From Planctomycetota bacterium (GTDB taxonomy: Bacteria; Planctomycetota; Phycisphaerae; UBA1845): DNA of 64,000 nt. The translations under genes and the position numbers were made by a program. Below the pieces are notes generated by a model. The model did no database searches. It had not been told where the DNA came from and saw only the letters and a list, made by a program, of their open reading frames with translations. Where the stretch lies: the NCBI GenBank assembly GCA_030616775.1, contig JAUWWQ010000004.1, forward strand, positions 62,001 to 126,000, given 5' to 3'. This document shows positions 1 to 64,000 of this stretch, in pieces (within the stretch, counting starts at the first letter, position 1; the number at the start of each line of letters is the position of its first letter).

Positions 1-2564
1 ACGTGAATCACTCCCTCCGTCCAGTTGCGGTATACGGGGGAGTCGGTCAGTCTCGATATCCAATAGATCTGCCCGGCATGCTCGACTTCCACAGGAGCGT
101 CCACCCACCAGGTTGTACCCACACAGTCCGTGTCGACGCACGTCTGGCCCGATGGCGGATCCGGACAATCGGTACCCGTCTCGCAGGTATAACCGTCACC
201 ACTGATGCTGCAGCGCTTGTGGGCGGTCAGCTCCACCTGTACGGCCACACATCTGCTACCGTTGTTGGGATCGAACGAGATGTAACGGTTTTTGGGTACG
301 TAGCACACGCTGTTGCGACAAACCGACAGGCCGGGGCAGTCGCCGTCAACGGAGCACGTACCGTAACCACCGTCTTCCGCCAGCGGTGTACTGGCCGCTG
401 CGCAGGGTTCACAAGCGTCGTCTATGCCGTTAATGGGATCGACATCGCCCAGACACGCGCAGACAATCGTACCGCCTTGGGCATCGCATTCGGCGAGTGA
501 CAACTCCATGCAACTGCCATCGCTGAGGCAGCACTCAGCGCTCTCGCAAGCGTCGTCAATGCCGTTGCCGTCGTTGTCGCCAGCGCACTCCGTGACAATC
601 GCTCCGCCGGCGCTTAGGCAGTCCTCCACGCTCATGGCCGGGTCGCAGCTCCCGTCGGGCAGGCAGCAGGCAGTAGGCACCGTGATCACCGCAGGCTCGA
701 TCCCTCCCAGCGGGATCAGGTAGTTGTCCCCATCGATCAAGCAGGTGTCGCCGGCCCCACGCCTGAAGTCGATTACGAAGGTCCCGGCCGCGTCGACAGG
801 CACATCCACGGCCAATGTGCCGGCGTACAGCTCCGCTATGCCAGGGCTGGGGAAAGCCGACGTTGTGGAACCGTACCGGAAGTCGAGGGTGCTCACGTCC
901 ACCGCGGCGCTCTCGGCCTGGCCGTACAAGATGTAGTCGGTTCGTTCGTTATCGATCCAGGCGGGAATGCACTCACCGGCCGGCCATCCAGTGACCCCGC
1001 AACCACCTCCAGCACCCCAGGGGTAGCCCAGCGGGCCCATCAGAGCCTCGCAGTCGTCATCGTCAACACACGCGGGCGCGTACGGGGTCAGCGTACCCTG
1101 CAAGCCGCTGGTGTAGCCCGTTGAGTCGATAACCGCCTGCCAAGATTTTAGTTGCACGCGGCTTGCACCCGGGTCCCAGTCGGACACCCGGATATTCAGA
1201 AAGACCTGGTGGCCGCCGCTGGAAAGCTCAATCTTGTTCTCCTCCTCCACGATCGTTGCGCCCGTATCGCTCGATGAAACCGGAACCAGGGAGATCACCG
1301 AGTCGCCGACAAAGGGCTCAATCTGGCAGTTCTCATCACATCCGTCGCCGGGGGTCGTGCTGCCGTCATCGCACTGTTCGCCGCTGTCGACAACGTCGTC
1401 GCCACAGCGGGGCAGGGTGCAATCGGTACGGCAGGCGTCCGGCTCGGTATCGGAGTTGTCCGGGCCGTCATCGCATTCCTCACCACCGTCGATGGCTCCA
1501 TTTCCGCACAATTCGGACATGCAGTTCTCATCGCAACCGTCGCCGGGGATTCGGTTGCCGTCGTCACACTGTTCGCCGGGTTCGAGGACATCATTACCAC
1601 ACACAAACGTGGGGCCGTCGCACGGCGGCGGACCAGGCGTGAACGAAGGCGGCGGATAACCGACACCGCGGAACGCATCCAGGCAGCAGGTGGCATCCGA
1701 AATATCGATCAACTGGTTCGGGGTCTCCCAGTCGTGGTCGGCCCTCGTCTTGCTCACCGGTGGACAAGCGACACCCGGCGGCCCAAGGTTCCTGAACTTG
1801 TCGAGCACTGCGGTTACATCGGTGGACACGTTGACGACTCCGTCAGGTGGGGTGCATGGACACGTGGCGCAATTCCTCACCAGGTCGCCCCACCTGCTCG
1901 TGGTGATCAACAAGGGGTCGGAATAGTCAGACTCCTGCCCCGGGTCACAGGTGGAGTCAACAACTTGCACGACATACGTAGTGCCCGGGACGATCCCCTC
2001 GTGGAATACGTGGATCACGCCTAGCGAATGGAAATCTCCCCACCAGGGCGCACAACCCAGCTCAGCGCCCAAGAAGTCGGTGGCTGGCTGCTGCTCAGGA
2101 CACGGAGGCATCTTCTTACCTGAGTTCTCGCAGTACGTGGTCGGCTGATCAACCCACATGATCACGCCGTTCCAGGTATCGTACGGCGCCGGGAGGTTGA
2201 CGAAAGTCACCCGGACAGCCTGCAACCGCCCCGGGTCGCCCGCAGAGAACGACAGGTAGCGGATCTTCTGGTTAATCGGGTCTCCCAGGAGCGGGAGTGT
2301 CTCCGGCTCGGGTATATTGGATGGGAAGCACGCCGCGGTAGCGGCTGCAACCATACCCGCGTAGGCCTCCCACACGCCCCCCTCTTCCGCGCGGATCTCG
2401 CCGGACGACACCGGTGCGCCGCCCGGAAGCCGCGCGACCGCCGGATCACTCCTTGTGACAGTATCCGCACCCGATCCGTAGGGACCTGCGCCAAATGACA
2501 ACAGGCCCACACCAAGGATGCCGGTAAGAAAACACATTTGATGAGTTCTGATATGCGCCTTCAT
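1..2564 (-). CDS. Giant secreted cysteine-rich protein with Myxo-type disulfide repeats and dockerin-like module (C-terminus beyond window)
   Basis: An open minus-strand frame of about 854 codons that runs off the left edge without a stop. The start is ATG at 2564, preceded by GAAGGAGGT at a normal distance; an ATG six bases earlier is too close to that site. A signal peptide follows (hydrophobic stretch FLTGILGVGLLSFGAG). Next comes a module containing KIRYLSFSAGDPG and VDQP, then a calcium-loop-like pair (DVTAVLDKFRN and DISDATCCLDAFRG) that resembles a dockerin. From about 1320 to 1620 three disulfide repeats of the Myxococcus cysteine-rich type (TIGR02232/DUF4215-like) follow, for example CGNDVLEPGEQCDDGN. 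Near the left edge a further KNRYISF module begins. It shares both modules with the 2096-residue protein at 4810-11100, so the two are paralogues. Probably extracellular or surface bound; substrate unknown. The reading frame and domain types are clear; the role is not. Confidence 0.85.
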   Translation of the reverse strand, partial: MKAHIRTHQMCFLTGILGVGLLSFGAGPYGSGADTVTRSDPAVARLPGGAPVSSGEIRAEEGGVWEAYAGMVAAATAACFPSNIPEPETLPLLGDPINQKIRYLSFSAGDPGRLQAVRVTFVNLPAPYDTWNGVIMWVDQPTTYCENSGKKMPPCPEQQPATDFLGAELGCAPWWGDFHSLGVIHVFHEGIVPGTTYVVQVVDSTCDPGQESDYSDPLLITTSRWGDLVRNCATCPCTPPDGVVNVSTDVTAVLDKFRNLGPPGVACPPVSKTRADHDWETPNQLIDISDATCCLDAFRGVGYPPPSFTPGPPPCDGPTFVCGNDVLEPGEQCDDGNRIPGDGCDENCMSELCGNGAIDGGEECDDGPDNSDTEPDACRTDCTLPRCGDDVVDSGEQCDDGSTTPGDGCDENCQIEPFVGDSVISLVPVSSSDTGATIVEEENKIELSSGGHQVFLNIRVSDWDPGASRVQLKSWQAVIDSTGYTSGLQGTLTPYAPACVDDDDCEALMGPLGYPWGAGGGCGVTGWPAGECIPAWIDNERTDYILYGQAESAAVDVSTLDFRYGSTTSAFPSPGIAELYAGTLAVDVPVDAAGTFVIDFRRGAGDTCLIDGDNYLIPLGGIEPAVITVPTACCLPDGSCDPAMSVEDCLSAGGAIVTECAGDNDGNGIDDACESAECCLSDGSCMELSLAECDAQGGTIVCACLGDVDPINGIDDACEPCAAASTPLAEDGGYGTCSVDGDCPGLSVCRNSVCYVPKNRYISFDPNNGSRCVAVQVELTAHKRCSISGDGYTCETGTDCPDPPSGQTCVDTDCVGTTWWVDAPVEVEHAGQIYWISRLTDSPVYRNWTEGVIH

Positions 2565-2816
2565 AGCCCATACCTCCTTCTAAAGAGGATGATACCTCAC
2601 TCGCCAAGCGCCCCGAACGGTATGAGACGCCTATCACCCGGTCGCCCAATGGTCCGCACTCTTCACGCCGTTAACTGATCATGACGACTACGCGTCATTA
2701 CATTATGCCAAGGTCATGTCTGCGCCCACGGCGCAAATCCTACATTGCTCCTCCGCGCGTCGGCATACGCCCATGTCCCGATGACGCACACGACGATTCG
2801 TGTTGATTTCACGCTG

Positions 2817-2882
2817 TGCCGAGTCCCGATGTACATCGGGATTCTCGGCACCTGCCAGAGGACCGAGAAGGGATTCTCGGTC
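2817..2882 (-). terminator. Two tandem hairpins downstream of the IPTL-CTERM gene
   Basis: The stretch from 2565 to 2909 holds no gene. Within it are two strong inverted repeats. The first (2817-2850) has TGCCGAG/CTCGGCA outer arms around the perfect palindrome TCCCGATGTACATCGGGA. The second (2861-2882) pairs GACCGAGA with TCTCGGTC. They lie just past the stop of the minus-strand gene ending at 2910. No T-tract follows, so a terminator or an mRNA 3'-end stabiliser are both possible; similar palindromes occur elsewhere in this window as dispersed repeats. Confidence 0.5.
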
Positions 2883-2909
2883 CAGCGACTTCTTACTTTA
2901 CGGCGCGCC

Positions 2910-3848
2910 TTAAGCCTGCGCCGCCATAGCTCTCCTCCGCCCGATCACGACTGTCCCAGCCGTCAACACCAGCATGGCTATAATCACAAGACCCCATTCA
3001 GTGACCGCGGGAATGCAGGCTTGTCCCGCGCAGATCTGCACCAGTTCGAAGTCCCTAACGGCCCGTAGAGAGTCCTCCGAGTAATACCGGAAGATCACGA
3101 TATCTCCATACTCAAGTTGGCCGAGATTGTACGACCAATCGTCCTCCAAGTTCGCCAGAGTACGAGTATCCTCGAGCAGTACCCAGTCAATCGAGGGGTC
3201 AGTGAAGAGGTCCTCCGTCAGTTGTTCCGGCCGGCGGAGCGTATTGGTCTTGGCCCAATAGACCTCCCATAACTCGACTGGTCCAAGAGAGACACCTGTC
3301 GGCTGCTGAGTCTCATCGTTCCACCCTTCGGCCCCGTGCTCGACCACCAGAGTTGCGCTCCCGCCCCCGGTAGGCACAGGGAGCATGCCGACGAGGCTCT
3401 TAGGTTTGCTACTGCCCAGGTAACCTGTGCACGTTTGTACAGCTGGATCTGGATCGTAGGCTGAGTACCACTTCCAGGTCTTGCACCCAACTGCGTCCTC
3501 GGCCACCGGCTCGGAGTTGCACCCATACGTCAGAAAATCGTAATCGCCGGACGCAACCTCACCGTCCTTGAACTTTGGGCCAATCAGATCGGCGCCCCAG
3601 CAAGTGATGACTGAGAATCCGTATACATGGTCGACCTTGCAGTGGGCGAAGTGCAAGCTCCATACTGTGCCATTCACTACGTTACCTTCCACGACCTTCT
3701 TCATGCATCCAGCCGGTGACCCCGTGTCGTTGCGCTCGAGCTCCCCGCCGCCGTATCGCGCGATGTCTCCGAGCGCTGGAGTGCTGCCACCCATCACCAC
3801 GCCGACCGCAACGGCAACCAACATAAACTTTTTGATCTGTCGAAACAT
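2910..3848 (-). CDS. Exported protein with IPTL-CTERM sorting tail
   Basis: 312 residues. The start ATG at 3848 follows AAAGGAGGT at eight bases. The N-terminus is a classic signal peptide (charged MFRQIKK, then a hydrophobic core, cleavage near ALG). The middle has no domain I recognise and carries scattered cysteines (CGAD, CKTW and others). The C-terminus has IPAVTEWGL, a hydrophobic helix and GRRR, which matches the IPTL-CTERM signal (TIGR04174). In known systems that signal is processed by a dedicated exosortase (XrtH) and the protein ends up at the cell surface. No exosortase is encoded in this window. It sits between the two giant cysteine-rich genes on the same strand, so the three may form one surface-protein locus, but gaps of several hundred bases argue against one operon. 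Confidence 0.85.
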   Translation of the reverse strand: MFRQIKKFMLVAVAVGVVMGGSTPALGDIARYGGGELERNDTGSPAGCMKKVVEGNVVNGTVWSLHFAHCKVDHVYGFSVITCWGADLIGPKFKDGEVASGDYDFLTYGCNSEPVAEDAVGCKTWKWYSAYDPDPAVQTCTGYLGSSKPKSLVGMLPVPTGGGSATLVVEHGAEGWNDETQQPTGVSLGPVELWEVYWAKTNTLRRPEQLTEDLFTDPSIDWVLLEDTRTLANLEDDWSYNLGQLEYGDIVIFRYYSEDSLRAVRDFELVQICAGQACIPAVTEWGLVIIAMLVLTAGTVVIGRRRAMAAQA

Positions 3849-4809
3849 TGCTCTGTACCTCCTTTTTGTCAGCTCAACCTGTTTGGTAAGAACTGAATCC
3901 CATCCCTATACTTCCTCCTGCGAAACATTATGTAAACAACGCACCCAGTGTTACGGTGGGCACAGTCCGCCGCTGTGGGGCTAATCCGTGAGCGTCGTGT
4001 TGGCGGGGCTCGTGGTGCCATGCCCCGTTGGAGTTCCGCGCTCCCAGACCAGACCATGCCCAACCCTTGCACCAGGACTATGGCCAGCGCCGTTTTCGGT
4101 TGAAGAATCTCGCACCCCATGTAGCGGCCGGCCCCCGTGCCGGCCGTGGAGAGCCTGCAACACATCCTTGTACGAAATCCGCCCACTGAAAACGGCACCA
4201 GTGCCGGCCCGATGATGGTCGTCGGGTGTGTCGCGCCATTGTCGAGCGTGATCAGCGGGGTTGATCCACGTGTTCCCATGCTCCTATCCCTCTTCTGGCA
4301 ACAAGGGGCCTTGGCCGCGGGGCAAGGAAGTGAATTACCGAGCATAGCATGTGGGCAATGTGAGTCTTCATAATATGCAGCTTCCCTCCGGGAACGACAT
4401 GCAGCTCGAAGCACTCAGGATGGTGCTCGCCCAGCGCATCTTTCTCTCGCCAACCGAAGTGCCCGCGCTGACCGCCGACAACGCACGTCAGAGCGCGGAC
4501 CGGTCCCTCTTTCCGGCCCGTCCAATAATTCCACCATTCTACCTCATGTCTCTTCGCACCGCAAGAAAAAGTGGGCTGCCCCGACAATCGCGCGTAAGTC
4601 CTGGTTTAACAAGAGCTTATGAGTACACGGCTTGAGACCGTGCCCCCTCAAACCTGTCCTGATCACGGCATTTAGGGGGTCGGCCGGCCACCCGTGAAGG
4701 TCAGAAAAGCCTTCCCGGGTAGCCCAGGGCGATTGCCCGCACCAGGCCCCACAGATCCGGACGTACGGAATTATCGCATCCGGTTCCTCTTGTCATGGAT
4801 TCGCTCTGC
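3849..4809. other. Non-coding stretch of about 960 bases
   Basis: Short open frames occur on both strands, but none has a ribosome binding site, a signal or a recognisable motif. A palindrome at about 4121-4146 (GCGGCCGG and CCGGCCG arms) belongs to the same style of repeat as those at 15.5 and 60.5 kb. At 4651-4678 a CCCCCT/AGGGGG hairpin lies about 130 bases past the end of the giant gene at 4810 and could act as its terminator. Confidence 0.5.
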
Positions 4810-7800
4810 CTAAGGGCATCCGATCGGCCCGGTCCATCTGGGAGGCTGAGGCGTCTGCGCGGGCGGATAGGCGAATCCCCGGAACGCATCCAGTACGTAT
4901 GTCGTGTCCGAGATATTCACCAGCCAATCCGGCAGATTGGGCTCCAGATCGGTTCTCGCCTTGATCGGGACACCCTCCAGGTTCCTAAACTTGTCGAGCA
5001 CAGCGGTCACGTCCTTGGGTACGTCCACGCTTCCGTCCGGCGGCCACCACTGCCCATCAACGAACGCACCACATATGTCACCCCATTTGCCGGTGGGTAT
5101 GACCAGCGGTGCGGTGTAATTTCCCTCGTCCTGGGGGTCATCCGCGCAGTCGATGGCCTGGACATGATAGAGGGCATCGGGAACGATCTCGTCGTCAGTC
5201 ACGTGGAGCACCCCCACCGTGCTCCAATCCATGCAGTGCCGGTCCGGCGGACACTCCAGATAGGCGCCCATGAAGTCCGGCCATCCCGGTGTGTGAACGA
5301 TCTTACCGCCATTCTCACTGATTGCTTTCGGCTGGTCGACCCACATCTTCAAGCCGGTAAACTCGTCGAACTCCTCGGGTAGCTGGAACAGGGTGACTCG
5401 CAGGGCCGTCTGCTTGCCGGGGTTGCCGGGCACGAATGAGATGTAGCGGTTTTTGGTGACGTAGCACTTGCCGCCAGCACAAGGCATGTTCGGGCAGTCC
5501 CTGTCCTCGACGCACGTGCCGTAACCGGTATCTTCGGGACCCGGCGGCTGCAACTCAGCCGGAACGGTGATCAACGCCGGCGTCGTGGTCAGCCTGGGGA
5601 TGCGCAGCCCGCCACTAATGTCGTTGACGTACGTGGCCTGGATGTAAGGGTTGAAGTCAATCGTAAACGTCCCGGCCGCACCAGCGGGCACGTAGAGTTC
5701 CAGCGTGCCAAAGTACTTGGTCCATAAGAAATCCGGCACAGCACCAGGCAGCCACGCCGTACCGCCCCAGGCGTAGTCAAGACTGGCAGTCGACACCCCT
5801 TTGGTGCAGCTTGCGACTCCGGCGAAAATCCAGTCGCTGTGCCCGGTGTTCTGAAAGGCGCCGGTGGGCGTGAGTGTTCCCGACTGACCACTCGAGTACC
5901 CTGCCGAGGCAATCTGTGCCTGGATTACACGCAGTTGCGGATGATAGACACAGGTCAGGCCACCACCGCAATCCTGCGACGAGACGCTGCACGATGAACC
6001 CCAGTCACATGTCCACGGATCCGCTGCGTTCTCACAGCACATCCCAGTGTCCAGATCCTCGTCCCAGTTGGACACATAGAGCTCGAGCGATACCGTCTGA
6101 TTACCACCTTCCAGGACGATTTCGTTGCCGTTGATCTGGTATGATCCACTGGCGCTAACGGGTACGAGCGAGATTTGCGGACCGGGCCCAGTTGCCTCGC
6201 TTATAGTTTTGCTCATGGCCCCGGGTCTGCGTCGATGTTTGAGTGCCCCTTGCCAATCGGCAGGCTCCAGCCCGGGCTTCGTCCCTATCGCATTGCCGGG
6301 GTGCAGACGTGTGAACGACCCTGGACATGGTGACGGCAGGGCAAAGAAAGACGGTGGATAGGATGCCCCCAAGTACGCGTCCAGAACAGCGACGATATCG
6401 TCGAAGTTCACGATCCCGTTGGGGATAGCGGGATAAAGGTCAGCCCTCGCCTTGATCGGCGCCCCCGGCAAACCCATGAACTTGTCCAGGATCGCAGTCA
6501 GGTCGGTCACACCGGCGGACCCATCAGGCGGACCACATGGGTTCGTGACGCAGTTGCTCACTACATCGCTCCATGCGCTCGTAGTCAACGTGAGCGCGGC
6601 GGAGTAGTTGGCCTCGTCGGTCGGTTCGCACATGTCGTCGATCACCTGGATGGTGTAGGTTGCGCTGGGAACGATCTCGTCGTCGAACACGTGGATCACC
6701 CCCAGCTCGCTCCAATCCCTAAAGTAGGGAGTGCATTGCAGATTCGCGCCCTTAAACAGCGGCGGGGGCGGACTGGGATGCCATTCTCCGATCAGCGGAC
6801 TCTCGGAGATGTCTCGCGGTTCACCTACCCACATGTCTTGGCCATTGAGGTAGTCAAACGGCGCCGGCAGGTTGGTGAGCTTCACCCGAATGGCCTGGTT
6901 GCGCCCAGAGTCGCCGGCGCTGAACGACAGGTAGCGAACCTTTTGGCTGATGGGGTACGGAGGGACGTGATCTGGGAGATCAAGCCTCTCCGGTTGCGGC
7001 GTCGAGGACTGGAAGCACGAGGGAGCTTCACAAAGGACCTCCAAAATGCCTCTGCCACTGTCGGCCGCCTTGGCCGTTGGCCCCGTACCGCCGACACGGA
7101 TCAACCAGCACTCACCAGCGAAGACGATGATGTCTTTGATAATTCCCGCACCCCCGTCGGTGATTCCGTTACATCCCTCGTTGCTGGCTGGATTGACTTG
7201 ATACGCGCTGCTGGTACAGGGGCAGGCGCATTGGGCGGGGTTCTCGAAATCGTGATAGACGGCGATGGCGGCGTCGTATTGGATGCCGCTAGCGCACAGA
7301 CTTGCCAGCATCCACCCGGTGGAAGTGGCGGTATACTCGAACCAGATGTCCTTGCCGAAAGGGAACAGACCCTGCTCACCGATGACGGTTTCCGGGCCGA
7401 CGGTCGTGGCACAAGTGGTGTCGAAAGGATAGATGCCGTCGGTGATCGGTATGCGATCAATCTCGCAGTCATCGCCTTCGTTGAAGCAGGCCAGTGGGTT
7501 GCTGCAGTCCCATCCTCGATGCCATATACCATTAAAATCCTCCTGGCAATCAACGAATGTTACGTCGTCGGTGCATGTGAAAGTGCAGTCGCAGCACGAA
7601 CCGGTAGGGGCATTGGGAGCGGTGAAGTTGAGCGGGGTGCCGCCCGGGCCGCCCAGACAGAACGCCAGATCCGTCGATCGCTCGCTCCCCGCAATGTACC
7701 CATCCCCGGTCCCGCCAGCGCAATAACCGTTCCCTGCGTCGTCGGCGACGGCCCAGTGCCAGTTGCAGATGTTGCCCACCGGCTCGGATGTGTTGTTGGC

Positions 7801-10800
7801 GACCTCGAGCCAGTACGGCATACCCGGCGTCAAGCCGTTGATCGGCGGGTCGAGAAAGAGCGTGTAGGCCTGCATCTCGATTCCGTACAGGCCCTCGAAC
7901 CCGCTGCTACGAACGAGCCCACGGAAAACGTCCCACTCGGCTATGCTTGATTCGGCGATCACCCAGCCTGGTAGGCCACCGTTGTCGTCGTAGACACGGA
8001 CGCGGAAGTTGTCCTCGACCATACCGGTGCAATCGTACTGCTCAGCCCCGGTGAACGTGGGCACACCGGGTGCGCTGGCATCAAGGTATGTACCCCACAC
8101 ACAAATCTGCTCGATGGTATTGCCTTCTGGAATGAAGTCGTCGGCATGGACGACGCCGTTGGGTGAGGCCGACAAGTCGCTCATGACCACGCACGAGCCG
8201 GACTCGCTGGGCATCTGGCAATTCGACTCATAATAGGCGATGTCGCAGACCGGGCATGGACTCTCCGGCCAGTCACACATCGCCCCACCGACATACACGC
8301 CGTCGAATATGTCGCACAAGTCCTTGTCCATGCAAGTCTCGGGGTTGGCGGGGTCGCAGTCCTGCCCGCCGGCTCGATCCTCGCACTCTCCAGGCCCAAT
8401 GCAGCAGGAACCAGTTCCGCACGCCTGGAAGAACTCCCCGAATTCGCAGGCGATTACCGGCTGCATATCCTCCGGGATGTTGCCCCAGCCGAGCCAGTAG
8501 CCATCCGCATCATCGCAGTCCGTCTGGTTCATAAGCTCGCAATCCGGTTTGCAGTCGACGAACTCGGGCGTGGAATCGCAGTCGCTGTTCCGTTCGCAGG
8601 GCTGGCCCTCGTTCTCAGTACCAGGAATGCACGTGGCCGTGGGCAGGCAGCAGGCCGCCATGTCGCACGCCGCGACGGTGACGTGGAGCTGGTACTGGCC
8701 GAAGTGGCCGCCAGGGGCCGTGTGGATCGGATAGAAATAGTGACCATCCGGCAGGTGGGCGTAAGTCTGCCACATGTCGTCGCCGTTGCAGAATGGCGCC
8801 CCCCGGCCATAGGCGGCCGCACCTGTGCCGATGGGCGGGGAAACAGGCTTGGGCGGGATGGTGGTGGTGCATGGATCGCAGTCTGTCATCAAAAACGCCC
8901 ATTGTGGCTCGTGGATCTCACCGGTCATTTCCTGGGTGCAGCACATGTCGATCCGCATGTTGAAGCAGCCGCCCATCACACAGAACGCCTCCCACCAACC
9001 GCGATCCCGGGTACCGCCCTCGGGATTGAAGATCTCCAGGTCACAGGTTCCGGACTCGTAATCCCCGAAGGTGGCCTGCTTGTTGTCGCCCGTCACGGTT
9101 ACTGTGATCGGAGGTTCGCCTGGCGCTGGCACGTTGATGATGTGGAAAATGGCCTGGTCGCAGGTGTCGGCGCCCGTGTAGATCGGCTGCTCACAGCAGT
9201 TCGGCACGCAGCGCGTTCCAAAGCCCTGGCCGAAGTACCCTTCCGGACACGGAGGCTCGCAGGTCTGCGGATCGTCGCAGTCCGCGTCGCTGATGCAGTC
9301 GGTTTGGTCCACGCTGCAGAAGCTGCCGGTGACTTCGGTGCACGCGCCGCTGTTGGGGTCGCAGCAGGCCGTCACGGTACACCCTGACAGGAACGTAACA
9401 CAGTAGCCCTCGGTATCACAGTAGAAGCTGTCGCAGTAGGAGTTGTCATAGCAATGCTCCCCGTGGTCCTCTCCGTCGATGCAGATCTTGCAGTCGTCAT
9501 CAACGTCGCAGGAAATGAAGGGGTCCCCGCTGCAGAACTTGCAAAGCGCTCCAATCCCCTGGAACAAGCCGCCCTCCTCTTCGCAGACCCACGGAAGCTT
9601 CAGTTCGCAAATCCCGGTCTCTGCATCACAGCATGCGCCGAGTGGCGCCCCGAGCTCTTCCCCAATGATTTCAAATGCCAGGATGCTCGGGTCCGGCGTG
9701 AGGATGTTGGGACTGGGCGAACCGTTGAGCCACATTACATCCGGATCGTTATAGCCGACGCTCACCGTATCGGTTGACATCCAGAGGTCCAACCCGCTTG
9801 GGGATTCAACGGCCGGGCGCAGCGCTACAAAACCCTGGGCCGGGATGACCGGCCTCTCGCTAAAGATTACAGTTCTCAGCAAGTTGCCGGGTGCGAACGA
9901 CGGTTCCGTGATCGTATCCTCCACAAGGCGCTCTTGAGAGTCATAGAACGTAATGCGCATCCGTGATCCGGTGCCGGCATCGAACCCGCCGATGAACCGG
10001 AATGTGGTTACCTCGAAATACTCCGTGGCTATATCAAGCTCGTAGTCGTCACCGATTTCCTGATACGGATGACATTCGGCAACGCCGACGGCGCCTACGT
10101 TCACTATCAGGTCTCCTTGCACGATGCCGCCTTCATACCTGGGGCATCGGAAGTCTTCGCCGGCATTAAGTCCCCACGGTGGGGCTAGCTGGTCACACGT
10201 CGCCTCGTCACCGCCAACGCCAAGCCACGTTCCAGTGCAAGCCACCAAGGTCTCGCGGGAGCAATCGGCATAGCCGGTGCCCGTACAGCAGCGCCCCTTG
10301 CCGCATGTTGGAGGGTTACCCTCCTGGCAGTTTGCTCCGTGACCACAGGGGTTTCCGCTGCTGCGGCAGACACCGGCGCAGTACCCTCCACCAAGACACT
10401 CGCCGCCGCCGAATGTGCAAGACACACCGGGATTGGAACCACCCAGGCACTTTTGAGGGACGCAAACTTCCACACCGTTGCAGTCCAGGCCATCATCGCA
10501 TTCGCTGTTGTCCTGGCAGGGCAGCACACAGAGGCCGGGTCGGGCCTCCTCGTCACAGATATACCCCGGGCGATTGGCGCAGGGAGGTTCATCAGCCGGG
10601 TTACAGACCCCGAATCCGTCGCAGCGCTCGACACCGTTGCAGAACAGGCCGTCGTCGCAGGGCGTACCCTCTGGAGATGGCGTGAATACACAGGTATCAG
10701 CGATACACTGGTCCTTGATGCAGGGGTCGCAGTCGTCGCATTCGATGTCGAGTTCGCAGCCGGGCCCGACGCCGGTGTACGGTGCGGCGATTCCCGCACC

Positions 10801-11100
10801 TCGTTCGTCTACCCGCTCCGCCATAAGAAGCGGAAGGTCCGACCTTGCCTCAAACACGACGGTCTTAGTTCGATAGGCGCGCACCGGCGGAGCCATCGGT
10901 ACATCGGCAGCCTGGATCCGCGGTCCGGCTGTAATTCCCCGGGCCTTAACGGGAGAGGCCGCCGCCTTCGAGCTGCCAGCCCGGTTTGACTCGGTCTTTC
11001 CCTTGGGCGCACCCTGATGCGTTATGCCAAAAGCAACAACGCCCACCACCAGGATGCCAAGGATCGGACACCATCGGTCAATACGATATCCTATGTTCAC
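4810..11100 (-). CDS. 2096-residue secreted cysteine-rich multidomain protein with dockerin-like modules
   Basis: The start is GTG at 11100, preceded by GGAGGG at eight bases. An N-terminal hydrophobic segment (ILGILVVGVVAFGI) would export or anchor it. The first third is rich in paired cysteines with CDDGLFCNGVE-type segments, resembling extracellular disulfide-rich repeats. The middle has several blocks starting with GACCD or GSCC, giving a regular Cys pattern. The last third carries two copies of a module: one with VRYLSFSAGDSG, GVIHVFDDEIVP and DLTAILDKFMG, the other with NRYISFVPGNPG, GVLHVTDDEIVP and DVTAVLDKFRN. Each ends in a pair of calcium-loop-like segments like a dockerin. The protein at 1-2564 has the same module. 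Large, extracellular and probably calcium binding; a role in adhesion or a cellulosome-like complex is only an inference. Confidence 0.85.
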   Translation of the reverse strand: MNIGYRIDRWCPILGILVVGVVAFGITHQGAPKGKTESNRAGSSKAAASPVKARGITAGPRIQAADVPMAPPVRAYRTKTVVFEARSDLPLLMAERVDERGAGIAAPYTGVGPGCELDIECDDCDPCIKDQCIADTCVFTPSPEGTPCDDGLFCNGVERCDGFGVCNPADEPPCANRPGYICDEEARPGLCVLPCQDNSECDDGLDCNGVEVCVPQKCLGGSNPGVSCTFGGGECLGGGYCAGVCRSSGNPCGHGANCQEGNPPTCGKGRCCTGTGYADCSRETLVACTGTWLGVGGDEATCDQLAPPWGLNAGEDFRCPRYEGGIVQGDLIVNVGAVGVAECHPYQEIGDDYELDIATEYFEVTTFRFIGGFDAGTGSRMRITFYDSQERLVEDTITEPSFAPGNLLRTVIFSERPVIPAQGFVALRPAVESPSGLDLWMSTDTVSVGYNDPDVMWLNGSPSPNILTPDPSILAFEIIGEELGAPLGACCDAETGICELKLPWVCEEEGGLFQGIGALCKFCSGDPFISCDVDDDCKICIDGEDHGEHCYDNSYCDSFYCDTEGYCVTFLSGCTVTACCDPNSGACTEVTGSFCSVDQTDCISDADCDDPQTCEPPCPEGYFGQGFGTRCVPNCCEQPIYTGADTCDQAIFHIINVPAPGEPPITVTVTGDNKQATFGDYESGTCDLEIFNPEGGTRDRGWWEAFCVMGGCFNMRIDMCCTQEMTGEIHEPQWAFLMTDCDPCTTTIPPKPVSPPIGTGAAAYGRGAPFCNGDDMWQTYAHLPDGHYFYPIHTAPGGHFGQYQLHVTVAACDMAACCLPTATCIPGTENEGQPCERNSDCDSTPEFVDCKPDCELMNQTDCDDADGYWLGWGNIPEDMQPVIACEFGEFFQACGTGSCCIGPGECEDRAGGQDCDPANPETCMDKDLCDIFDGVYVGGAMCDWPESPCPVCDIAYYESNCQMPSESGSCVVMSDLSASPNGVVHADDFIPEGNTIEQICVWGTYLDASAPGVPTFTGAEQYDCTGMVEDNFRVRVYDDNGGLPGWVIAESSIAEWDVFRGLVRSSGFEGLYGIEMQAYTLFLDPPINGLTPGMPYWLEVANNTSEPVGNICNWHWAVADDAGNGYCAGGTGDGYIAGSERSTDLAFCLGGPGGTPLNFTAPNAPTGSCCDCTFTCTDDVTFVDCQEDFNGIWHRGWDCSNPLACFNEGDDCEIDRIPITDGIYPFDTTCATTVGPETVIGEQGLFPFGKDIWFEYTATSTGWMLASLCASGIQYDAAIAVYHDFENPAQCACPCTSSAYQVNPASNEGCNGITDGGAGIIKDIIVFAGECWLIRVGGTGPTAKAADSGRGILEVLCEAPSCFQSSTPQPERLDLPDHVPPYPISQKVRYLSFSAGDSGRNQAIRVKLTNLPAPFDYLNGQDMWVGEPRDISESPLIGEWHPSPPPPLFKGANLQCTPYFRDWSELGVIHVFDDEIVPSATYTIQVIDDMCEPTDEANYSAALTLTTSAWSDVVSNCVTNPCGPPDGSAGVTDLTAILDKFMGLPGAPIKARADLYPAIPNGIVNFDDIVAVLDAYLGASYPPSFFALPSPCPGSFTRLHPGNAIGTKPGLEPADWQGALKHRRRPGAMSKTISEATGPGPQISLVPVSASGSYQINGNEIVLEGGNQTVSLELYVSNWDEDLDTGMCCENAADPWTCDWGSSCSVSSQDCGGGLTCVYHPQLRVIQAQIASAGYSSGQSGTLTPTGAFQNTGHSDWIFAGVASCTKGVSTASLDYAWGGTAWLPGAVPDFLWTKYFGTLELYVPAGAAGTFTIDFNPYIQATYVNDISGGLRIPRLTTTPALITVPAELQPPGPEDTGYGTCVEDRDCPNMPCAGGKCYVTKNRYISFVPGNPGKQTALRVTLFQLPEEFDEFTGLKMWVDQPKAISENGGKIVHTPGWPDFMGAYLECPPDRHCMDWSTVGVLHVTDDEIVPDALYHVQAIDCADDPQDEGNYTAPLVIPTGKWGDICGAFVDGQWWPPDGSVDVPKDVTAVLDKFRNLEGVPIKARTDLEPNLPDWLVNISDTTYVLDAFRGFAYPPAQTPQPPRWTGPIGCP

Positions 11101-12066
11101 TGGTACGTCCCTCCATCTTGTGGAAGCGGTTCCTGGTCCGTTCTAGCCGTTACTACGGGAATTGAAGCAGCGACTGGCAGCGTAACCGTATTCACATAAA
11201 CGGCGGTGCCGCCGACTATCTGTTGCCGTGTCCGGTAGGTCATTCCGACACGACAATGCCGTCGTGTCGCGCAAATGTCATGTCGCCCCCGTTCGTCCGG
11301 GGATTCTACAGCCATGACCAAGTGGAGAGATCGGTGCGTTGTGGCGTGCGCTCGCGCCGGCGCCTGGCCAAAAAGCATACACCCAACGACCATCCTGGGT
11401 ATTGGGGTTACCGCACCTGTGATAAGGAAGCTTCCCACCCTACCCTCGTTGCGCGGCAGCACGCCTTTGGCCTCCCAACGTCAAAGTGACGCTCGATGTG
11501 CCCGCGCCATGCCGCATCTACAAGGAGCCAACCGGCAACGCATCCCGACCGCCGCGACCAACCACTCGCCCAACGGTCCAGGCTAACAGGTGACGATTCA
11601 CGCCGGCCGGCCCAGATCCACAGTGAGCGAAACCTAGTCTACTGCGCGGAGAAGGCCAGTGCACCGAAAAAAACATCCGCAAAAGGACTTTGTGCCCGGC
11701 CCTTTGACGCCCAGCCTGGCACATTTCTGCGGTTGCCGGGTGTACGGATGCCGTCGCCGACGGATTTGCCGTCGGAAAGGACGGGCAACCGCCTCCGGTG
11801 GGCCGCGACAGGGTGCGCCTGCGGACATCACGTCGTAAGCCTGGGGGCTTACAGGCAGGGGCAGTCATCCGGCGCGGGTAGGTCAGTTGCTACTCAGCGA
11901 AATCAACACTGCTAATGTCATCACTGTGGCACCACAAGCCAAACCGTCGGCTGACCACCGCCATGGTGATCCCGGTGGCTGTTGTTCGATCACATGGCGG
12001 CGATCGGCGTTCCGCGTCCGAGCATCCTGGTCAAAGAGTGTATCAGCAGGATGGATGCCGCAGCTA
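11101..12066. other. Intergenic stretch of about 970 bases
   Basis: No convincing gene. A 121-codon GTG frame on the minus strand (11097-11462) ends in TGA overlapping the GTG of the giant gene, which could look like translational coupling, but it has only a weak binding site and an unproteinlike composition. Short palindromes occur at about 11757-11776 (GCCGACGG/CCGTCGG) and 11838-11853 (GTAAGC/GCTTAC). Confidence 0.45.
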
Positions 12067-12095
12067 ATGACAGCGGATCAACGACGGTCTATAAT
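12067..12095 (+). promoter_or_regulatory. Sigma-70-type promoter for the pseudopilin gene
   Basis: ATGACA (12067-12072), a 17-base spacer and a perfect TATAAT (12090-12095) lie about 50 bases upstream of the ATG at 12144. Five of six bases match in the -35 box and six of six in the -10 box. Confidence 0.65.
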
Positions 12096-12143
12096 ATTGG
12101 AGTACCTGGTTGAGACGTCGAACGTGCGTTTGCGGAGTCTGCC

Positions 12144-13145
12144 ATGATGCGACCAAGATCGGCATTTACCCTCCTGGAATTATTGACGGTCATCGGTATT
12201 CTCGGGCTGCTTATATCGATCCTGGTGCCGTCGCTGTCGGCGGCGCGCAAGCACGCCAAGGCCAATGTGTGCCTGTCGCACCTGAAGAACATTGGAACGG
12301 GCTTTGAGGTTTATCTGAATGAAAACGAGGATCGGTTCCCCCCGTTCCGGCTCGTGAAGTTGACCCCCACCACGGAAGACTTCTACATGAACAGTTACGG
12401 CCGGCGGGCCCCTCGGTGGCAATGGTTCATCGAGACGGGACTGGGTCCGGTGATTGACCCGACCCCGTTTAGGCACATGCCCAGCGGCTTCGGGGACGAG
12501 GGTCTACGCATGGGCCGCGAAGGTACGACCATGGCCCACGAAGTATTCACCTGTCCCTCCCTGGCAGATGATGAGTTCGCCATGGACGTTCGCGACGGGG
12601 CATACGGCTACAACTATCAGTACCTGGGCAACACTCGCCAGGATACAAACCCGGATAGATGGGACAACTTCCCGGTAGGGCGGCATCAGATTCGCAACCT
12701 GGGTAGAACGATTCTCTTGGCTGATAGCCGTGGTGCGGGCCGGCGCCACGGGCGGCACTCGTTTACGCTCGACCCGCCGCGTCTGGCGGTTGAGCGAAAC
12801 GCGGTGTCTTTCGGGCCCGACCCCGCTTTTATGACCGGAGAGCCTGACGGCGGCGACGTACCACCCAATCTCGACAAGACGATCTATGCATACTCGCCTG
12901 TGGAAATGCGGCACAACAAGCGCGGCAATATTCTCTTTACCGATACGCATGCCGAGGCGATGACGTTCGTGCAGCTCGGCTATCAGATCAGCGACGGAAG
13001 TACACCTGAAGGCGTGCCAAAGGGGACCGCGATTCCGGTCCAAGAGCCGGAATCAGGGACCTATACCGCCACCAACAAGCTTTGGAACGGCGACGCCTAC
13101 GATCCAATTGCCCAAGAGCATCATCACGAAGACCCGGGCGGCTAA
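12144..13145 (+). CDS. Type II secretion-like pseudopilin (planctomycete prepilin family)
   Basis: 333 residues. After a short basic leader (MMRPRSA) comes FTLLELLTVIGILGLLISI, the prepilin N-methylation helix with the conserved Glu at position +5 of the mature form. A prepilin peptidase would cut before Phe. The middle shows the usual alanine-rich helix (PSLSAARKHAKANVCLSHLKN). Near the C-terminus is HNKRGNILFTDTHAEAM, a variant of the H-X9-DG motif typical of the many pseudopilin-like proteins of Planctomycetes, with Asp-Thr instead of Asp-Gly. GGAG lies about eight bases before the ATG. It is monocistronic with its own promoter, and no secretion genes adjoin it; the only secretin in the window is at 36.3 kb. 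The role may be in surface structures rather than classical secretion. Confidence 0.9.
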   Translation: MMRPRSAFTLLELLTVIGILGLLISILVPSLSAARKHAKANVCLSHLKNIGTGFEVYLNENEDRFPPFRLVKLTPTTEDFYMNSYGRRAPRWQWFIETGLGPVIDPTPFRHMPSGFGDEGLRMGREGTTMAHEVFTCPSLADDEFAMDVRDGAYGYNYQYLGNTRQDTNPDRWDNFPVGRHQIRNLGRTILLADSRGAGRRHGRHSFTLDPPRLAVERNAVSFGPDPAFMTGEPDGGDVPPNLDKTIYAYSPVEMRHNKRGNILFTDTHAEAMTFVQLGYQISDGSTPEGVPKGTAIPVQEPESGTYTATNKLWNGDAYDPIAQEHHHEDPGG

Positions 13146-13146
13146 G

Positions 13147-13552
13147 ATCCTATCCCATGTACCCCTTCGGAACCGGTTTCCAACCGGTGAAGTACACGTC
13201 CCAGCGCCTCACGGTTCCCAGCCTGAAAGGCTGGCCGGCAATAGCCGTGGGCAAGTCCCGGCGCGCCGGGACGCCACCCACGGATTCCGGAATCCTCCAA
13301 CGATCCACCTCCCAGACCGAAGGGCTCGACGACAGTGGGCAGAGCGGAACACCCCGAAGGGGTGCACGACAGTAGCCGTGGGCGCCGCCCACGGATTGCG
13401 GAGTCCCAATGGCTCATTCGACCCTGAAAGGGTCGGATGTGCCGTCGCGTGAACCGCCGGAAATAGACGACCCTTTCAGGGTCGTGTTGTTCGATGTCGA
13501 CCTGATCCGGTGGCGGCGCTGCGCTTGCCACCGGCTACTTCAGAGCAGGCCT
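13147..13552. repeat. Array of intergenic palindromes
   Basis: At least six hairpins occupy this gap between convergent genes: ACCGGTTTCCAACCGGT (13172-13188), CAGCCTGAAAGGCTG, a nested CCGTGGG/CCCACGG stem holding the perfect palindrome GTCCCGGCGCGCCGGGAC (about 13244-13283), ACCCCGAAGGGGT, CCGTGGGC/GCCCACGG, and two oppositely oriented CGACCCT/AGGGTCG units. The first, with its CCTATCCCAT prefix and GTGA..TACAC suffix, recurs at 15383-15427. Open frames across the array are by-products of the palindromes. Confidence 0.75.
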
Positions 13553-14710
13553 TCAGCCTGCAATAGTGCGGCGGCGGCCGAAGTAGATCTTCGCTCCCAC
13601 CAGCAGAACCAGAGTCAGGGCAATCAGCCCCCACTGGGAAACCGCTGGAATCGCGGCTGGGGGAGGGAGCGTAGTGCTGGCCCCAGGCGCCAGCGGCTGC
13701 TGCTCACCGGGAGCGGTTATGAGGATCAGCGTGGTATTATTCGAGGTTCCCGCAGTCACCTCCAGCGTCTCCGGGTTATAGGAGATCGAGTTGCCCTCGG
13801 GCAGCACAAGCGTCGCCACGACCAAGCCGCCAGCAAGCAAGTCCACGTCGACGTCACGCACCGCGGCGATTTGTGCGGCAGTCCCGGCGGCTCCTGCACT
13901 CGCGGCGCTGGTGGAACATGAGTTCCGAATTTCGGCAGTAGGGCCGCTTCGACACGTCAGCGTTATACAATCACCCGCGTCCACGCTCTTTATTTTCGAG
14001 TACCATCCTCCATCGATGCAAGTGAGCTGCACTTGGGCCGTCGCGGAGCCCCCGCCTAACGTCCCCAGCGACTCGACGTAGACACCGTAGCTGCCGGGGG
14101 CGTCGGACGCACACAGGTCTTGATCACCGCGCTGGGCATAGCCTCCGCGAGTATCAGGATTCGTAGAGGTGTCCACGAACGAGTTTGAGTAGGTGCTGGG
14201 CAATTCGTCCACGCTGTCCTTGATGCCGTCACCGTCGCCGTCGGGGGAGCAGCCGGCGGTGGGGCACGTGCAGTTTCCCTGGCACTGGACCGGACACGCC
14301 GTATCGTCTGTACCGTCGCACTGCTCACTCGGTTGGTTCACGAGGTTGTCGCCGCATCGCGGCGGACAATCGTCGAGGTATGCGTTTAGGTGCGGTTCGC
14401 AGCTCGTGCCATCGCCTAGGTACGTGTCGTCGCACCCTAATGGCTCAATAACCTCGCAGTTAACAATTGGGGGATCTCCATAGCAGCACGCCCCTCTTGG
14501 AAAACCTAATCCAGGACAGGTGACCGTGCTACAGTCCGTTCCATCACCCATGTACGTCCAATGTATATAGTCACAGAGGGACGCAGTCGTGTGGCCGCAT
14601 CCAGTAAAACCAGTAAGGTAATCGTAGCAGCACGCCCCCGATTGGGCAACAGCCGACGAGGCAAGGGACAAACAAGCAACGATGGACACAACGCCAGTAG
14701 GCACATACAC
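13553..14710 (-). CDS. Exported cysteine-rich protein with IPTL-CTERM tail; start interrupted by TGA
   Basis: 385 residues if read from GTG at 14710. Signal peptide (VVSIVACLSLASSAVA), then repeated GACC blocks (GACCYDYL, GACCYGDP) followed by SLCDYI and GCDDTYLGDGTSC, then a Myxo-type disulfide unit (CGDNLVNQPSEQCDG) and an Asp/Gly calcium-like loop (DGDGDGIKDSVD). The C-terminus has IPAVSQWGL, a hydrophobic helix and GRRR, an IPTL-CTERM signal like that at 2910-3848. The start is odd: the strong AAAGGAGGT site points to an ATG at 14719, which is in frame, but codon 3 is TGA and the GTG follows directly. So the protein may be made by re-initiation at GTG, or the TGA may be a recent CGA-to-TGA mutation or a sequence error. 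Surface protein of unknown function. Confidence 0.8.
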   Translation of the reverse strand: MYVPTGVVSIVACLSLASSAVAQSGACCYDYLTGFTGCGHTTASLCDYIHWTYMGDGTDCSTVTCPGLGFPRGACCYGDPPIVNCEVIEPLGCDDTYLGDGTSCEPHLNAYLDDCPPRCGDNLVNQPSEQCDGTDDTACPVQCQGNCTCPTAGCSPDGDGDGIKDSVDELPSTYSNSFVDTSTNPDTRGGYAQRGDQDLCASDAPGSYGVYVESLGTLGGGSATAQVQLTCIDGGWYSKIKSVDAGDCITLTCRSGPTAEIRNSCSTSAASAGAAGTAAQIAAVRDVDVDLLAGGLVVATLVLPEGNSISYNPETLEVTAGTSNNTTLILITAPGEQQPLAPGASTTLPPPAAIPAVSQWGLIALTLVLLVGAKIYFGRRRTIAG

Positions 14711-14737
14711 TCACTTCATAACTCATTACCTCCTTTG
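14711..14737 (-). promoter_or_regulatory. Ribosome binding site leading to a two-codon ORF (ATG AAG TGA)
   Basis: AAAGGAGGT (14728-14736, complement) is eight bases before ATG at 14717-14719. That ATG is followed by AAG and TGA (14711-14713), then immediately by the GTG used as the start of the IPTL-CTERM gene. All four codons are in one frame. Confidence 0.65.
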
Positions 14738-14748
14738 CGATTGGTAAA

Positions 14749-14805
14749 GTAGGTCGGGCTTTGCCCGACACAGGTTTCGGCGTGCAGAGCACGCCCTACA
14801 TTGCT
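14749..14805. repeat. 57-bp perfect direct repeat, copy 1
   Basis: This 57-base segment is identical to 15273-15329. It contains two hairpins, GTCGGGC-TTT-GCCCGAC and GGCGTGC-AGA-GCACGCC, and ends in TACATTGCT. It lies between the start of the IPTL-CTERM gene and a gene-free stretch. Both hairpins are of the small intergenic palindrome kind. Confidence 0.85.
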
Positions 14806-15173
14806 TGATGCGGATGAGAGTCGCTGCGCAAAGATGTGCGCAGGATAGTAGAAGCGCTGGCGGACCATCGGCGACCAACGCGACTGGCCGGGGTACCCGC
14901 GTTGCAAGGATACGATTGCCCCCCCGCCGCGAGAAGCGCGCACCGCATGCGCCTCATCACTTCTGCGGTTACGGGGTACCTCATTCTCTCCCGCGCCTGT
15001 TCCGGCCACCCCAAGCCGGTTTTACGTTACAGCAGAGCTTCGCAACGCCGAGGTGACTTCCCTCCTCCCGGGACGCCCTCCAGCACCATGCCCCATAATA
15101 TCAAAGTGGCCTACCCGCGCCAAGAGATCTTTTTACTTTTTATACAGTGTATATTCGAGTTTGCCCGGCGGGT

Positions 15174-15252
15174 GACGGGTGGCATGCTCGGCGCGGGCGA
15201 GCATGTTCTCACATTGAGCATGTCCGCGCTTCGCCCGGACATGCCACCCGTC
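15174..15252. repeat. Cruciform-capable nested inverted repeat
   Basis: Outer arms GACGGGTGGCATG (15174-15186) and CATGCCACCCGTC (15240-15252) are perfect complements. Inside are two smaller hairpins, GCTCG/CGAGC and TGTCCG/CGGACA. It lies 20 bases upstream of the second 57-bp repeat copy. The gap 14806-15656 holds no gene, only these repeats. Confidence 0.75.
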
Positions 15253-15272
15253 TCCCATTCACGATCAGGATG

Positions 15273-15329
15273 GTAGGTCGGGCTTTGCCCGACACAGGTT
15301 TCGGCGTGCAGAGCACGCCCTACATTGCT
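15273..15329. repeat. 57-bp perfect direct repeat, copy 2
   Basis: Identical over 57 bases to 14749-14805 and in the same orientation, 524 bases away. No change between copies, so recent duplication or strong conservation is implied. Confidence 0.85.
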
Positions 15330-15382
15330 GACACACAGCCGGAATCGCCCCCACATGTCCCGGAATCGAACGGAGCTTGGAG

Positions 15383-15445
15383 CCTATCCCATTAATCCCT
15401 GTGGCGCCGGTTTCCAACCGGTGATACACGGGTCGCAAACCCGTG
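15383..15445. repeat. Second copy of the ACCGGTTTCCAACCGGT palindrome unit plus hairpin
   Basis: Starts CCTATCCCAT and contains CCGGTTTCCAACCGGTGA and TACAC like the unit at 13149-13195. It is followed by CACGGG-TCGCAAA-CCCGTG, a second hairpin. Confidence 0.65.
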
Positions 15446-15467
15446 CCAAACTTCTTGGGATAGGCTT

Positions 15468-15623
15468 CTAATGTGGGCGGGCCCGCAACCCAAGTAGCGG
15501 CCTGCGTCCCCGCAGGCCGTCGTGACTCTCGGCCGGCGAGACGCCGGCCGCTACCCACGGCGCGCCTGCGCCGCCGCCAAAAGATGCGCGCAAAAGGCGA
15601 ACATGTTTCACCGTAGGACTCTA
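15468..15623. repeat. About 150-bp dispersed palindromic element, copy A
   Basis: Contains GCGGCCTGCG/CGCAGGCCG and GCGGCCGGCG/CGCCGGCCGC hairpins and a TTTTGGCGGCGG-type segment. It matches the complement of 60423-60567 at roughly 93 per cent by eye, with one 11-base insertion (about 15592-15602) in this copy. It sits just downstream of the methyltransferase gene; the other copy sits just downstream of rpoD. Confidence 0.8.
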
Positions 15624-15656
15624 AAGCAGGATCCCGGTGCGTGTCACCCGCTGGTG

Positions 15657-16628
15657 TCACGCCGGCGTGAGAACATATTGCACTTCAGCGGGTTCGTCCT
15701 TGACGGCGAAAAGGTCGACGTCGGGATCGCACAGCGGCTCGAGCAGCTCGCAGAACAGATCGACCCACTCGCGCTTGATCGAGGCCCGCGTCTTAGGAGT
15801 AAGCGCCCGGGTCATCCTAGCCAACAGCGGGGCGATCGGCCGCAACCCGATGTCCCAGATATGGGCGTGGGTTCTGGTGATGAAAGGTGTTATTGTCTCA
15901 ACACTAAGGCCGGACGTGGCGAAGCGGGCCTCCCACGTAGCCCGGTTGGCGATCGTCGGCCAGGACGTGCTGCGCCCACGGTCGATGATATCGAGAAATC
16001 GATCGCCCAGGACTCCTTGGTATGCCCCGAGCGTGTAGCGGCGCATGCTGTCGAGTTTGACCTGCAAGATGATGCGGCCATTCGGGTGGGTGATTCGGGC
16101 CATCTCCGTCAAGAATTGATCGATGTTAGCGACCCAGTAGGCGGCGTTGCAGTAGACCGTCTGGAAGCTATCGTTCTCGAAGGGTAGCGGCTGGTTGTTG
16201 TCGTGCTCGACTAACCGGCTATATAGCTTGAGCACTCTCGCCTTGGCGAGCATGTTCTTCTTGATGTCGGTACCCACATCAATCGTATCGATGGGAGGGG
16301 AAACGATCACCGGTTGATAGTCGTCGGCGACGCAATCGAACATATCGGCATGTTCGTCGCCCACGCGATCCAACTCCGCGATCGACGTGAACACGTCGAA
16401 AGTCGGATCAAACACACCTCCACAATGCAGAAAGCTGAACACGCCGTCGCCGCAGCTCAGGTCGATGGACGGACATTCCAGTGGACATTGCGACAGGATT
16501 TCACTGCGAAGCGTCATCCAAAGCGCATTTTCCGGGCGAAGCCAATAGGCTTGAACGAACCGACGGAGCAGCTCGGCCCCGGTGCGCTGTGTAGGAATGA
16601 CCGGCGAGGATGCTAGCTTTGAGGGCAT
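15657..16628 (-). CDS. Class I SAM-dependent methyltransferase
   Basis: 323 residues. IDLSCGDGVFSFL near residue 55 is motif I (glycine-rich SAM-binding loop, with Ser-Cys for the usual Gly-Cys/Ala-Cys). IDVGTDIKKNML (acidic residue after beta-2) and NQPLPFENDSFQTVYCN (motif II/III) follow the Methyltransf_11 pattern. HPNGRIILQV is the usual post-motif strand. The C-terminal third is not recognised. It overlaps the upstream deacetylase gene by 16 bases on the same strand, so the two are co-translated. Such pairs are common in polysaccharide or glycolipid clusters, so a sugar or lipid substrate is plausible, but nothing in the sequence identifies it. Confidence 0.85.
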   Translation of the reverse strand: MPSKLASSPVIPTQRTGAELLRRFVQAYWLRPENALWMTLRSEILSQCPLECPSIDLSCGDGVFSFLHCGGVFDPTFDVFTSIAELDRVGDEHADMFDCVADDYQPVIVSPPIDTIDVGTDIKKNMLAKARVLKLYSRLVEHDNNQPLPFENDSFQTVYCNAAYWVANIDQFLTEMARITHPNGRIILQVKLDSMRRYTLGAYQGVLGDRFLDIIDRGRSTSWPTIANRATWEARFATSGLSVETITPFITRTHAHIWDIGLRPIAPLLARMTRALTPKTRASIKREWVDLFCELLEPLCDPDVDLFAVKDEPAEVQYVLTPA

Positions 16629-17614
16629 GACACTTCCTTTTCAAGCACCGCCTCCACGTCAATCGTATCGACGCGGGGGAGCCGAAAGACATCGCTGCCC
16701 CGCGTGACCCAGCGGCGCTCGGTGGTAAAGGCATGGGCGAAGCCGGCTTCCCGACAGGCGGCGCAGGATTCTTCATCGCATTGGCCGTAGGGGTAGGAAA
16801 ACGGGCGAATATCCGGTCCAAGACCGCCGCGTAGAACGGCTGCCGTGCGGCGCACATCCTCTCGGTGCTGGGCAGGTGTCATCCGGCTGTATGGTTCGTG
16901 TCGGTAACCGTGGCCACCGACCGTGTGCCCTAACGACTCCATCTTGGCAAGATCATCCCAGCTCAGGTACCAGTGCGGCGCCCACCGTGCAGATGCACCG
17001 ACATGGCGCTCAAACAGGGCATCGACGGCCTCGAGCCGCAAGTCGGGCGGCAGCCTCATAGTGAGCAAGTATTTCAACCGGGCACGTCCAGGCGGCTCGT
17101 AGTAGTACATCGCCTGTGCGGCGGCCGGATCCACTGACGCCATCCAGTCTGTGTCGTCTCCTTTGTGCTGGGCCAGGTAGCTGAGCAGCTCCTGTTCCAA
17201 CGTACGCTCGTCCAAAAGTGCCAGCAACAGGTGCAGCTCGTGCGCAGGAAGGAGGCGATGTGAGATCAAAATGACGCCCGGCACGAAGAACACGCCTCGA
17301 AGACCTCGCTCCCGCAAGATCGGCAACACAGTCTCGGCGTGGTCCGCCAGCCCGTCATCGAAGGTGAGCATAAAGCAGCGTTCGGGAATCGATCCCCGTC
17401 CGCACATCCAGGCGTAAAGCGTTGGCCAATCGATCGGCTCCATCAGTGCGCAGAGCCGATCAATCTGAACACGGAAGTCTCGGCTGGTCAGGCCGGGAAT
17501 CCCCGGAGGTATGCTCGGCAGGCCAGGCCTGGGCAGCGTCTCCTGGTCATGCACGTAGTGGTACATGACAACCAGGCAGCGCGGACCTCCCGACTCACCG
17601 GACTGATGGGACAT
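16613..17614 (-). CDS. Polysaccharide deacetylase family protein (NodB homology, CE4)
   Basis: 333 residues from ATG at 17614, which has GGAAGAG just upstream. A longer frame from 17680 lacks a binding site. CLVVMYHYVHD opens the domain; MLTFDDGLADH is the CE4 motif 1 with the Asp-Asp pair used for catalysis and metal binding. VGGHGYRHEPYSRMTP supplies the HxxxH-like metal site, and SYPYGQCDEESC is the motif-3 region. An insertion of about 100 residues separates motifs 1 and 2. CE4 enzymes remove N- or O-acetyl groups from chitin oligomers, peptidoglycan or exopolysaccharide. No signal peptide is visible, so it is probably cytoplasmic or acts on a lipid-linked precursor. The 3' end overlaps the methyltransferase gene. 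Confidence 0.85.
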   Translation of the reverse strand: MSHQSGESGGPRCLVVMYHYVHDQETLPRPGLPSIPPGIPGLTSRDFRVQIDRLCALMEPIDWPTLYAWMCGRGSIPERCFMLTFDDGLADHAETVLPILRERGLRGVFFVPGVILISHRLLPAHELHLLLALLDERTLEQELLSYLAQHKGDDTDWMASVDPAAAQAMYYYEPPGRARLKYLLTMRLPPDLRLEAVDALFERHVGASARWAPHWYLSWDDLAKMESLGHTVGGHGYRHEPYSRMTPAQHREDVRRTAAVLRGGLGPDIRPFSYPYGQCDEESCAACREAGFAHAFTTERRWVTRGSDVFRLPRVDTIDVEAVLEKEVSCPQS

Positions 17615-17778
17615 CCCATTCTCTTCCGTCTTGTGGGATTGGTTTCTCAATCCGCGGACCGCTGACTCAGTGCCACCCATACCGGTGTCTTATCGGATGT
17701 GTATCCCTGAGGCTCCAGTCGGGACAAACTCCAAGGTGCCGAAAAATCGAGGATAGAGACCCCGGGCCTTTCCATCTT

Positions 17779-17807
17779 TTGACTTCTTGATCCTTCGACC
17801 TTTAACT
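17779..17807 (+). promoter_or_regulatory. Possible promoter of the GH20-symporter pair
   Basis: TTGACT (17779-17784), a 17-base spacer and TTAACT (17802-17807) precede the ATG at 17818. The -35 box is good and the -10 box is weak (three of six), and the leader would be very short. Confidence 0.3.
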
Positions 17808-17817
17808 AGCAACCATC

Positions 17818-19779
17818 ATGCCGAATCCCTGGGCAGCCACTTCCGCGAGCTTGCTCCCCATACCGAAAGAGATCCATGAGTTGCCCGGTGTCTGCGACAT
17901 CACGCCCGACAGCCCGCTGGTCCTCCGGACCGATGATCGACGCATAGAACGAGCCGCCCGTCAGTGGCGGTCCAAGCTCTGCGAGTGGCTGCCTTTGCGT
18001 CGCGCGAGGTCGCCGCGTGATCTGAAGCCCGCCGGCGACGACGCTCGGTCGCCCACCATTCGGATTGCAGTTGACCGCCACCGTATTGAGCACCGAGACG
18101 GCTACCGGCTTAGCGTCCAGCCGGAAGGAATCGAGTTGGTGGGCGGTTCCGCGGCGGGCTGCTTCCACGGTTTGCAGACGCTTACTCAGTTGTCGATTGC
18201 GGACCGTGGGCTGTCGGTTGATTCCTTGGAGCCTCCAATCCGCAATCCCTCGGCGTTGCCCTGCTGCACCGTCGTCGATTGGCCGGACTTTGAGACACGT
18301 GGCTTGCTTCATGACGTCTCCCGTGGCAAAGTCCCCACGCTGGACACGCTCAAACACCTCGCCGATCGCCTCACGGCCCTTAAAGTCAACCAGCTCCAGC
18401 TCTACATAGAACACACGTTCGTGTTCTCATTCGATCCTGAGATTTGTGATCCGGATAACGGGTTGACGCCGGACGAGGTGCGCGAGCTTGACGTATACTG
18501 CCGCGAGCGGTTCATCGACCTGGTACCGGCGCTGGCCACCTTCGGGCATATGGGGCGCATCCTCTCAATGCCAAAGTATCGTCACCTTGCTGAGGTGGAG
18601 ACGACGAAATCCTGGGACCGTATGTCCTGGCCGGAGCGCACCCGCGGCCTTACACTCGACTGTATGAATCCGGAAGCACACCGCCTGATTGAGCGAATGT
18701 GGTCGGATGTGCTGGACGCTTTCTCCTCCCCTGTCGTCAATATCTGTGGCGACGAACCAAGGGATCTCGGCGAGGGTAAGAACCGCCGGCGCTTCGCATC
18801 AGGTGGGAAAGGTGAAGCCTACATCGAGCATATCCGTCGCTCCCATGACATTTGTGCGAGGAGAGGAAGGCAAACACAGTTTTGGAGCGACGTCGTCAGA
18901 GAGTATCCCCACCTGTTGCATTGGCTGCCACGCGATTCGACCGTGCTCCACTGGGGTTACAACGATGGAGCCGATTACGAAAGTACGGCCACTTTTGTCG
19001 CAGCCGGCTTGAATACATTTGTCTGCCCCGGCACATCCGGCTGGAAGCGGATCATCAACGCAATGGACCTGGCTGAACGCAACATCAGCAGTTTCGCGGC
19101 TGCGGGTCGAAAGCACGGCGCCACCGGCCTTCTCAACACCGACTGGGGCGACCACGGTCATTTCAACATGCTGGCATGCTCTCTGCACGGGATCGCACTT
19201 GGAGCGACGCTGGGCTGGTCGGCGGATCATCCTATAGGTGATGACTTCGACCGCAGATTCGCGCGCGTCGTGCTCGGTGTGGATGATGTCGGCGGCGTTC
19301 GTTTGCTGCGGAATGCGTCACAGATAGCTGATCGTTGCGAGACATGGCGTTTGCTGTGGATGCCGTTGCGCGCCGCGTGTCACGATCCCTCCCTACCTGG
19401 TGAGGATGAAGCGAGAGAAGCCCAACACGCCGCGCACGAACTTCGGCGTTGGTGCCAACGCGCCGCTTCAACACCGGCAGTTGACCACCGGGATCTTTCG
19501 GAGCTTGCCGTCGCTGGCCGGTTCACGGAATTGTTCGCCAAGAAGGTTGCCTTCGCACGCTTGCTGGAAAACGCTTGGAGCAACGGCCCCGGGGCCTTCG
19601 AAGCCAGGAGCACCTGGGCCAACGAGCTGACGGAGGCTGGCTGCACCTACGCCGACTGCTGGGGTGCCCGCAACAAACTCTCGGGCCTCGACGATGTGCG
19701 CGGTGCTCTATTAGCGGCTGCAGAGTACGTTCGCGGGCTAAAGCCTACGGCTCGTTCGGATGCAGCCGACTTTCCTTAG
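17818..19779 (+). CDS. Glycoside hydrolase family 20 (beta-N-acetylhexosaminidase-like)
   Basis: 653 residues. The N-terminal 160 residues form the GH20b-like domain (LLPIPKEIHELPG to GGSAAGCFHGLQTLTQL). The catalytic barrel starts at WPDFETRGLLHDVSRGKVP. The catalytic acid pair is Asp312-Glu313 in NICGDEP, where most family members have GGDE. The aromatic binding-site residues (HWGYND, NTDWGDHGHFN) fit GH20 of the type that cuts terminal GlcNAc or GalNAc. No signal peptide is seen, so it probably works on imported disaccharides or glycans. A symporter gene follows 56 bases later on the same strand, and a deacetylase lies divergently upstream, which suggests amino-sugar use. The family assignment is secure; the exact substrate is not. 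Confidence 0.9.
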   Translation: MPNPWAATSASLLPIPKEIHELPGVCDITPDSPLVLRTDDRRIERAARQWRSKLCEWLPLRRARSPRDLKPAGDDARSPTIRIAVDRHRIEHRDGYRLSVQPEGIELVGGSAAGCFHGLQTLTQLSIADRGLSVDSLEPPIRNPSALPCCTVVDWPDFETRGLLHDVSRGKVPTLDTLKHLADRLTALKVNQLQLYIEHTFVFSFDPEICDPDNGLTPDEVRELDVYCRERFIDLVPALATFGHMGRILSMPKYRHLAEVETTKSWDRMSWPERTRGLTLDCMNPEAHRLIERMWSDVLDAFSSPVVNICGDEPRDLGEGKNRRRFASGGKGEAYIEHIRRSHDICARRGRQTQFWSDVVREYPHLLHWLPRDSTVLHWGYNDGADYESTATFVAAGLNTFVCPGTSGWKRIINAMDLAERNISSFAAAGRKHGATGLLNTDWGDHGHFNMLACSLHGIALGATLGWSADHPIGDDFDRRFARVVLGVDDVGGVRLLRNASQIADRCETWRLLWMPLRAACHDPSLPGEDEAREAQHAAHELRRWCQRAASTPAVDHRDLSELAVAGRFTELFAKKVAFARLLENAWSNGPGAFEARSTWANELTEAGCTYADCWGARNKLSGLDDVRGALLAAAEYVRGLKPTARSDAADFP

Positions 19780-19835
19780 CAGTCTAACGGCATCCTAAGT
19801 ACTTTCTGACGCGCACCCGCTGCAAGGACTCTGCG

Positions 19836-21347
19836 ATGGCTTTGGGCTGGCTCGATATTGCGGTGGTTGGAGCATACTTCGTCGCCATTGTGGCGGTGGG
19901 GATATGGTTCGGGCGCCGCGAGCGCAGCACCTACGATTATTTCCTCGGCGCCAAGCAGCAGCATTGGCTGGTCGTGGGATTGTCCATCATCGCCACTGAG
20001 GTCAGCGCCCTTACGTTCATCAATGTGCCGGCCGACTCGTTCCAAGGCGATTGGACCTATCTCCAGATGTATGCCGGCGCGTTTCTTGGCCGCGTCTTGA
20101 TCGTCTTGCTGCTGCTGCCGGCGTTCTACGGCAGCGCGGTGACAACGGTTTACGAGTACCTCGGCCAGCGCTTCGGACCCTGGACACGCACCACCGCGTC
20201 GTTGATGTTCTTCGCATCGCGCATCATCGGCAGCGGTATACGGCTTTTGGCAGCGTCACTGGCGATTACAGTCGTTTTCGGCTGGCGGTTGGAATGGGTC
20301 GTGCTTGGTGCGGCTGCGGTTGCCATCGCCTACACGACCTTCGGCGGCATCAAGGCCATCATCTGGACCGATGCACTCCAAGCCGTCATTTTCCTAGGTG
20401 GCGGTGTAGCGGTCCTTGTGTTCCTGTTTCTTTCCATTCCTGGAACCTGTCTGGAGGATCTATCAACCGCGTACAGAGCGGGTAAGCTGCACACGTTCAC
20501 GTGGGGTCGTGATCTGAATAACGAAAAGCTGTTCTGGGTCTTGCTGATTTCCTCGACTGTGCAGAACTTGGCTGCATTGGGTGTCGATCAGGACCTTACC
20601 CAGAGAATGCTGACTTGTCCGGATCTGCGGCGTGGTCAGCGTTCCCTGATGTTCAACGCCGTTATGGGCCTACCCATCGTGTGCCTATTTCTTCTGATCG
20701 GTACGTTGATCTCGGTTTACTACAGGACGCAGCCGTCCCTCTCTCTACCATTGCATGTCCTGGAGCATAGTGACCGCGTGTTTCCCCACTTCATCGCACA
20801 CGCTCTTCCCTCGGGCTACGGCCTGAAGGGTTTACTGATCGCCGGCATTTTCGCAGCTTCGATGTCGAGTCTCGATTCCGCGCTCGGCGCGCTGTCATCC
20901 ACGGCGGTGACGGATTTCTATCGACCGTTCATGGCGTGGCGTAACCGTCATGCGAAAACGAGATCCGCGCAGACTGAAGCCGGCGCTATGAAAGAGCTAC
21001 GCCTCGCTCGGGTCTTCACTTTCTTGTTCGGTCTGCTCCTGGCTCTGGTGGCGTTGTCGTTTGCCGGTCACGATCGCCTTTTGTGGGAAGTGTTCAAATG
21101 GGTCGGCCTGATCTTCGGAGCCATGCTCGGTGTATTCCTGCTGGGCGTGACCACTAGGACCCACGGGCACGACCGCGTAAATACCACCGCAATGTTGTCG
21201 TCGGTGGTGATCCTTGTGGCGATCAAGTTTTACCAGGAGCACACGAGTACCGTTTACATTGCCTGGCCGTGGTGGATCGTGATCGGTACGGCGTGGACCT
21301 ATGGAATCGCAGCGTGCTTCTCGGGTAGACATGGAAGGCGACGCTGA
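19836..21347 (+). CDS. Sodium:solute symporter (SSS family)
   Basis: 503 residues with about 13 hydrophobic segments. It begins LDIAVVGAYFVAIVAVGIW, followed by RSTYDYFLGAKQQHWLVVG and SIIATEVSALTFINVPAD, the typical SSS start with the sodium-site helix. TTFGGIKAIIWTDALQA is the family signature in helix 5, and GIFAASMSSLDSALGALSS is the conserved helix-8 region carrying the sodium-binding Ser/Thr residues. It follows the GH20 gene closely and probably imports the sugar or oligosaccharide that enzyme acts on. Sialic acid, glucose and N-acetyl-sugar transporters all belong to this family, so the cargo cannot be fixed from sequence. Confidence 0.92.
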   Translation: MALGWLDIAVVGAYFVAIVAVGIWFGRRERSTYDYFLGAKQQHWLVVGLSIIATEVSALTFINVPADSFQGDWTYLQMYAGAFLGRVLIVLLLLPAFYGSAVTTVYEYLGQRFGPWTRTTASLMFFASRIIGSGIRLLAASLAITVVFGWRLEWVVLGAAAVAIAYTTFGGIKAIIWTDALQAVIFLGGGVAVLVFLFLSIPGTCLEDLSTAYRAGKLHTFTWGRDLNNEKLFWVLLISSTVQNLAALGVDQDLTQRMLTCPDLRRGQRSLMFNAVMGLPIVCLFLLIGTLISVYYRTQPSLSLPLHVLEHSDRVFPHFIAHALPSGYGLKGLLIAGIFAASMSSLDSALGALSSTAVTDFYRPFMAWRNRHAKTRSAQTEAGAMKELRLARVFTFLFGLLLALVALSFAGHDRLLWEVFKWVGLIFGAMLGVFLLGVTTRTHGHDRVNTTAMLSSVVILVAIKFYQEHTSTVYIAWPWWIVIGTAWTYGIAACFSGRHGRRR

Positions 21348-21386
21348 CGGCAACGTCGATTGTCGACTCACGTGGTGTCTGTGAGA

Positions 21387-21419
21387 CTCAGGAGGCGATC
21401 GGCGGGGCAGCCTCCTGAG
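21387..21419. terminator. Hairpin between convergent genes
   Basis: CTCAGGAGGC (21387-21396) and GCCTCCTGAG (21410-21419) are perfect ten-base arms with a 13-base loop. It lies between the symporter stop and the acylphosphatase stop, so it may end transcription from both sides. No T-tract. Confidence 0.55.
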
Positions 21420-21427
21420 CGGAGTTG

Positions 21428-21727
21428 TCAAAACGCTATGCCAAAGGAGCTAAACTCGCCTGTGGCGGTCGTGTTGCTGACGTTGGCTTCCCTGATGTAG
21501 CCGTGCAATGCGTCTTGGATGGCGCCTTGGAAACGATCTAGTTCGGCCTCGGTCCCTTCGACTACCACCTCGACCCGACCATCACGGAGGTTGCGAACGA
21601 GTCCTGTGACCTGAAAACGCGAGGCAATCGCTTCGGTTGTGAAGCGGAAGCCAACACCTTGGACGCGCCCCGAAAAGTACACCCTGCGGCGAATGGGTAC
21701 CGGCTTGTTCTGGGATACCGATTCCAT
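21428..21727 (-). CDS. acyP: Acylphosphatase
   Basis: 99 residues, the usual length. VYFSGRVQGVGFR holds the phosphate-binding loop and the catalytic Arg (residue 28), and VRNLRDGRVEV holds the catalytic Asn (residue 46). These two residues define the family. It hydrolyses acyl phosphates such as acetyl phosphate or carbamoyl phosphate in the cytoplasm. It lies six bases downstream of the RsbW-like gene on the same strand, so it is probably co-transcribed, although no functional link is known. Confidence 0.95.
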   Translation of the reverse strand: MESVSQNKPVPIRRRVYFSGRVQGVGFRFTTEAIASRFQVTGLVRNLRDGRVEVVVEGTEAELDRFQGAIQDALHGYIREANVSNTTATGEFSSFGIAF

Positions 21728-21733
21728 GGTCGC

Positions 21734-22162
21734 TTATTGTCGTCGCTTCATCAGGTAAATCTCGCGACCGTGATCGCGAAAGACCACTTCGTCCATATAC
21801 GCGCGCACTAGCATGATACCGCGCCCGTCGGGCAGCGGGAGCCGATCAGGCGTGGTGGGGTCGGGGATGTCCTCCGGGATGAAACCGGGACCTTCGTCGC
21901 GGACGATGATAACAACCTTCTCAGGCGTTACGGCATACCGGACGGTCACTTGCTTGGTGGGATCGCACTTGTTCCCGTGCTTCACAGCGTTGCACAGCGC
22001 TTCTTCCAGGGCCAGCTTGACGGCAAACTGGGCGTCTTCGCAGAATCGGCAACGCTGCAATTCTTGAAAAATGGCTTTCTTGGGGATTTCGGTTTCCTGC
22101 GGGTCGCTCTTTATCACGCAGACGCGAAAAGTTGCCTCGTTGTCAGGATCAACCTCGGTCAT
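21734..22162 (-). CDS. RsbW/SpoIIAB-like serine kinase (anti-sigma or switch-protein kinase)
   Basis: 142 residues from ATG at 22162; a GTG eight codons earlier (22186) is also possible. The HATPase_c_2 fold is clear: the N box is LEEALCNAVKHGN, the G1 box DEGPGFIPED and the G2 box GRGIMLVRAYMDEV. Proteins of this family bind ATP and phosphorylate a STAS-domain antagonist. The STAS gene is just upstream on the same strand (70 bases between), so the two form a partner-switching pair. No phosphatase (RsbU type) or cognate sigma factor adjoins them. The target may be a sigma factor elsewhere or some other regulator. Confidence 0.88.
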   Translation of the reverse strand: MTEVDPDNEATFRVCVIKSDPQETEIPKKAIFQELQRCRFCEDAQFAVKLALEEALCNAVKHGNKCDPTKQVTVRYAVTPEKVVIIVRDEGPGFIPEDIPDPTTPDRLPLPDGRGIMLVRAYMDEVVFRDHGREIYLMKRRQ

Positions 22163-22231
22163 GCTCTCAACACCACGACTGGCCACGTACCCTACTGGCT
22201 TCGAGCATACCGGCCAGGCGCAGTCACGTAA

Positions 22232-22588
22232 TCAGAAGGTCCTGAGCGCTTGCTCTGCCGTGTCGTAGATGTCGAAAATCTCGTAAAGCCGGGTAATCTT
22301 AAACACCTCGTAAATCTGCGGGGCGATGTCGGAGAGCTTGAGGGTGCCCGCTTGCTCGGCGACCTGCTTGTTCAGTGTGATCAACACTCCGAGGGCCGCA
22401 CTGGACAGATGCTCCACGCTCTTGAAGCTGAGGAGGAGCTTAATCCCGTCCGTATTGGCCACCAGCTTGGATAGCTGGTCACGGATCTCTGCGATGCAGA
22501 GCTCGTCAAGGATCTTGCGGTCTGCGAGCTCCACGACGCTCACCCCGCTGCGGTTCGTTACCGTTAGGTGAGATCGTTCTTCAGCCAT
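22232..22588 (-). CDS. STAS-domain anti-anti-sigma factor (RsbV/SpoIIAA-like)
   Basis: 118 residues. The STAS fold is seen in VVELADRKILDELCIAEIRDQ cut to its parts: ILDELC (the loop) and LLLSFKSVEHLSSAALGVLI, where SVEHLSSAALG carries the conserved phosphorylatable serine. The sequence has the family's usual length. The unphosphorylated form would bind the RsbW-like kinase encoded downstream and free its partner; phosphorylation would reverse this. It is the first gene of a likely three-gene operon with the kinase and acylphosphatase. Confidence 0.9.
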   Translation of the reverse strand: MAEERSHLTVTNRSGVSVVELADRKILDELCIAEIRDQLSKLVANTDGIKLLLSFKSVEHLSSAALGVLITLNKQVAEQAGTLKLSDIAPQIYEVFKITRLYEIFDIYDTAEQALRTF

Positions 22589-22825
22589 GGCGGCCCTGCT
22601 CCCATCTGTAAAGCTTGAAATCCACGAAGTTTATCCTAAAGTCTAAAGGCGCGGGGCCCTCTGTCAAGCAACGGACGGCTGGTGGGGGGCGGCTGATTTG
22701 GCGCAGGATAGCTAAAGTGCGCCGGCAACGATACCGTCATGGAAATTGCACGGCGTGGCGCGCCGCGTGCAGACGGCTTTTGGGGCGGCATTGCTGGCGC
22801 CGAGGTGCTCCCAGCGGGACCTACG

Positions 22826-23719
22826 ATGCGATTTGGATTCTGGACCTGTGTTGTGGCTGTAGTGTGCCTTCTGGGTGGGGCGGACCCAGCGTTCGCTTGG
22901 GGCCCGGCGACACACATCGGCCTTGCGGCTTCCGTGCTGGAGCGTTTGCCCCTCTTGCCGGCTGCCGTAGCCGCGGTGTTGGCCCGGCACGGGATCGCCT
23001 ATCTCTACGGCAACATCGCCGCGGACATGGTGTTTGCCAAGCGTTTAAGTCAGGTGAAGCAGTTCTGCCACCATTGGTCGACGGCGTTCCGGCTGCTGGA
23101 TGCCGCCGGTGATGACCGGGCCAGGGCTTTTGCATACGGGTATCTATCGCATCTCGCCGCGGACACCGTGGCCCACGGTAAGTATGTGCCTCGTCAGATC
23201 GTGCTCAGCGAGTGCTCGATCAGATTCGGCCATTTCTTCTGGGAGCTGCGCGCCGACGCCACAGAGAGCGATCTGAACTGGCGGTTACTCGAGCACGTGC
23301 TCCAAGACGATCACGGCTATCACCACGAGGCGTTGGAGAACCACTTTAGCGGCACGCTCCTGCCCTACGACGTGAACCGCCTGCTATTTGACGGTATGAA
23401 TGCCCTCACCGTCCATACGAGGTTCCGCCGTACCGTGAACGTCTGGAACCGTAGCTCGCGCCGGAGTCTTTCACATGAGCTCATGAACGGGTACCGGGCC
23501 GAATCGCTTGACCGGATTCACTCGATTCTCGCTCAACAGGCTTGCTCTCCGCTGCTGCATGAAGACCCGAACGGAACATCGGCGTTGATGCACCTGCGTG
23601 TGCGCCGGCGCGAGGTTCGTCGACGGAAACGGCACGGATTGCCCGTTGAGCGTCGGCTGCTGGAGGCATCACGAGCCCTGGCGCCAAGTCCGGTGAACAG
23701 CTCATCACTCTCACCTTGA
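22826..23719 (+). CDS. Exported zinc-dependent phospholipase C-like protein (PF00882)
   Basis: 297 residues from ATG at 22826, chosen because a signal peptide follows at once (FWTCVVAVVCLLGG, cleavage after AFA). An in-frame ATG 29 codons upstream gives an unlikely leader. The mature protein would start with Trp25, then GPATHIGLA. In Bacillus PC-PLC the N-terminal Trp of the mature enzyme is a zinc ligand, so this fit is telling. GNIAADMVF and YGYLSHLAADTVAHGKY contain the further His and Asp ligands of the family. The C-terminal 100 residues are basic and unmatched. The enzyme would cleave phospholipid head groups or another phosphoester outside the cytoplasm. It lies divergently from the STAS gene. 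Confidence 0.8.
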   Translation: MRFGFWTCVVAVVCLLGGADPAFAWGPATHIGLAASVLERLPLLPAAVAAVLARHGIAYLYGNIAADMVFAKRLSQVKQFCHHWSTAFRLLDAAGDDRARAFAYGYLSHLAADTVAHGKYVPRQIVLSECSIRFGHFFWELRADATESDLNWRLLEHVLQDDHGYHHEALENHFSGTLLPYDVNRLLFDGMNALTVHTRFRRTVNVWNRSSRRSLSHELMNGYRAESLDRIHSILAQQACSPLLHEDPNGTSALMHLRVRRREVRRRKRHGLPVERRLLEASRALAPSPVNSSSLSP

Positions 23720-23736
23720 CATCAGCCTCACTCATG

Positions 23737-23765
23737 TTGCGAAAGGCTGGGCCCGACCCTAAGAT
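23737..23765 (+). promoter_or_regulatory. Possible metK promoter
   Basis: TTGCGA (23737-23742), a 17-base spacer and TAAGAT (23760-23765), each with four of six consensus bases, lie about 50 bases upstream of the metK start. There is no room for a SAM riboswitch between this site and the start codon. Confidence 0.4.
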
Positions 23766-23816
23766 GCCTGCATACTCGGTGGATATAGGCTCACCCGGTC
23801 GATGAGGAGGCTAACC

Positions 23817-25058
23817 GTGCCGCAAACTGATTTGGCATCACCGCATTTGTTCACGTCGGAGTCGGTCTCGATGGGCCATCCGGACAAAATCGCGGATCAG
23901 ATATCCGATGCCCTGCTGGACAGCCTCCTTGAACATGATCCACAGGTGCGGGCGGCGATCGAAACCCTGGTGACCACCGATTTGGTGGTGGTGGCCGGCG
24001 AGGTGACGGTGCACAACGATGCCGCCAACGCCGCCCTAGACCGGGCTGAGGACACGGTTCGCGACACCATCCGCAAGATCGGCTATGACGAGCCTGCTGC
24101 CGGCTTCGACCATCGCAGTTGCAAGGTCCAACTCGAATTGCACCCCCAGTCGCCGGACATTAGCCAGGGGGTTACTGAAGGCCAAGGCCTGCACGCCGAG
24201 CAGGGCGCCGGTGATCAGGGGATGATGTTCGGGTTTGCCTGCAATGAGACCAAATCGCTCATGCCGCTGCCGATCCAGCTTGCTCATCGCTTGGTCGAGC
24301 AGTTAGCAGAGCTGCGTATATCCGGTCGGATCGGTTGGCTGCGACCCGATGCAAAGTCGCAGGTCACGGTCGCCTACGACGGCGGCGCACCGGTCAACCT
24401 GCACACGGTGGTGATATCAACTCAGCACACCCTGGAGGTCGCGGATCCCAAGACCGACCAGATGACCGGCGAAGCCCAGGACCGGATTCGCAACGAGGTC
24501 ATCCGAACCGTCGTAGAGCGCGAATGCCCGCAGATGTGGTCCGACGACATCATCCTGCACGTCAATCCCACCGGCAGATTCGTCGTCGGCGGGCCCCAGG
24601 GCGACACGGGGGTTACCGGTCGGAAGACCATCGTCGATACCTACGGTGGTCGAGGCCGCCACGGTGGCGGCGCCTTCTCTGGAAAAGATCCGACCAAGGT
24701 CGATCGGTCGGCTTCCTACATGGCCCGCCACATCGCCAAGAACATTGTCGCGGCTGGATTGGCTGCCCAATGCGAGGTCCAGCTTGCCTATGCCATCGGC
24801 GTGGCAGACCCGGTAAGCGTCAACGTTGATGCCTTCGGCACCAGTGAGCTTTCACCGAACCATCTAGCCGGCATCATCCGTGAGCTATTTCCGCTCACGC
24901 CGGCTGGGATCATTCGATACCTCGACCTTCGTAAACCCATCTATTTCGAGACCGCCCGACATGGCCACTTCGGACGGGACGGCCAAGGATTCACCTGGGA
25001 AAAAACCCACCGCGTGGCCGACCTGCGCACCGCCGCCGCCGTTGCCCAGACTGTGTAG
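23817..25058 (+). CDS. metK: S-adenosylmethionine synthase
   Basis: 413 residues from GTG at 23817, which has GAGGAGG six bases upstream; the ATG at 23802 lies before that site. [21 protein letters not shown] cut short reads [19 protein letters not shown], the ATP-binding N-terminal region. [12 protein letters not shown] is the family signature 1, and [19 protein letters not shown]-like sequence ([16 protein letters not shown]) is signature 2 with its P-loop-like segment. The enzyme makes SAM from methionine and ATP in the cytoplasm and serves the methyltransferases of the cell, including perhaps the one at 15.7 kb. It is slightly longer than the E. coli enzyme (384). It stands alone here. 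Confidence 0.97.
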
Positions 25059-25501
25059 TCCCGCCCAGATCCGCAGGTGAAACTCGTCCCCACAAAGCCG
25101 GGAGCATGCGCGGACTCTCGGAGAGGTGGCCTCGGCGGGCGGGTCAGTGACCCCGCGGAACACAAGCCCCCGACAATACACTCATTCATTCCACCCCACT
25201 GAGACGGCAAGAGACGGGTGACTGTCCCGTGCTCTCGGGATGCGCACCGCTTCAACACCCGCAAGGGCGTTGAATCGGCGATTACCTTCGACGGTTATCG
25301 GACAGACCTGTTGTTCTGCTGACTCTGCTGTTGCCGGATTGGGGCGATTCCGGGCGGGTGTCAGGCTTCTGTTGAACTGATCGTGAATGGGAGGTCGCCG
25401 GGCCAACGAGCGGCACGCCAAGCTTGCCAGTTGCCCGACCCAGCTACGACAATAAGCAGCACCTTTCCTCCTACGAATCGTGGGCATAGCGGGAGAAATG
25501 T
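25059..25501. other. Gene-free stretch of about 440 bases
   Basis: No frame has a start site or domain worth naming. An inverted repeat (GAGACGGG around 25201 and CCCGTGCTC around 25227) is weak. Confidence 0.4.
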
Positions 25502-25711
25502 ATGAGCACTGATACTCCGGAGGCGGAAACCCAGTCGCGTGATCTCAGGTCGGCGACAGACGCGATCCTCCAACGCATCGGCCCCTACAAGATCCTCGAA
25601 ACCCTTGGCGAGGGCGGGTTCGTCGTCACGAGGATGTACGCCACCGGCAGCCGTGTCCCACCAAACGTCAGGTTGCACGCCTACGGAGCAGGCCAACGCT
25701 GCCGAGGATGA
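25502..25711 (+). pseudogene. Truncated Ser/Thr protein kinase, N-terminal remnant
   Basis: 69 codons with GGGAG upstream of the ATG. The first 40 residues are the usual start of planctomycete kinases: an acidic leader, then RIGPYKILETLGEGGF, which is the first strand and most of the glycine-rich ATP loop. Homology stops after GEGGF (about base 25622), where a kinase would continue G-x-V-Y. The rest of the frame is unrelated, and it overlaps the end of the convergent PEP-CTERM gene. The matching C-terminal TPR part of such a kinase lies at 28872-29294. Not a functional kinase. Confidence 0.75.
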
Positions 25712-26516
25712 GTAGCCCCAGCGTCGTCGGCTCAGGGATGACGGACAAGCCGGCAAAACCGGCCCCAGTGATTACCGTGTCGTCGAACAAGCCGATCTGC
25801 GTGTGGTCGCCGCTGTACGGATTGAAGGAGTACAGCTCGTTCGAGCCCGGCGTAAGGGCGTGTAGACCGGCCGTGGAGAAATAGCCGGTATCACCACCAG
25901 CAAGGACCATGCCGCCAATGCTCCCAATAATCGGGGCCATATCCTCGATATGGCCTATCTGGGCCGTGACGGGGTCAATGGTAAGCAGCGTCCCGGTTGT
26001 GCTGTCCAACCCCACCAACAACCCGTCGTCGCGCCACCCAAGTCCGGCTATGTCGTGGCGGCCACTCAAGGTGTTAGTCGGCGTGGCTTGGCCGGTGTCC
26101 AGATCAAGCGTGAAGAGCACCGATGTGGTGACACCTCCGTTGACACCGTAGGCAGTCCCATCAGGAGCAAAAGCCAGACCCCCTTCATAAATATAGATGC
26201 CCAGCTCCCCGATCGGGTATGCAGTCACGTCGTCCAGTGTGGGCGAGATCACGAAACGGTACAGCGCCGCATCGGCTCCGGTGGTTAGGCCATACAGCAC
26301 GCCATCATAGGGATTGAACTCGAGCGCACCCAGGTCCGTAAGGCCGGTCGGGCCGATGAGATCCAGCGCCGCGTCGGTAGTTGAGACGCCGTAGAGCTCT
26401 CCCGTGTTCTCCTCGATAGCCACAAGCTGGGCCTGAGCAGCCGGAACAACCACGCAGAGCGTCAGCGCGAACAGAATAGTACGATGCTGCCTCAGGATCT
26501 GCTGGAGATGCATCAT
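25668..26516 (-). CDS. PEP-CTERM exported protein
   Basis: 282 residues. Signal peptide (TILFALTLCVVVPAAQAQ, cleavage near AQA). The body has repeating units of about 45 residues with the pattern LYGV/LYGL and strands typical of a beta-propeller (ELYGVSTTDAALDLI, VLYGLTTGADAALYRF, TAYGVNGGVTTSVLF, LVGLDSTTGTLLTID). The C-terminus is VIPEPTTLGLLILGSVGLLR cut here, followed by RR: a PEP-CTERM signal (TIGR02595) recognised by exosortase. No exosortase gene is in the window. This gene lies inside the broken kinase locus on the opposite strand and overlaps the kinase remnant, so it probably arrived with, or after, the event that broke the kinase gene. Confidence 0.88.
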   Translation of the reverse strand: MMHLQQILRQHRTILFALTLCVVVPAAQAQLVAIEENTGELYGVSTTDAALDLIGPTGLTDLGALEFNPYDGVLYGLTTGADAALYRFVISPTLDDVTAYPIGELGIYIYEGGLAFAPDGTAYGVNGGVTTSVLFTLDLDTGQATPTNTLSGRHDIAGLGWRDDGLLVGLDSTTGTLLTIDPVTAQIGHIEDMAPIIGSIGGMVLAGGDTGYFSTAGLHALTPGSNELYSFNPYSGDHTQIGLFDDTVITGAGFAGLSVIPEPTTLGLLILGSVGLLRRRAT

Positions 26517-27290
26517 TCCCCCTTTATTCCCAAAATAACAATGGTGCGACCTGCTACACTATTAGCACACGGCGTACCCGCACACCGACGTCAAACAGCT
26601 CGACGAATCGCACGGTCCATCAAACCTGATTATACCCACTTTAGCCTTGGGTCAACACCCTATCCTGAAATTCGCACTTCGTTCCACAGCGTCAACGGCA
26701 TCAGGTGGCTTGCCCTTTAACTCAAGTAGGCCAAAGTTCAACGAGGCTGTACAGGCAACATGGGACGTCATTGCAGGGCGACCGGCCCCTCAGATTGCCC
26801 AGCTTGCTGATCCGCAGATCCAGATCAGTCGCACCAGGGTGGGATATTATCGCCCATGTCTGGCTGGTCTGCACCTGTGCGACCGGTATTAGTCCTTAGC
26901 GGGCGGGTGTCGTCTCCACGAGAAGGTGGCGTGAATGTGCCTTTATGCATTTGCCTTGCGATTTGTACCGCCGTTAACGTTATCGCTCCGGGGCGGCGCG
27001 TTTATCGGGAGCGGTTGTGATGGACAACTCGAACGTAACCTCGTGTATGTTCTGCGGCGACTGGGTCCGGGGCTGATTTGGCAGGGGAACTTCTTTTTTG
27101 GGGTTCATGTCGGACCGCCGTTCGGCTATACTAAGCGTGTACGCAGCCCTTTCAGCTGGCCTGAGCCCGCCAGCGGGGACGCGCGCGAGGCGGACTAGTG
27201 GTTCCCCCGGTCGACGCGTCGATTCCTTCCTGTGCGAACCGGTGGGATTGGAGCTAACAGAGCTCTGAGTAAAGTACTTTTGGGAGAAAC
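26517..27290. other. Intergenic region upstream of the collagen-like gene
   Basis: About 770 bases without a supported gene. A 17-codon ORF MDNSNVTSCMFCGDWVRG begins at about 27020 with a CxxC; it might be a fragment. TATACT at 27127-27132 with a weak TTCATG 17 bases upstream could be the promoter of the gene at 27291. Confidence 0.4.
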
Positions 27291-28640
27291 ATGATGAAGT
27301 CGCCCAGGCGAATCGGTACGTGTTTGGTGGTTGCGCTGCTTGTCGGCGGGCTGGTGTTCTTCAAAGCTGGTTGCAGCAGCAACAACGACTTCCTCGGCCT
27401 GGAGGACTACCAGCGTGATCTGTTGTTTGGCGGTTTGGCGCTCGCGCTGCTCCAGCAGGCTAACGGAGGTGGCGACGGCGAGGAGCCCCCCGGACAACCA
27501 ATCCCCGGCCCGGAAGGGCCTGAAGGAGCCCAGGGTCTGCCCGGCGCAGAGGGCCCGGAGGGGCCAGAAGGTCCAATCGGTCCGGCAGGGGAGCAAGGCT
27601 CCGCAGGACCTGAAGGTCCAGCAGGCCTGCAGGGTGAGCCCGGCTCGATGGGGCTCTCATGCTGGGATATTGACGGGGACGGCATCGGTGACCCGGAAGA
27701 AGACGTAAACGGCGATGGGGACTTCGATGCGTTGGACTGCCAGGGCGAGCAAGGCCCCTCCGGGGGCGGCTCCCAGGGACCGAAGGGAGATCCGGGAGAT
27801 CCGGGAGATCCGGGAGAGCCCGGACCTGAGTTCTTCGACCAGTTCATCGACGACTTCTTTACCTACGATGGTCATCTGCACCCTGACCTCCCCATCTACA
27901 ATGACAATCTCGTCTCCATCGACGAACCCGCCCTGGGAAGTTCGGAGGGCACCGAAGGTGATGCCGGGGCCATCGGGTTTCGCTTCGCCATTCCTCAGAT
28001 CTACGACGAGAGCAACGACGTGACCATGCGTCTGTTCTTCTACCGCACCTGTGAGCGGTTGCCAGAAGAGTGCCTGGTGTTCTGGATATATGCCCTGCGG
28101 CTGCGCGCAGGCCACGGCATTATGCCCTACGGCGACATCCTGCCCGACCCCGACAATAGGCTTTGGATCAGACCCGATGCCGACTGGAAGACCACGCCGC
28201 AGAGGCGCGTCGCGGAGGCGCTGCTCGGGGATAATGGGGACGAGGGGCTGTTCCTCGTCGTCGATCTTCCGATCAACTCGTCAGAAGGCCTCAACGATAC
28301 GGAGGCTCTGGCTGTAGGCGATATGCTGGCGTTTGAGATCCGGACCGCAAGCAAGCCGGACCTTAGCCCCTGGGAGGATGGCTGCCGGTATCAATTGCTC
28401 GGCGTCGAGTTCTTCGAGTCCGACCCGGATACGGCCCTGCTAAGCGGCGCGACGATCTTGACCGAAGCACCACCTGCCGATTTCTGTGCTGAGTGCACGA
28501 CCAACGCCGATTGCGAGGACGGCGATCTCTGCACGGAAGATATCTGTGAGGCTTTCGTGTGCTTTAACGACCCGGTCCTGTGCCCCCCAGATTCGTTTTG
28601 CGATCCGGCCACTGGTGAGTGCGTGTATGACCTGCCCTAG
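27291..28640 (+). CDS. Collagen-like triple-helix repeat lipoprotein with cysteine-rich C-terminus
   Basis: 449 residues. The N-terminus has a basic leader and a hydrophobic core ending FFKAGC, a lipobox-like site. After a linker come about 25 Gly-X-Y triplets ([20 protein letters not shown] and later blocks), interrupted by [19 protein letters not shown], a calcium-loop segment, and resuming as [21 protein letters not shown] central globular region of about 200 residues is unrecognised. The last 50 residues hold eleven cysteines ([30 protein letters not shown]), like the cysteine-rich units of the giant proteins at the left of the window. Surface fibre or stalk function is likely. A rho-independent terminator lies about 110 bases downstream. 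Confidence 0.85.
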
Positions 28641-28748
28641 CAAGGCGACTGAGGCACCTGCAGGGGCTGAAGCAGCTCGGTTTGAGCCCGACGGATCATA
28701 GTAATCGCGCTGCTCGCTAAAGGAACAGCGACCAGCACCCAGGTTTGC

Positions 28749-28791
28749 GCGGCCTGCCTCTTCTTGTGTAAGAGGCGGGCCGCTCTGTTTC
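28749..28791 (+). terminator. Rho-independent terminator after the collagen-like gene
   Basis: GCGGCCTGCCTCTT (28749-28762) pairs with AAGAGGCGGGCCGC (28770-28783) with one G-U pair, around a seven-base loop, and is followed by TCTGTTTC. This is the clearest terminator in the window. Confidence 0.8.
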
Positions 28792-28797
28792 TCCTCC

Positions 28798-28875
28798 GCC
28801 ATCGACATAAGCACGGGCACCAGCGCCGACTGCAACGAGAACGGCGTCCCCGATATGTGCGACATCCGGGACGGT
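28798..28875 (+). pseudogene. Fragment of a DCNxNGVPD-repeat protein
   Basis: Reading from 28801, the frame gives IDISTGTSADCNENGVPDMC, then DIRDG. This is the calcium-loop repeat (DCNxNGVPDxCDI with SGTS linkers) common in planctomycete exported proteins. It has no start and is cut at about 28875, where a kinase-TPR remnant begins in another frame. Only one repeat unit remains. Confidence 0.65.
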
Positions 28876-29294
28876 CCGAGCCGCTCTTCCGCGAGGCGCT
28901 GGCCATGCAGCGCAAGCTGATGGGCAACGATCACCCACATGTCGCCGTCAGTTTGGCTAACTTGGGGGCGCTGCTCCGCGACAAACATGACTACGACGCG
29001 AGCGAGGCGGTGTTCCACGACGCAGTTGCCATGAATCGCAAGATCCGCGGCGAGGAGCATTGGCATACCGCCAACTCGCGCAGCCATCTCGGCGAATGCC
29101 TCACTAAGATGGGGCGATATGAAGAGGCGGAAAAGGAACTACTCGAAGCCCAACGCATTCTGAATACCACCCTCGGCAAGGACCACAAGCGAACCATCAA
29201 AGCTGTCGAACGCCTCGTTGCCCTCTACGACGCCTGGGGCAAGCCGGACAAGGCGGCCGAGTACCGCGCGATGCTTGAGAATGGCGAATGGTGA
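28872..29294 (+). pseudogene. C-terminal TPR remnant of a Ser/Thr kinase-TPR gene
   Basis: From SEPLFREALAMQRKLMG the frame carries tetratricopeptide repeats of the kinase-TPR type: DHPHVAVSLANLGALLRD, EEHWHTANSRSHLGECL and KDHKRTIKAVERLVALYDAW, ending KAAEYRAML. This ending (repeats, then AAEYRA) is what closes planctomycete kinase-TPR proteins. The frame can be read back to an ATG at 28764, but the residues before 28872 are unrelated and cross the terminator, so that start is not credible. The kinase N-terminus at 25502 is on the same strand, so both are probably ends of one old gene. Confidence 0.7.
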
Positions 29295-29297
29295 ATG

Positions 29298-29326
29298 TTG
29301 AATATCGAGCGTGCAACGGGTATGAT
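29298..29326 (+). promoter_or_regulatory. Sigma-70-type promoter of the second pseudopilin gene
   Basis: TTGAAT (29298-29303), a 17-base spacer and TATGAT (29321-29326) lie 40 bases upstream of ATG 29366. Four and five bases match consensus. Confidence 0.6.
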
Positions 29327-29365
29327 TAGTGAAGCGTATGGCGCGACCGATGGAGGCATATCATC

Positions 29366-30505
29366 ATGGCGATTCAAACACCCGGAGACGATCGATGCGA
29401 ACGGCGCGCGCGAACGGCGTTTACCCTGATTGAGCTGCTGGTTGTCATCGCGATTATCGCACTGCTAATCGCGATTCTGCTTCCGTCGTTGGAGGCTGCC
29501 CGGCGGCAATCGAAACAATCCGCCTGCCTGTCGCACATAAAGAACATCGCGACCAGCAGCCGGGTGTATGAGGCCGACGACCCCAACGGTTGGGGTATTC
29601 CCGTGCACCCGCTGCAGTACCGCCAGTGTCCCGGTCAGTACGAAGGCGAGATGTGCAACGATCCGGTCATGGTTGGTGCATATGAGTGGGGCGGCAAGAG
29701 CGGAATCGGGCAGGATGATTTCGTGACCGGCTCCCCGGGAGACCCGATCAACAGCAAGTACGGCACGTTGGCCGGTTTCGGTCCATCTACCCGACCGATG
29801 AACGACATCCTGTACCCTGGCGGGTTCAAAGACAACGCCAACCCGATTTTTGACCGGTTCGGGGCCACCCTCGACGCCAAGTTGGAACTTGACCTGTTCA
29901 AATGCCCGGCGGACGATGGGCCACCGCGTGGGGCCCATTGCGCAGATTGGGTCAAGTACAGTGAGCGTTCGTCGTACGACCACTTTGGCAACAGCTATTG
30001 CGCGAACGTTTTCATGATCGCCAACGGCGGCGGCGGTGAGATGCGCACCAACTCGCCATATCTGCGGCCCACATCACGTGTGCCCACGCCGGCACGGACA
30101 CTCTACTACGAAGAGAACATTGGGCGATGGGCCTGGTCGTGCTGGAGAGAACAGTGCGATTTCATTACGGGTATCGATCCCGGCCCGACCAAGGTGGTCC
30201 ACGGCTGGCACGGCAAGGACTGGACCTTCAACCGTGCCTTCGTCGACGCCCATGCCGAGCCTCAGAAAATCTACTTTGAAGGCACCGAGGACGCCAACGG
30301 CTATGCATTGCACTACCGTTGCGAGGACGGGGTCTTTGAGAATCAGGATTGCCAGAGTCATGGCTACCGCTGCGTTATGGTTCGCGGCGACGGCTGGCAG
30401 AAGGACACACTTCCCGCTCCGGACATACCCACCGGGCTCTGGTGGAGTGGCCAATGGGGGCGACCGTCGTACGAAGCCTGCGTGCAGAACAATTCCCCGG
30501 ATTAG
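29366..30505 (+). CDS. Pseudopilin-like protein with prepilin cleavage site
   Basis: 379 residues. GGAGG lies nine bases before the ATG. After a charged leader comes ARTAFTLIELLVVIAIIALL, the type IV prepilin cleavage/methylation signal with Glu at +5, then LPSLEAARRQSKQSACLSHI, the usual helix. The rest is a large domain with several Cys, Trp and Gly residues. It includes FVDAHAEPQKIYF near residue 293 in place of the H-X9-DG motif. Typical of the expanded planctomycete family of pseudopilin-like proteins. It is monocistronic, with its own promoter; an unrelated hydrolase follows on the opposite strand. Confidence 0.9.
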   Translation: MAIQTPGDDRCERRARTAFTLIELLVVIAIIALLIAILLPSLEAARRQSKQSACLSHIKNIATSSRVYEADDPNGWGIPVHPLQYRQCPGQYEGEMCNDPVMVGAYEWGGKSGIGQDDFVTGSPGDPINSKYGTLAGFGPSTRPMNDILYPGGFKDNANPIFDRFGATLDAKLELDLFKCPADDGPPRGAHCADWVKYSERSSYDHFGNSYCANVFMIANGGGGEMRTNSPYLRPTSRVPTPARTLYYEENIGRWAWSCWREQCDFITGIDPGPTKVVHGWHGKDWTFNRAFVDAHAEPQKIYFEGTEDANGYALHYRCEDGVFENQDCQSHGYRCVMVRGDGWQKDTLPAPDIPTGLWWSGQWGRPSYEACVQNNSPD

Positions 30506-30654
30506 TCGGTCGGACAAGCCGGTGAGTGCGCCATCAACCCCTATGGGGAAAAGCGAAGGATGAATGGCGAATAGCGACCGGTCGAGGGTAATGCGAGGGT
30601 ACTGCTCCGCGTCGGTGATTCGCGCCCTCTGAATTCGCCATTCGCTATTACCGT

Positions 30655-31422
30655 TCACACCTCCAGCAGTTCGGAAGCATCGTAGCGCGAGGCGTGGTGG
30701 ACGGGGTAGTCGCGGCCAACGGCCTTGTGCTGTGCACCAATCGCAAGCTCGGGAGTGTTATTGTTTTCGCTTAGATGGGCAACGGCGATCCAATGCGGAC
30801 GGCAGCGCCCACACGCGCGAAGCAGGCCGGCGGAATCGTCGTTGGAGAGATGCCCGCCGGGGCCTTTGATACGGGCTTTGAGGCTGGGCGGATACGTTCC
30901 TGCTGCCAGCATCGCCGGGTCATAGTTGCATTCGAGATAGGCCGCGTTGACCGATTCGAGAATGCCTCGCAGGCCCCGAAAGGGATGACCCAGGTCGGTC
31001 AGAATGCCAAGACGTCTGCCCTCACATTCTACAACGAACGCAATCCCGTCGGTCGCGTCATGTGCGGTGCGGACCGTGTGGACCACCACATCTGAAAACA
31101 TGAGGCAGTCACCTGAGCGGAAGTATCGCACGTCGCTGAGCTTTCCCAGATCGCACCACATGGCCGCCGTCGCATGGCTCCGACTGGTGATGTAGATGGG
31201 CAGGCCGAACTTGCGCTGGTAGATCCCGGCACATCGCACGTGATCGCTGTGGTAATGGGATATGATGACCGCGTGCACATCACGGATGTCCCGGTGGTGG
31301 ACGGTCATCCGGCGCTCGGCCATCCGGCCGCTGATGCCGGCGTCGAACAAAAGGCGCACGCCGTTGGCTTCGATGTAAATCGCATTCCCATTGGAGCCGG
31401 ACTGAAGCGAGAATGTCAACAT
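30655..31422 (-). CDS. MBL-fold metallohydrolase of the WalJ/YycJ type
   Basis: 255 residues. It starts MLTFSLQSGSNGNAIYIE, as in WalJ (YycJ/VicX) proteins. SHYHSDHV at residues 55-62 is the HxHxDH metal motif (His56, His58, Asp60, His61). GHLSNDDSAGLLR and AHLSENNNTPELA match the conserved C-terminal motifs of this subfamily. In Firmicutes the protein is linked to cell-wall two-component control, and exonuclease activity has been reported for this family; neither is shown here. Its neighbours are unrelated. TACAAT lies 12 bases before the start codon, so the message may have a very short leader. Confidence 0.9.
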   Translation of the reverse strand: MLTFSLQSGSNGNAIYIEANGVRLLFDAGISGRMAERRMTVHHRDIRDVHAVIISHYHSDHVRCAGIYQRKFGLPIYITSRSHATAAMWCDLGKLSDVRYFRSGDCLMFSDVVVHTVRTAHDATDGIAFVVECEGRRLGILTDLGHPFRGLRGILESVNAAYLECNYDPAMLAAGTYPPSLKARIKGPGGHLSNDDSAGLLRACGRCRPHWIAVAHLSENNNTPELAIGAQHKAVGRDYPVHHASRYDASELLEV

Positions 31423-31510
31423 ATCCGAATTGTAGCGGAATCCCTTGCTTGATGCTTCCCCTTAAGGTTGCGATAGCCCAAGCTGCACGGGCGGGTTAGG
31501 ATGCTGGGGA

Positions 31511-33166
31511 ATGAAACCGGTTCCAGGCAACGGTGCTGTGGCGTTGGAGGCCCGGGGGCGGGGCTGGCTCGGATGGGCCGGGCTGGTGGCCGCCTGCGGG
31601 GTGCTGATCGCGTTTCGCCTTCATGCCTTCGATCTCCCGTTGGAAAACGACGAGTGCAACTACGCCTATATCGGGGCGCGCCTGCTGGCCGGCGACCGGC
31701 TTTACATCGACGTGTGGGACCATCAACCCTTCGGCGTCTTCGTGTTGTTTGCCGACGTGATCGCTATTTTCGGCGATGCTCCGGAAGTATTCCGTTGGAT
31801 GACGACCGTGTTCTCGTTGGCTTCACTGGGCCTTGTGTTCGCGATTCTGCGTCGTGTCTCCAGCCAGGGCGCGGCAGTGGCGGGGGCATTGCTGTTTGCA
31901 GTAGTGTCGTCTGATCCAGGGACCGCCGGGGAGGGATGCAACCGTGAAATCTACATGAGCACCTTGATTCTGGGTGCGTGGTATTTCGCCTTACGATGCA
32001 AGGGCCGACCAGGTTGGCCGGTTGTTGCGTCCGGTGCCGCATTGGGCCTGGCATCGACGATCAAGACCATCGTTGCCGTTCATTGGCTTGCTCTGGCTGT
32101 GTGGGTCGCCATCAGCGTTTGGACCGGCGCGGACGCCAACCGCCGCGTTCGATCCGTCGCAACTTCACTTGCCCTGTTCGCTGCCGCTCCCTTGGCACTG
32201 TGGTTCGCCGTGTTTGCCTACTTTGGCGCAACCGATCGGTGGAGCGAGTTCATCGACGCGGTGTTTCTGTTCAATTTGAGTTACAGCGGCAGTTCGGAGA
32301 GCTTCCTACTGCGTTTCGTCCGGTTCTTTGCCCCGGTCAAACATCCGTTTATCTTCGACAGCGCGCTTCCGCTGTGGATTGGTGGAATCGGTGCCACCAC
32401 CTGGTTGTGCATCTATGCCATCGTTCGACGAAATCGAAACGCACTGGCGGCTTTGTTGCTAGTTGCCGGCGGCTACGTCGCCGTCTGTCTACCGGCGCGG
32501 TTCTGGCCGCACTACTACTATATGCTCGTGCCCGCGCTTGCCATCGCGGTGTCGGCGGCCGTAGGACAGCTTGTTGCGTGGCTCCGCAGTTCCGCGCTGC
32601 TCGGATCGTCATGGTTGCGAACAGCTTCACCGGTGTTGTTTGCCGTTCTCCCGATCGCCTCGTTCATTACCGAGTACCGCAGCTATCTGAGCCAGCCGCC
32701 GTTCGGCATTACGATCACGCGTTATAACTCGCGTGACTTCTGGGGCAGAGCACAAGGTGAAAACGTCCGCCGCGTGACCAATCTCGATGACGAGATCTTC
32801 GTCTTCGGCAATGACGCCGAGATTTATTATTATGCCCGGCGGAAGTGCGCCTCACGCTTTACGATGATCACCGGTTTGCAATCCGGCTACGCAGGAGTGG
32901 ATCAGCGTCGCGCGACACTGTTGGCCGAACTGGAACAGCGTCCTCCCCGGCTGATACTCGTGCTGTTCGACGAAAGGGATCCGTGGGATGAGTGGAAAGC
33001 GTTCTTGCGCAAGCATTACGACGAACCGATCGGTTGGGATTTCCACGACCGCACTCGGAAGCCCATCATGTTCGTCTTAGCTCGTAAGGACCGACCGGTC
33101 GAGCCGATCAACTGGGACTGGGACCGCTCCGAGGTCGGCGGCTGGCTCTTGGGGGAGAGACGATAG
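31511..33166 (+). CDS. GT-C family membrane glycosyltransferase (ArnT/RgtA-like)
   Basis: 551 residues with about 11 membrane helices. FDLPLENDECNYAYIGARLL just after the first helix holds the acidic pair (Asp-Glu) that binds metal or the lipid-linked donor in GT39/GT83 enzymes. EGCNREIYMSTLI is the second conserved loop. A soluble C-terminal domain begins at about residue 410 (FVFGNDAEIYYYARR). Such enzymes transfer a sugar from a polyprenyl carrier outside the membrane. It begins a run of plus-strand genes; birA starts 45 bases after its stop. The acceptor is unknown. Confidence 0.85.
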   Translation: MKPVPGNGAVALEARGRGWLGWAGLVAACGVLIAFRLHAFDLPLENDECNYAYIGARLLAGDRLYIDVWDHQPFGVFVLFADVIAIFGDAPEVFRWMTTVFSLASLGLVFAILRRVSSQGAAVAGALLFAVVSSDPGTAGEGCNREIYMSTLILGAWYFALRCKGRPGWPVVASGAALGLASTIKTIVAVHWLALAVWVAISVWTGADANRRVRSVATSLALFAAAPLALWFAVFAYFGATDRWSEFIDAVFLFNLSYSGSSESFLLRFVRFFAPVKHPFIFDSALPLWIGGIGATTWLCIYAIVRRNRNALAALLLVAGGYVAVCLPARFWPHYYYMLVPALAIAVSAAVGQLVAWLRSSALLGSSWLRTASPVLFAVLPIASFITEYRSYLSQPPFGITITRYNSRDFWGRAQGENVRRVTNLDDEIFVFGNDAEIYYYARRKCASRFTMITGLQSGYAGVDQRRATLLAELEQRPPRLILVLFDERDPWDEWKAFLRKHYDEPIGWDFHDRTRKPIMFVLARKDRPVEPINWDWDRSEVGGWLLGERR

Positions 33167-33211
33167 CCGTGTTCTTGTCGCATTCGGCTACAATGGTATG
33201 CTACATGGGCC

Positions 33212-34135
33212 ATGACAGTGGGTGCCCTCCGAATCGATCGCATTGGGGCCGAGCTTCGCACGAAGCGAATCGGCAGGCACATCGAGTATCTCGAATCCAC
33301 GAGCAGCACGAACGACGACGCCTGGAGGTATGTCGAGGCTGACGACGCCGACGGATTGGTGATCTTCGCCGAATATCAGTCCGCCGGGCGCGGGCGCTCG
33401 GGACGGACATGGCACTCACCACGCGGGGCCAGTCTGCTGTGCAGCGCTTTGCTGATCGATGAGCGCGCCGAACTGACCGGTGGTGAGCTCGGTTTAGTCG
33501 CTGCCGTTGCCACCCGGGATGCAATCGTCGCCTGCACCGACGTGGTTCCGGTGATCAAGTGGCCCAACGATCTACTGGTCTCGGGCCGGAAACTGGGTGG
33601 CATTTTGACCGAATCGCGTTTGCGGCACGACGGGATTCGCGCGTATGTGGTCGGGATCGGAATCAACTGCCTGCAACAGCACGGGCATCTGGTGTCGGCG
33701 TTGGGCGACTCGGCCACGTCACTGGAGCTTGAAAGCGCTTACCCGGTCGACCGAACAGCTCTGGCGACCTCCCTGCTTACAGAGCTTGATCGCTGGCTTG
33801 GTGAGCCACGCACGTGGGATGACGCGTATCTTCGGCGTGAGTGGCTCGCTCGGGCTGAGCCGATGGGGAGGCACGTATGCTTACAGCATGCGGGGCAGGT
33901 ATTTAGCGGGCTTATGATTGACCTTGATCCTAGCACCGCACTGGTGGTTCAGCTCGACGAGGGCGGGATTCGGGCGTTCGACGCCGGCACAACCATGATC
34001 ATAACAACCGAGGTTAAAAGCGAGCGCTATTCGACGGGAGGGCAGGTTCGCTCACCCGCAAACCATAATGGGGCAGGAGGCCCTGAGCATGTCACAACCG
34101 ACTCGCGGACGCGGCGCGACCAGGCGATCCGTTGA
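33212..34135 (+). CDS. birA: Biotin--[acetyl-CoA-carboxylase] ligase
   Basis: 307 residues. No N-terminal DNA-binding domain, so it is the monofunctional form. AEYQSAGRGRSGRTWHSP (about residues 53-70) is the biotin/ATP-binding loop, and IKWPNDLLVSGRKLGGIL (about 115-132) is the catalytic motif with the conserved Lys and Asp. GIGIN follows. It makes biotinyl-AMP and attaches biotin to carboxylase carrier proteins in the cytoplasm. A short promoter-like pair (TTGTCG, 16 bases, TATGCT at 33197) precedes it, overlapping nothing. The last 40 residues are unusual and overlap the next gene, which may mean that the true end of the domain is earlier. Confidence 0.92.
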   Translation: MTVGALRIDRIGAELRTKRIGRHIEYLESTSSTNDDAWRYVEADDADGLVIFAEYQSAGRGRSGRTWHSPRGASLLCSALLIDERAELTGGELGLVAAVATRDAIVACTDVVPVIKWPNDLLVSGRKLGGILTESRLRHDGIRAYVVGIGINCLQQHGHLVSALGDSATSLELESAYPVDRTALATSLLTELDRWLGEPRTWDDAYLRREWLARAEPMGRHVCLQHAGQVFSGLMIDLDPSTALVVQLDEGGIRAFDAGTTMIITTEVKSERYSTGGQVRSPANHNGAGGPEHVTTDSRTRRDQAIR

Positions 34136-35660
34136 AGTCCGCCGATCCGGCGGCCCTTCGATGCACCGGCGTGTTCGCGCCGCTACTGCGATCGACAGCG
34201 ACACGGTCGCGATTGAGCGTCGGACGAGTCCCTCATGCAGTGACTCCGTGCAACGGCCGGTTCGCAAGGTCGGTCCGGCCGCTTGTGCATCCATACTGCT
34301 CGGCGCGACAACGGCCATGGTGATCGCCGGTCTCGCCGCTCGGTATCATGAGGTGTTTGGCGAGCGCGGTCTGTCGAGTATGGCCACCACGCACACGGTG
34401 GTTGGAGCCACGCTGATGACATTGGCTATCGGCGTGCGCGTCCCCCAGCGGTTCGCCCTTTGGGTGTGCGCCGCAGCATGGCGACGGTTTCTCTCGCTGG
34501 GTCGGCCATCGGACGTTTCGAGCATGATATTGAACCCGGGCGGGTCCGATCGGCCGCTACACTGGGTGGTTTTGTCCGTGATCGCTCTCGCTGCGGGAAT
34601 TGTAACCGCGTTGCTTCCGATCAACGTGCGGCTTGGCGGGGCGGTCTACGATTGGATGTATGCCCACTTCCTCTGGTCGATCGGGTCGCTCGCGGTTCTC
34701 CAGGTGGCGATCCTGTTTCTGACGGGGCTGTTGCCGCTGACGGTTCTGGGGCTTGCGGTGTCATGCGTCCACCGTTTGAGTTGTCCTTACGGGCGGTGGG
34801 ACACTAAGGCGACAGCCTGGTTATTGACCGGGGCGGCCGTAGGTACGTTAGTCTCGACCTGGACCACTGGGGCCGGCGTTTCCGGGGACTTGATGTTGAT
34901 AGCCGCGGCGCTTCCGGCACTGGTCGTGTCGCTGGTATCCGCGGCCTCGAGTGCCCCACGGGACGATGGCCCGCACGATCCCACACAGACGGAGGCGATA
35001 CCGCTTCCGATATCGAGCGACCGCTGGCCCACGCTGTTGCGTGCCAGCATCGTGGCAGTCGGTGGAGGAGGCGCCTGGGCCGTGATCGTTTGGGCCGGTT
35101 TCTTCGCCGAGTCCAAGGGACACGTCGGTCCGTTCGTGTCCGCAATGCTGGTCGCGATGGGCATCGGTGTTCTGGCAGGTTGCCGGCCCAAACATCGCGG
35201 GCTCCGATCCATCGGCGGTTTCGGGGTCGCCTGCGCAGCAGCCGGAATCCTGGTTGCGGTCTCGACGGTCGCACTGGCCGGGGCGCTGCCCATTGGCCTC
35301 GGCGGCGCCATCTTGCCGGCATGCCTCGCCGTGATGACTATTGGATTGGCGACGGCTTACGGGCGGCAAACCCTATTGGACCGGGCCGCCAGCCGATCGT
35401 ATGCTGGTGCCACAATCTTGACACGAATACTCGTCTGTGCGGTGTTTGTGATCTGGGTGGCCGCGCCGGTTGCGGAGCGGCTGACAGGAAGGCCGGCCAC
35501 CTTGTTGATATTGGCTCTGTCACTGCTTGCCCTGGGCGGTACGCTCATCATCCATGACCCCAGCCGTTCACCGCGGACGCAGCGAGCCCGCCTATGTGCC
35601 GTTTTCGGTCCGATCGCTGCGATGATCACCCTGGCGTGGCTTGCCCCTGATCTGTGGTAG
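34089..35660 (+). CDS. Polytopic membrane protein of unknown function
   Basis: About 523 residues from ATG at 34089, which has AGGAGG eight bases upstream; the ATG at 34068 lacks this. An N-terminal cytoplasmic stretch of about 60 residues is basic and Ser/Arg rich. Then there are about 12 to 13 hydrophobic segments (for example LHWVVLSVIALAAGIVTALL, GSLAVLQVAILFLTGLLPL). LLPINVRLGGAVYDWMYA and FFAESKGHVGP resemble elements of the large membrane domain seen in some spermidine-synthase-like fusions, but the match is weak. It overlaps the 3' end of birA by 47 bases. I cannot assign a function. Confidence 0.7.
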   Translation: MSQPTRGRGATRRSVEVRRSGGPSMHRRVRAATAIDSDTVAIERRTSPSCSDSVQRPVRKVGPAACASILLGATTAMVIAGLAARYHEVFGERGLSSMATTHTVVGATLMTLAIGVRVPQRFALWVCAAAWRRFLSLGRPSDVSSMILNPGGSDRPLHWVVLSVIALAAGIVTALLPINVRLGGAVYDWMYAHFLWSIGSLAVLQVAILFLTGLLPLTVLGLAVSCVHRLSCPYGRWDTKATAWLLTGAAVGTLVSTWTTGAGVSGDLMLIAAALPALVVSLVSAASSAPRDDGPHDPTQTEAIPLPISSDRWPTLLRASIVAVGGGGAWAVIVWAGFFAESKGHVGPFVSAMLVAMGIGVLAGCRPKHRGLRSIGGFGVACAAAGILVAVSTVALAGALPIGLGGAILPACLAVMTIGLATAYGRQTLLDRAASRSYAGATILTRILVCAVFVIWVAAPVAERLTGRPATLLILALSLLALGGTLIIHDPSRSPRTQRARLCAVFGPIAAMITLAWLAPDLW

Positions 35661-35842
35661 CGAAGACCACTTTCGAACCCGTCCTCGTCTTTTTTCGGGA
35701 TGGCCCGCAAAAGCACACCCGACCGCTGCGGATTACAGATTGAGTCGGCAAACAGCCGATCCATAATGCCGGGCAAGGCGTGCCCGACAACACAGGACCT
35801 CTGTGCTGGCTTTCTGAGACTACTCGATACAAGGAGATAAAC

Positions 35843-36136
35843 ATGGGCAGGCGATATCAGTATCAAAATCACCGGTGGCTATTGGGGGTGTTCGGGTTCT
35901 TCGTACTGCTGACCTGCATCCGGGTATGGGTCGGTCCGGCGGCGATCCTTGAGCAGGCCCAGGCTCAGATCCCCGACAGCGGGAAGCAGCGAAAACTGCT
36001 AGTGGAGGAGGCCCGCCGGACCAACCAGCTCCTGACGGAGATCAAGCTACTCCTTGAGACCTGCACATTTAATGTGCGGATTCAAGGTGCCGATAACCAA
36101 GCGGGTATACCCGCAAAACATCCCCGCGGCGAGTGA
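35843..36136 (+). CDS. Small membrane-anchored protein upstream of the secretin
   Basis: 97 residues from ATG at 35843 with AAGGAGAT upstream. A single transmembrane helix (WLLGVFGFFVLLTCIRVWV) is followed by a soluble part with a short coiled-coil-like segment (SGKQRKLLVEEARRTNQLL) and one Cys. The last 25 residues are Gly/Asn/Pro rich. It lies 147 bases before the secretin gene on the same strand, so it might be part of the same unit, perhaps as a pilotin-like or inner-membrane component, but no family is recognised. Confidence 0.6.
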   Translation: MGRRYQYQNHRWLLGVFGFFVLLTCIRVWVGPAAILEQAQAQIPDSGKQRKLLVEEARRTNQLLTEIKLLLETCTFNVRIQGADNQAGIPAKHPRGE

Positions 36137-36282
36137 CTACCGGGCCATGACCTACTGTGGGGCATCGCGGCAGCCGCCACCGTCGGGCTCCGGTTTGGCT
36201 GTCCGGACGATTGCCGGTGGAACTGAGCCGTACCTCGGCAGACGTATTGGCGGGTGCAAGTTCCCGAGGACCAGGCTGCAAG

Positions 36283-38130
36283 ATGTCGTCTATTTCTCGA
36301 AGACACGCGATCCCTGGGCTCGTAAGGCCACCGGCAGCAGGCTTGGCGGCGGCCTTGCCGATGCTAGCAGTCATTGTCGCGTCGCCGATCGTGGCCCCGG
36401 CCCAGGACGATGTGACCGGAGAACCGACTTCGCTCGGTCCACCCACCGAGATCACCGTCACTCCCCGAGGAACGGTCCGGATGCACGTAGCCGATGTGCC
36501 CCTGTCCACTGTTCTGCACCTCCTGTCGCTGGAAGGCCGGCGCAACATCATCGCGTCGCCGAACGTGAAGGGAACGGTGACGGCCAATCTCTATGATGTG
36601 ACATTCGATGATGCCCTGCAGGCAATTCTCGTTTCCAACGGCGCCGGTTATCGCGTGGCCGGCAACTTCATTTACGTTTATACAAACAAGGAGCTTGCCG
36701 ACATCGCGGCAGCTAAGGCCAGGCGCCCGATCACGCGGGTCTACTGGCTCAACTACGTCTCGGCAACCGATGCGAAGTCCTACCTCAGCTCACTACTTGA
36801 CGAAGAAGAGGAGAGTATCTCTGTGCCGCCTGCTCCAGCCGCCGGGCTCAAGAGCGACGCCGAAGAGGGTGGCGGCTTCGCAAACGCGGCCCAGGACTTC
36901 CTCATAGTGACCGCCCGGCTGGAGGTGCATGAGCAAATTAAAGGGATTCTCGCCGAAATCGATGTTCGCCCGCGGCAGGTACTGATCGAAGCCACGATCC
37001 TTCGGGCTGAGCTCACCGATGACAACGCACTGGGTATCGATTTCACTTTGGTGGGCGGCGTCGATCTGGAGTTGCTCGGGGCGACGTCGCGCGGCCTGGC
37101 GGATATCACCCTGGGGAATCTGCCGCAAGATCGATTTGAGCGATTCAACGCCGCGGCTACGACGGACTTCGCAGGGGACGTGTCAGGTGGCGGGCTTAGA
37201 ATCGGCATTATCAAAGACAATGTGGCCATCTTTCTACGGGCCCTGGAGGAGGTGACCAACACGACCGTCCTGGCCAATCCCAAGGTCCTGGCCCTGAACA
37301 AGCACAAAGGCCAGGTAATCGTAGGTCGACGCGACGGCTTCATGACCACCACGTTCACCGAGACTCAGGCAATCCAGACCGTCGAGTTCCTCGAGACCGG
37401 TACACAACTGATCTTCCGACCGTTTATCGGCGACGATGGATTCGTACGCGTGGAGCTTCACCCCGAAGACAGTGTCGGTTTCGTCAACGCTCAGGGCCTG
37501 CCCTCTGAGCAGACCACCGAAGTGACGACGAATGTCATCGTGCGCGACGGCGAGACGATCCTCATCGGCGGGCTGTTCCGCGAAGTCACCACCGATGCTC
37601 GATCGCAGATTCCCGGGTTGGGCAATCTCCCCGGTGTCGGGGCGCTGTTCCGATCCAGCAGAGATGCGACCTCCCGGGAGGAAGTCATCATTCTGCTCAC
37701 CATCCATGTCGTCACGGACCGCGAAGCCTACGCCGCCGCCTCGCGGGAGCAGTTTGAGGACGTGGAGCGCTTGCGCGTCGGCATGCGCCAGGGCCTCATG
37801 TGGCACAGCCGTGAGCGCATCGCTCAGGCGCAGTACCACAAAGCTCTTAATGCCTTATCTACCGGCGACCGGAACAAGGCGTTGTGGCATTTGAACATGG
37901 CCCTGCACAACAATGCACGGTGTATCCCAGCTATCAAGTTGAAAGAGGCGGTTCTAGGTAAGCGCGCGTGGGACGAAGACGGTACAGGCGGTCGCGCGTT
38001 TCTCCACCAGTTGATCGCCCAGAAACGGGGCTACGTGCTCCCGCCGTTCGGTCGGCCCGAGCCACAGCCGGATTGGACCGACAGACCACAGACGCCGGAC
38101 GAACTCGAGGATAAAGACCCCGACTCATAA
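36283..38130 (+). CDS. Secretin (GspD/PilQ-like outer-membrane channel)
   Basis: 615 residues from ATG at 36283; a longer frame from 36157 gives a poor leader, whereas 36283 is followed by a signal peptide (GLAAALPMLAVIVASPI). The N0/STN-type domain is MHVADVPLSTVLHLLSLEG to VTFDDALQAIL. One N1-type repeat follows (TRVYWLNYVSATDAKSYL, then IKGILAEIDVRPRQVLIEA). The C-terminal secretin domain has VLANPKVLALNKHKGQVIVG, VIVRDGETILIGGLFRE and IPGLGNLPGVGALF, all hallmark segments. The last 110 residues are helical with a TPR-like repeat and a proline-rich tail. It would form an outer-membrane pore for type II secretion or type IV pili. Only a TPR lipoprotein follows; the other secretion genes are absent from this window. 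Confidence 0.92.
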   Translation: MSSISRRHAIPGLVRPPAAGLAAALPMLAVIVASPIVAPAQDDVTGEPTSLGPPTEITVTPRGTVRMHVADVPLSTVLHLLSLEGRRNIIASPNVKGTVTANLYDVTFDDALQAILVSNGAGYRVAGNFIYVYTNKELADIAAAKARRPITRVYWLNYVSATDAKSYLSSLLDEEEESISVPPAPAAGLKSDAEEGGGFANAAQDFLIVTARLEVHEQIKGILAEIDVRPRQVLIEATILRAELTDDNALGIDFTLVGGVDLELLGATSRGLADITLGNLPQDRFERFNAAATTDFAGDVSGGGLRIGIIKDNVAIFLRALEEVTNTTVLANPKVLALNKHKGQVIVGRRDGFMTTTFTETQAIQTVEFLETGTQLIFRPFIGDDGFVRVELHPEDSVGFVNAQGLPSEQTTEVTTNVIVRDGETILIGGLFREVTTDARSQIPGLGNLPGVGALFRSSRDATSREEVIILLTIHVVTDREAYAAASREQFEDVERLRVGMRQGLMWHSRERIAQAQYHKALNALSTGDRNKALWHLNMALHNNARCIPAIKLKEAVLGKRAWDEDGTGGRAFLHQLIAQKRGYVLPPFGRPEPQPDWTDRPQTPDELEDKDPDS

Positions 38131-38151
38131 TTGAGTGGACACAAAGAGCTA

Positions 38152-39528
38152 ATGGCCGTGATACGTAATACGCAGCTTGTCTTTATCAGTCTGGTAGTCC
38201 TGACAACCGCCTGTAGCACATTAAACCATTCCGATGCCAAGCTGCAGGGTCGGCAGCGGTGGAACCAGGTACGGGGCCGAGTCAAATGCCAACTCGCCGA
38301 ACAGCAATACGAGTCGGGTCTGTTTGACGCCGCTGCCCGCACGGTTGCGGAATCTATCGCCTTAGACCCCAAACAGGTGGATGCGTACGTGCTGCTGGCA
38401 CTAGCCAACCTGGAACTCGGCAAGTCCGCGTCTGCACAGCGGGTGCTGGATGCTGCCCGGCGCATCGGGCTTACCTCCGCCGATCTGATTTATCTGCAGG
38501 GAGTGATCCTGGAGCAGCGAGACAATTACCAAACCGCCGTCGAAAAGTACGCCCAAGCACGGGCCCTGGACCCCAACAACGTGGACTACCTGGTTGCCCA
38601 GGCTGAGTGCCTTGTGGCACTGAACCGTCCCGCAGCGGCTCTGGAGCTGCTTGATGAACATGCCGACCGGCTCGATGATGACGGCACGGTGTCCACGCTG
38701 ACGGCCCACATAGCTGCGCTGCTCGGCAATGTCGAAGAGGCTTCCAAGCGCTACCAGCGAGCCCTTGTCACTTGCGAGGGGAGCCGTCTGATCGCAGAGG
38801 AGCTAGGCAGGCTGCTGGTGCGAGCGGGGCGCTACGAGGAAGCGTTGGCGGTACTGGGCCCGCTTGCTGCGAAATCAAACGGCGACAAGGATGACGGTGC
38901 CGTACGCCGGGCACTGGCCACCTCTCACCTTGCCATAGGCGATGCTGCCTCAGCGAAACACGTGCTTTCTGACTACGCGGCCTCGCACCCCGATGACACG
39001 CTCGCCCAACTCCTGCTTGCCAAGGCAGCGATCGCAACTAACGATGCATTAACGGCCTTGCGCGCGGTTGACCTTGCTCAACAGCACGAACCCCATCGGC
39101 CGGAACTGTGGTTCGTGCGGGCCGCGGTCCGATGGAAGCGAGGCAACCTCTCTGCGGCTGCATCCGACTTGTACGACGTTCTTCAAAATGATCCCGACGA
39201 CGTTGAGGCGCACTGCCTGCTTGCCGAGGTGTTGCACGGCCGGGGACAACTTACCGCCGCCCGTACCCATTTTGAGCGTGCGTTAGAAATCGACCCGACC
39301 TGCGCGTGGGCGGTTGAGGGCCTCAAGTCAGTGCGAAACGCCGAATGGCCCGGCTCAATCCAAGCGCCAACGAAGCTCACCTCCTTTGCGGCCGGTCAGA
39401 GTGTGGAGGCGGATCGGACCACAGTGGCGAGCCCGCCGCAGCGCCATAAGCGAGCGGAAAGGCCGGCAGCGCCGGATGCCGCAGGCCCCGGAGCACATGG
39501 AGTCGATCAGCCGCCCGGTTCTCAGTAA
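38152..39528 (+). CDS. TPR-repeat lipoprotein downstream of the secretin
   Basis: 458 residues from ATG at 38152, chosen because the signal LVFISLVVLTTAC with its lipobox cysteine follows. A TTG seven codons earlier, directly after the secretin stop, is an alternative. Some ten tetratricopeptide repeats of 34 residues are visible (for example YESGLFDAAARTVAESIALD, YQTAVEKYAQARALDP, GRYEEALAVLGPLA, GQLTAARTHFERALEIDP). The C-terminal 55 residues are Pro/Ala/Arg rich and disordered. The gene directly follows the secretin, so it is very probably the pilotin-like or assembly partner of that channel (compare PilF/PilW). The function is inferred from position and repeats. Confidence 0.85.
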   Translation: MAVIRNTQLVFISLVVLTTACSTLNHSDAKLQGRQRWNQVRGRVKCQLAEQQYESGLFDAAARTVAESIALDPKQVDAYVLLALANLELGKSASAQRVLDAARRIGLTSADLIYLQGVILEQRDNYQTAVEKYAQARALDPNNVDYLVAQAECLVALNRPAAALELLDEHADRLDDDGTVSTLTAHIAALLGNVEEASKRYQRALVTCEGSRLIAEELGRLLVRAGRYEEALAVLGPLAAKSNGDKDDGAVRRALATSHLAIGDAASAKHVLSDYAASHPDDTLAQLLLAKAAIATNDALTALRAVDLAQQHEPHRPELWFVRAAVRWKRGNLSAAASDLYDVLQNDPDDVEAHCLLAEVLHGRGQLTAARTHFERALEIDPTCAWAVEGLKSVRNAEWPGSIQAPTKLTSFAAGQSVEADRTTVASPPQRHKRAERPAAPDAAGPGAHGVDQPPGSQ

Positions 39529-39700
39529 GTCTGTCACCCGTCGTGTGAGAGAGTAAACAGCACGCACCTCGCACCGCAGAGGCGGTGGACACCTCACGCT
39601 CGGCAAGCACAAGACCCAAGCTCCCAGGGCCACAAACCCGTGTTTTTAGGGTCTCCAGGCCCTTGTAGGCCCCCGACAGGGCGAAATCGAATTACAAGAT

Positions 39701-39729
39701 TTGACTTTTATCGGGCGACCGTGTATACT
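39701..39729 (+). promoter_or_regulatory. Near-consensus orphan sigma-70 promoter
   Basis: TTGACT (39701-39706), exactly 17 bases, TATACT (39724-39729): five of six in both boxes. Just downstream is AAGGAGAGG, and then an ATG starting a four-codon ORF (ATG AGC GGG AGT TGA, from 39762). No larger gene follows for over a kilobase, so it may drive a small RNA. Confidence 0.6.
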
Positions 39730-40817
39730 CTAGGTAGAAGGAGAGGTGTACAGGCGGTTTAGATGAGCGGGAGTTGATAGTATCCTTCATCGCGAGTGCG
39801 ATTAATACTGTTTTGTATATGTTGAATCGATAGATACATACTTCCAGATATATCTGAGTCGTTTCGCCCTCTTATTTGCTCATAAAGCCACCTCCTTCAT
39901 CAGAACCGCCATTTACTAGCTGGTTAGTGTCTCCACGTTGACAGCATCGTGCGTTGCTGCGCCGTGCTGCCGTGCGTGGCGCGTTGCTTCTTCATGGTGC
40001 AATCGCGTAGCTACTCCGACGAGGCACGATGATGATGAACCGGCAGACTCAACACGATTGGAAGCCGCCTGAGCCGCGTGCAACCGCGAGGGAGTCACTA
40101 CGCTCGCTGCTTGCGCGCGTTTCGCAAGAATGCTCGATACCGGACGTAAGATCGCGGCCACAACATGGAAGTGCCCGACTCAGGGACGATCCGCCCTCCG
40201 CAAGTGGCTGCGATTCAAACCTCCAAGGCAACCGGACTAAGGGGTGTTTTTTGTCCGGCCTTGGGGATCAACCATGCCCTCCCCACTCCCGCCTTGGTCG
40301 CGTTCAGCGTCGCGTTCGCCCAAAGCCTGGCTACTGGCTAGGGACCGGGCTGAAGGCGTGCGTCGACGCTGACGCAGCCAAGGTAACCAAAAAGCTGACT
40401 CGGGAGGGTGGTGTCACAGGAAGGTTCAGGATGCGTGGGCCGCTACGGTCGTCTTTAGGTACGAAATGCGGAGACGGGCGGCGGTGGGGACCGACTCAGC
40501 CCGGCTGTGCGTGACGGGGCGACCGGGCGGCCGCGATCCTTTTTACTGAACGTGCCAAGGTTAGCAGCGGGTTTGCCTGATTTTGAGGCCCGCTACCATG
40601 AACGAACCCCGCCCCGGCCCGCGGCCACCAGACTGGAGTGCGGTGACGCCCCGCCTCCTACGCCCCATGCGCGGGCCGGGCGGCTTTCGTTTGACAGATA
40701 TACCTAAAGCGAGGCGCCGTCCCACCCGTCTACGGCACCCCACCCGCAATTCCAACACTTCTTGGCGTTCCGATCCCGCCAACGAAGGCTCAGCGGTGTC
40801 TTATATTATAGGCGCAG

Positions 40818-40862
40818 CCAACCGGCCTCGGCCACCTGCAAGCATTCGAGCCGGCCGGTTGG
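40818..40862 (+). repeat. Hairpin in the likely 5' leader of the beta-helix gene
   Basis: CCAACCGGCC (40818-40827) and GGCCGGTTGG (40853-40862) are perfect ten-base arms. TATATTATA lies 16 bases upstream and could be a -10 region, which would place the hairpin near the start of the transcript. Confidence 0.45.
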
Positions 40863-40941
40863 CGGATCGGTCGTGCGTCATGACCGAACGGACATATGGT
40901 CACGTCCCAGGCCCGTTGGTCGTACCACTCGGAGAGCTGTC

Positions 40942-42861
40942 ATGGACATTTTGAGAACCGATTGGGCAAAATGGATCGTGTCTAATCTGGCGGGATTTCA
41001 CGCACCCCGAGGCAGGCCCGCTCCGGCCGGCCTGAGCGCGGTTGTGTCCCTACTGGCGGCGTCGCCCGGGCTTGGGCAGACCGTGCTGTACGTGGACGCG
41101 AACGCCACCGGGCCGGTCCACGACGGATCGAGCTGGTACAGTGCCTATACGGCGCTTCAGGATGGTCTCGCCGGCGCCAGGGCGTCGGACGGCCTCACCA
41201 CCGAAATCCGCGTTGCGGACAGCGTTTACAAACCTGACCAGGGCGCCAACCAGGTTCCCGGCGACCGCGAGGCCTCATTCCAGCTCATAAACAGTGTGGC
41301 CGTCCGAGGTGGTTACGCCGGGTGCGGTGCGCCGGATCCCGACGAACGCAACATTACCCTTCACGAGGCCATTCTCAGCGGTGATCTCAACGGCGACGAC
41401 GGGCCCCGTTTCGCGAACGACAACGACAACAGCTACCACGTTACCGTGACCGGGACGAATGGAACGGGCGTCCTCGACGGGTTTACCGTTACTGCGGGCA
41501 ACGCCAGCGGCTGGAGCGGTGGTGGGATGCTCAACTACGGCGTCGGTAGTCCAACCGTGGTGAACTGCCTGTTTACAGCAAACAGGGCACGGTGGGGCGG
41601 TGGAATGCACAACTTCCGCAGTGCGCCGACAGTCGTAGGGTGTGTTTTTGAAGGCAACTTGGCGGAGGCGGGCGGAGCAATATGGAATTACCAGAGCGAA
41701 CCGATAATACTCAGTTGCGTTTTCAATGAGAACACGGCCACCGGGATGTTGGGAATCGGCGGCGCCATCGAAAACACGAGTTCCAATACCACAGTGGCCG
41801 ACTGCGTCTTCGTCAGGAATACAGCCTTTTATGCTGGTGGTGCTGTGTTCAATGAGTGTAGCATGGGCCCAATGACAAACTGTGTCTTCATCGCTAATTC
41901 AGCCTTCTACGGCGGCACGGTGTTCAATCACGGCAGTCATCCGGCGCTGATCAGTTGTACGCTAGCCTTCAACCGCGCAACAAGATATGCGGGCGGTCTT
42001 TTCAACAGTGTGGGGAGCAATCCGATGCTGACGAACTGCATCTTATGGGGCAACACGGATCGCGACGGCGAGGGTGAATCAGCCCAGATCACCGACGAGC
42101 CCTCCACGCGAATCAGCACCACCATTGTTAACTATAGTGACGTACAAGGATGGACGGGCGCTCTGGGAGGCGTCGGGAACATCGATGACGATCCACTGTT
42201 TGCGGATGCACATGGGCCGGACGGTATACCCGGTACCGGGGATGACGATCTGCGCCTTTCCACTGGCTCGCCGTGCATCGACGCCGGCGACAACGCGGGC
42301 GTCCCCGTGGGAGTCACGACGGACCTCGGAGCCCATCCGCGTTTTGTGAACGATCCGCTCGTGCTGGACATGGGTAACCCCGGCGCGGAGGGACTGCCCA
42401 TTGTCGACATGGGGGCATACGAGCGCCAGGTTGTCCTACTCGACATCCTCCCGATGCGCTGTCCGAACCGCATCACTATTAAAAGTAGACGGCCGATTCC
42501 CATGGCTGTCGTCGGCACGGATGCCTTCGATGTAATGCATGTCGACGCGGACTCACTCGTGCTGACGCGGGCTGACGGTGTTGGCGGAAGCGTGCGTCCG
42601 GTGATGCGAAAGCCTGGACGCGGAATCACGATTAAGGACGTAGCCACACCGTTTGACGGTGATCTTTGCGGCTGTCACAAACGCCACGGCGATGGGATTG
42701 ATGATCTGGTGGCGAGGTTCTCGATGGGCGATATGGCCGATATACTTCAGTTTGATTCCGCGCGAAAGGGTGAGCTGATAATGCTGGCGGTCAGCGGTCT
42801 TCTCCTGGACGGGGACCCGTTTGAGGCGTCCGACTGTATCCTCATCACGGGACGGCCCTGA
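40942..42861 (+). CDS. Exported right-handed beta-helix protein
   Basis: 639 residues from ATG at 40942, with GGAGAG six bases upstream; a longer frame from 40762 starts in the leader region. A weakly typical signal (LSAVVSLLAASPGLGQ) precedes TVLYVDANATGPVHDGSSW, the usual start of these proteins. Residues from about 165 to 400 carry repeats of about 23-25 residues of the type GGGMLNYGVGSPTVVNCLFT, with GG..N and CxF at fixed spacing, as in polymorphic-membrane-protein or pectate-lyase-like helices. After the helix comes an Asp-rich segment (DGIPGTGDDDLRLSTGSPC), then IDAGDN and a C-terminal domain ending CILITGRP. It is probably surface exposed or secreted and might bind or cut polysaccharide. 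No catalytic residues can be named. Confidence 0.85.
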   Translation: MDILRTDWAKWIVSNLAGFHAPRGRPAPAGLSAVVSLLAASPGLGQTVLYVDANATGPVHDGSSWYSAYTALQDGLAGARASDGLTTEIRVADSVYKPDQGANQVPGDREASFQLINSVAVRGGYAGCGAPDPDERNITLHEAILSGDLNGDDGPRFANDNDNSYHVTVTGTNGTGVLDGFTVTAGNASGWSGGGMLNYGVGSPTVVNCLFTANRARWGGGMHNFRSAPTVVGCVFEGNLAEAGGAIWNYQSEPIILSCVFNENTATGMLGIGGAIENTSSNTTVADCVFVRNTAFYAGGAVFNECSMGPMTNCVFIANSAFYGGTVFNHGSHPALISCTLAFNRATRYAGGLFNSVGSNPMLTNCILWGNTDRDGEGESAQITDEPSTRISTTIVNYSDVQGWTGALGGVGNIDDDPLFADAHGPDGIPGTGDDDLRLSTGSPCIDAGDNAGVPVGVTTDLGAHPRFVNDPLVLDMGNPGAEGLPIVDMGAYERQVVLLDILPMRCPNRITIKSRRPIPMAVVGTDAFDVMHVDADSLVLTRADGVGGSVRPVMRKPGRGITIKDVATPFDGDLCGCHKRHGDGIDDLVARFSMGDMADILQFDSARKGELIMLAVSGLLLDGDPFEASDCILITGRP

Positions 42862-43135
42862 AGCCCCGCCCGCCGGGCCTCCAGGTACATGACCATGATT
42901 CCCCAGGGGCCAAGCCCCGCACCCGGTCGGCCAACTCATAGTGAGCCTTGCTGGCCGGTAACATCGTCTGGTCCTGCGGCGTCCAGTTGATGTCCCGGAG
43001 CCGGTACTGGATCCGCCGTTTGCGCTTGACAATTTTCCGCTTGCGTTCGAGCTTCTTTTGTGCTTTATTGCTGCTAACTCGAAAAGCCTCCTTGCGTATT
43101 CGTGCCACTTGTTTGACACAGTACGTTATGCGCAT
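42862..43135 (-). pseudogene. Remnant of an IS1380-family transposase
   Basis: The minus-strand frame begins at about 43135 and shows the basic N-terminus of planctomycete IS1380 transposases: EAFRVSSNKAQKKLERKRK, then WTPQDQTMLPASKAHYELAD and RVRGLAPG. After GLAPG a single-base deletion (about 42905) shifts the frame; reading the next frame restores GGIMVMYLEARRAGLQ, which fits the family's GGIG-AMHLLAR segment. Nothing remains downstream of that: the element ends against the stop of the beta-helix gene. Family assignment is from memory of the conserved N-terminal pattern and would need a search to confirm. Confidence 0.6.
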
Positions 43136-43226
43136 AAATCACGGCATTTCGAGTACTATTTCGCAAAAAATCACCAAAACTACACTTGATTAAGGGCTAG
43201 TGGCCAGAGTGCTGCTTCCGGTTGCG

Positions 43227-43282
43227 GTGTTGGCGGTGGTGTACAACACGCTGGCGTGGATGGTCGATACGTGGATATGGGT
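43227..43282. repeat. 56-bp direct repeat flanking the RAYT locus, left copy
   Basis: Matches 44094-44149 at 51 of 56 positions in the same orientation. Read in one frame both give VLAVVYNT-x-AWM-x-DTWIWVP, followed within a few codons by a stop. It is either a duplicated gene tail or a non-coding repeat. Confidence 0.75.
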
Positions 43283-43420
43283 GCCGAAGTCTGCATGAGG
43301 TTATGTGAGGTTACCCGGCCTATCGCAGCTCCAGCGTCTCAGGAGGTGCGTGCGAATCAGTACCGTCCCGACGTACGTCAGGATCAGGGAGCTGCCAGGA
43401 ACAGGCGAGCGACTGTCGAT

Positions 43421-43516
43421 GTCCGTACCGCGACCGTCGATGTCCGTACCGCGACCGTCAGGAAGCGGCAGAAGCGACGTGAGTGTCGGTGCATTGGTGT
43501 CCGTACCGCGACCGTC
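43421..43516. repeat. REP-like repeats upstream of the RAYT gene
   Basis: GTCCGTACCGCGACCGTC occurs at 43421, 43442 and 43499, the first two with a 21-base period. A degenerate copy (about 43362-43385) lies further upstream. After the third comes AGGGAGCGGCCACTC. An inverted copy (44063-44082) lies beyond the transposase gene. Confidence 0.75.
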
Positions 43517-43555
43517 AGGGAGCGGCCACTCGCGATATGAAGTATAGTCGGGGCG

Positions 43556-44041
43556 ATGGGTTCCGAACCGATCGCCTATTTCATCACTTGTCGTACCTAC
43601 GGCTCGTGGCTACACGGTGATCCTCGCGGATCGGTGGATCGAGTGCACAACGTCATCGGTACACCGCTGCTGGGCCTGGATCGGAAGCGCAGCGATCGCG
43701 AGCACTCGCGCCTACGACATCCGCCGGTCCGATTTGATTCAAGTCACCGAGCTATCGTGGAAGAGACGATCAAGGTGGTTTCCGAACGTCGCGATTGGAC
43801 CATCCATGCTATGGAGGTGCGCAGCAACCATGTGCACGTTGTCATCAGTGCACCCGAGACGCCGGAACACGTGATGAACGCTCTGAAATCCTGGTGTACG
43901 CGGCGCTTGGTTGACGCGGATTTGCTGCCTCGCGGAACCAAGGTCTGGTCGCGCCACGGCAGCACGCGTTATCTCTGGAAGCCACAGCAAGTCGAGACAG
44001 CGTGCCGATACGTCTGCGAAGGCCAAGGCGATAACCTGTAG
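43556..44041 (+). CDS. REP-associated tyrosine transposase (RAYT, TnpA-REP-like)
   Basis: 161 residues. IAYFITCRTYGSWLHGDPRG opens the Y1_Tnp domain. VRSNHVHVVI gives the HUH pair (His92 and His94). The single catalytic tyrosine is probably Tyr152 in ACRYVCEGQGD. Residues between are in family order (AIVEETIKVVSERRDW, RRLVDADLLPRG). RAYTs cut and join single-stranded REP palindromes and are single-copy domesticated transposases. Here the REP-like GTCCGTACCGCGACCGTC units sit upstream, and their complement sits just downstream, so the gene is bracketed by its likely substrates. A pair of 56-bp direct repeats lies outside those. No intact insertion sequence is present. Confidence 0.88.
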   Translation: MGSEPIAYFITCRTYGSWLHGDPRGSVDRVHNVIGTPLLGLDRKRSDREHSRLRHPPVRFDSSHRAIVEETIKVVSERRDWTIHAMEVRSNHVHVVISAPETPEHVMNALKSWCTRRLVDADLLPRGTKVWSRHGSTRYLWKPQQVETACRYVCEGQGDNL

Positions 44042-44062
44042 GAGGTAGTGATAGGCCACTCC

Positions 44063-44082
44063 CTAACGGTCGCGGTACGGAT
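44063..44082. repeat. Inverted REP-like unit downstream of the RAYT gene
   Basis: CTAACGGTCGCGGTACGGAT is the complement of the upstream GTCCGTACCGCGACCGTC units apart from two bases, and is preceded by CCACTCC as in the third upstream copy. Confidence 0.7.
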
Positions 44083-44093
44083 CGCTGGCTGCC

Positions 44094-44149
44094 GTGTTGG
44101 CGGTGGTGTACAACACGGGCGCGTGGATGGACGATACGTGGATCTGGGT
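44094..44149. repeat. 56-bp direct repeat flanking the RAYT locus, right copy
   Basis: 51 of 56 bases match 43227-43282. It begins a few bases after the inverted REP-like unit. Confidence 0.75.
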
Positions 44150-44403
44150 CCCCGTGGGGTCTTGACACCAGTCCGGCGAAGGTGAAGGGTAACAGGAGCG
44201 TCACGGAGTACGCTGTCCGGAAAGAGCGGGGCAAAATGTTGAAACCGCCCGCGTGGTTCCGCGTCAAAGAGGGTGTTGCCAGGGACGCGAGGCGCTTACC
44301 GAGAGTATTCGTATAGATGACGTATCGGTCGACCCCCCTACGGTCCCCCCTGGAAGGGGGGACGAGAGGGGGTGGGGCTATACGCAATAAGAAGGAAAGG
44401 ATC

Positions 44404-45957
44404 ATGAACATTCGATATTCCCATCCGTTTGTTATCGCAGTCGTGCTATGGGGCGTCCTGTGGCCCACGCCGCTAGGGGCCCAGACGCAGGCGGATTCCA
44501 CCGCACTCACGATCTACAGCACGGCCCGTCCTGGGGCGATCCCACCGGAGCTATACCGGCCCATCGCCGGGTCGGGCGAGCATGTGGCGCGCCTGATAGG
44601 ACGGATTCCAGGCTACGCCATCGTCAAACAGGAGCGATCGATTGATCTGGCCAAGGGGCGCAGCGCCATACGGTTCACCGACGTGGCCGCCCAGATCGAC
44701 CCGACCACGGTCTCGTTCGCGTCACTGACCGACCCGGCAGGTACTCACGTGCTGGAGCAGAACTTCGAGTTCGACCTGGTCAGCACCCAGAAGCTGATGC
44801 AGCGGTATCTGGATCGGCAGATCACCGTCGAGCAGATCCAGGGCGACAAGGTGGCTACGTTCACCGGCACGCTTCTGAGTACGGCCGGCGGCCTGGTCCT
44901 CAAGGAGACCGACGGGGGGGTGCAGGTGATCAGCGGGTACTCGAATGTCCGCTTTCCTGAGCTGCCGGGCGGACTTATTACCAAGCCGACGCTGGTGTGG
45001 GATGTGTACACCCAAAAGCCGGGGCAGCATCGCACTCGGGTCACCTATGAGACCAAGGCCATCACCTGGTGGACGGATTACAACGTCATCTTCACCGAGG
45101 GCAAAGACGCCAACAGCGGCGTTCTCGACGTCGGGGCCTGGGTCAGCATTATCAATCAGTCGGGGGCAACCTATCCCGATGCGAAGCTAAAGCTCATCGC
45201 CGGTGACGTGCATCGGGCACCAAAGCCTGAGCGGCGCGTTGCCCGAAAGATGTATGCCGCGGAGGCTATGGGGGCGCCGATGGACGGCGGTTTCGAAGAG
45301 AAGGCATTCTTCGAGTACCACCTGTATACACTGGGCCGCCCGACGACGCTGCCGGATAACTCGACCAAGCAGATCGAGCTGTTCCCCACCGCTCGCAACG
45401 TGCCCTGCGAGAAGGTGCTGGTCTATTATGGCCTGGGGTACAGGTACCGCCCCTACGGCAGCCCGATGACCGACCGCAACTTCGGCATCCAGTCCAACAA
45501 GAAAGTGGACATCTACCTTCGGTTTAAGAACGAGAAAGAGATCGGAATGGGTATGCCGCTGCCGTCGGGCCGGATCCGCGTCAGTCAACTAGATCCGGCT
45601 GATGAGAGCCTGGAGTTTATCGGCGAGGACAAGATCGATCACACCCCCAAGGATGAGGAGGTCCTGATCAAGCTGGGCAGCGCCTTCGACGTGGTCGGCG
45701 AACGCAAGCAGATCGACTTCCGGGTCGACTCCCGCCGCGACTGGATGGACGAGACCATCGAGATCAAAGTCCGCAATCACAAGGACGAGCCGATCAAGGT
45801 CATCGTCAAGGAAAACCTCTACCGCTGGGTCAACTGGAAGATCACCGACTCCACGCATCGGCACGAGAAGATCGACTCACGAACGATCCACTTCCCCATC
45901 GAGGTGGCCAAGGACGGGGAGGTGACTATCCGCTACACGGTGCACTATAGCTGGTAG
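44404..45957 (+). CDS. Exported DUF4139-domain protein
   Basis: 517 residues from ATG at 44404, which has AAGGAAAGG upstream and a signal peptide after it (PFVIAVVLWGVLWPTPLGAQ). An ATG at 44317 lies in a CCCCCCTGGAAGGGGGG repeat and is rejected. The N-terminal part (LTIYSTARPGAIPPEL, then FTDVAAQIDPTTVSF) and the C-terminal part (WVNWKITDSTHRHEKIDSRT, then VTIRYTVHYSW) match the DUF4139 layout, a beta-rich domain found in the mucoidy inhibitor-like protein family. The middle has VTYETKAITWWTDYNVIF and DVGAWVSIINQSGATYPDAK, which are characteristic. The protein is probably periplasmic. Function unknown. Confidence 0.85.
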   Translation: MNIRYSHPFVIAVVLWGVLWPTPLGAQTQADSTALTIYSTARPGAIPPELYRPIAGSGEHVARLIGRIPGYAIVKQERSIDLAKGRSAIRFTDVAAQIDPTTVSFASLTDPAGTHVLEQNFEFDLVSTQKLMQRYLDRQITVEQIQGDKVATFTGTLLSTAGGLVLKETDGGVQVISGYSNVRFPELPGGLITKPTLVWDVYTQKPGQHRTRVTYETKAITWWTDYNVIFTEGKDANSGVLDVGAWVSIINQSGATYPDAKLKLIAGDVHRAPKPERRVARKMYAAEAMGAPMDGGFEEKAFFEYHLYTLGRPTTLPDNSTKQIELFPTARNVPCEKVLVYYGLGYRYRPYGSPMTDRNFGIQSNKKVDIYLRFKNEKEIGMGMPLPSGRIRVSQLDPADESLEFIGEDKIDHTPKDEEVLIKLGSAFDVVGERKQIDFRVDSRRDWMDETIEIKVRNHKDEPIKVIVKENLYRWVNWKITDSTHRHEKIDSRTIHFPIEVAKDGEVTIRYTVHYSW

Positions 45958-45986
45958 TTTGGCAGGAGAGGGAAGCCCCCGGCAGA

Positions 45987-46598
45987 CTACGTGAGTTCGA
46001 CGTCCCAATAGGCCCGATCGAGAAACTGTTTCCACGACGCGTATCGGTTGTCGGAGAGTCTGACGTGGATGACGGGATTTCGACGCGGTTTCACCGACGA
46101 ACGGATCAGGTGTAGGCCCGCCTGGTCGGGGGTCCGCCCGCCTTTTTTGACGTTGCACGTGTAACACGCGCAGACGACGTTCTCCCAGGTGGTGGATCCC
46201 CCTTGGGACCGCGGTACGACGTGGTCCAGGCTGAGTTCAGTCGTCGGGGACCGCTTGCCGCAATACTGGCAGGTGTTTCTGTCACGGGCGAAGATGTTGC
46301 GCCGGTTGAATTTTACCTCTTGCCTGGGGAGCTTGGAGAACGTCAGAACGCGGACGATCCGTGGGACAACCAGGTCAAAGCGGACGGTGCGAATCCAATC
46401 ATGCCCGGCGGGCTCGAACTCCTTCTTGAACGCACTGAGCTCAGTCCAGTCCTCGAAGTTATACGAGAGGTGCCGACCGTCCTCGATGTGAACGACCTCC
46501 GCAACCGGCCGCTCGGCAGTATCCCGTTTGAACAAGAGTGCGAACGCCCGACGTACACTCACCACCCGCAGCGCCACATAGTGCGCGTTGAGCAGCAA
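45987..46598 (-). CDS. HNH endonuclease
   Basis: 203 residues. The HNH motif is complete: CQYCGKRSPTTELSLDHVVP, then GGSTTWENVVCACYTCNVKK with the second CxxC. This is the HNH_5 type found as a single-copy gene in many Planctomycetes and other bacteria. The N-terminal part (LLNAHYVALRVVSVRRAFAL) is the family's usual start, but no ATG or GTG lies in frame before it, so TTG at 46598 is taken as the start. A promoter (46721-46749) lies about 120 bases upstream. The protein would cut or nick DNA; its role in the cell is unknown. Confidence 0.88.
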   Translation of the reverse strand: MLLNAHYVALRVVSVRRAFALLFKRDTAERPVAEVVHIEDGRHLSYNFEDWTELSAFKKEFEPAGHDWIRTVRFDLVVPRIVRVLTFSKLPRQEVKFNRRNIFARDRNTCQYCGKRSPTTELSLDHVVPRSQGGSTTWENVVCACYTCNVKKGGRTPDQAGLHLIRSSVKPRRNPVIHVRLSDNRYASWKQFLDRAYWDVELT

Positions 46599-46720
46599 GA
46601 CGTTGCCATCAAGGCAGGAAGACGAACTAGCTACGACGTTAGCTGCGAAGACGCCACCTCCACGACAAGCCGTACCGGCAACCGTTGATCGTTAATATCG
46701 TTGACCGTTAAAGCCACGCT

Positions 46721-46749
46721 ATTCTAGCTTGTCTTAGCTGAAAACGCAA
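46721..46749 (-). promoter_or_regulatory. Promoter of the HNH gene
   Basis: On the minus strand TTGCGT (46744-46749), a 17-base spacer and TAGAAT (46721-46726): four and five consensus bases. The leader to the TTG start would be about 115 bases. Confidence 0.5.
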
Positions 46750-46990
46750 CTCTATCGGACGGGATGGCGTGGGGTGAGCGTCAGATTTTCGGGTGCCTGA
46801 ACCGATGGAGCGACGACACCATCCTCCGTCCTCCGTCGCCCGTTGCAAAGGAGGATTCCGAGGGGCTCTTGATGGCTGTCAAGTCATCTGCTGACACCAC
46901 ATCTGCCCGAGGCAGCGGGCTTCCGCCCTCGCGGCAACTGGAACTGCCTCTGGGCTGTGCGGGATAGGGTCCGATAGCCCGTATCCCCGG

Positions 46991-47764
46991 CTAGCGGGTG
47001 AGATCCTCGTACGGCCCCCCGGGGGTGGTTCTGCGCGGTTCACGACCGGCGAAGGTGCCCTCGGCCGTCACGTGAGGCCCAGGTGCCGTCTCGCCTTTGC
47101 GCGCCTCGATCTGCTGATTGTAATGTTCGGCAATCCGATCCGCCGCCCACACCACGTCGTCGGTGACCTCGCAGAGGTCCAGGTTCTCCCCTGAAATGTA
47201 GGGATGCTGGCCGAGTTGATGCTTCCTCATCCAGTCGAGCAGCGGCGACCAGAAGAAGCTGCCTATTAGAACGATGGGGAAACGTTCGGTCTTCTTGGTC
47301 TGTATGAGGGTCATCGCCTCAAAGAACTCGTCCAAGGTGCCAAAGCCGCCGGGAAAACAGACGAACGCCACGGCGTATTTGACGAACATGACCTTGCGAC
47401 AGAAGAAATAGCGAAAATCAAGTGATATCGTCTGATATTCGTTGGCGAGCTGCTCGGCGGGTAGGTAGATGTTCAGGCCGATGCTTTCTCCACCGGCCTC
47501 CTTTGCACCCTTGTTGGCCGCTTCCATGATTCCGGGGCCTCCGCCCGTCATGACGGCAAATCCATGCCGGACGAGTTCGCGCCCAAGCTGCTCCGCCGCG
47601 GCGTAGTGAGGGTCCTCCGGTCCAATGCGCGCCGATCCGAAGACCGACACCGCGGGCGAAACCCGGGACATGGTCTCGAATCCCTCGACGAACTCCGCCA
47701 TGATGCGAAAGACACGCCAGGTTTCTTCAGTGGCGCTTAAGTGTAAACCGAGTGTATTGGCCAT
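46991..47764 (-). CDS. LOG family protein (lysine decarboxylase-like Rossmann fold)
   Basis: 257 residues. The Rossmann loop is VSVFGSARIGP; GGGPGIMEAANKGAKEAGG is the nucleotide-binding segment; PGGFGTLDEFFEAMTLIQ is the PGGxGTxxE motif. These define the LOG family (TIGR00730). Members are cytokinin riboside 5'-monophosphate phosphoribohydrolases or related nucleotide-processing enzymes, often misnamed lysine decarboxylases. The C-terminal 40 residues are variable. GAGGGATGG lies upstream of the ATG. It is the only gene on this strand for several kilobases. Confidence 0.93.
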   Translation of the reverse strand: MANTLGLHLSATEETWRVFRIMAEFVEGFETMSRVSPAVSVFGSARIGPEDPHYAAAEQLGRELVRHGFAVMTGGGPGIMEAANKGAKEAGGESIGLNIYLPAEQLANEYQTISLDFRYFFCRKVMFVKYAVAFVCFPGGFGTLDEFFEAMTLIQTKKTERFPIVLIGSFFWSPLLDWMRKHQLGQHPYISGENLDLCEVTDDVVWAADRIAEHYNQQIEARKGETAPGPHVTAEGTFAGREPRRTTPGGPYEDLTR

Positions 47765-48806
47765 GGTTTTCCATCCCTCAGTATCGGTATCGGATGATGC
47801 CCTGTGCCTCCCGAAAACTCCGAACTGGTTATCGGATAAGAAGTCGGGCTTTGAGGCATTCGATGCTTCGTGTACGCTGTCGCCATAGCGGTTCTCCTTC
47901 TGCTAAACCGTTGATTCTCTCGGGAGCTTACCACCAGAGTAGGCTCCCAGGGAAAACCGCTCCTTTTCAACTATCTACGGGACATCCTCCCTGGTGGAGG
48001 TTGTCCCCGTGGGATGGGCCTTGGAAGCCGTATCACGGACTTGTTGACCTTCATTCATGGCTGACTTCCTCAACCACAGTTCAAACGCTCGATAAGGTTC
48101 GCCTTATCGAGAACATTGTTCCTGGCTTTCCAATACCGTTGACAGATATGTCCACCGGTCGCTTACACACCCGGTTCGATTACACGTCTCGGGTGGCACG
48201 GTCAAGCGCAGTCAGAGGGTGTCCGGGAATTACAACACGTCGAGAATCCATTTGACCTGACCATTGGCACGCCCGCCCCCGCTCCAGCCACCCGGCCGGT
48301 GGTGACGGTCGATTTCTCCAAGCGCTGCGGCACACGCTGCTCTTGCGCCGACGAAGCGTCGCCCACCCGCCGACGGCCGATCACGGGCGGTGGGTGAGGG
48401 AGCCGGACACATTCAAAATGCTCCACGGATCCGGCCTACTCCGCCGCGCCCTACGGCGTTTCGACTGGAATACGGGCCACGCCGAGGAGGCCGTCAGGTG
48501 GATGACACCCCGCTTACGAAGGCTGCGGCCGGTCTCCTCGAGGACCTGCTCGGACGACGAGAGGCTCGCCGTGTTCCTCACGAGGCATTACCAGTGGGGC
48601 TGCCGGACGTACGACCCGACCAAGGCGAGGGCGAACGCCAGGGCAAAGGCACGCGCGGAAACGGGGCGGAATCGTTGTCGCGGAAGCGTCAGAGGCCGGA
48701 TTGGCCCCTTGGAGCGGGCAAATAGGCGCGATTCACGGTGGCAGAGGCCGTTTTCGCTTGAATCGCGTGGCTCGCTTTGGTAGGATGCTGGCTGAAGGTC
48801 TCGTAA
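47765..48806. other. Gene-free stretch with two hairpins
   Basis: About 1 kb. GGGACATCCTCC and GGAGGTTGTCCC (47979-48007, one mismatch) form a hairpin. CTCGATAAGG-TTCG-CCTTATCGAG (48088-48111) is a perfect ten-base stem with a TTCG loop, without a T-tract. Several frames of 60 to 167 codons have no support. Confidence 0.5.
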
Positions 48807-51575
48807 ATGGGAAATCGGATGAACAGATCTTCCCTGAGTCTCGTCGCTTCTGGGCTTGCAGCGCTAGTCACGATCGGGGGTTGCCAGTCGCAGCCAGATA
48901 TCGCTGACCTGCTCGCGACGCTGAATCCTCCGGACACGGACTCGCTGTTCGACGAGTTATTCCCCGACGCGCCTGCGGACGAAGAAGCGCTCCCTTTGGA
49001 GATCGGACCGGAGGGCGGTAGAGTTGCCTCTACCGACGAGACCCTGGAACTAACGGTTCCGCCCGGCGCCCTCACGACCAATACCCAGGTTACCGTAGGC
49101 ACGGTCTCCGCGCCAGAGTCCACGGGTGGCGCCACCGTGGTTTCCGAGGTTTTCAATGTGCAACTTGGGGATGACGCCTCCCTGTCGCAACCCGTAACGG
49201 TGAGCATTTGGTTCGATGCCAGCCGCATCCCTTCGAGCGCCTCGAAGTTCACCGTTCACGTCGCCAGATTCGACAGCGCTAAGGGCAGGTGGTTGCTGGT
49301 TCCGTCGCAGGTTGCGCCAGGCGAGGACAGAGTCAATGCGCAACTCGACCGTTTTTCGCCCATCTGCGCACTGGTCGTCGACGAGTTTGTTGATTGGGCG
49401 AAAGCTGTTGCTGAGTTTACCGTTAGCGCGGCCGCCCGTCAGTATGAGCGAATCGAACAAAGGCTTGGGGGACTCACTCAGCCAGGTGAAGTCTGTGACC
49501 ATTTCCCTGTCCGGATCGGCGAGGACTCGTATGTCGTCGCAGTGTTTCTGGACAGTGATGCCCTTGATAGTTACAACGCTCACTACGCGCAGGAGGTCGC
49601 CGCGAGGCATGACCCGGGCGACGTGATGGAATCTGATGTTCGTGCCAAAGCCTTCCTGCGGGTCTTCACCGGCTCGATGGTGTTGGATCCCGCAACGCTC
49701 TTGTCGCTGCCCTCCGATGAGGTTCCCGCGGAGGTGTACTGTTGGGTAACCACATGGTATTTGGATCAACTACATGACAGGAAAGGTTTCTATCCTGTCC
49801 TGCCAAGTGCGCGGCAGGACCGACTGGATGACATTGCGACAAATGCGGATCGGGTGTATAACGCAGCACAGGAAACGGCCCAGTGGTACAGCGAGGAGTT
49901 TCTGGCGGTTCTTAACGCCGGACTTACAGAAGAGGACCAGCGTGCCATTGCCAATGGATTGGTGCGGGCGGGCCAGGCTTTTGCTGACGCCTACACGCTC
50001 AGCCACGGCTGTGCTAGCGAGTGGGCAAAGGTCTCGCCTTTTGTCGACGCCGGTCGGGAGTTCTTGGTTGCTAACGAGGAAGAGGTGGCCCTGGCGCGCT
50101 TTGGTGGGCATGCCATCGATCTAGGGTTCGCTTATACGCGCAACACTAAGGGCAGCTTAGGCAAACTGATCACGGTGAATGCGCTCGACCCACCGCAGCA
50201 CCGGCTGGATGACTTGTCCAATGATATTGACGCTGTGCTCACGGGTCTTGACATCGGGAGTCAAGGCGCGCTGGAGCCGAAGACGGACGTCGTGCGTGTC
50301 GGCAAGCACATGGTGGAGAGCGCCCTCCTAGGCGGATACGAAATCGGCTCCCATCTTGGGATCGAGGAATGGTGGTTGCAGACGTGGCACTCAGGCGAGC
50401 TGGAAGAGATGGAGGCTCTGTACATGGAGCTTGCCTCGCTTCAGCTGACGAAGGCTCGTCTCGCCGCATTGTTTGCCAAGGGTGACGCTGTGGCCGCGGA
50501 GGCCCTTTCACCGTCGGGCCTATCAGCCTTTTTGCCCAGAGGTCAGCGGCAGGTTGAGCTTCTGCTTGACTTGGAAGCCGCAAAGGGGCAGATCACCGAT
50601 TCATGGGTCTCCGGGCTCGCTGATGCGTGGATGGGGTTCGTGCATTGGGTTACAGGTGAACCGCATGTTGGTGTGCCGGATGACACCGCCGTCTGGGTCG
50701 AGGAGCGAACCTGGCTGGGGCAGCGGCAACTGTACTGGGACGCACTGATGCTGGTGCTAGCCAATCTCAATTACCAGCATCGCACTATAACGACTATCCA
50801 GTTGGTCAACCGTGAGCAGCTGCCCGTTCCGTGTGAAATCACGATAGACGGCGAAGGTTTCGCTCAGGTAACCGTGGAGGCGGGCCAGGCCGACGCAATA
50901 GAAGCCTACGATCTGAAGGTAGGGGATCACGATGTTCGGATCGATTTCACCGACCCCACGACCGGCTCGCCCATGTGGCAGCAGACGACGGTATCGGTGT
51001 CTCTGGGTGCCGGACAAAGTGCCACGTTCTACATTGGTGCAGCAATCACCGCAATTCCCGGTACCATGGTCCTCCAACTCGGCCCTGGGGACGGGAAGGA
51101 CACGATGGTACGCGGTGCCACCCACACGGATGAGAATTACGGTGACTACCCGCGTCTCGGTATCGGTCAGGGGTCAGAGACGCCGGTTGATACACTCATC
51201 GAATTTGACTTGTCCGGTGTTGGCATCAGCAAAGTCAAGAGCGCAAAGCTGCAGCTTTACGCCTACCACGAGTGGTACAGCTCCGGCGAGACCGCGAGTC
51301 TCTATGGTGTACCTCGTGAATGGGAAGAAATGACCGCTACCTGGCTTTCCGAAGAGGAGAACATCGGCGAATTGCTGGCGACCCGGGTCAATGACGGCAT
51401 CAATAAATGGTACGAGTGGGAGATACCGGCTTGGTTGGTGGAGCAGTGGATCGCCGATCCCGCATCAAACCATGGTTTACGTCTTATTGACAGGACATAC
51501 GGGTATGTCACTTTCTACTCCTCAGACTACGCGGATGATCCCACGCTTCGCCCGAAATTGATTCTCGAATATTAG
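48807..51575 (+). CDS. Large lipoprotein with ZU5-like and DNRLRE/CBM96-like domains
   Basis: 922 residues. GAAGG lies eight bases before the first ATG. The signal LSLVASGLAALVTIGGC ends in a lipobox cysteine. At about residues 65-120 is IGPEGGRVASTDETLELTVP, then PGALTTNTQVTVGTV, the pattern of a ZU5-like domain. The central 500 residues are helical and unrecognised. From about residue 755 to the end there is a DNRLRE domain (CBM96-like): MVLQLGPGDGKDTMVRGATH, then DENYGDYPRLGIGQGSE, and near the end WIADPASNHGLRL. Such domains bind polysaccharide or act as surface scaffolds. The stop is followed in the same frame by a remnant of an RCC1-repeat gene, probably by chance. Confidence 0.82.
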   Translation: MGNRMNRSSLSLVASGLAALVTIGGCQSQPDIADLLATLNPPDTDSLFDELFPDAPADEEALPLEIGPEGGRVASTDETLELTVPPGALTTNTQVTVGTVSAPESTGGATVVSEVFNVQLGDDASLSQPVTVSIWFDASRIPSSASKFTVHVARFDSAKGRWLLVPSQVAPGEDRVNAQLDRFSPICALVVDEFVDWAKAVAEFTVSAAARQYERIEQRLGGLTQPGEVCDHFPVRIGEDSYVVAVFLDSDALDSYNAHYAQEVAARHDPGDVMESDVRAKAFLRVFTGSMVLDPATLLSLPSDEVPAEVYCWVTTWYLDQLHDRKGFYPVLPSARQDRLDDIATNADRVYNAAQETAQWYSEEFLAVLNAGLTEEDQRAIANGLVRAGQAFADAYTLSHGCASEWAKVSPFVDAGREFLVANEEEVALARFGGHAIDLGFAYTRNTKGSLGKLITVNALDPPQHRLDDLSNDIDAVLTGLDIGSQGALEPKTDVVRVGKHMVESALLGGYEIGSHLGIEEWWLQTWHSGELEEMEALYMELASLQLTKARLAALFAKGDAVAAEALSPSGLSAFLPRGQRQVELLLDLEAAKGQITDSWVSGLADAWMGFVHWVTGEPHVGVPDDTAVWVEERTWLGQRQLYWDALMLVLANLNYQHRTITTIQLVNREQLPVPCEITIDGEGFAQVTVEAGQADAIEAYDLKVGDHDVRIDFTDPTTGSPMWQQTTVSVSLGAGQSATFYIGAAITAIPGTMVLQLGPGDGKDTMVRGATHTDENYGDYPRLGIGQGSETPVDTLIEFDLSGVGISKVKSAKLQLYAYHEWYSSGETASLYGVPREWEEMTATWLSEEENIGELLATRVNDGINKWYEWEIPAWLVEQWIADPASNHGLRLIDRTYGYVTFYSSDYADDPTLRPKLILEY

Positions 51576-51770
51576 TGTATCGCCGTCACGGCGGGGTGGC
51601 ACCACAGTCTGGGTCTCAAGGCCGACGGATCGATCGTGGCGTGGCGATGCGGTTACCGGGAGTATGAATTCGGCCAGTGCAACGTACCTCACCCGAACAC
51701 CGACTTTGTGGCGGTCGCGGCGGGCGACTATCACAGTCTCGGCGTGAAGGCTCGGGGCTATGATCACCAA
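51576..51770 (+). pseudogene. Remnant of an RCC1-repeat protein
   Basis: Directly after the stop of the previous gene, and in its frame, the sequence reads VTAGWHHSLGLKADGSIVAW, then GQCNVPHPNTDFVAVAAGDY and HSLGVKA. These are two RCC1-type (regulator of chromosome condensation) repeats of the kind common in planctomycete exported proteins, where GW-HSLGLKADGSIVAWG recurs. There is no start, and the repeat decays at about 51770. It is a gene fragment. Confidence 0.6.
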
Positions 51771-51822
51771 GACGTAGAGTCTACCATTGCTGGCCAATTG
51801 GATTGGTGCGCGAGCGCGCACC

Positions 51823-52644
51823 CTACTTCAGTGCGGTTTGGATGGTGCCGAGCAGACGCTGGTGCGTTTGAGGGGCAGCGGCCAGAAACGGCAGGTCCGT
51901 GTCGGGGTCGGCCGTAAGGTCGAACGACAGAGGATTTCCGTTGACAGGATCGGTGACGCGGCCACCCGCTTCGGTTACCAGCAGGGCTCCCGCGGCAACG
52001 TCCCAGATCTTGGATCGCTTGCAAAATGCGGCTGCCAGGGTGCCTGAGGCCACGAGTGCCAAGTGCAAGGCGGTAGAGCCCAGGTTCCGGCAAATGATGC
52101 CGGGCGTCGCCACCCAGCTCCGAATCACGTTGACCGTCAATTGGTCCTTGCTTGACGGGATGGCCACCAGCATATCGGAGTCGTTGGGGACCTCCTCGAC
52201 GTGGATCGGGTTGTCGTTGAGCCTTGCCCCCTGACCTGCAACGGCCGTGTACACAGATCCCAGGTTGTGCTCGAAAACTACGCCGACAACCGAGCGACCG
52301 TGGTCGAGGACCGCCAGCGAGGTCGCAAAGCAAGGAAACCCGGATACGTAATTCCGCGTTCCGTCGAGCGGATCGATAATCCAGCAGTACCGCGCGGAGG
52401 CGGGGTCGCAGCGGGACGCCGGACCGGGAATTGTCTCCTCGGCCAGCACGCCGTGGTCCGGGAATCGCTCACAGACCGCACCCACGATGTGAGCTTGGAC
52501 GCTGCGATCTACTTCGGTAACCGGGCTGTTGTCCGGTTTGTATTCAACCGGCTCCCGCCCGGTACGAGGCAGCGAGATGTCACCCGCGGCACAGGCAAGC
52601 TGCTTGGCGAGATTCAGCATTTCCTGCAGGATTCGGCGTTGCAT
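51823..52644 (-). CDS. Inositol monophosphatase family protein
   Basis: 273 residues from ATG at 52644; a longer frame from 52701 gives an extra 19 residues with no support. PVTEVDRSVQAHI is the first metal-binding region, AEETIPG the second, and IIDPLDGTRNYVSGFP the family signature 1 with its metal-binding Asp residues. KIWDVAAGALLVTEAGG is signature 2. The family includes inositol monophosphatase and 3'(2'),5'-bisphosphate nucleotidase (CysQ). The substrate cannot be told from this sequence. It lies divergently from yifB. Confidence 0.92.
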   Translation of the reverse strand: MQRRILQEMLNLAKQLACAAGDISLPRTGREPVEYKPDNSPVTEVDRSVQAHIVGAVCERFPDHGVLAEETIPGPASRCDPASARYCWIIDPLDGTRNYVSGFPCFATSLAVLDHGRSVVGVVFEHNLGSVYTAVAGQGARLNDNPIHVEEVPNDSDMLVAIPSSKDQLTVNVIRSWVATPGIICRNLGSTALHLALVASGTLAAAFCKRSKIWDVAAGALLVTEAGGRVTDPVNGNPLSFDLTADPDTDLPFLAAAPQTHQRLLGTIQTALK

Positions 52645-52877
52645 CAGGGAGGATGATAGAACAACGGTGAAAATACGCCACCACGGTCGCCGATCTGTCA
52701 CTCGGGGCTCGTCTTGCTCTGCACGAAAGTGGCCTGCCTGAGGCGATTTTGCCGATTCCTCATCCCGACGTACCTCGGCACGGCTCGGTTCTGTTGGGCG
52801 TTTCTAAGTCTGATCGCCTGATCCTGGTCAGGACGGCGGTCGCACGGGCACGCTTGCGGCGTTACAATGCTTGGGCC

Positions 52878-54407
52878 ATGGTCGCCCGACTCCACAGCGC
52901 TACCTTTTCCGGCATCGAGGCTGTCCAGGTCGAGGTGGAGGTGGACGTAGCCCGGCGCGGTTTTGCCGGGGCCACGGTCGTGGGATTGCCCGATGCGGCC
53001 GTCAAAGAGAGCATCGAGCGCGTGCGCAGTGCCATGCAAAACTCGGGGTACGAGTTCCCGCGACACAAGACGGTGATCAACCTCGCCCCGGCCGATCTGC
53101 GTAAGGAAGGGCCTGCATTTGACCTGCCGATCGCGCTTGGTACTCTCTTCGCCAACGGAGACGTCGTCGCCGAATATGCCGACCGGTATCTGGTAACCGG
53201 CGAGCTGGCCCTTGACGGGCGAGTCCGACCGGTCAAGGGCGTCTTGTCCGCCGCCATGCTGGCCATGCGGTGCGGCCTGCGCGGCATCATCGTACCGGAA
53301 GACAATGCTGCCGAAGCCGCCGTGGTTGACGGGCTCGATGTCATACCTGTGACATCTCTGACCGAGGCAACGGGGTTCTTGTCCGGCCAACTCCCCCTGG
53401 AAGGCGTGGCAATCGATCTGGACCAAGTCTTCGCCGAGGCCAGCACCTATACGTGTGACTTCTCGGAGGTTCGCGGGCAGGAGCACGTCAAACGGGCGCT
53501 GACCATCGCCGCGGCCGGGATGCACAATGCACTGCTTATTGGTCCACCCGGTTCGGGTAAGACCATGCTGGCCAAGCGGTTCCCGACGATCCTACCGCTA
53601 CTATCCCTGGAAGAATCGTTGGAGACGACGCGCATTCATTCCGTGTCGGGAGAGTTGTCGCCGGGCGTCGCACTGCTGGCCAGGCGACCGGTCCGTGCGC
53701 CCCATCATTCCGCCAGCATCCCGGCTCTTGTAGGTGGCGGCACGATCCCTCAAGCCGGCGAGGTGTCGCTGGCCCATTACGGCGTATTGTTCCTCGATGA
53801 GCTGCCGGAGTTCTCGCGATCGGCGCTGGAGGCCCTCCGCCAGCCGCTTGAGGACGGTTGGGTCAACATCGCCCGGGTCCACGGTACGGTCAGTTTTCCG
53901 GCCTCGTTCATGCTGATCGCGTCGATGAATCCATGTCCCTGTGGATATTTCACGGATCCGCGAAGGCCGTGCAAATGCACACCTTTGCAGATTGACAAGT
54001 ATCTGTCACGAATCAGCGGTCCGCTGATTGACCGGATCGACATCCATATAGAGGTCCCGGCTGTTCCGTTCACCGAGCTTCGCAGCCGGCGCGACGGTAC
54101 GCCGTCGTCGATCACGCGCGAGCAGGTGCTGGCCGCTCGTCGGCGGCAGCACGAGCGGTTCGGGCCGGACTCGACCCTGGTCAACGGACGCATGGACGGC
54201 AAGCGGCTGCGCGAACATTGCCAGCTCGATGACGCCGGAGAGCGCGTGCTCAGGCAAGCCATGACCGAGCTGGGCCTGTCGGCCCGGGCCCACGACAAGA
54301 TCCTACGCGTAAGCCGCACCATCGCCGACCTCGCTCAGCGCGACGCCGTTACCGCCGACGACGTGCTCGAAGCAGTCCAGTACCGCCGCCTCGACCGGCA
54401 ACTGTAG
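52878..54407 (+). CDS. YifB/ComM family Mg-chelatase-like AAA ATPase
   Basis: 509 residues from ATG at 52878, where the family start ARLHSATFSGIEAVQVEVEV begins; upstream ATG codons give an unrelated leader. The N-terminal Lon-S5-like domain (VVGLPDAAVKESIERVRSAM) is followed by the ATPase: GPPGSGKTMLAKR is Walker A, GVLFLDELPEFSRSALEALR is Walker B, and ASMNPCPCGYFTDPRRPCKC is the Cys-rich motif typical of the family. The C-terminal helical domain ends ADDVLEAVQYRRLDRQL. In Haemophilus, ComM is a branch-migration helicase acting in natural transformation. A decayed copy of this protein's last 33 residues lies at 57428-57526. Confidence 0.95.
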   Translation: MVARLHSATFSGIEAVQVEVEVDVARRGFAGATVVGLPDAAVKESIERVRSAMQNSGYEFPRHKTVINLAPADLRKEGPAFDLPIALGTLFANGDVVAEYADRYLVTGELALDGRVRPVKGVLSAAMLAMRCGLRGIIVPEDNAAEAAVVDGLDVIPVTSLTEATGFLSGQLPLEGVAIDLDQVFAEASTYTCDFSEVRGQEHVKRALTIAAAGMHNALLIGPPGSGKTMLAKRFPTILPLLSLEESLETTRIHSVSGELSPGVALLARRPVRAPHHSASIPALVGGGTIPQAGEVSLAHYGVLFLDELPEFSRSALEALRQPLEDGWVNIARVHGTVSFPASFMLIASMNPCPCGYFTDPRRPCKCTPLQIDKYLSRISGPLIDRIDIHIEVPAVPFTELRSRRDGTPSSITREQVLAARRRQHERFGPDSTLVNGRMDGKRLREHCQLDDAGERVLRQAMTELGLSARAHDKILRVSRTIADLAQRDAVTADDVLEAVQYRRLDRQL

Positions 54408-54553
54408 ATACCAAGCCCGCTTGACACCCGGGGCGGACGCCGTCCTGTTCCTGTGAACGACGATCTACCCCCAAATCGGATTGAAACGGTCTGACTTCGC
54501 GAGGGCGGCGAGGGAAGTCCCATCGCACCCTTTCGGCGATCCCAGGCAGCGTC

Positions 54554-55489
54554 CTACTCGTGCTTATGCTTGTGCTCGTGCTTGTGCGATCTGCCGGCGC
54601 AACTCCCACCACAACCACAGTGCCCGGCGGGGGTCTTCAAACGGCGATGCTTCTTCACGATCACTTTTTCAGCGGAGGCTCCGGGACAGCACTCCTCCCC
54701 GGCCCCTATCACCTTCTTGATCACCTTCTTGATTACCTTGCCGCCCGCAGCCTTGGAGCAGCACCCGATGGGGCATTCCGGACAGCACCCGGGAGAACAT
54801 CCGGCACAGCACGGCTCCTTCAAGGCCGCTGCTTTGGCGGAGGCGCCGGGACACCAGTCCTCCCCGGCTCCTACCACCTTAATCACCTTCTTGATCCCCC
54901 TGCCGCCCGCAGCCTTGGAGCAGCACCCGATGGGGCATTCCGCACAGCACCCGGGAGCACACTCGGGGCAGCACGGCTCCTTCAAGGCCGCTGCTTTGGC
55001 AGACGCACCGGGACAATCCTCCTCACCGGCTATCATCACCTTTATCATCTTCTCGCCCGCTTCGCCGCCCGCAGCCTCGGCGCAGCACCCGATGGGGCAT
55101 TCCGGACAGCACCCGGGAGCACACTCGGGGCAGCACGGCTCCTCCGAGATCGCTGCTCTAGCGGAGGCGCCGGGATACCAGTCCTCCCCGGCCCCTACCA
55201 CCTTAATCACCTTCTTGATGGCCTTGTCGCCCGCAGCCTCGGCGCAGCACCCGATGGGGCATTCCGGACAACAGCCGGGAAAACACCCCGGGCAGCACGG
55301 CTCCTCCAAAGCCGCCGATTTAACGGTGGCACCTGAACAACCCTCCTCCCCGCCCATTACAACCTTGACCACCTTCTTGACCGCGCTCTTCTCGATGCCC
55401 TTGGCGCCGCACTGGCCGAGCGCCGAGCTGGTTACAAAGGCAACGACCAGGCCCGCGACAAGACTGTTTACTCTGGACTGCGATAGCAT
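54554..55489 (-). CDS. Exported tandem-repeat cysteine-rich protein with His-rich tail
   Basis: 311 residues from ATG at 55489 with AAAGGAG upstream. Signal peptide (SLVAGLVVAFVTSSALG). Then there are four tandem units of exactly 54 residues (162 bases), each with a basic helix (KKVIKVVGAGED), a linker (PGASAKAAALKE) and a cluster PCCPECAPGCCPECPIGCC with eight cysteines. A fifth half-unit lacks the cluster and leads to CGCGGSC and the tail HKHEHKHKHE. That is over 30 cysteines in all. The pattern fits a metal- or thiol-binding periplasmic or surface protein, but no known family is recognised. It is the last gene of the sigma/anti-sigma/sensor operon, 29 bases after the sensor. Function inferred from composition and context only. 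Confidence 0.85.
   Translation of the reverse strand: MLSQSRVNSLVAGLVVAFVTSSALGQCGAKGIEKSAVKKVVKVVMGGEEGCSGATVKSAALEEPCCPGCFPGCCPECPIGCCAEAAGDKAIKKVIKVVGAGEDWYPGASARAAISEEPCCPECAPGCCPECPIGCCAEAAGGEAGEKMIKVMIAGEEDCPGASAKAAALKEPCCPECAPGCCAECPIGCCSKAAGGRGIKKVIKVVGAGEDWCPGASAKAAALKEPCCAGCSPGCCPECPIGCCSKAAGGKVIKKVIKKVIGAGEECCPGASAEKVIVKKHRRLKTPAGHCGCGGSCAGRSHKHEHKHKHE
54730..55380. repeat. Four coding tandem repeats of 162 bases
   Basis: The segment CCCGATGGGGCATTCCG recurs at 54764, 54926, 55088 and 55250, always 162 bases apart. The repeats are in frame within the cysteine-rich gene. The exact period and high identity suggest recent expansion or homogenisation by recombination. Confidence 0.9.
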
Positions 55490-55518
55490 ATCCGCTCCTT
55501 TCAAAACAGAGGTTCTCT

Positions 55519-56046
55519 TCACTCTTTTCCACAACAATCAGCCAGCCGCTCCAGTTGGCTGGGTGTCAACGTCTTTCTCACCAACACTATGGCATTAACA
55601 CGGCTCTTGAGTTCTTCCGCGCGAAGTTCACCGATCTGATCGGCCAACTCGTGCAGGCGTGCCGTATCAGGATTGCTCGCCGCGAGCTCCCGTTCCAAGT
55701 TCGCGAGAAGCACAGTGATTCGCTCGTCGAGCTGGGCGCGTTGCTGCGCGTAGATTGGACAACATACGGCGATTTCCTGTTTCTGGGTTGCCGTAAGCTT
55801 CACCGTCTCCACAAGAGGGCAACACGGCGGGCCCTTCGTCTTGATCACCACCCGGCGGGCGATGCCGAAGGGAGTGGTGTCGACTGGGGTGGTGCCGATG
55901 GGGGCAGTGTCGACTGGGGCGCTGCCGACAAGGTCGGCGAGTTCAGGGAGAACCGGCTCGGTTGGCGTCTTGGCGTGATACACGTTGAGAGCGGCGCTGG
56001 CGGCCAGAGCACCAAACAACACCCAGAATGTCATCATCCTCTTCAT
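55519..56046 (-). CDS. Spy/CnrX-like periplasmic heavy-metal sensor with three Cys-Cys pairs
   Basis: 175 residues. The N-terminus is a membrane anchor or signal (MTFWVLFGALAASAALNVYH). A Pro/Thr-rich linker precedes a helical domain with LTATQ (84-88) and LTPSQL (160-165), the LTxxQ repeats of the Spy/CpxP/CnrX group. Three vicinal cysteine pairs occur at 75-76 (GPPCCPL), 95-96 (IAVCCPIY) and 171-172 (ADCCGKE); these are not typical of CnrX, which uses other ligands. The ATG overlaps the anti-sigma stop as ATGA. Position and fold suggest that it senses metal or thiol stress outside the membrane and signals to the anti-sigma factor. Confidence 0.82.
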   Translation of the reverse strand: MKRMMTFWVLFGALAASAALNVYHAKTPTEPVLPELADLVGSAPVDTAPIGTTPVDTTPFGIARRVVIKTKGPPCCPLVETVKLTATQKQEIAVCCPIYAQQRAQLDERITVLLANLERELAASNPDTARLHELADQIGELRAEELKSRVNAIVLVRKTLTPSQLERLADCCGKE

Positions 56047-56540
56047 GGCTTGGCGTCCGTGAGCAACTCTTTGACCAGGCGTGCTTCCGGTCTTTGGTCG
56101 AGAAGCTCCAACGTCTCTCCACCTCGTCTGGGTGTAGCGAGAGCGACGCTGCTTTCTCGCAAGACCTGCTCGATCTGAGAAGCCATTACGAGCTGGGGCG
56201 CCTGTTGTGGCTCCAACGCCGATTTCATTGCTCCAAATCCGAACAGATAGAAGACGAAACCTGCGGCCACCGCTGCGGCCCGAACGAACCAGCTACGGAC
56301 TCGCAGGCGCCGGGCGGGTAACGTCTGTTGAGCGGATGCTGCGACACGTCCCCACAGTCCCTCAGGTACTTCGCACGTCCGATCCGAACGCAACAGCTCC
56401 CCGATCAGAGCCAGGTCCCGGAGGTATGCGCTGCAACTCGGACACTCAGCGAGGTGCGATGCGATCTGGTCCCGCTCTGCGGACTCCAACTCGCCATCGT
56501 AGTACGCCGAGATCCTGGACAATACCTCAGCACAGGTCAT
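56043..56540 (-). CDS. Zinc-finger anti-sigma factor
   Basis: 165 residues from ATG at 56540, with GAGGAG eight bases upstream; a start at 56582 would overlap the sigma gene more. The N-terminal zf-HC2 domain has SHLAECPSC, giving His29, Cys33 and Cys36 (HxxxCxxC). A single transmembrane helix follows (VRAAAVAAGFVFYLFGFG), then a periplasmic C-terminal part of about 65 residues. It would hold the ECF sigma factor encoded upstream at the membrane until the sensor partner acts. Its start lies 14 bases inside the sigma gene, so translation is coupled. Confidence 0.88.
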   Translation of the reverse strand: MTCAEVLSRISAYYDGELESAERDQIASHLAECPSCSAYLRDLALIGELLRSDRTCEVPEGLWGRVAASAQQTLPARRLRVRSWFVRAAAVAAGFVFYLFGFGAMKSALEPQQAPQLVMASQIEQVLRESSVALATPRRGGETLELLDQRPEARLVKELLTDAKP

Positions 56541-57177
56541 CGCGTGATCGCTCCTCACGTATTTGGACAATCGGGGCGTCACCGTTATTCCCGCGCGTCC
56601 TCCGGCCTATTACAGATCCGGTGAGCCGTGCCCGCAGAGTATAACGAGCGCGTGCCAACCTAGACATTACCGTCCCTACCGGAACTTCGAGAAGCTCGGC
56701 AATTTGCGCGTATGACAGGCCGTCGACTTCGCGCAGCACGAGGCAGGCCCGGTAATGACCCGGAAGCGACTGCACAAGCCTGTCAACAAGCTCGTTTCGC
56801 TCCTTGACACTCGAGCATTCCACTGGTGACGGAGCTGATCCGTGTTGGGCGTTGTGAAACTCCCGGAACGCAGAGTGAGTACAGGTTTCGCTGCGTCTTA
56901 GCTGCTTGATCCTGTTAAGGCAATGTCGCACACCCAGTCGGTATAGCCACGTATAGAATCCTGAGCGGCCCTGGAACTTGTCGGCATGTTCAAAGGCCCG
57001 AACGAAGATTTCCTGGGTGACATCCTCCGCATCAGCCTCATTGCCCATCATTTTCCTAGCGAGGTGGTGCACCCGCGTGCCGTACAGCTCGAAAATCGTA
57101 CTAAGAGCGGTGATGTCGCCGCTTCTGAGCCGGGCCAGGACGCTGGGATCGGGTTCACTTGGGAGGGGATCAGGCAC
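56527..57177 (-). CDS. ECF-family RNA polymerase sigma factor
   Basis: 216 residues from GTG at 57177; a stop lies six codons earlier in frame, and no ATG is available. Sigma region 2 is at about residues 26-95 (FELYGTRVHHLARKMMGNEA, DAEDVTQEIFVRAFEHADKF), and region 4 at about 130-185 (LPGHYRACLVLREVDGLSY, YAQIAELLEVPVGTVMSRLA). The tail is basic and longer than usual. It would direct transcription of this operon and perhaps others. An ECF-like promoter lies at 57233-57261. First gene of the four-gene operon. Confidence 0.93.
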   Translation of the reverse strand: MPDPLPSEPDPSVLARLRSGDITALSTIFELYGTRVHHLARKMMGNEADAEDVTQEIFVRAFEHADKFQGRSGFYTWLYRLGVRHCLNRIKQLRRSETCTHSAFREFHNAQHGSAPSPVECSSVKERNELVDRLVQSLPGHYRACLVLREVDGLSYAQIAELLEVPVGTVMSRLARARYTLRARLTGSVIGRRTRGNNGDAPIVQIREERSRDDLC

Positions 57178-57232
57178 TTTCAGGTATCGAGCTTAGTGGA
57201 TCAGCGCTCGGCGAGCATACTCCTCCTTGACT

Positions 57233-57261
57233 TTTGACAACCGGGAAGCTCGGAGTATTCC
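57233..57261 (-). promoter_or_regulatory. Putative ECF autoregulatory promoter
   Basis: On the minus strand GGAATA (57256-57261), 17 bases, GTCAAA (57233-57238). ECF promoters usually have GGAAC or GGAAT near -35 and GTC near -10. Between it and the GTG start is AAGGAGGA followed by a five-codon ORF (ATG CTC GCC GAG CGC TGA). Confidence 0.45.
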
Positions 57262-57427
57262 ACGCGCTCCCCCTGAGAAACCCGAAACTGCGGCCCGAGC
57301 GATGGTCGGCGCGTAGCCTGTATCTAGCGCAATTTACAATGACAGACGGTTTTGGCAGCTTGTTTACTCCGCGTTTTTCAGGTTTGTCCAGGCTTTCGTT
57401 TCGCCTGCAACTGGTGTCAGCCCGCAC

Positions 57428-57526
57428 GTCAGCGCCACTGTCGCCGATCTGCCCGATCATGACACCGTCATCGCCCACCAGGTGTTCGAATCAATCCAAT
57501 ACTACCGCTTGGATCGCCAGCTTTGA
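57428..57526 (+). pseudogene. Decayed 3' end of a second yifB-like gene
   Basis: The frame ending at TGA 57524-57526 reads VSATVADLPDHDTVIAHQVF, then ESIQYYRLDRQL. The intact YifB at 52878-54407 ends VSRTIADLAQRDAVTADDVL, then EAVQYRRLDRQL: about 19 of 32 residues agree. Nothing upstream of 57420 keeps the homology. It is a remnant of a duplicate or of a lost homologue. The rest of 57262-57570 shows no gene. Confidence 0.7.
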
Positions 57527-57570
57527 GAATCCGCAGCAAGGCGTCGGATCGGTCGCTGATTGGCATCCAA

Positions 57571-58305
57571 TCAGAATCGGCCAAAGAGCGGAATGGTCGT
57601 CACCGCGATTCCGCCGTCCCGGATTACGCTGTAGTCGCTGGGGGCGCTCACCTCGCGCAGCCAGTAGGAGGCCCCGTAGCCGAACTCCATGGTGCGACCG
57701 TCGCCACTTTCGGCCCGATTGAACGTCATGGGCATGGGGTGAGCCGCTACCGGGACGCGATGAATGCGGTTTCGGGCATCGGCTGGGAGTGGGGCTGGCA
57801 GGTTGATGTTCCAAATACCAGGCGCTGGCAGCGTTTCACTGATTAGCTCCTCGATCAGGAAGGTGGTGATATCGGTCGCGGCCTCCCAGTCGGTTGCCAC
57901 CCCGGTCCGAATCGCCTGTGACACGGCAATCGCTTTTAGCCCCAGGATCGCAGCCTCACGAGCACCGGCGACCGTACCGGAATAGAAGGTATCCACGCCC
58001 GCATTGGCCCCTGCATTGATCCCTGAAACGACCAGGTGGATCGGCTTCTCGATCAGCGTTGCCAAGGCCAATCGAACGCAATCAGCCGGGGTCCCCTCAA
58101 GAGTGTAGATCGTCCCAAACTTGTCATGCTTGAGGCGCTCAACGGTTATCGGGCCGCGGAGAGTGATCGTATGGCTACAGGCCGACCGTTCCGTCTTCGG
58201 GGCCACAACGTGCACGGTCCCGATATCGCGCAATGCCTCGTAGGCTGCGTACAACCCCGGTGCGTCGTACCCGTCGTCATTGGTCAGGAGAATGCTTAAG
58301 CCCAT
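57571..58305 (-). CDS. surE: 5'/3'-nucleotidase SurE
   Basis: 244 residues. ILLTNDDGYDAPGLYAA holds the Asp-Asp pair (about residues 10-11) that binds metal. VVAPKTERSACSHTITL carries the conserved serine loop. VSGINAGANAGVDTFYSGTVA is the family signature (conserved Asn and Ser), here read in short as SGINAGANAGVDTFYSGTV. The enzyme dephosphorylates nucleoside 5'- and 3'-monophosphates in the cytoplasm. A 27-codon frame upstream ends TAATG, overlapping the surE start, so translation may be coupled to it. Confidence 0.95.
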   Translation of the reverse strand: MGLSILLTNDDGYDAPGLYAAYEALRDIGTVHVVAPKTERSACSHTITLRGPITVERLKHDKFGTIYTLEGTPADCVRLALATLIEKPIHLVVSGINAGANAGVDTFYSGTVAGAREAAILGLKAIAVSQAIRTGVATDWEAATDITTFLIEELISETLPAPGIWNINLPAPLPADARNRIHRVPVAAHPMPMTFNRAESGDGRTMEFGYGASYWLREVSAPSDYSVIRDGGIAVTTIPLFGRF

Positions 58306-58388
58306 TATGAAGCCTTCGCCCTACTCCCCGTCTCGGCGTAGTCCGTTGCTGTCACTTGATGTCCGATACCCCAGAGACCGGACAGCAT
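58305..58388 (-). CDS. Possible 27-residue leader peptide coupled to surE
   Basis: ATG at 58388 follows AAAGGAAGGT closely. The frame encodes MLSGLWGIGHQ and ends in TAA overlapping the surE ATG as TAATG. No recognisable motif. It could be a translated leader coupling ribosomes into surE, or chance. The gap 58389-58717 holds no other gene. Confidence 0.3.
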   Translation of the reverse strand: MLSGLWGIGHQVTATDYAETGSRAKAS

Positions 58389-58717
58389 ACCTTCCTTTAG
58401 ATTTGGCGACCATGCCGAGGGAATCGTACAGTATATTCCAGAAAATACCCTAAACTGCCGAGGTTGTCTAAATGCTCGCAGGCCGCCTATTTCTGGGATA
58501 TATCAGCGGTGATCCGTTATGGGGTTATCACATCGGCCGGCGTGCAGCGTGCGCCGTCGTCTACGAAGCGCGTTCTAGGAGATACGGAAGATAAGACGAC
58601 CATACCACATTTCATACCAGAGGCGAACGGTTTCGTGTCAGTACAGATCGACGCCTTCCGCTCGTGCTGGTGGTAGCAGCCGACGATGGCCGTCGCAGGC
58701 TTGGGGGTAGAGCACAC

Positions 58718-60028
58718 ATGAACGATAGCACTCGGTCAACCGACGTGTTCAGCTTGGAATTGTCCGCCAGCGCCCCGCGCGTGCGGATAACAGCCGGTCT
58801 AGGATCAGCGGCCCAGAAAACCTGGAACCTTCGACGACTGGTCACACTCATCGGATCGCGCCGCCCGGCGCACATTGTTCTCCACGACCGCGATATCAGC
58901 CCCGCCCACTGCGTCATTGTCAATACCGGTACAGAGGTTCTGCTGAAAGATCTGCACACCGGCGCCGGTACGCAGTGCAACGACAGCCGGATCGATCTGA
59001 CGGCGCTCAAAGACGGCGACGTCATCAGGGTCGGAGCAAGCACGATACAGGTGGCAATCCAGGTACCGGAGGACATCTCTGATGACTCGGGCTGTGGGAT
59101 GCAATTCGCCGATCCAACCTCCTTCCCGACGCCGGTCAACGTTACGCTGGTGCATACCGATCAGCAATGGGAGGTGAAGGACGCCGTCGTACTTGTCGGC
59201 CGGCATGAGGCTGCCCGCATTATGCTGGACCACAAGGATGTCGCTCGTCGGCATGCGATAATCTTTCGGTTCAAAGAGGGACCGGCGGTCTTCGATCTGA
59301 GCGGGCCAGGCGGGATTCTGGTCAACGGGCAGCAGTGTTCGTTGGCCCTGTTGAGCGATGGTGACCGCATTACCCTAGGACCGTTCAGGCTGCGGATCGG
59401 TTCGAGCAGCGGCGCAGAGCTGAACATGCAGACTTCGGCCACCGAAACTCCACCTGAGCTAATGTCATCTTCGGTCGAGACGTCCGATGAAGCCGGAGTG
59501 TCGACAGACCCATCCGCTCCACCGGTCGGGTCGGAGCTCCAAGTCGACCTGGACCCTTCCGTGCAGGATGGGGCCGCAACGATCGACTCCAAACTTGACT
59601 CCCTTCAGAACAACATAGCCGTTTCATGGGACCGGTTGAACTCGTGGCAATCGCAGTTGCTGGAGGACGCCGCAACAATGAGCAAACAGGAACTCGATAT
59701 AGCGGACCGTGTCTCGGAGCTTGATGCAAGGGACGCTGCACTTCGCGGCGAACTGCACGACGTGACCCGCTATCACGAGCAACTGACCGAGCGCGAGCGC
59801 GAGCTTACCGCCGGCTTCGCCCGCCTACAGGATGAAAAGGACAGGCTTGCACAGAGCCAGGCCGACTGTGCCAAGCGCGAAGAAGAGGTGGTCCGCCGTA
59901 CCGAGGAATTGTCACGCCGCGAGCACGTCTTTGCCCAGCGTTGGACCCGTCTGCAGTCGGCCAAATGTCCGCACTGCGGCCGACCAGTCGGGACCGCTGA
60001 AAACGGCTCCGGCAGCAGTGTCTCATAA
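58718..60028 (+). CDS. Double FHA-domain protein with coiled coil and zinc-ribbon-like end
   Basis: 436 residues from ATG at 58718. FHA domain 1 covers about residues 40-110: LIGSRRPAHIVLHDRDISPA has the conserved GR/S..I..H..S pattern. Domain 2, about residues 155-225, has LVGRHEAARIMLDHKDVARR and GGILVNGQQC. A Ser/Pro-rich linker follows, then a long charged coiled coil (about 290-400: EQLTERERELTAGFARLQDE, then KREEEVVRRTEELSRREH). The C-terminus has KCPHCGRP, a single CxxC. FHA domains bind phosphothreonine, so it probably reads the output of a Ser/Thr kinase, although no intact kinase is in this window. Confidence 0.88.
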   Translation: MNDSTRSTDVFSLELSASAPRVRITAGLGSAAQKTWNLRRLVTLIGSRRPAHIVLHDRDISPAHCVIVNTGTEVLLKDLHTGAGTQCNDSRIDLTALKDGDVIRVGASTIQVAIQVPEDISDDSGCGMQFADPTSFPTPVNVTLVHTDQQWEVKDAVVLVGRHEAARIMLDHKDVARRHAIIFRFKEGPAVFDLSGPGGILVNGQQCSLALLSDGDRITLGPFRLRIGSSSGAELNMQTSATETPPELMSSSVETSDEAGVSTDPSAPPVGSELQVDLDPSVQDGAATIDSKLDSLQNNIAVSWDRLNSWQSQLLEDAATMSKQELDIADRVSELDARDAALRGELHDVTRYHEQLTERERELTAGFARLQDEKDRLAQSQADCAKREEEVVRRTEELSRREHVFAQRWTRLQSAKCPHCGRPVGTAENGSGSSVS

Positions 60029-60614
60029 GCCGTGCCTCGGGCACCCCAAAGGAAGTGTGCCCGTACCCCAGACTCCACACGATGACGCAAGCCAAACAGT
60101 CCTGATGGCTTTTCAGGATTCTTCCACATCCTTGACCAGGCTGGCGTGTCCGAAGCACGCGATGATCTGTCTCAATTGAAGTGGGTCGTCATAACGCGAG
60201 CCGGCGGAACGTTCGTGATCCGCAGCCGCACCTTGGATGATGCGGGCAAGGCCCTGCAAGCGCCCCGTGTGGCCTTGGGTCCCACGGTATGGTTCTGCCC
60301 GTGAATCCCGGGCCACCCGGCGGCTCAGCATGACAAGAAGACCCGTAGTGCCAAGACCGAAATCGGGAATCATAACTACTTTGTCCTTGAGAGGTTACGA
60401 TTCCGCGGTGTTGAAGACGGGCTAGAGTCTTACGGTGAAACATGCGCGCATCTTTTGGCGGCGGCGTAGGCGCGCCTCAGGTAGCGGCCGGCGTCTCGCC
60501 GGCCGAGGATCACGGCGGCCTGCGGGGACGCAGGCCGCTACTTGGGTTGCGGGTCCGCCCACATTAGGTTGATCGGCGCCGAAGTCCGTTGTCCCTGTCC
60601 GGCTCAGCGGATAG
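60029..60614. other. Intergenic region containing copy B of the dispersed palindrome
   Basis: An 86-codon minus-strand frame (60113-60373) has no good binding site and no motif; I do not call it. The dispersed repeat copy B occupies 60423-60567. Confidence 0.5.
60423..60567. repeat. About 150-bp dispersed palindromic element, copy B (inverted)
   Basis: Complement of 15468-15623 at roughly 93 per cent by eye, lacking its 11-base insertion. It lies just past the stop of rpoD. Both copies hold the paired CGGCCTGCG and CGGCCGGCG hairpins and end in a TTTCACCGTA-type segment. Confidence 0.8.
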
Positions 60615-62372
60615 CTACGGGATTGTCGGGGACGGCGTCAGGTTCGCAAGGAAGCCCTCCAGCTTTCGGGACCGGACCGGATGTTGGAGCTTGCGAATGG
60701 CCTTGGCCTCGACCTGCCGCACCCGCTCCCGCGTCACCTTGAAGATCTTTCCGACCTCTTCGAGCGTGTAGGTATAGCCGTCGCCGATGCCGTAGCGCAG
60801 CTTGATGATCTCGCGTTCGCGGTAGGTGAGGGTCTTGAGCACCTCTTCGACCCGGTCTTTGAGCATCCCGCCTCCAGCAGTGCTGACCGGCGAGTCCACG
60901 GCTTCGTCCTCTATGAAGTCGCCGAAATAAGAGTCCTCACTCTCGCCCACCGGGCGATCCAGCGAGATGGGATGGCGCGAAATCTTGAGCACGCGTCGGG
61001 CCTCACTGACCGGCATCCGGGCAGTTCTGGCGATCTCCTCGATCGTCGGCTCGCGACCCAGATCCTGGAGCAGTTCCTTGCTGATATTGCGCAGCCGGCT
61101 CATGGTCTCGATCATGTGCACGGGGATGCGAATGGTACGGGCATGATCGGCGATGGCCCGGGTGATCGCCTGCCGGATCCACCAGGTCGCATAAGTGCTG
61201 AACTTATAGCCCCGCTTGTACTCGTACTTGTCCACCGCCCGCATCAACCCGGTGTTGCCTTCTTGAATGATATCCAGGAAGCTCAGCCCGCGGTTGCGGT
61301 ATTTCTTGGCGATGCTGACCACCAGCCGCAGGTTCCCTCCGGACAGCTTGCGCTTGGCGTCCTCGTACTCGCTGAAGACGCGCTGGATGGACCTGAGCCG
61401 TTCGCCCAGGGCCTCCGACTTTTCCATACAGAGCGACTCGATCCCGGCCAGCTCCTCCTTCATCGCGGCGACGTCCTCGTCCACCATGGTGCGACGCTTC
61501 TGCTGACCGGCCAGCCGACGCTCCAGCTCCCTCATCTTCCGATACAACCCGCGGAGCCTCTTCATCAGCGGTTGGATGCGGCTGGTTCGTAGCGACAATT
61601 CCTCCAGTAATTTCGATATCTTTCGCCGCCGATCGCGCATGCGCCGGGTCAGCTCTCGCCGCACGGCGGCAGCTACTCGCGGGGCCTGCACCTTCACCCA
61701 GTCTTCCTCGTTCCGCTTCATCAACGCACGGGCCGTGACCAGGTTGACGGGGATGCGGGCGCTGATGCGCGCCTTGGCGGCGTGCTCCGAGGTCGATATC
61801 TTCATGGTACGGTCGAAGGGCAGGGCCCCCTCAGACACTTGCTGCAGTATCTCCACAGCAAGCCCGCCGCAGTAGTCGCTCTCCAGGACCTTCTGCCTGA
61901 AGGCCATGCGGGTCAGCTCGATCTTCTTGGCCAGCCGGATCTCCTCCGCCCGGGTGAGCAGCGGGATTTCGCCCATCTGCGTCAGGTACATCCTTACCGG
62001 GTCGTCAATTCGTTTCACACCAGCGTCGGCGCTCAGTTCGTTAACGTTTTTTGTGATATCCTTTTCGAATTCCTCGGTGCCGTCCCGCCCGTTGCCGCCC
62101 TGCGCCCCCGTGCCTTTGTGCGAATCACGATCCTCGGAGTCCGCCCTGCGCCGCCGTTCGTAGCGGTCCGCGTCAGCCTCGTCGAGTGTCTCGATCTTGG
62201 CCTCCTCGAGGCACATCATGATGATCTCGAGCTGGGCGGGATCGATGGCGTCGTCGGGGAGGATCTCATTCATCTCCTCCCACGTGACGTAGCCACGCTT
62301 CTTACCCAGCTCCAGCAGCTCGTCTACCGCGGCCTGAATGGGATCTACAGCTTGTTCAATGACTTCGCTCAT
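60615..62372 (-). CDS. rpoD: Primary RNA polymerase sigma factor
   Basis: 585 residues. Region 1.1-like start, region 1.2 at about 122-155 ([20 protein letters not shown]), a large variable insert (about 160-340), region 2 at 347-417 ([20 protein letters not shown], then [20 protein letters not shown]), region 3 at 418-495, and region 4 at 505-575 with the helix-turn-helix [32 protein letters not shown] contacts the -10 element and [10 protein letters not shown] the -35 element; both are canonical, which agrees with the TTGACA/TATAAT-like promoters noted in this window. The ATG overlaps the dnaG stop as ATGA, so the two are co-translated. Confidence 0.97.
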
Positions 62373-64000
62373 GGTTGCTCCACGCTGGTTGATTCATTGG
62401 TGTCGTCGATGGTGCCCGCGCCCGCCGCCGTTGGACGGCTCAGTCGACGGGGAATATGGAGATAGTCGCGGTGTTTGCGCACTCCTTCGCCAAAGCTGGC
62501 GAACTGATCTCGGGCTATCTCGGTTGCTTCCCCCGCCGTCTGCGCTGCGAAGTACCTCCGCTTACTCTGTTCCACCTCATCATTCTGCAAAGAGCGCCGA
62601 ATCTGTTCGAGCGCTGCACGAATCGTGTCTTCGTAATTACCCCGTTTTGCTCCCCGCTCAGCCAGTTCCATCACTCGGGCAACGTCCGCCGGGTCCTGAA
62701 ACCGGGCCAGCACATCGGCAATGCGAAAACCACCGGGATGTTGCATCAACTCCCGCACGACCGCCGCAGTGCGACGATCGCGATCGTTCACTATCCGGCT
62801 GACATCCGGGAGGCACTCGGGGGCCTCCAACACGCCGGGTTTGTTCAACAGCACTTCGAGCACCCGTGTCCAGGCGGCCTGCTCAGCGTCGGGCGGCACC
62901 GGCCGGGGCGCCTGCCCGGCGCCACCTCGTGGAGGTGCCGCACCCTGCATGCGCCTGGGTCGCAGTCCAACCATCAAGCGATCAACCTCGTTGCGATCCA
63001 TCCGCAACAGGTGCGCAACCTGATTCACCAGAAGACCCCGCTGGATGGCATCGACGGCCCTGGTGTAAGCCGCCTCAGCCACGACGCGTAAGAAGTCGAG
63101 AATCGCCTCCCGCCGGCTTGCGTCAGTTGCGTCCCCCCGGAAGCGCTGCTCTGTCTGAAGCCATTTGAATTCTAGCGCTTCCACAGCGCGGTTCAACAGG
63201 TCCGAAAACGCCTCCGGGCTCGCCCGGCTGAGGAAATCACTCGGATCTTTGCCATCTGGGATGCGGGCCAGGCGCACCGCAACGCACCGTGGCAGTGCCA
63301 CACGGATGGCCCGGTCGGCCGCGGCCTCACCTGCCTGGTCCGAATCGAAAAGAAGGATGACCTCGTCGCAGTATCGACGCAGCAGATCAACCTGTGATTC
63401 GGTCAGCGCCGTGCCCAGCGTGGCCACGGTCTCCGCGAAGCCGGCCTGGTGAGCGGCCAGACAGTCCGTATAACCTTCGACCACGACCACCCGCCGCCGC
63501 TGGGCTATGGTATTTCGAGCCAGATCGACGCCGTACAGGTTACGCCCCTTGTCAAACAGCGCGTTCTGTCGGGTATTGAGGTATTTGGCCCGGTCGTCCC
63601 CGAGCGTCCGTCCACCGAAGCCGACAACCCGGTTGCTGGTGTCACGAATCGGGAACATCAGACGGTTGCGGAAGGTATCGTATAAACGTCCGTCGTCACT
63701 GCGTCGAATCAAGTCCGCCGCGAGCAGTAACGAGGAATCTATTCCTGCACGAGTTGCCGCTTCACGCAAACCGGGTGTACCCTCAGTCGCAAGGCCCAAG
63801 CCGAACTGCTCCGCAGTTTTCTCGGAAATCTGCCGGATCTTCAGGTACTCCCGCGTCGACCGCCCGATCGACGGGTCGAGCAATTTAGCCCGGAAGAAGC
63901 CCGCTGCCCACGTGTTGATCCGCGCAAGATCGGCGCGTCCCGGACCGGCTGATTCCCCTTGCGGGACATCGCCCAGATCCACTCCCGCCCGGTCTGCCAG
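62369..64000 (-). CDS. dnaG: DNA primase (N-terminus beyond window)
   Basis: The frame is open to the right edge, so the zinc-binding N-terminal domain is missing. The visible part starts [11 protein letters not shown] and runs through the RNA polymerase core: [51 protein letters not shown], then the TOPRIM centre [18 protein letters not shown] and [16 protein letters not shown] with the catalytic Glu and DxD pair. The C-terminal helicase-binding part begins after about residue 350. The enzyme makes RNA primers at the fork. Its stop overlaps the rpoD start by four bases. Confidence 0.96.

Follow-up and report, generated by a model that had tools for sequence, protein, structure and literature searches.

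The window analysed here, a stretch of 64,000 nucleotides from a Planctomycetota bacterium of the class Phycisphaerae, is part of contig C75 of an assembly of 4.45 Mb that is 97.8% complete. Its minus strand carries a gene for an ECF sigma factor (56527-57177; 216 aa, GTG start), a gene for a membrane anti-sigma factor (56043-56540; ATG start), a gene for a Spy/CnrX-like membrane-anchored sensor (55519-56046; assigned on profile, fold and alignment evidence) and a gene for an exported Cys-rich effector (54554-55489; 311 aa). The initial annotation had described an operon of ECF sigma factor, zinc-finger anti-sigma factor, Spy/CnrX-like sensor and Cys-rich exported protein, and this operon is real: all four genes are present in that order, and the junctions are a 14-base overlap, an ATGA and a 29-base gap, as claimed. 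A scan of the operon for sigma-70 promoters and terminators was uninformative. Among the ORFs of the window, no metal transporter adjoins the cassette, and the cassette has no thioredoxin- or Dsb-like gene. The sigma factor is 89% identical in amino acids to that of a genome of the same genus (G002) over 200 codons and is under purifying selection (dN 0.063, dS 0.137). Together with a gene order that recurs in other families, this selection argues that the cassette is more than a chance arrangement.

The sigma factor matches Pfam Sigma70_r2 (2.7e-18) and r4_2 (7.7e-18), and in NCBIfam the general ECF superfamily (sigma70-ECF) is the sole model above cut-off. The anti-sigma factor carries a zf-HC2 domain (45.2 bits versus a cut-off of 22.2; 9.5e-12) with an HxxxCxxC motif (HLAECPSC) and, judged by this motif and domain, is a zinc-finger anti-sigma factor of class I; it spans the membrane with one helix and has a C-terminal RPEARL segment on the outer side. 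Two predicted ECF-type promoters lie on the same strand. P1 (GGAATACTCCGAGCTTCCCGGTTGTCAAA, 57233-57261) is 55 bases upstream of the sigma start, and P2 (GGAATAACGGTGACGCCCCGATTGTCCAA, 56563-56591) lies inside the 3' end of the sigma gene, 22 bases upstream of the anti-sigma start, which was set at ATG 56540 because P2 would fall within the longer ORF. They share the consensus GGAATA-N15-TTGTC(C/A)AA. With the terminal AA, P1 and P2 are the only matches of the GGAATA form in the genome (three looser GGAAT matches occur elsewhere); without it, GGAATA-N15-TTGTC has four genome matches, two of which are P1 and P2. Both promoters are kept in G002 and in G021. P2 recurs in four further genera, exactly in G041 and with one or two letters changed in G459, G458, G442 and G217, each recurrence arising in at most 1 in 1000 first-order shuffles; for P1, the shuffle P-value is < 0.001. 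From this layout we infer that the sigma factor would drive its own gene and, separately, the anti-sigma, sensor and effector genes.

Two further features touch on the promoters. A third exact GGAATA-N15-TTGTC site, which lacks the cassette-type AA, is shared by G000 and G002 (L022 position 2282 and L023 position 2275, both on the minus strand); it lies ∼160 bases before an ORF for a 553-residue exported repeat protein and is a possible further sigma target. Between P1 and the sigma start (57217-57200, minus strand), a Shine-Dalgarno-like AAGGAGG is followed by a five-codon ORF (ATGCTCGCCGAGCGCTGA), which is kept in G002. The sigma GTG start itself has no clear Shine-Dalgarno site, and the G021 sigma gene starts with TTG. 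The AAGGAGG and the short ORF possibly reflect a leader peptide or translational control.

The sensor has 175 residues, an N-terminal membrane helix and two LTxxQ motifs. The three vicinal Cys pairs attributed to it earlier are C75 C76, C95 C96 and C171 C172. The arrangement LTxxQ-x6-CC occurs twice, once per domain half, both in the window sensor and in that of G041. Taken singly, the sensor scores just below the Pfam gathering cut-offs (26.6 versus 29.2 bits for Metal_resist, 23.1 versus 24.3 for LTXXQ); a profile of 14 sensors compared with the PDB matched Spy (7.5e-7), CpxP (3.5e-4) and also ZraP. On this profile similarity and the LTxxQ motifs, the sensor is assigned to the Spy/CpxP (LTXXQ) superfamily. 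In its AlphaFold model, residues 81-170 are predicted confidently, and the top matches of a fold search with the model include ZraP, CnrX, Spy and CpxP at Z of 9-11, values that helical hairpins also reach by chance. Compared with CnrX alone, the sensor profile gave a weak match (probability 8%), so the CnrX link rests on the fold search and the multiple alignment, in which the CnrX sequence was that of pMOL28. The metal ligands of CnrX are, according to the CnrX literature and structures, H42, H46, E63, H119 and M123. For M123, ligand function is reported in PMC7689651. The window sensor does not carry this set in the alignment: C75 (in an ungapped register) falls at H42 and C96 at E63, and the positions of H119 and M123 are occupied by Ala and Val. 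By its ligand positions the sensor is thus not a CnrX; it might be a thiol-based counterpart.

The effector, for which more than 30 cysteines and a His-rich tail had been noted, contains 41 Cys with 13 CC pairs and ends in HKHEHKHKHE. A signal peptide is seen directly (MLSQSRVNSLVAGLVVAFVTSSALG, followed by QCG), and since it follows ATG 55489, we placed the start there and not at that of a longer TTG ORF. Tandem Repeats Finder detected 4.4 copies of a 162-bp repeat (54671-55380, minus strand) that encode 54-aa Cys repeats; the protein has four such 54-residue repeats of the type EEPCCPECAPGCCPECPIGCCAEAAGG. It matched no Pfam family, and AlphaFold run without an alignment yielded no structure (pLDDT 38.7). 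The effector of G021 is homologous to it (33% over 250 residues). BLASTP found no clear homology between the window and G041 effectors; the mature proteins of both apparently begin with QCGAK. A scan of viral contigs with the effector gave no relative, and a viral origin was rejected.

Close relatives of the sensor are rare: they were found in 4 of the 60 nearest genomes (the own genome and one weak match counted) and in 5 of the 114 genomes of the order (the own genome counted). In the named-genome scan the only two relatives were G021 and G041, the Phycisphaerae metagenome assemblies OFTM243 and bin658. Their cassettes each have an exported Cys-rich fourth gene, with 36 Cys in 279 aa in G021 and 42 Cys in 323 aa in G041, where the sigma gene falls in an N gap. 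In G002, the sigma gene, the start of the anti-sigma gene and both promoters are followed by an assembly gap. With a broader sensor profile, 44 of 397 genomes in the class and 32 of 392 in the phylum had relatives, counting sensors without an adjoining sigma gene. The initial annotation had named lack of joint conservation in relatives as a refuting outcome, and the proposed system survived this check: several planctomycete families have cassettes of the same order with a Cys-rich fourth gene. Cassettes were sampled as an anti-sigma gene before a sensor gene with the next same-strand gene taken as the fourth, a sigma gene also being required except where a gap, the end of a contig or a weak match accounted for its absence. 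Their fourth genes encode Cys-rich exported proteins, EF-hand repeat and DUF3179 proteins (both recognised by eye), cytochrome c, a Cys-tailed TPR protein and others; in one relative, the product contains a weak HMA-like segment (E 0.036) and CPHKG repeats.

We found that sensor and fourth gene vary together in cysteine content. Among 35 cassettes, which share ancestry and whose fourth genes were curated by hand, not blind, after a codon-bias gene caller had failed at several loci (the window included), the number of Cys in the sensor ectodomain correlated with the percentage of Cys in the fourth gene product (Spearman 0.69, P-value 4.8e-6). Fourth genes with at least 5% Cys accompanied 14 of 18 sensors with at least four Cys and 0 of 17 with fewer (Fisher test, P-value 1.6e-6), cassettes with no clear fourth gene, among them L141 and L175 with Cys-rich sensors, being left out. 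Cys-rich sensors with Cys-poor fourth genes form exceptions in L061, L174, L176 and L047. Fourth-gene Cys was not tracked by Cys of the sigma factor (rho 0.28, P-value 0.14) or of the anti-sigma factor (rho 0.13, P-value 0.46). Moreover, in all five genomes with two cassettes (G001, G020, G021, G096 and G479), the Cys-richer sensor is paired with the Cys-richer fourth gene, which argues against an effect of overall genome composition.

Most of the wider cassette set gave no match to the narrow GGAATA promoter. In three genomes of family f45 (G299, G414 and G388), a variant, GGAA[TG]-N16-CGGTC, occurs upstream of the sigma gene and a second time in the gap that immediately precedes the Cys-rich gene, with identical spacing at every site. 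Six sites were found versus 0.18 expected within those loci; the variant is degenerate and, in these GC-rich genomes, not unique genome-wide, so that its significance lies in the placement within the cassette. This repeat is the most direct sequence evidence for control of the Cys-rich gene by the sigma factor.

We compared the cassette with known systems. It shares with CnrYXH of Cupriavidus metallidurans (nickel/cobalt resistance) an ECF sigma factor, a membrane anti-sigma factor and a membrane-anchored sensor of probable Spy fold in one cassette, and presumably the release of the sigma factor on ligand binding. However, the gene order is Y-X-H in the pMOL28 annotation, CnrY is an anti-sigma factor of class II (PMC7406223) whereas the window has a class I zinc-finger protein (zf-HC2), CnrX has His, Glu and Met at ligand places where the window sensor has Cys, and the output is the CnrCBA efflux pump in place of a Cys-rich exported protein with no pump attached. 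The earlier reading is partly supported. Profile and fold searches support a CnrX-like sensor, and the covariation and the promoter layout support shared ligand chemistry of sensor and effector and direct control of the effector. With gene order and anti-sigma class differing and no efflux pump attached, the operon is not a cnrYXH cassette. Spy, CpxP and ZraP, which are periplasmic, share the LTxxQ motifs and probably the fold of the sensor domain, but the window sensor is membrane-anchored, Cys-bearing and encoded in a sigma/anti-sigma operon. The effector resembles metallothioneins in its Cys-dense low-complexity sequence and, considered alone, has no predicted fold; unlike them, it has an export signal, 311 residues, Lys/Val-rich linkers between the Cys clusters and no sequence family match. 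Bufferins need an MNIO enzyme, whose gene usually adjoins that of the precursor. They act as copper chelators after export, and their Buf1 clusters in some cases include sigma and NrsF anti-sigma genes (PMC12452194). They thus offer a precedent for an ECF-linked (SigF/NrsF-type) exported Cys-rich protein proposed as a metal buffer; the window cassette differs from Buf1 in having no MNIO and no DUF2282, another kind of repeat, a membrane zinc-finger anti-sigma factor and a separate sensor. The cassette combines CnrYXH-like sensing with a bufferin-like output and is a member of neither group. It is not described in the open-access literature searched, a scope that excludes the planctomycete ECF surveys PMC7286433 and PMC3497475 and so leaves an earlier mention possible.

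Recurrence of the cassette and the tracking of Cys suggest that soft metal ions or thiol stress evoke a response of the sense-and-mop-up type, in which a Cys-bearing membrane sensor probably releases a dedicated sigma factor, so that a Cys-packed exported protein is produced. We put the probability that the cassette is an auto-regulated soft-metal sense-and-sequester circuit at about one half. In such a circuit the sensor, held by its N-terminal helix, would display its Cys outside the membrane, where binding of a thiophilic metal, for example Cu(I), Zn, Cd or Hg, would alter the sensor's contact with the anti-sigma factor. As in CnrYXH, the anti-sigma factor would then release the sigma factor, which would fire P1 and P2, and anti-sigma factor, sensor and effector would rise together. 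The exported effector, which may be extracellular or periplasmic, with its 41 Cys, repeats and His tail, would bind the metal outside the membrane and switch the circuit off. The operon and its protein types, the cassette-only promoter pair kept in relatives and the f45 promoter repeat are consistent with such a circuit, as are the correlation of sensor and fourth-gene Cys, the Spy/CpxP/ZraP/CnrX grouping and the position of C75 and C96 at CnrX ligands. The soft-metal reading is weakened by Ala and Val at the H119 and M123 positions, by the lack of a metal transporter beside the cassette and by the loci whose fourth gene is Cys-poor or unclear. Cysteines outside the cytoplasm may moreover be oxidised and are hence an ambiguous sign of metal.

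A live rival is a thiol/redox circuit. Oxidative or electrophile stress, or faulty disulfide formation, would make or break disulfides at the CC pairs of the sensor and so release the sigma factor, the effector serving as a sacrificial thiol/disulfide buffer. The vicinal pairs suit such a sensor and the Cys covariation fits equally well; the rival is a real one, given that the effector place is taken in some relatives by cytochrome c, or by a Cys-tailed TPR protein and a polyferredoxin. We nevertheless consider it less likely, as the cassette has no thioredoxin- or Dsb-like gene, and a soft metal is favoured over redox stress by the fold group of CnrX and ZraP, by the His-rich tail and by the weak HMA-like segment with CPHKG repeats. 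Less probable still is a circuit of envelope building, with the effector as a disulfide-cross-linked coat or wall protein whose folding or amount the sensor monitors. The effector is exported, repetitive and Cys-dense, Spy-type domains are chaperone-like, and some planctomycetes have wall proteins of the Cys-rich YTV type (PMC8567305); yet YTV genes are reported in Planctomycetales only (PMC8567305) and the named cassette relatives are Phycisphaerae (a comparison by taxonomy and literature), the cassette is rare and patchy, unlike a structural gene, and effector sequences differ widely. That the effector is a bufferin-like RiPP precursor, which would chelate copper once an MNIO enzyme has modified its Cys, has very little probability despite the Buf1 clusters with sigma/NrsF genes (PMC12452194) and the MNIO genes elsewhere in the cassette genomes G262, G414, G442 and G217, and was rejected for the window genome, since no MNIO (PF05114) was detected in G000, G021 or G041 with working controls and the effectors showed no DUF2282 or other notable Pfam match.

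If the sense-and-sequester reading is true, the cassette would be a compact envelope metal (or thiol) response with a dedicated sigma factor that controls little beyond its own genes, and a simple sequence feature of the sensor would predict the chemistry of the effector. Functions would be suggested for a large number of planctomycete genes that lack a name, candidate soft-metal-responsive sigma/promoter pairs would become available and the choice of ligand by Spy-fold sensors would be directly testable. A wider generalisation is tentative, somewhat short of an even chance: a fixed sigma/anti-sigma/sensor module would extend throughout the phylum Planctomycetota, with sensor Cys and the exported fourth gene changing together according to the class of ligand sensed, such that a matching low-complexity sequestering protein is exported, Cys-rich with Cys sensors and with EF-hand repeats alongside several Cys-poor sensors.

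Individual loci add some detail. In L149, L152, L156 and L158, Cys-poor sensors are accompanied by an exported protein with EF-hand-like repeats (by eye) as the fourth gene product, possibly the equivalent, for calcium, of the Cys-rich effectors. In L061 (4301-6557; genome G459), a Cys-tailed TPR protein and a 4Fe-4S polyferredoxin with membrane helices are encoded 3' of the sensor gene, and the output of this cassette looks redox-related. Finally, a surE-like gene adjoins the cassette both upstream in the window (57571-58305, minus strand) and downstream in the distant genome G262 (L038, 4649-5506, minus strand), perhaps by coincidence.
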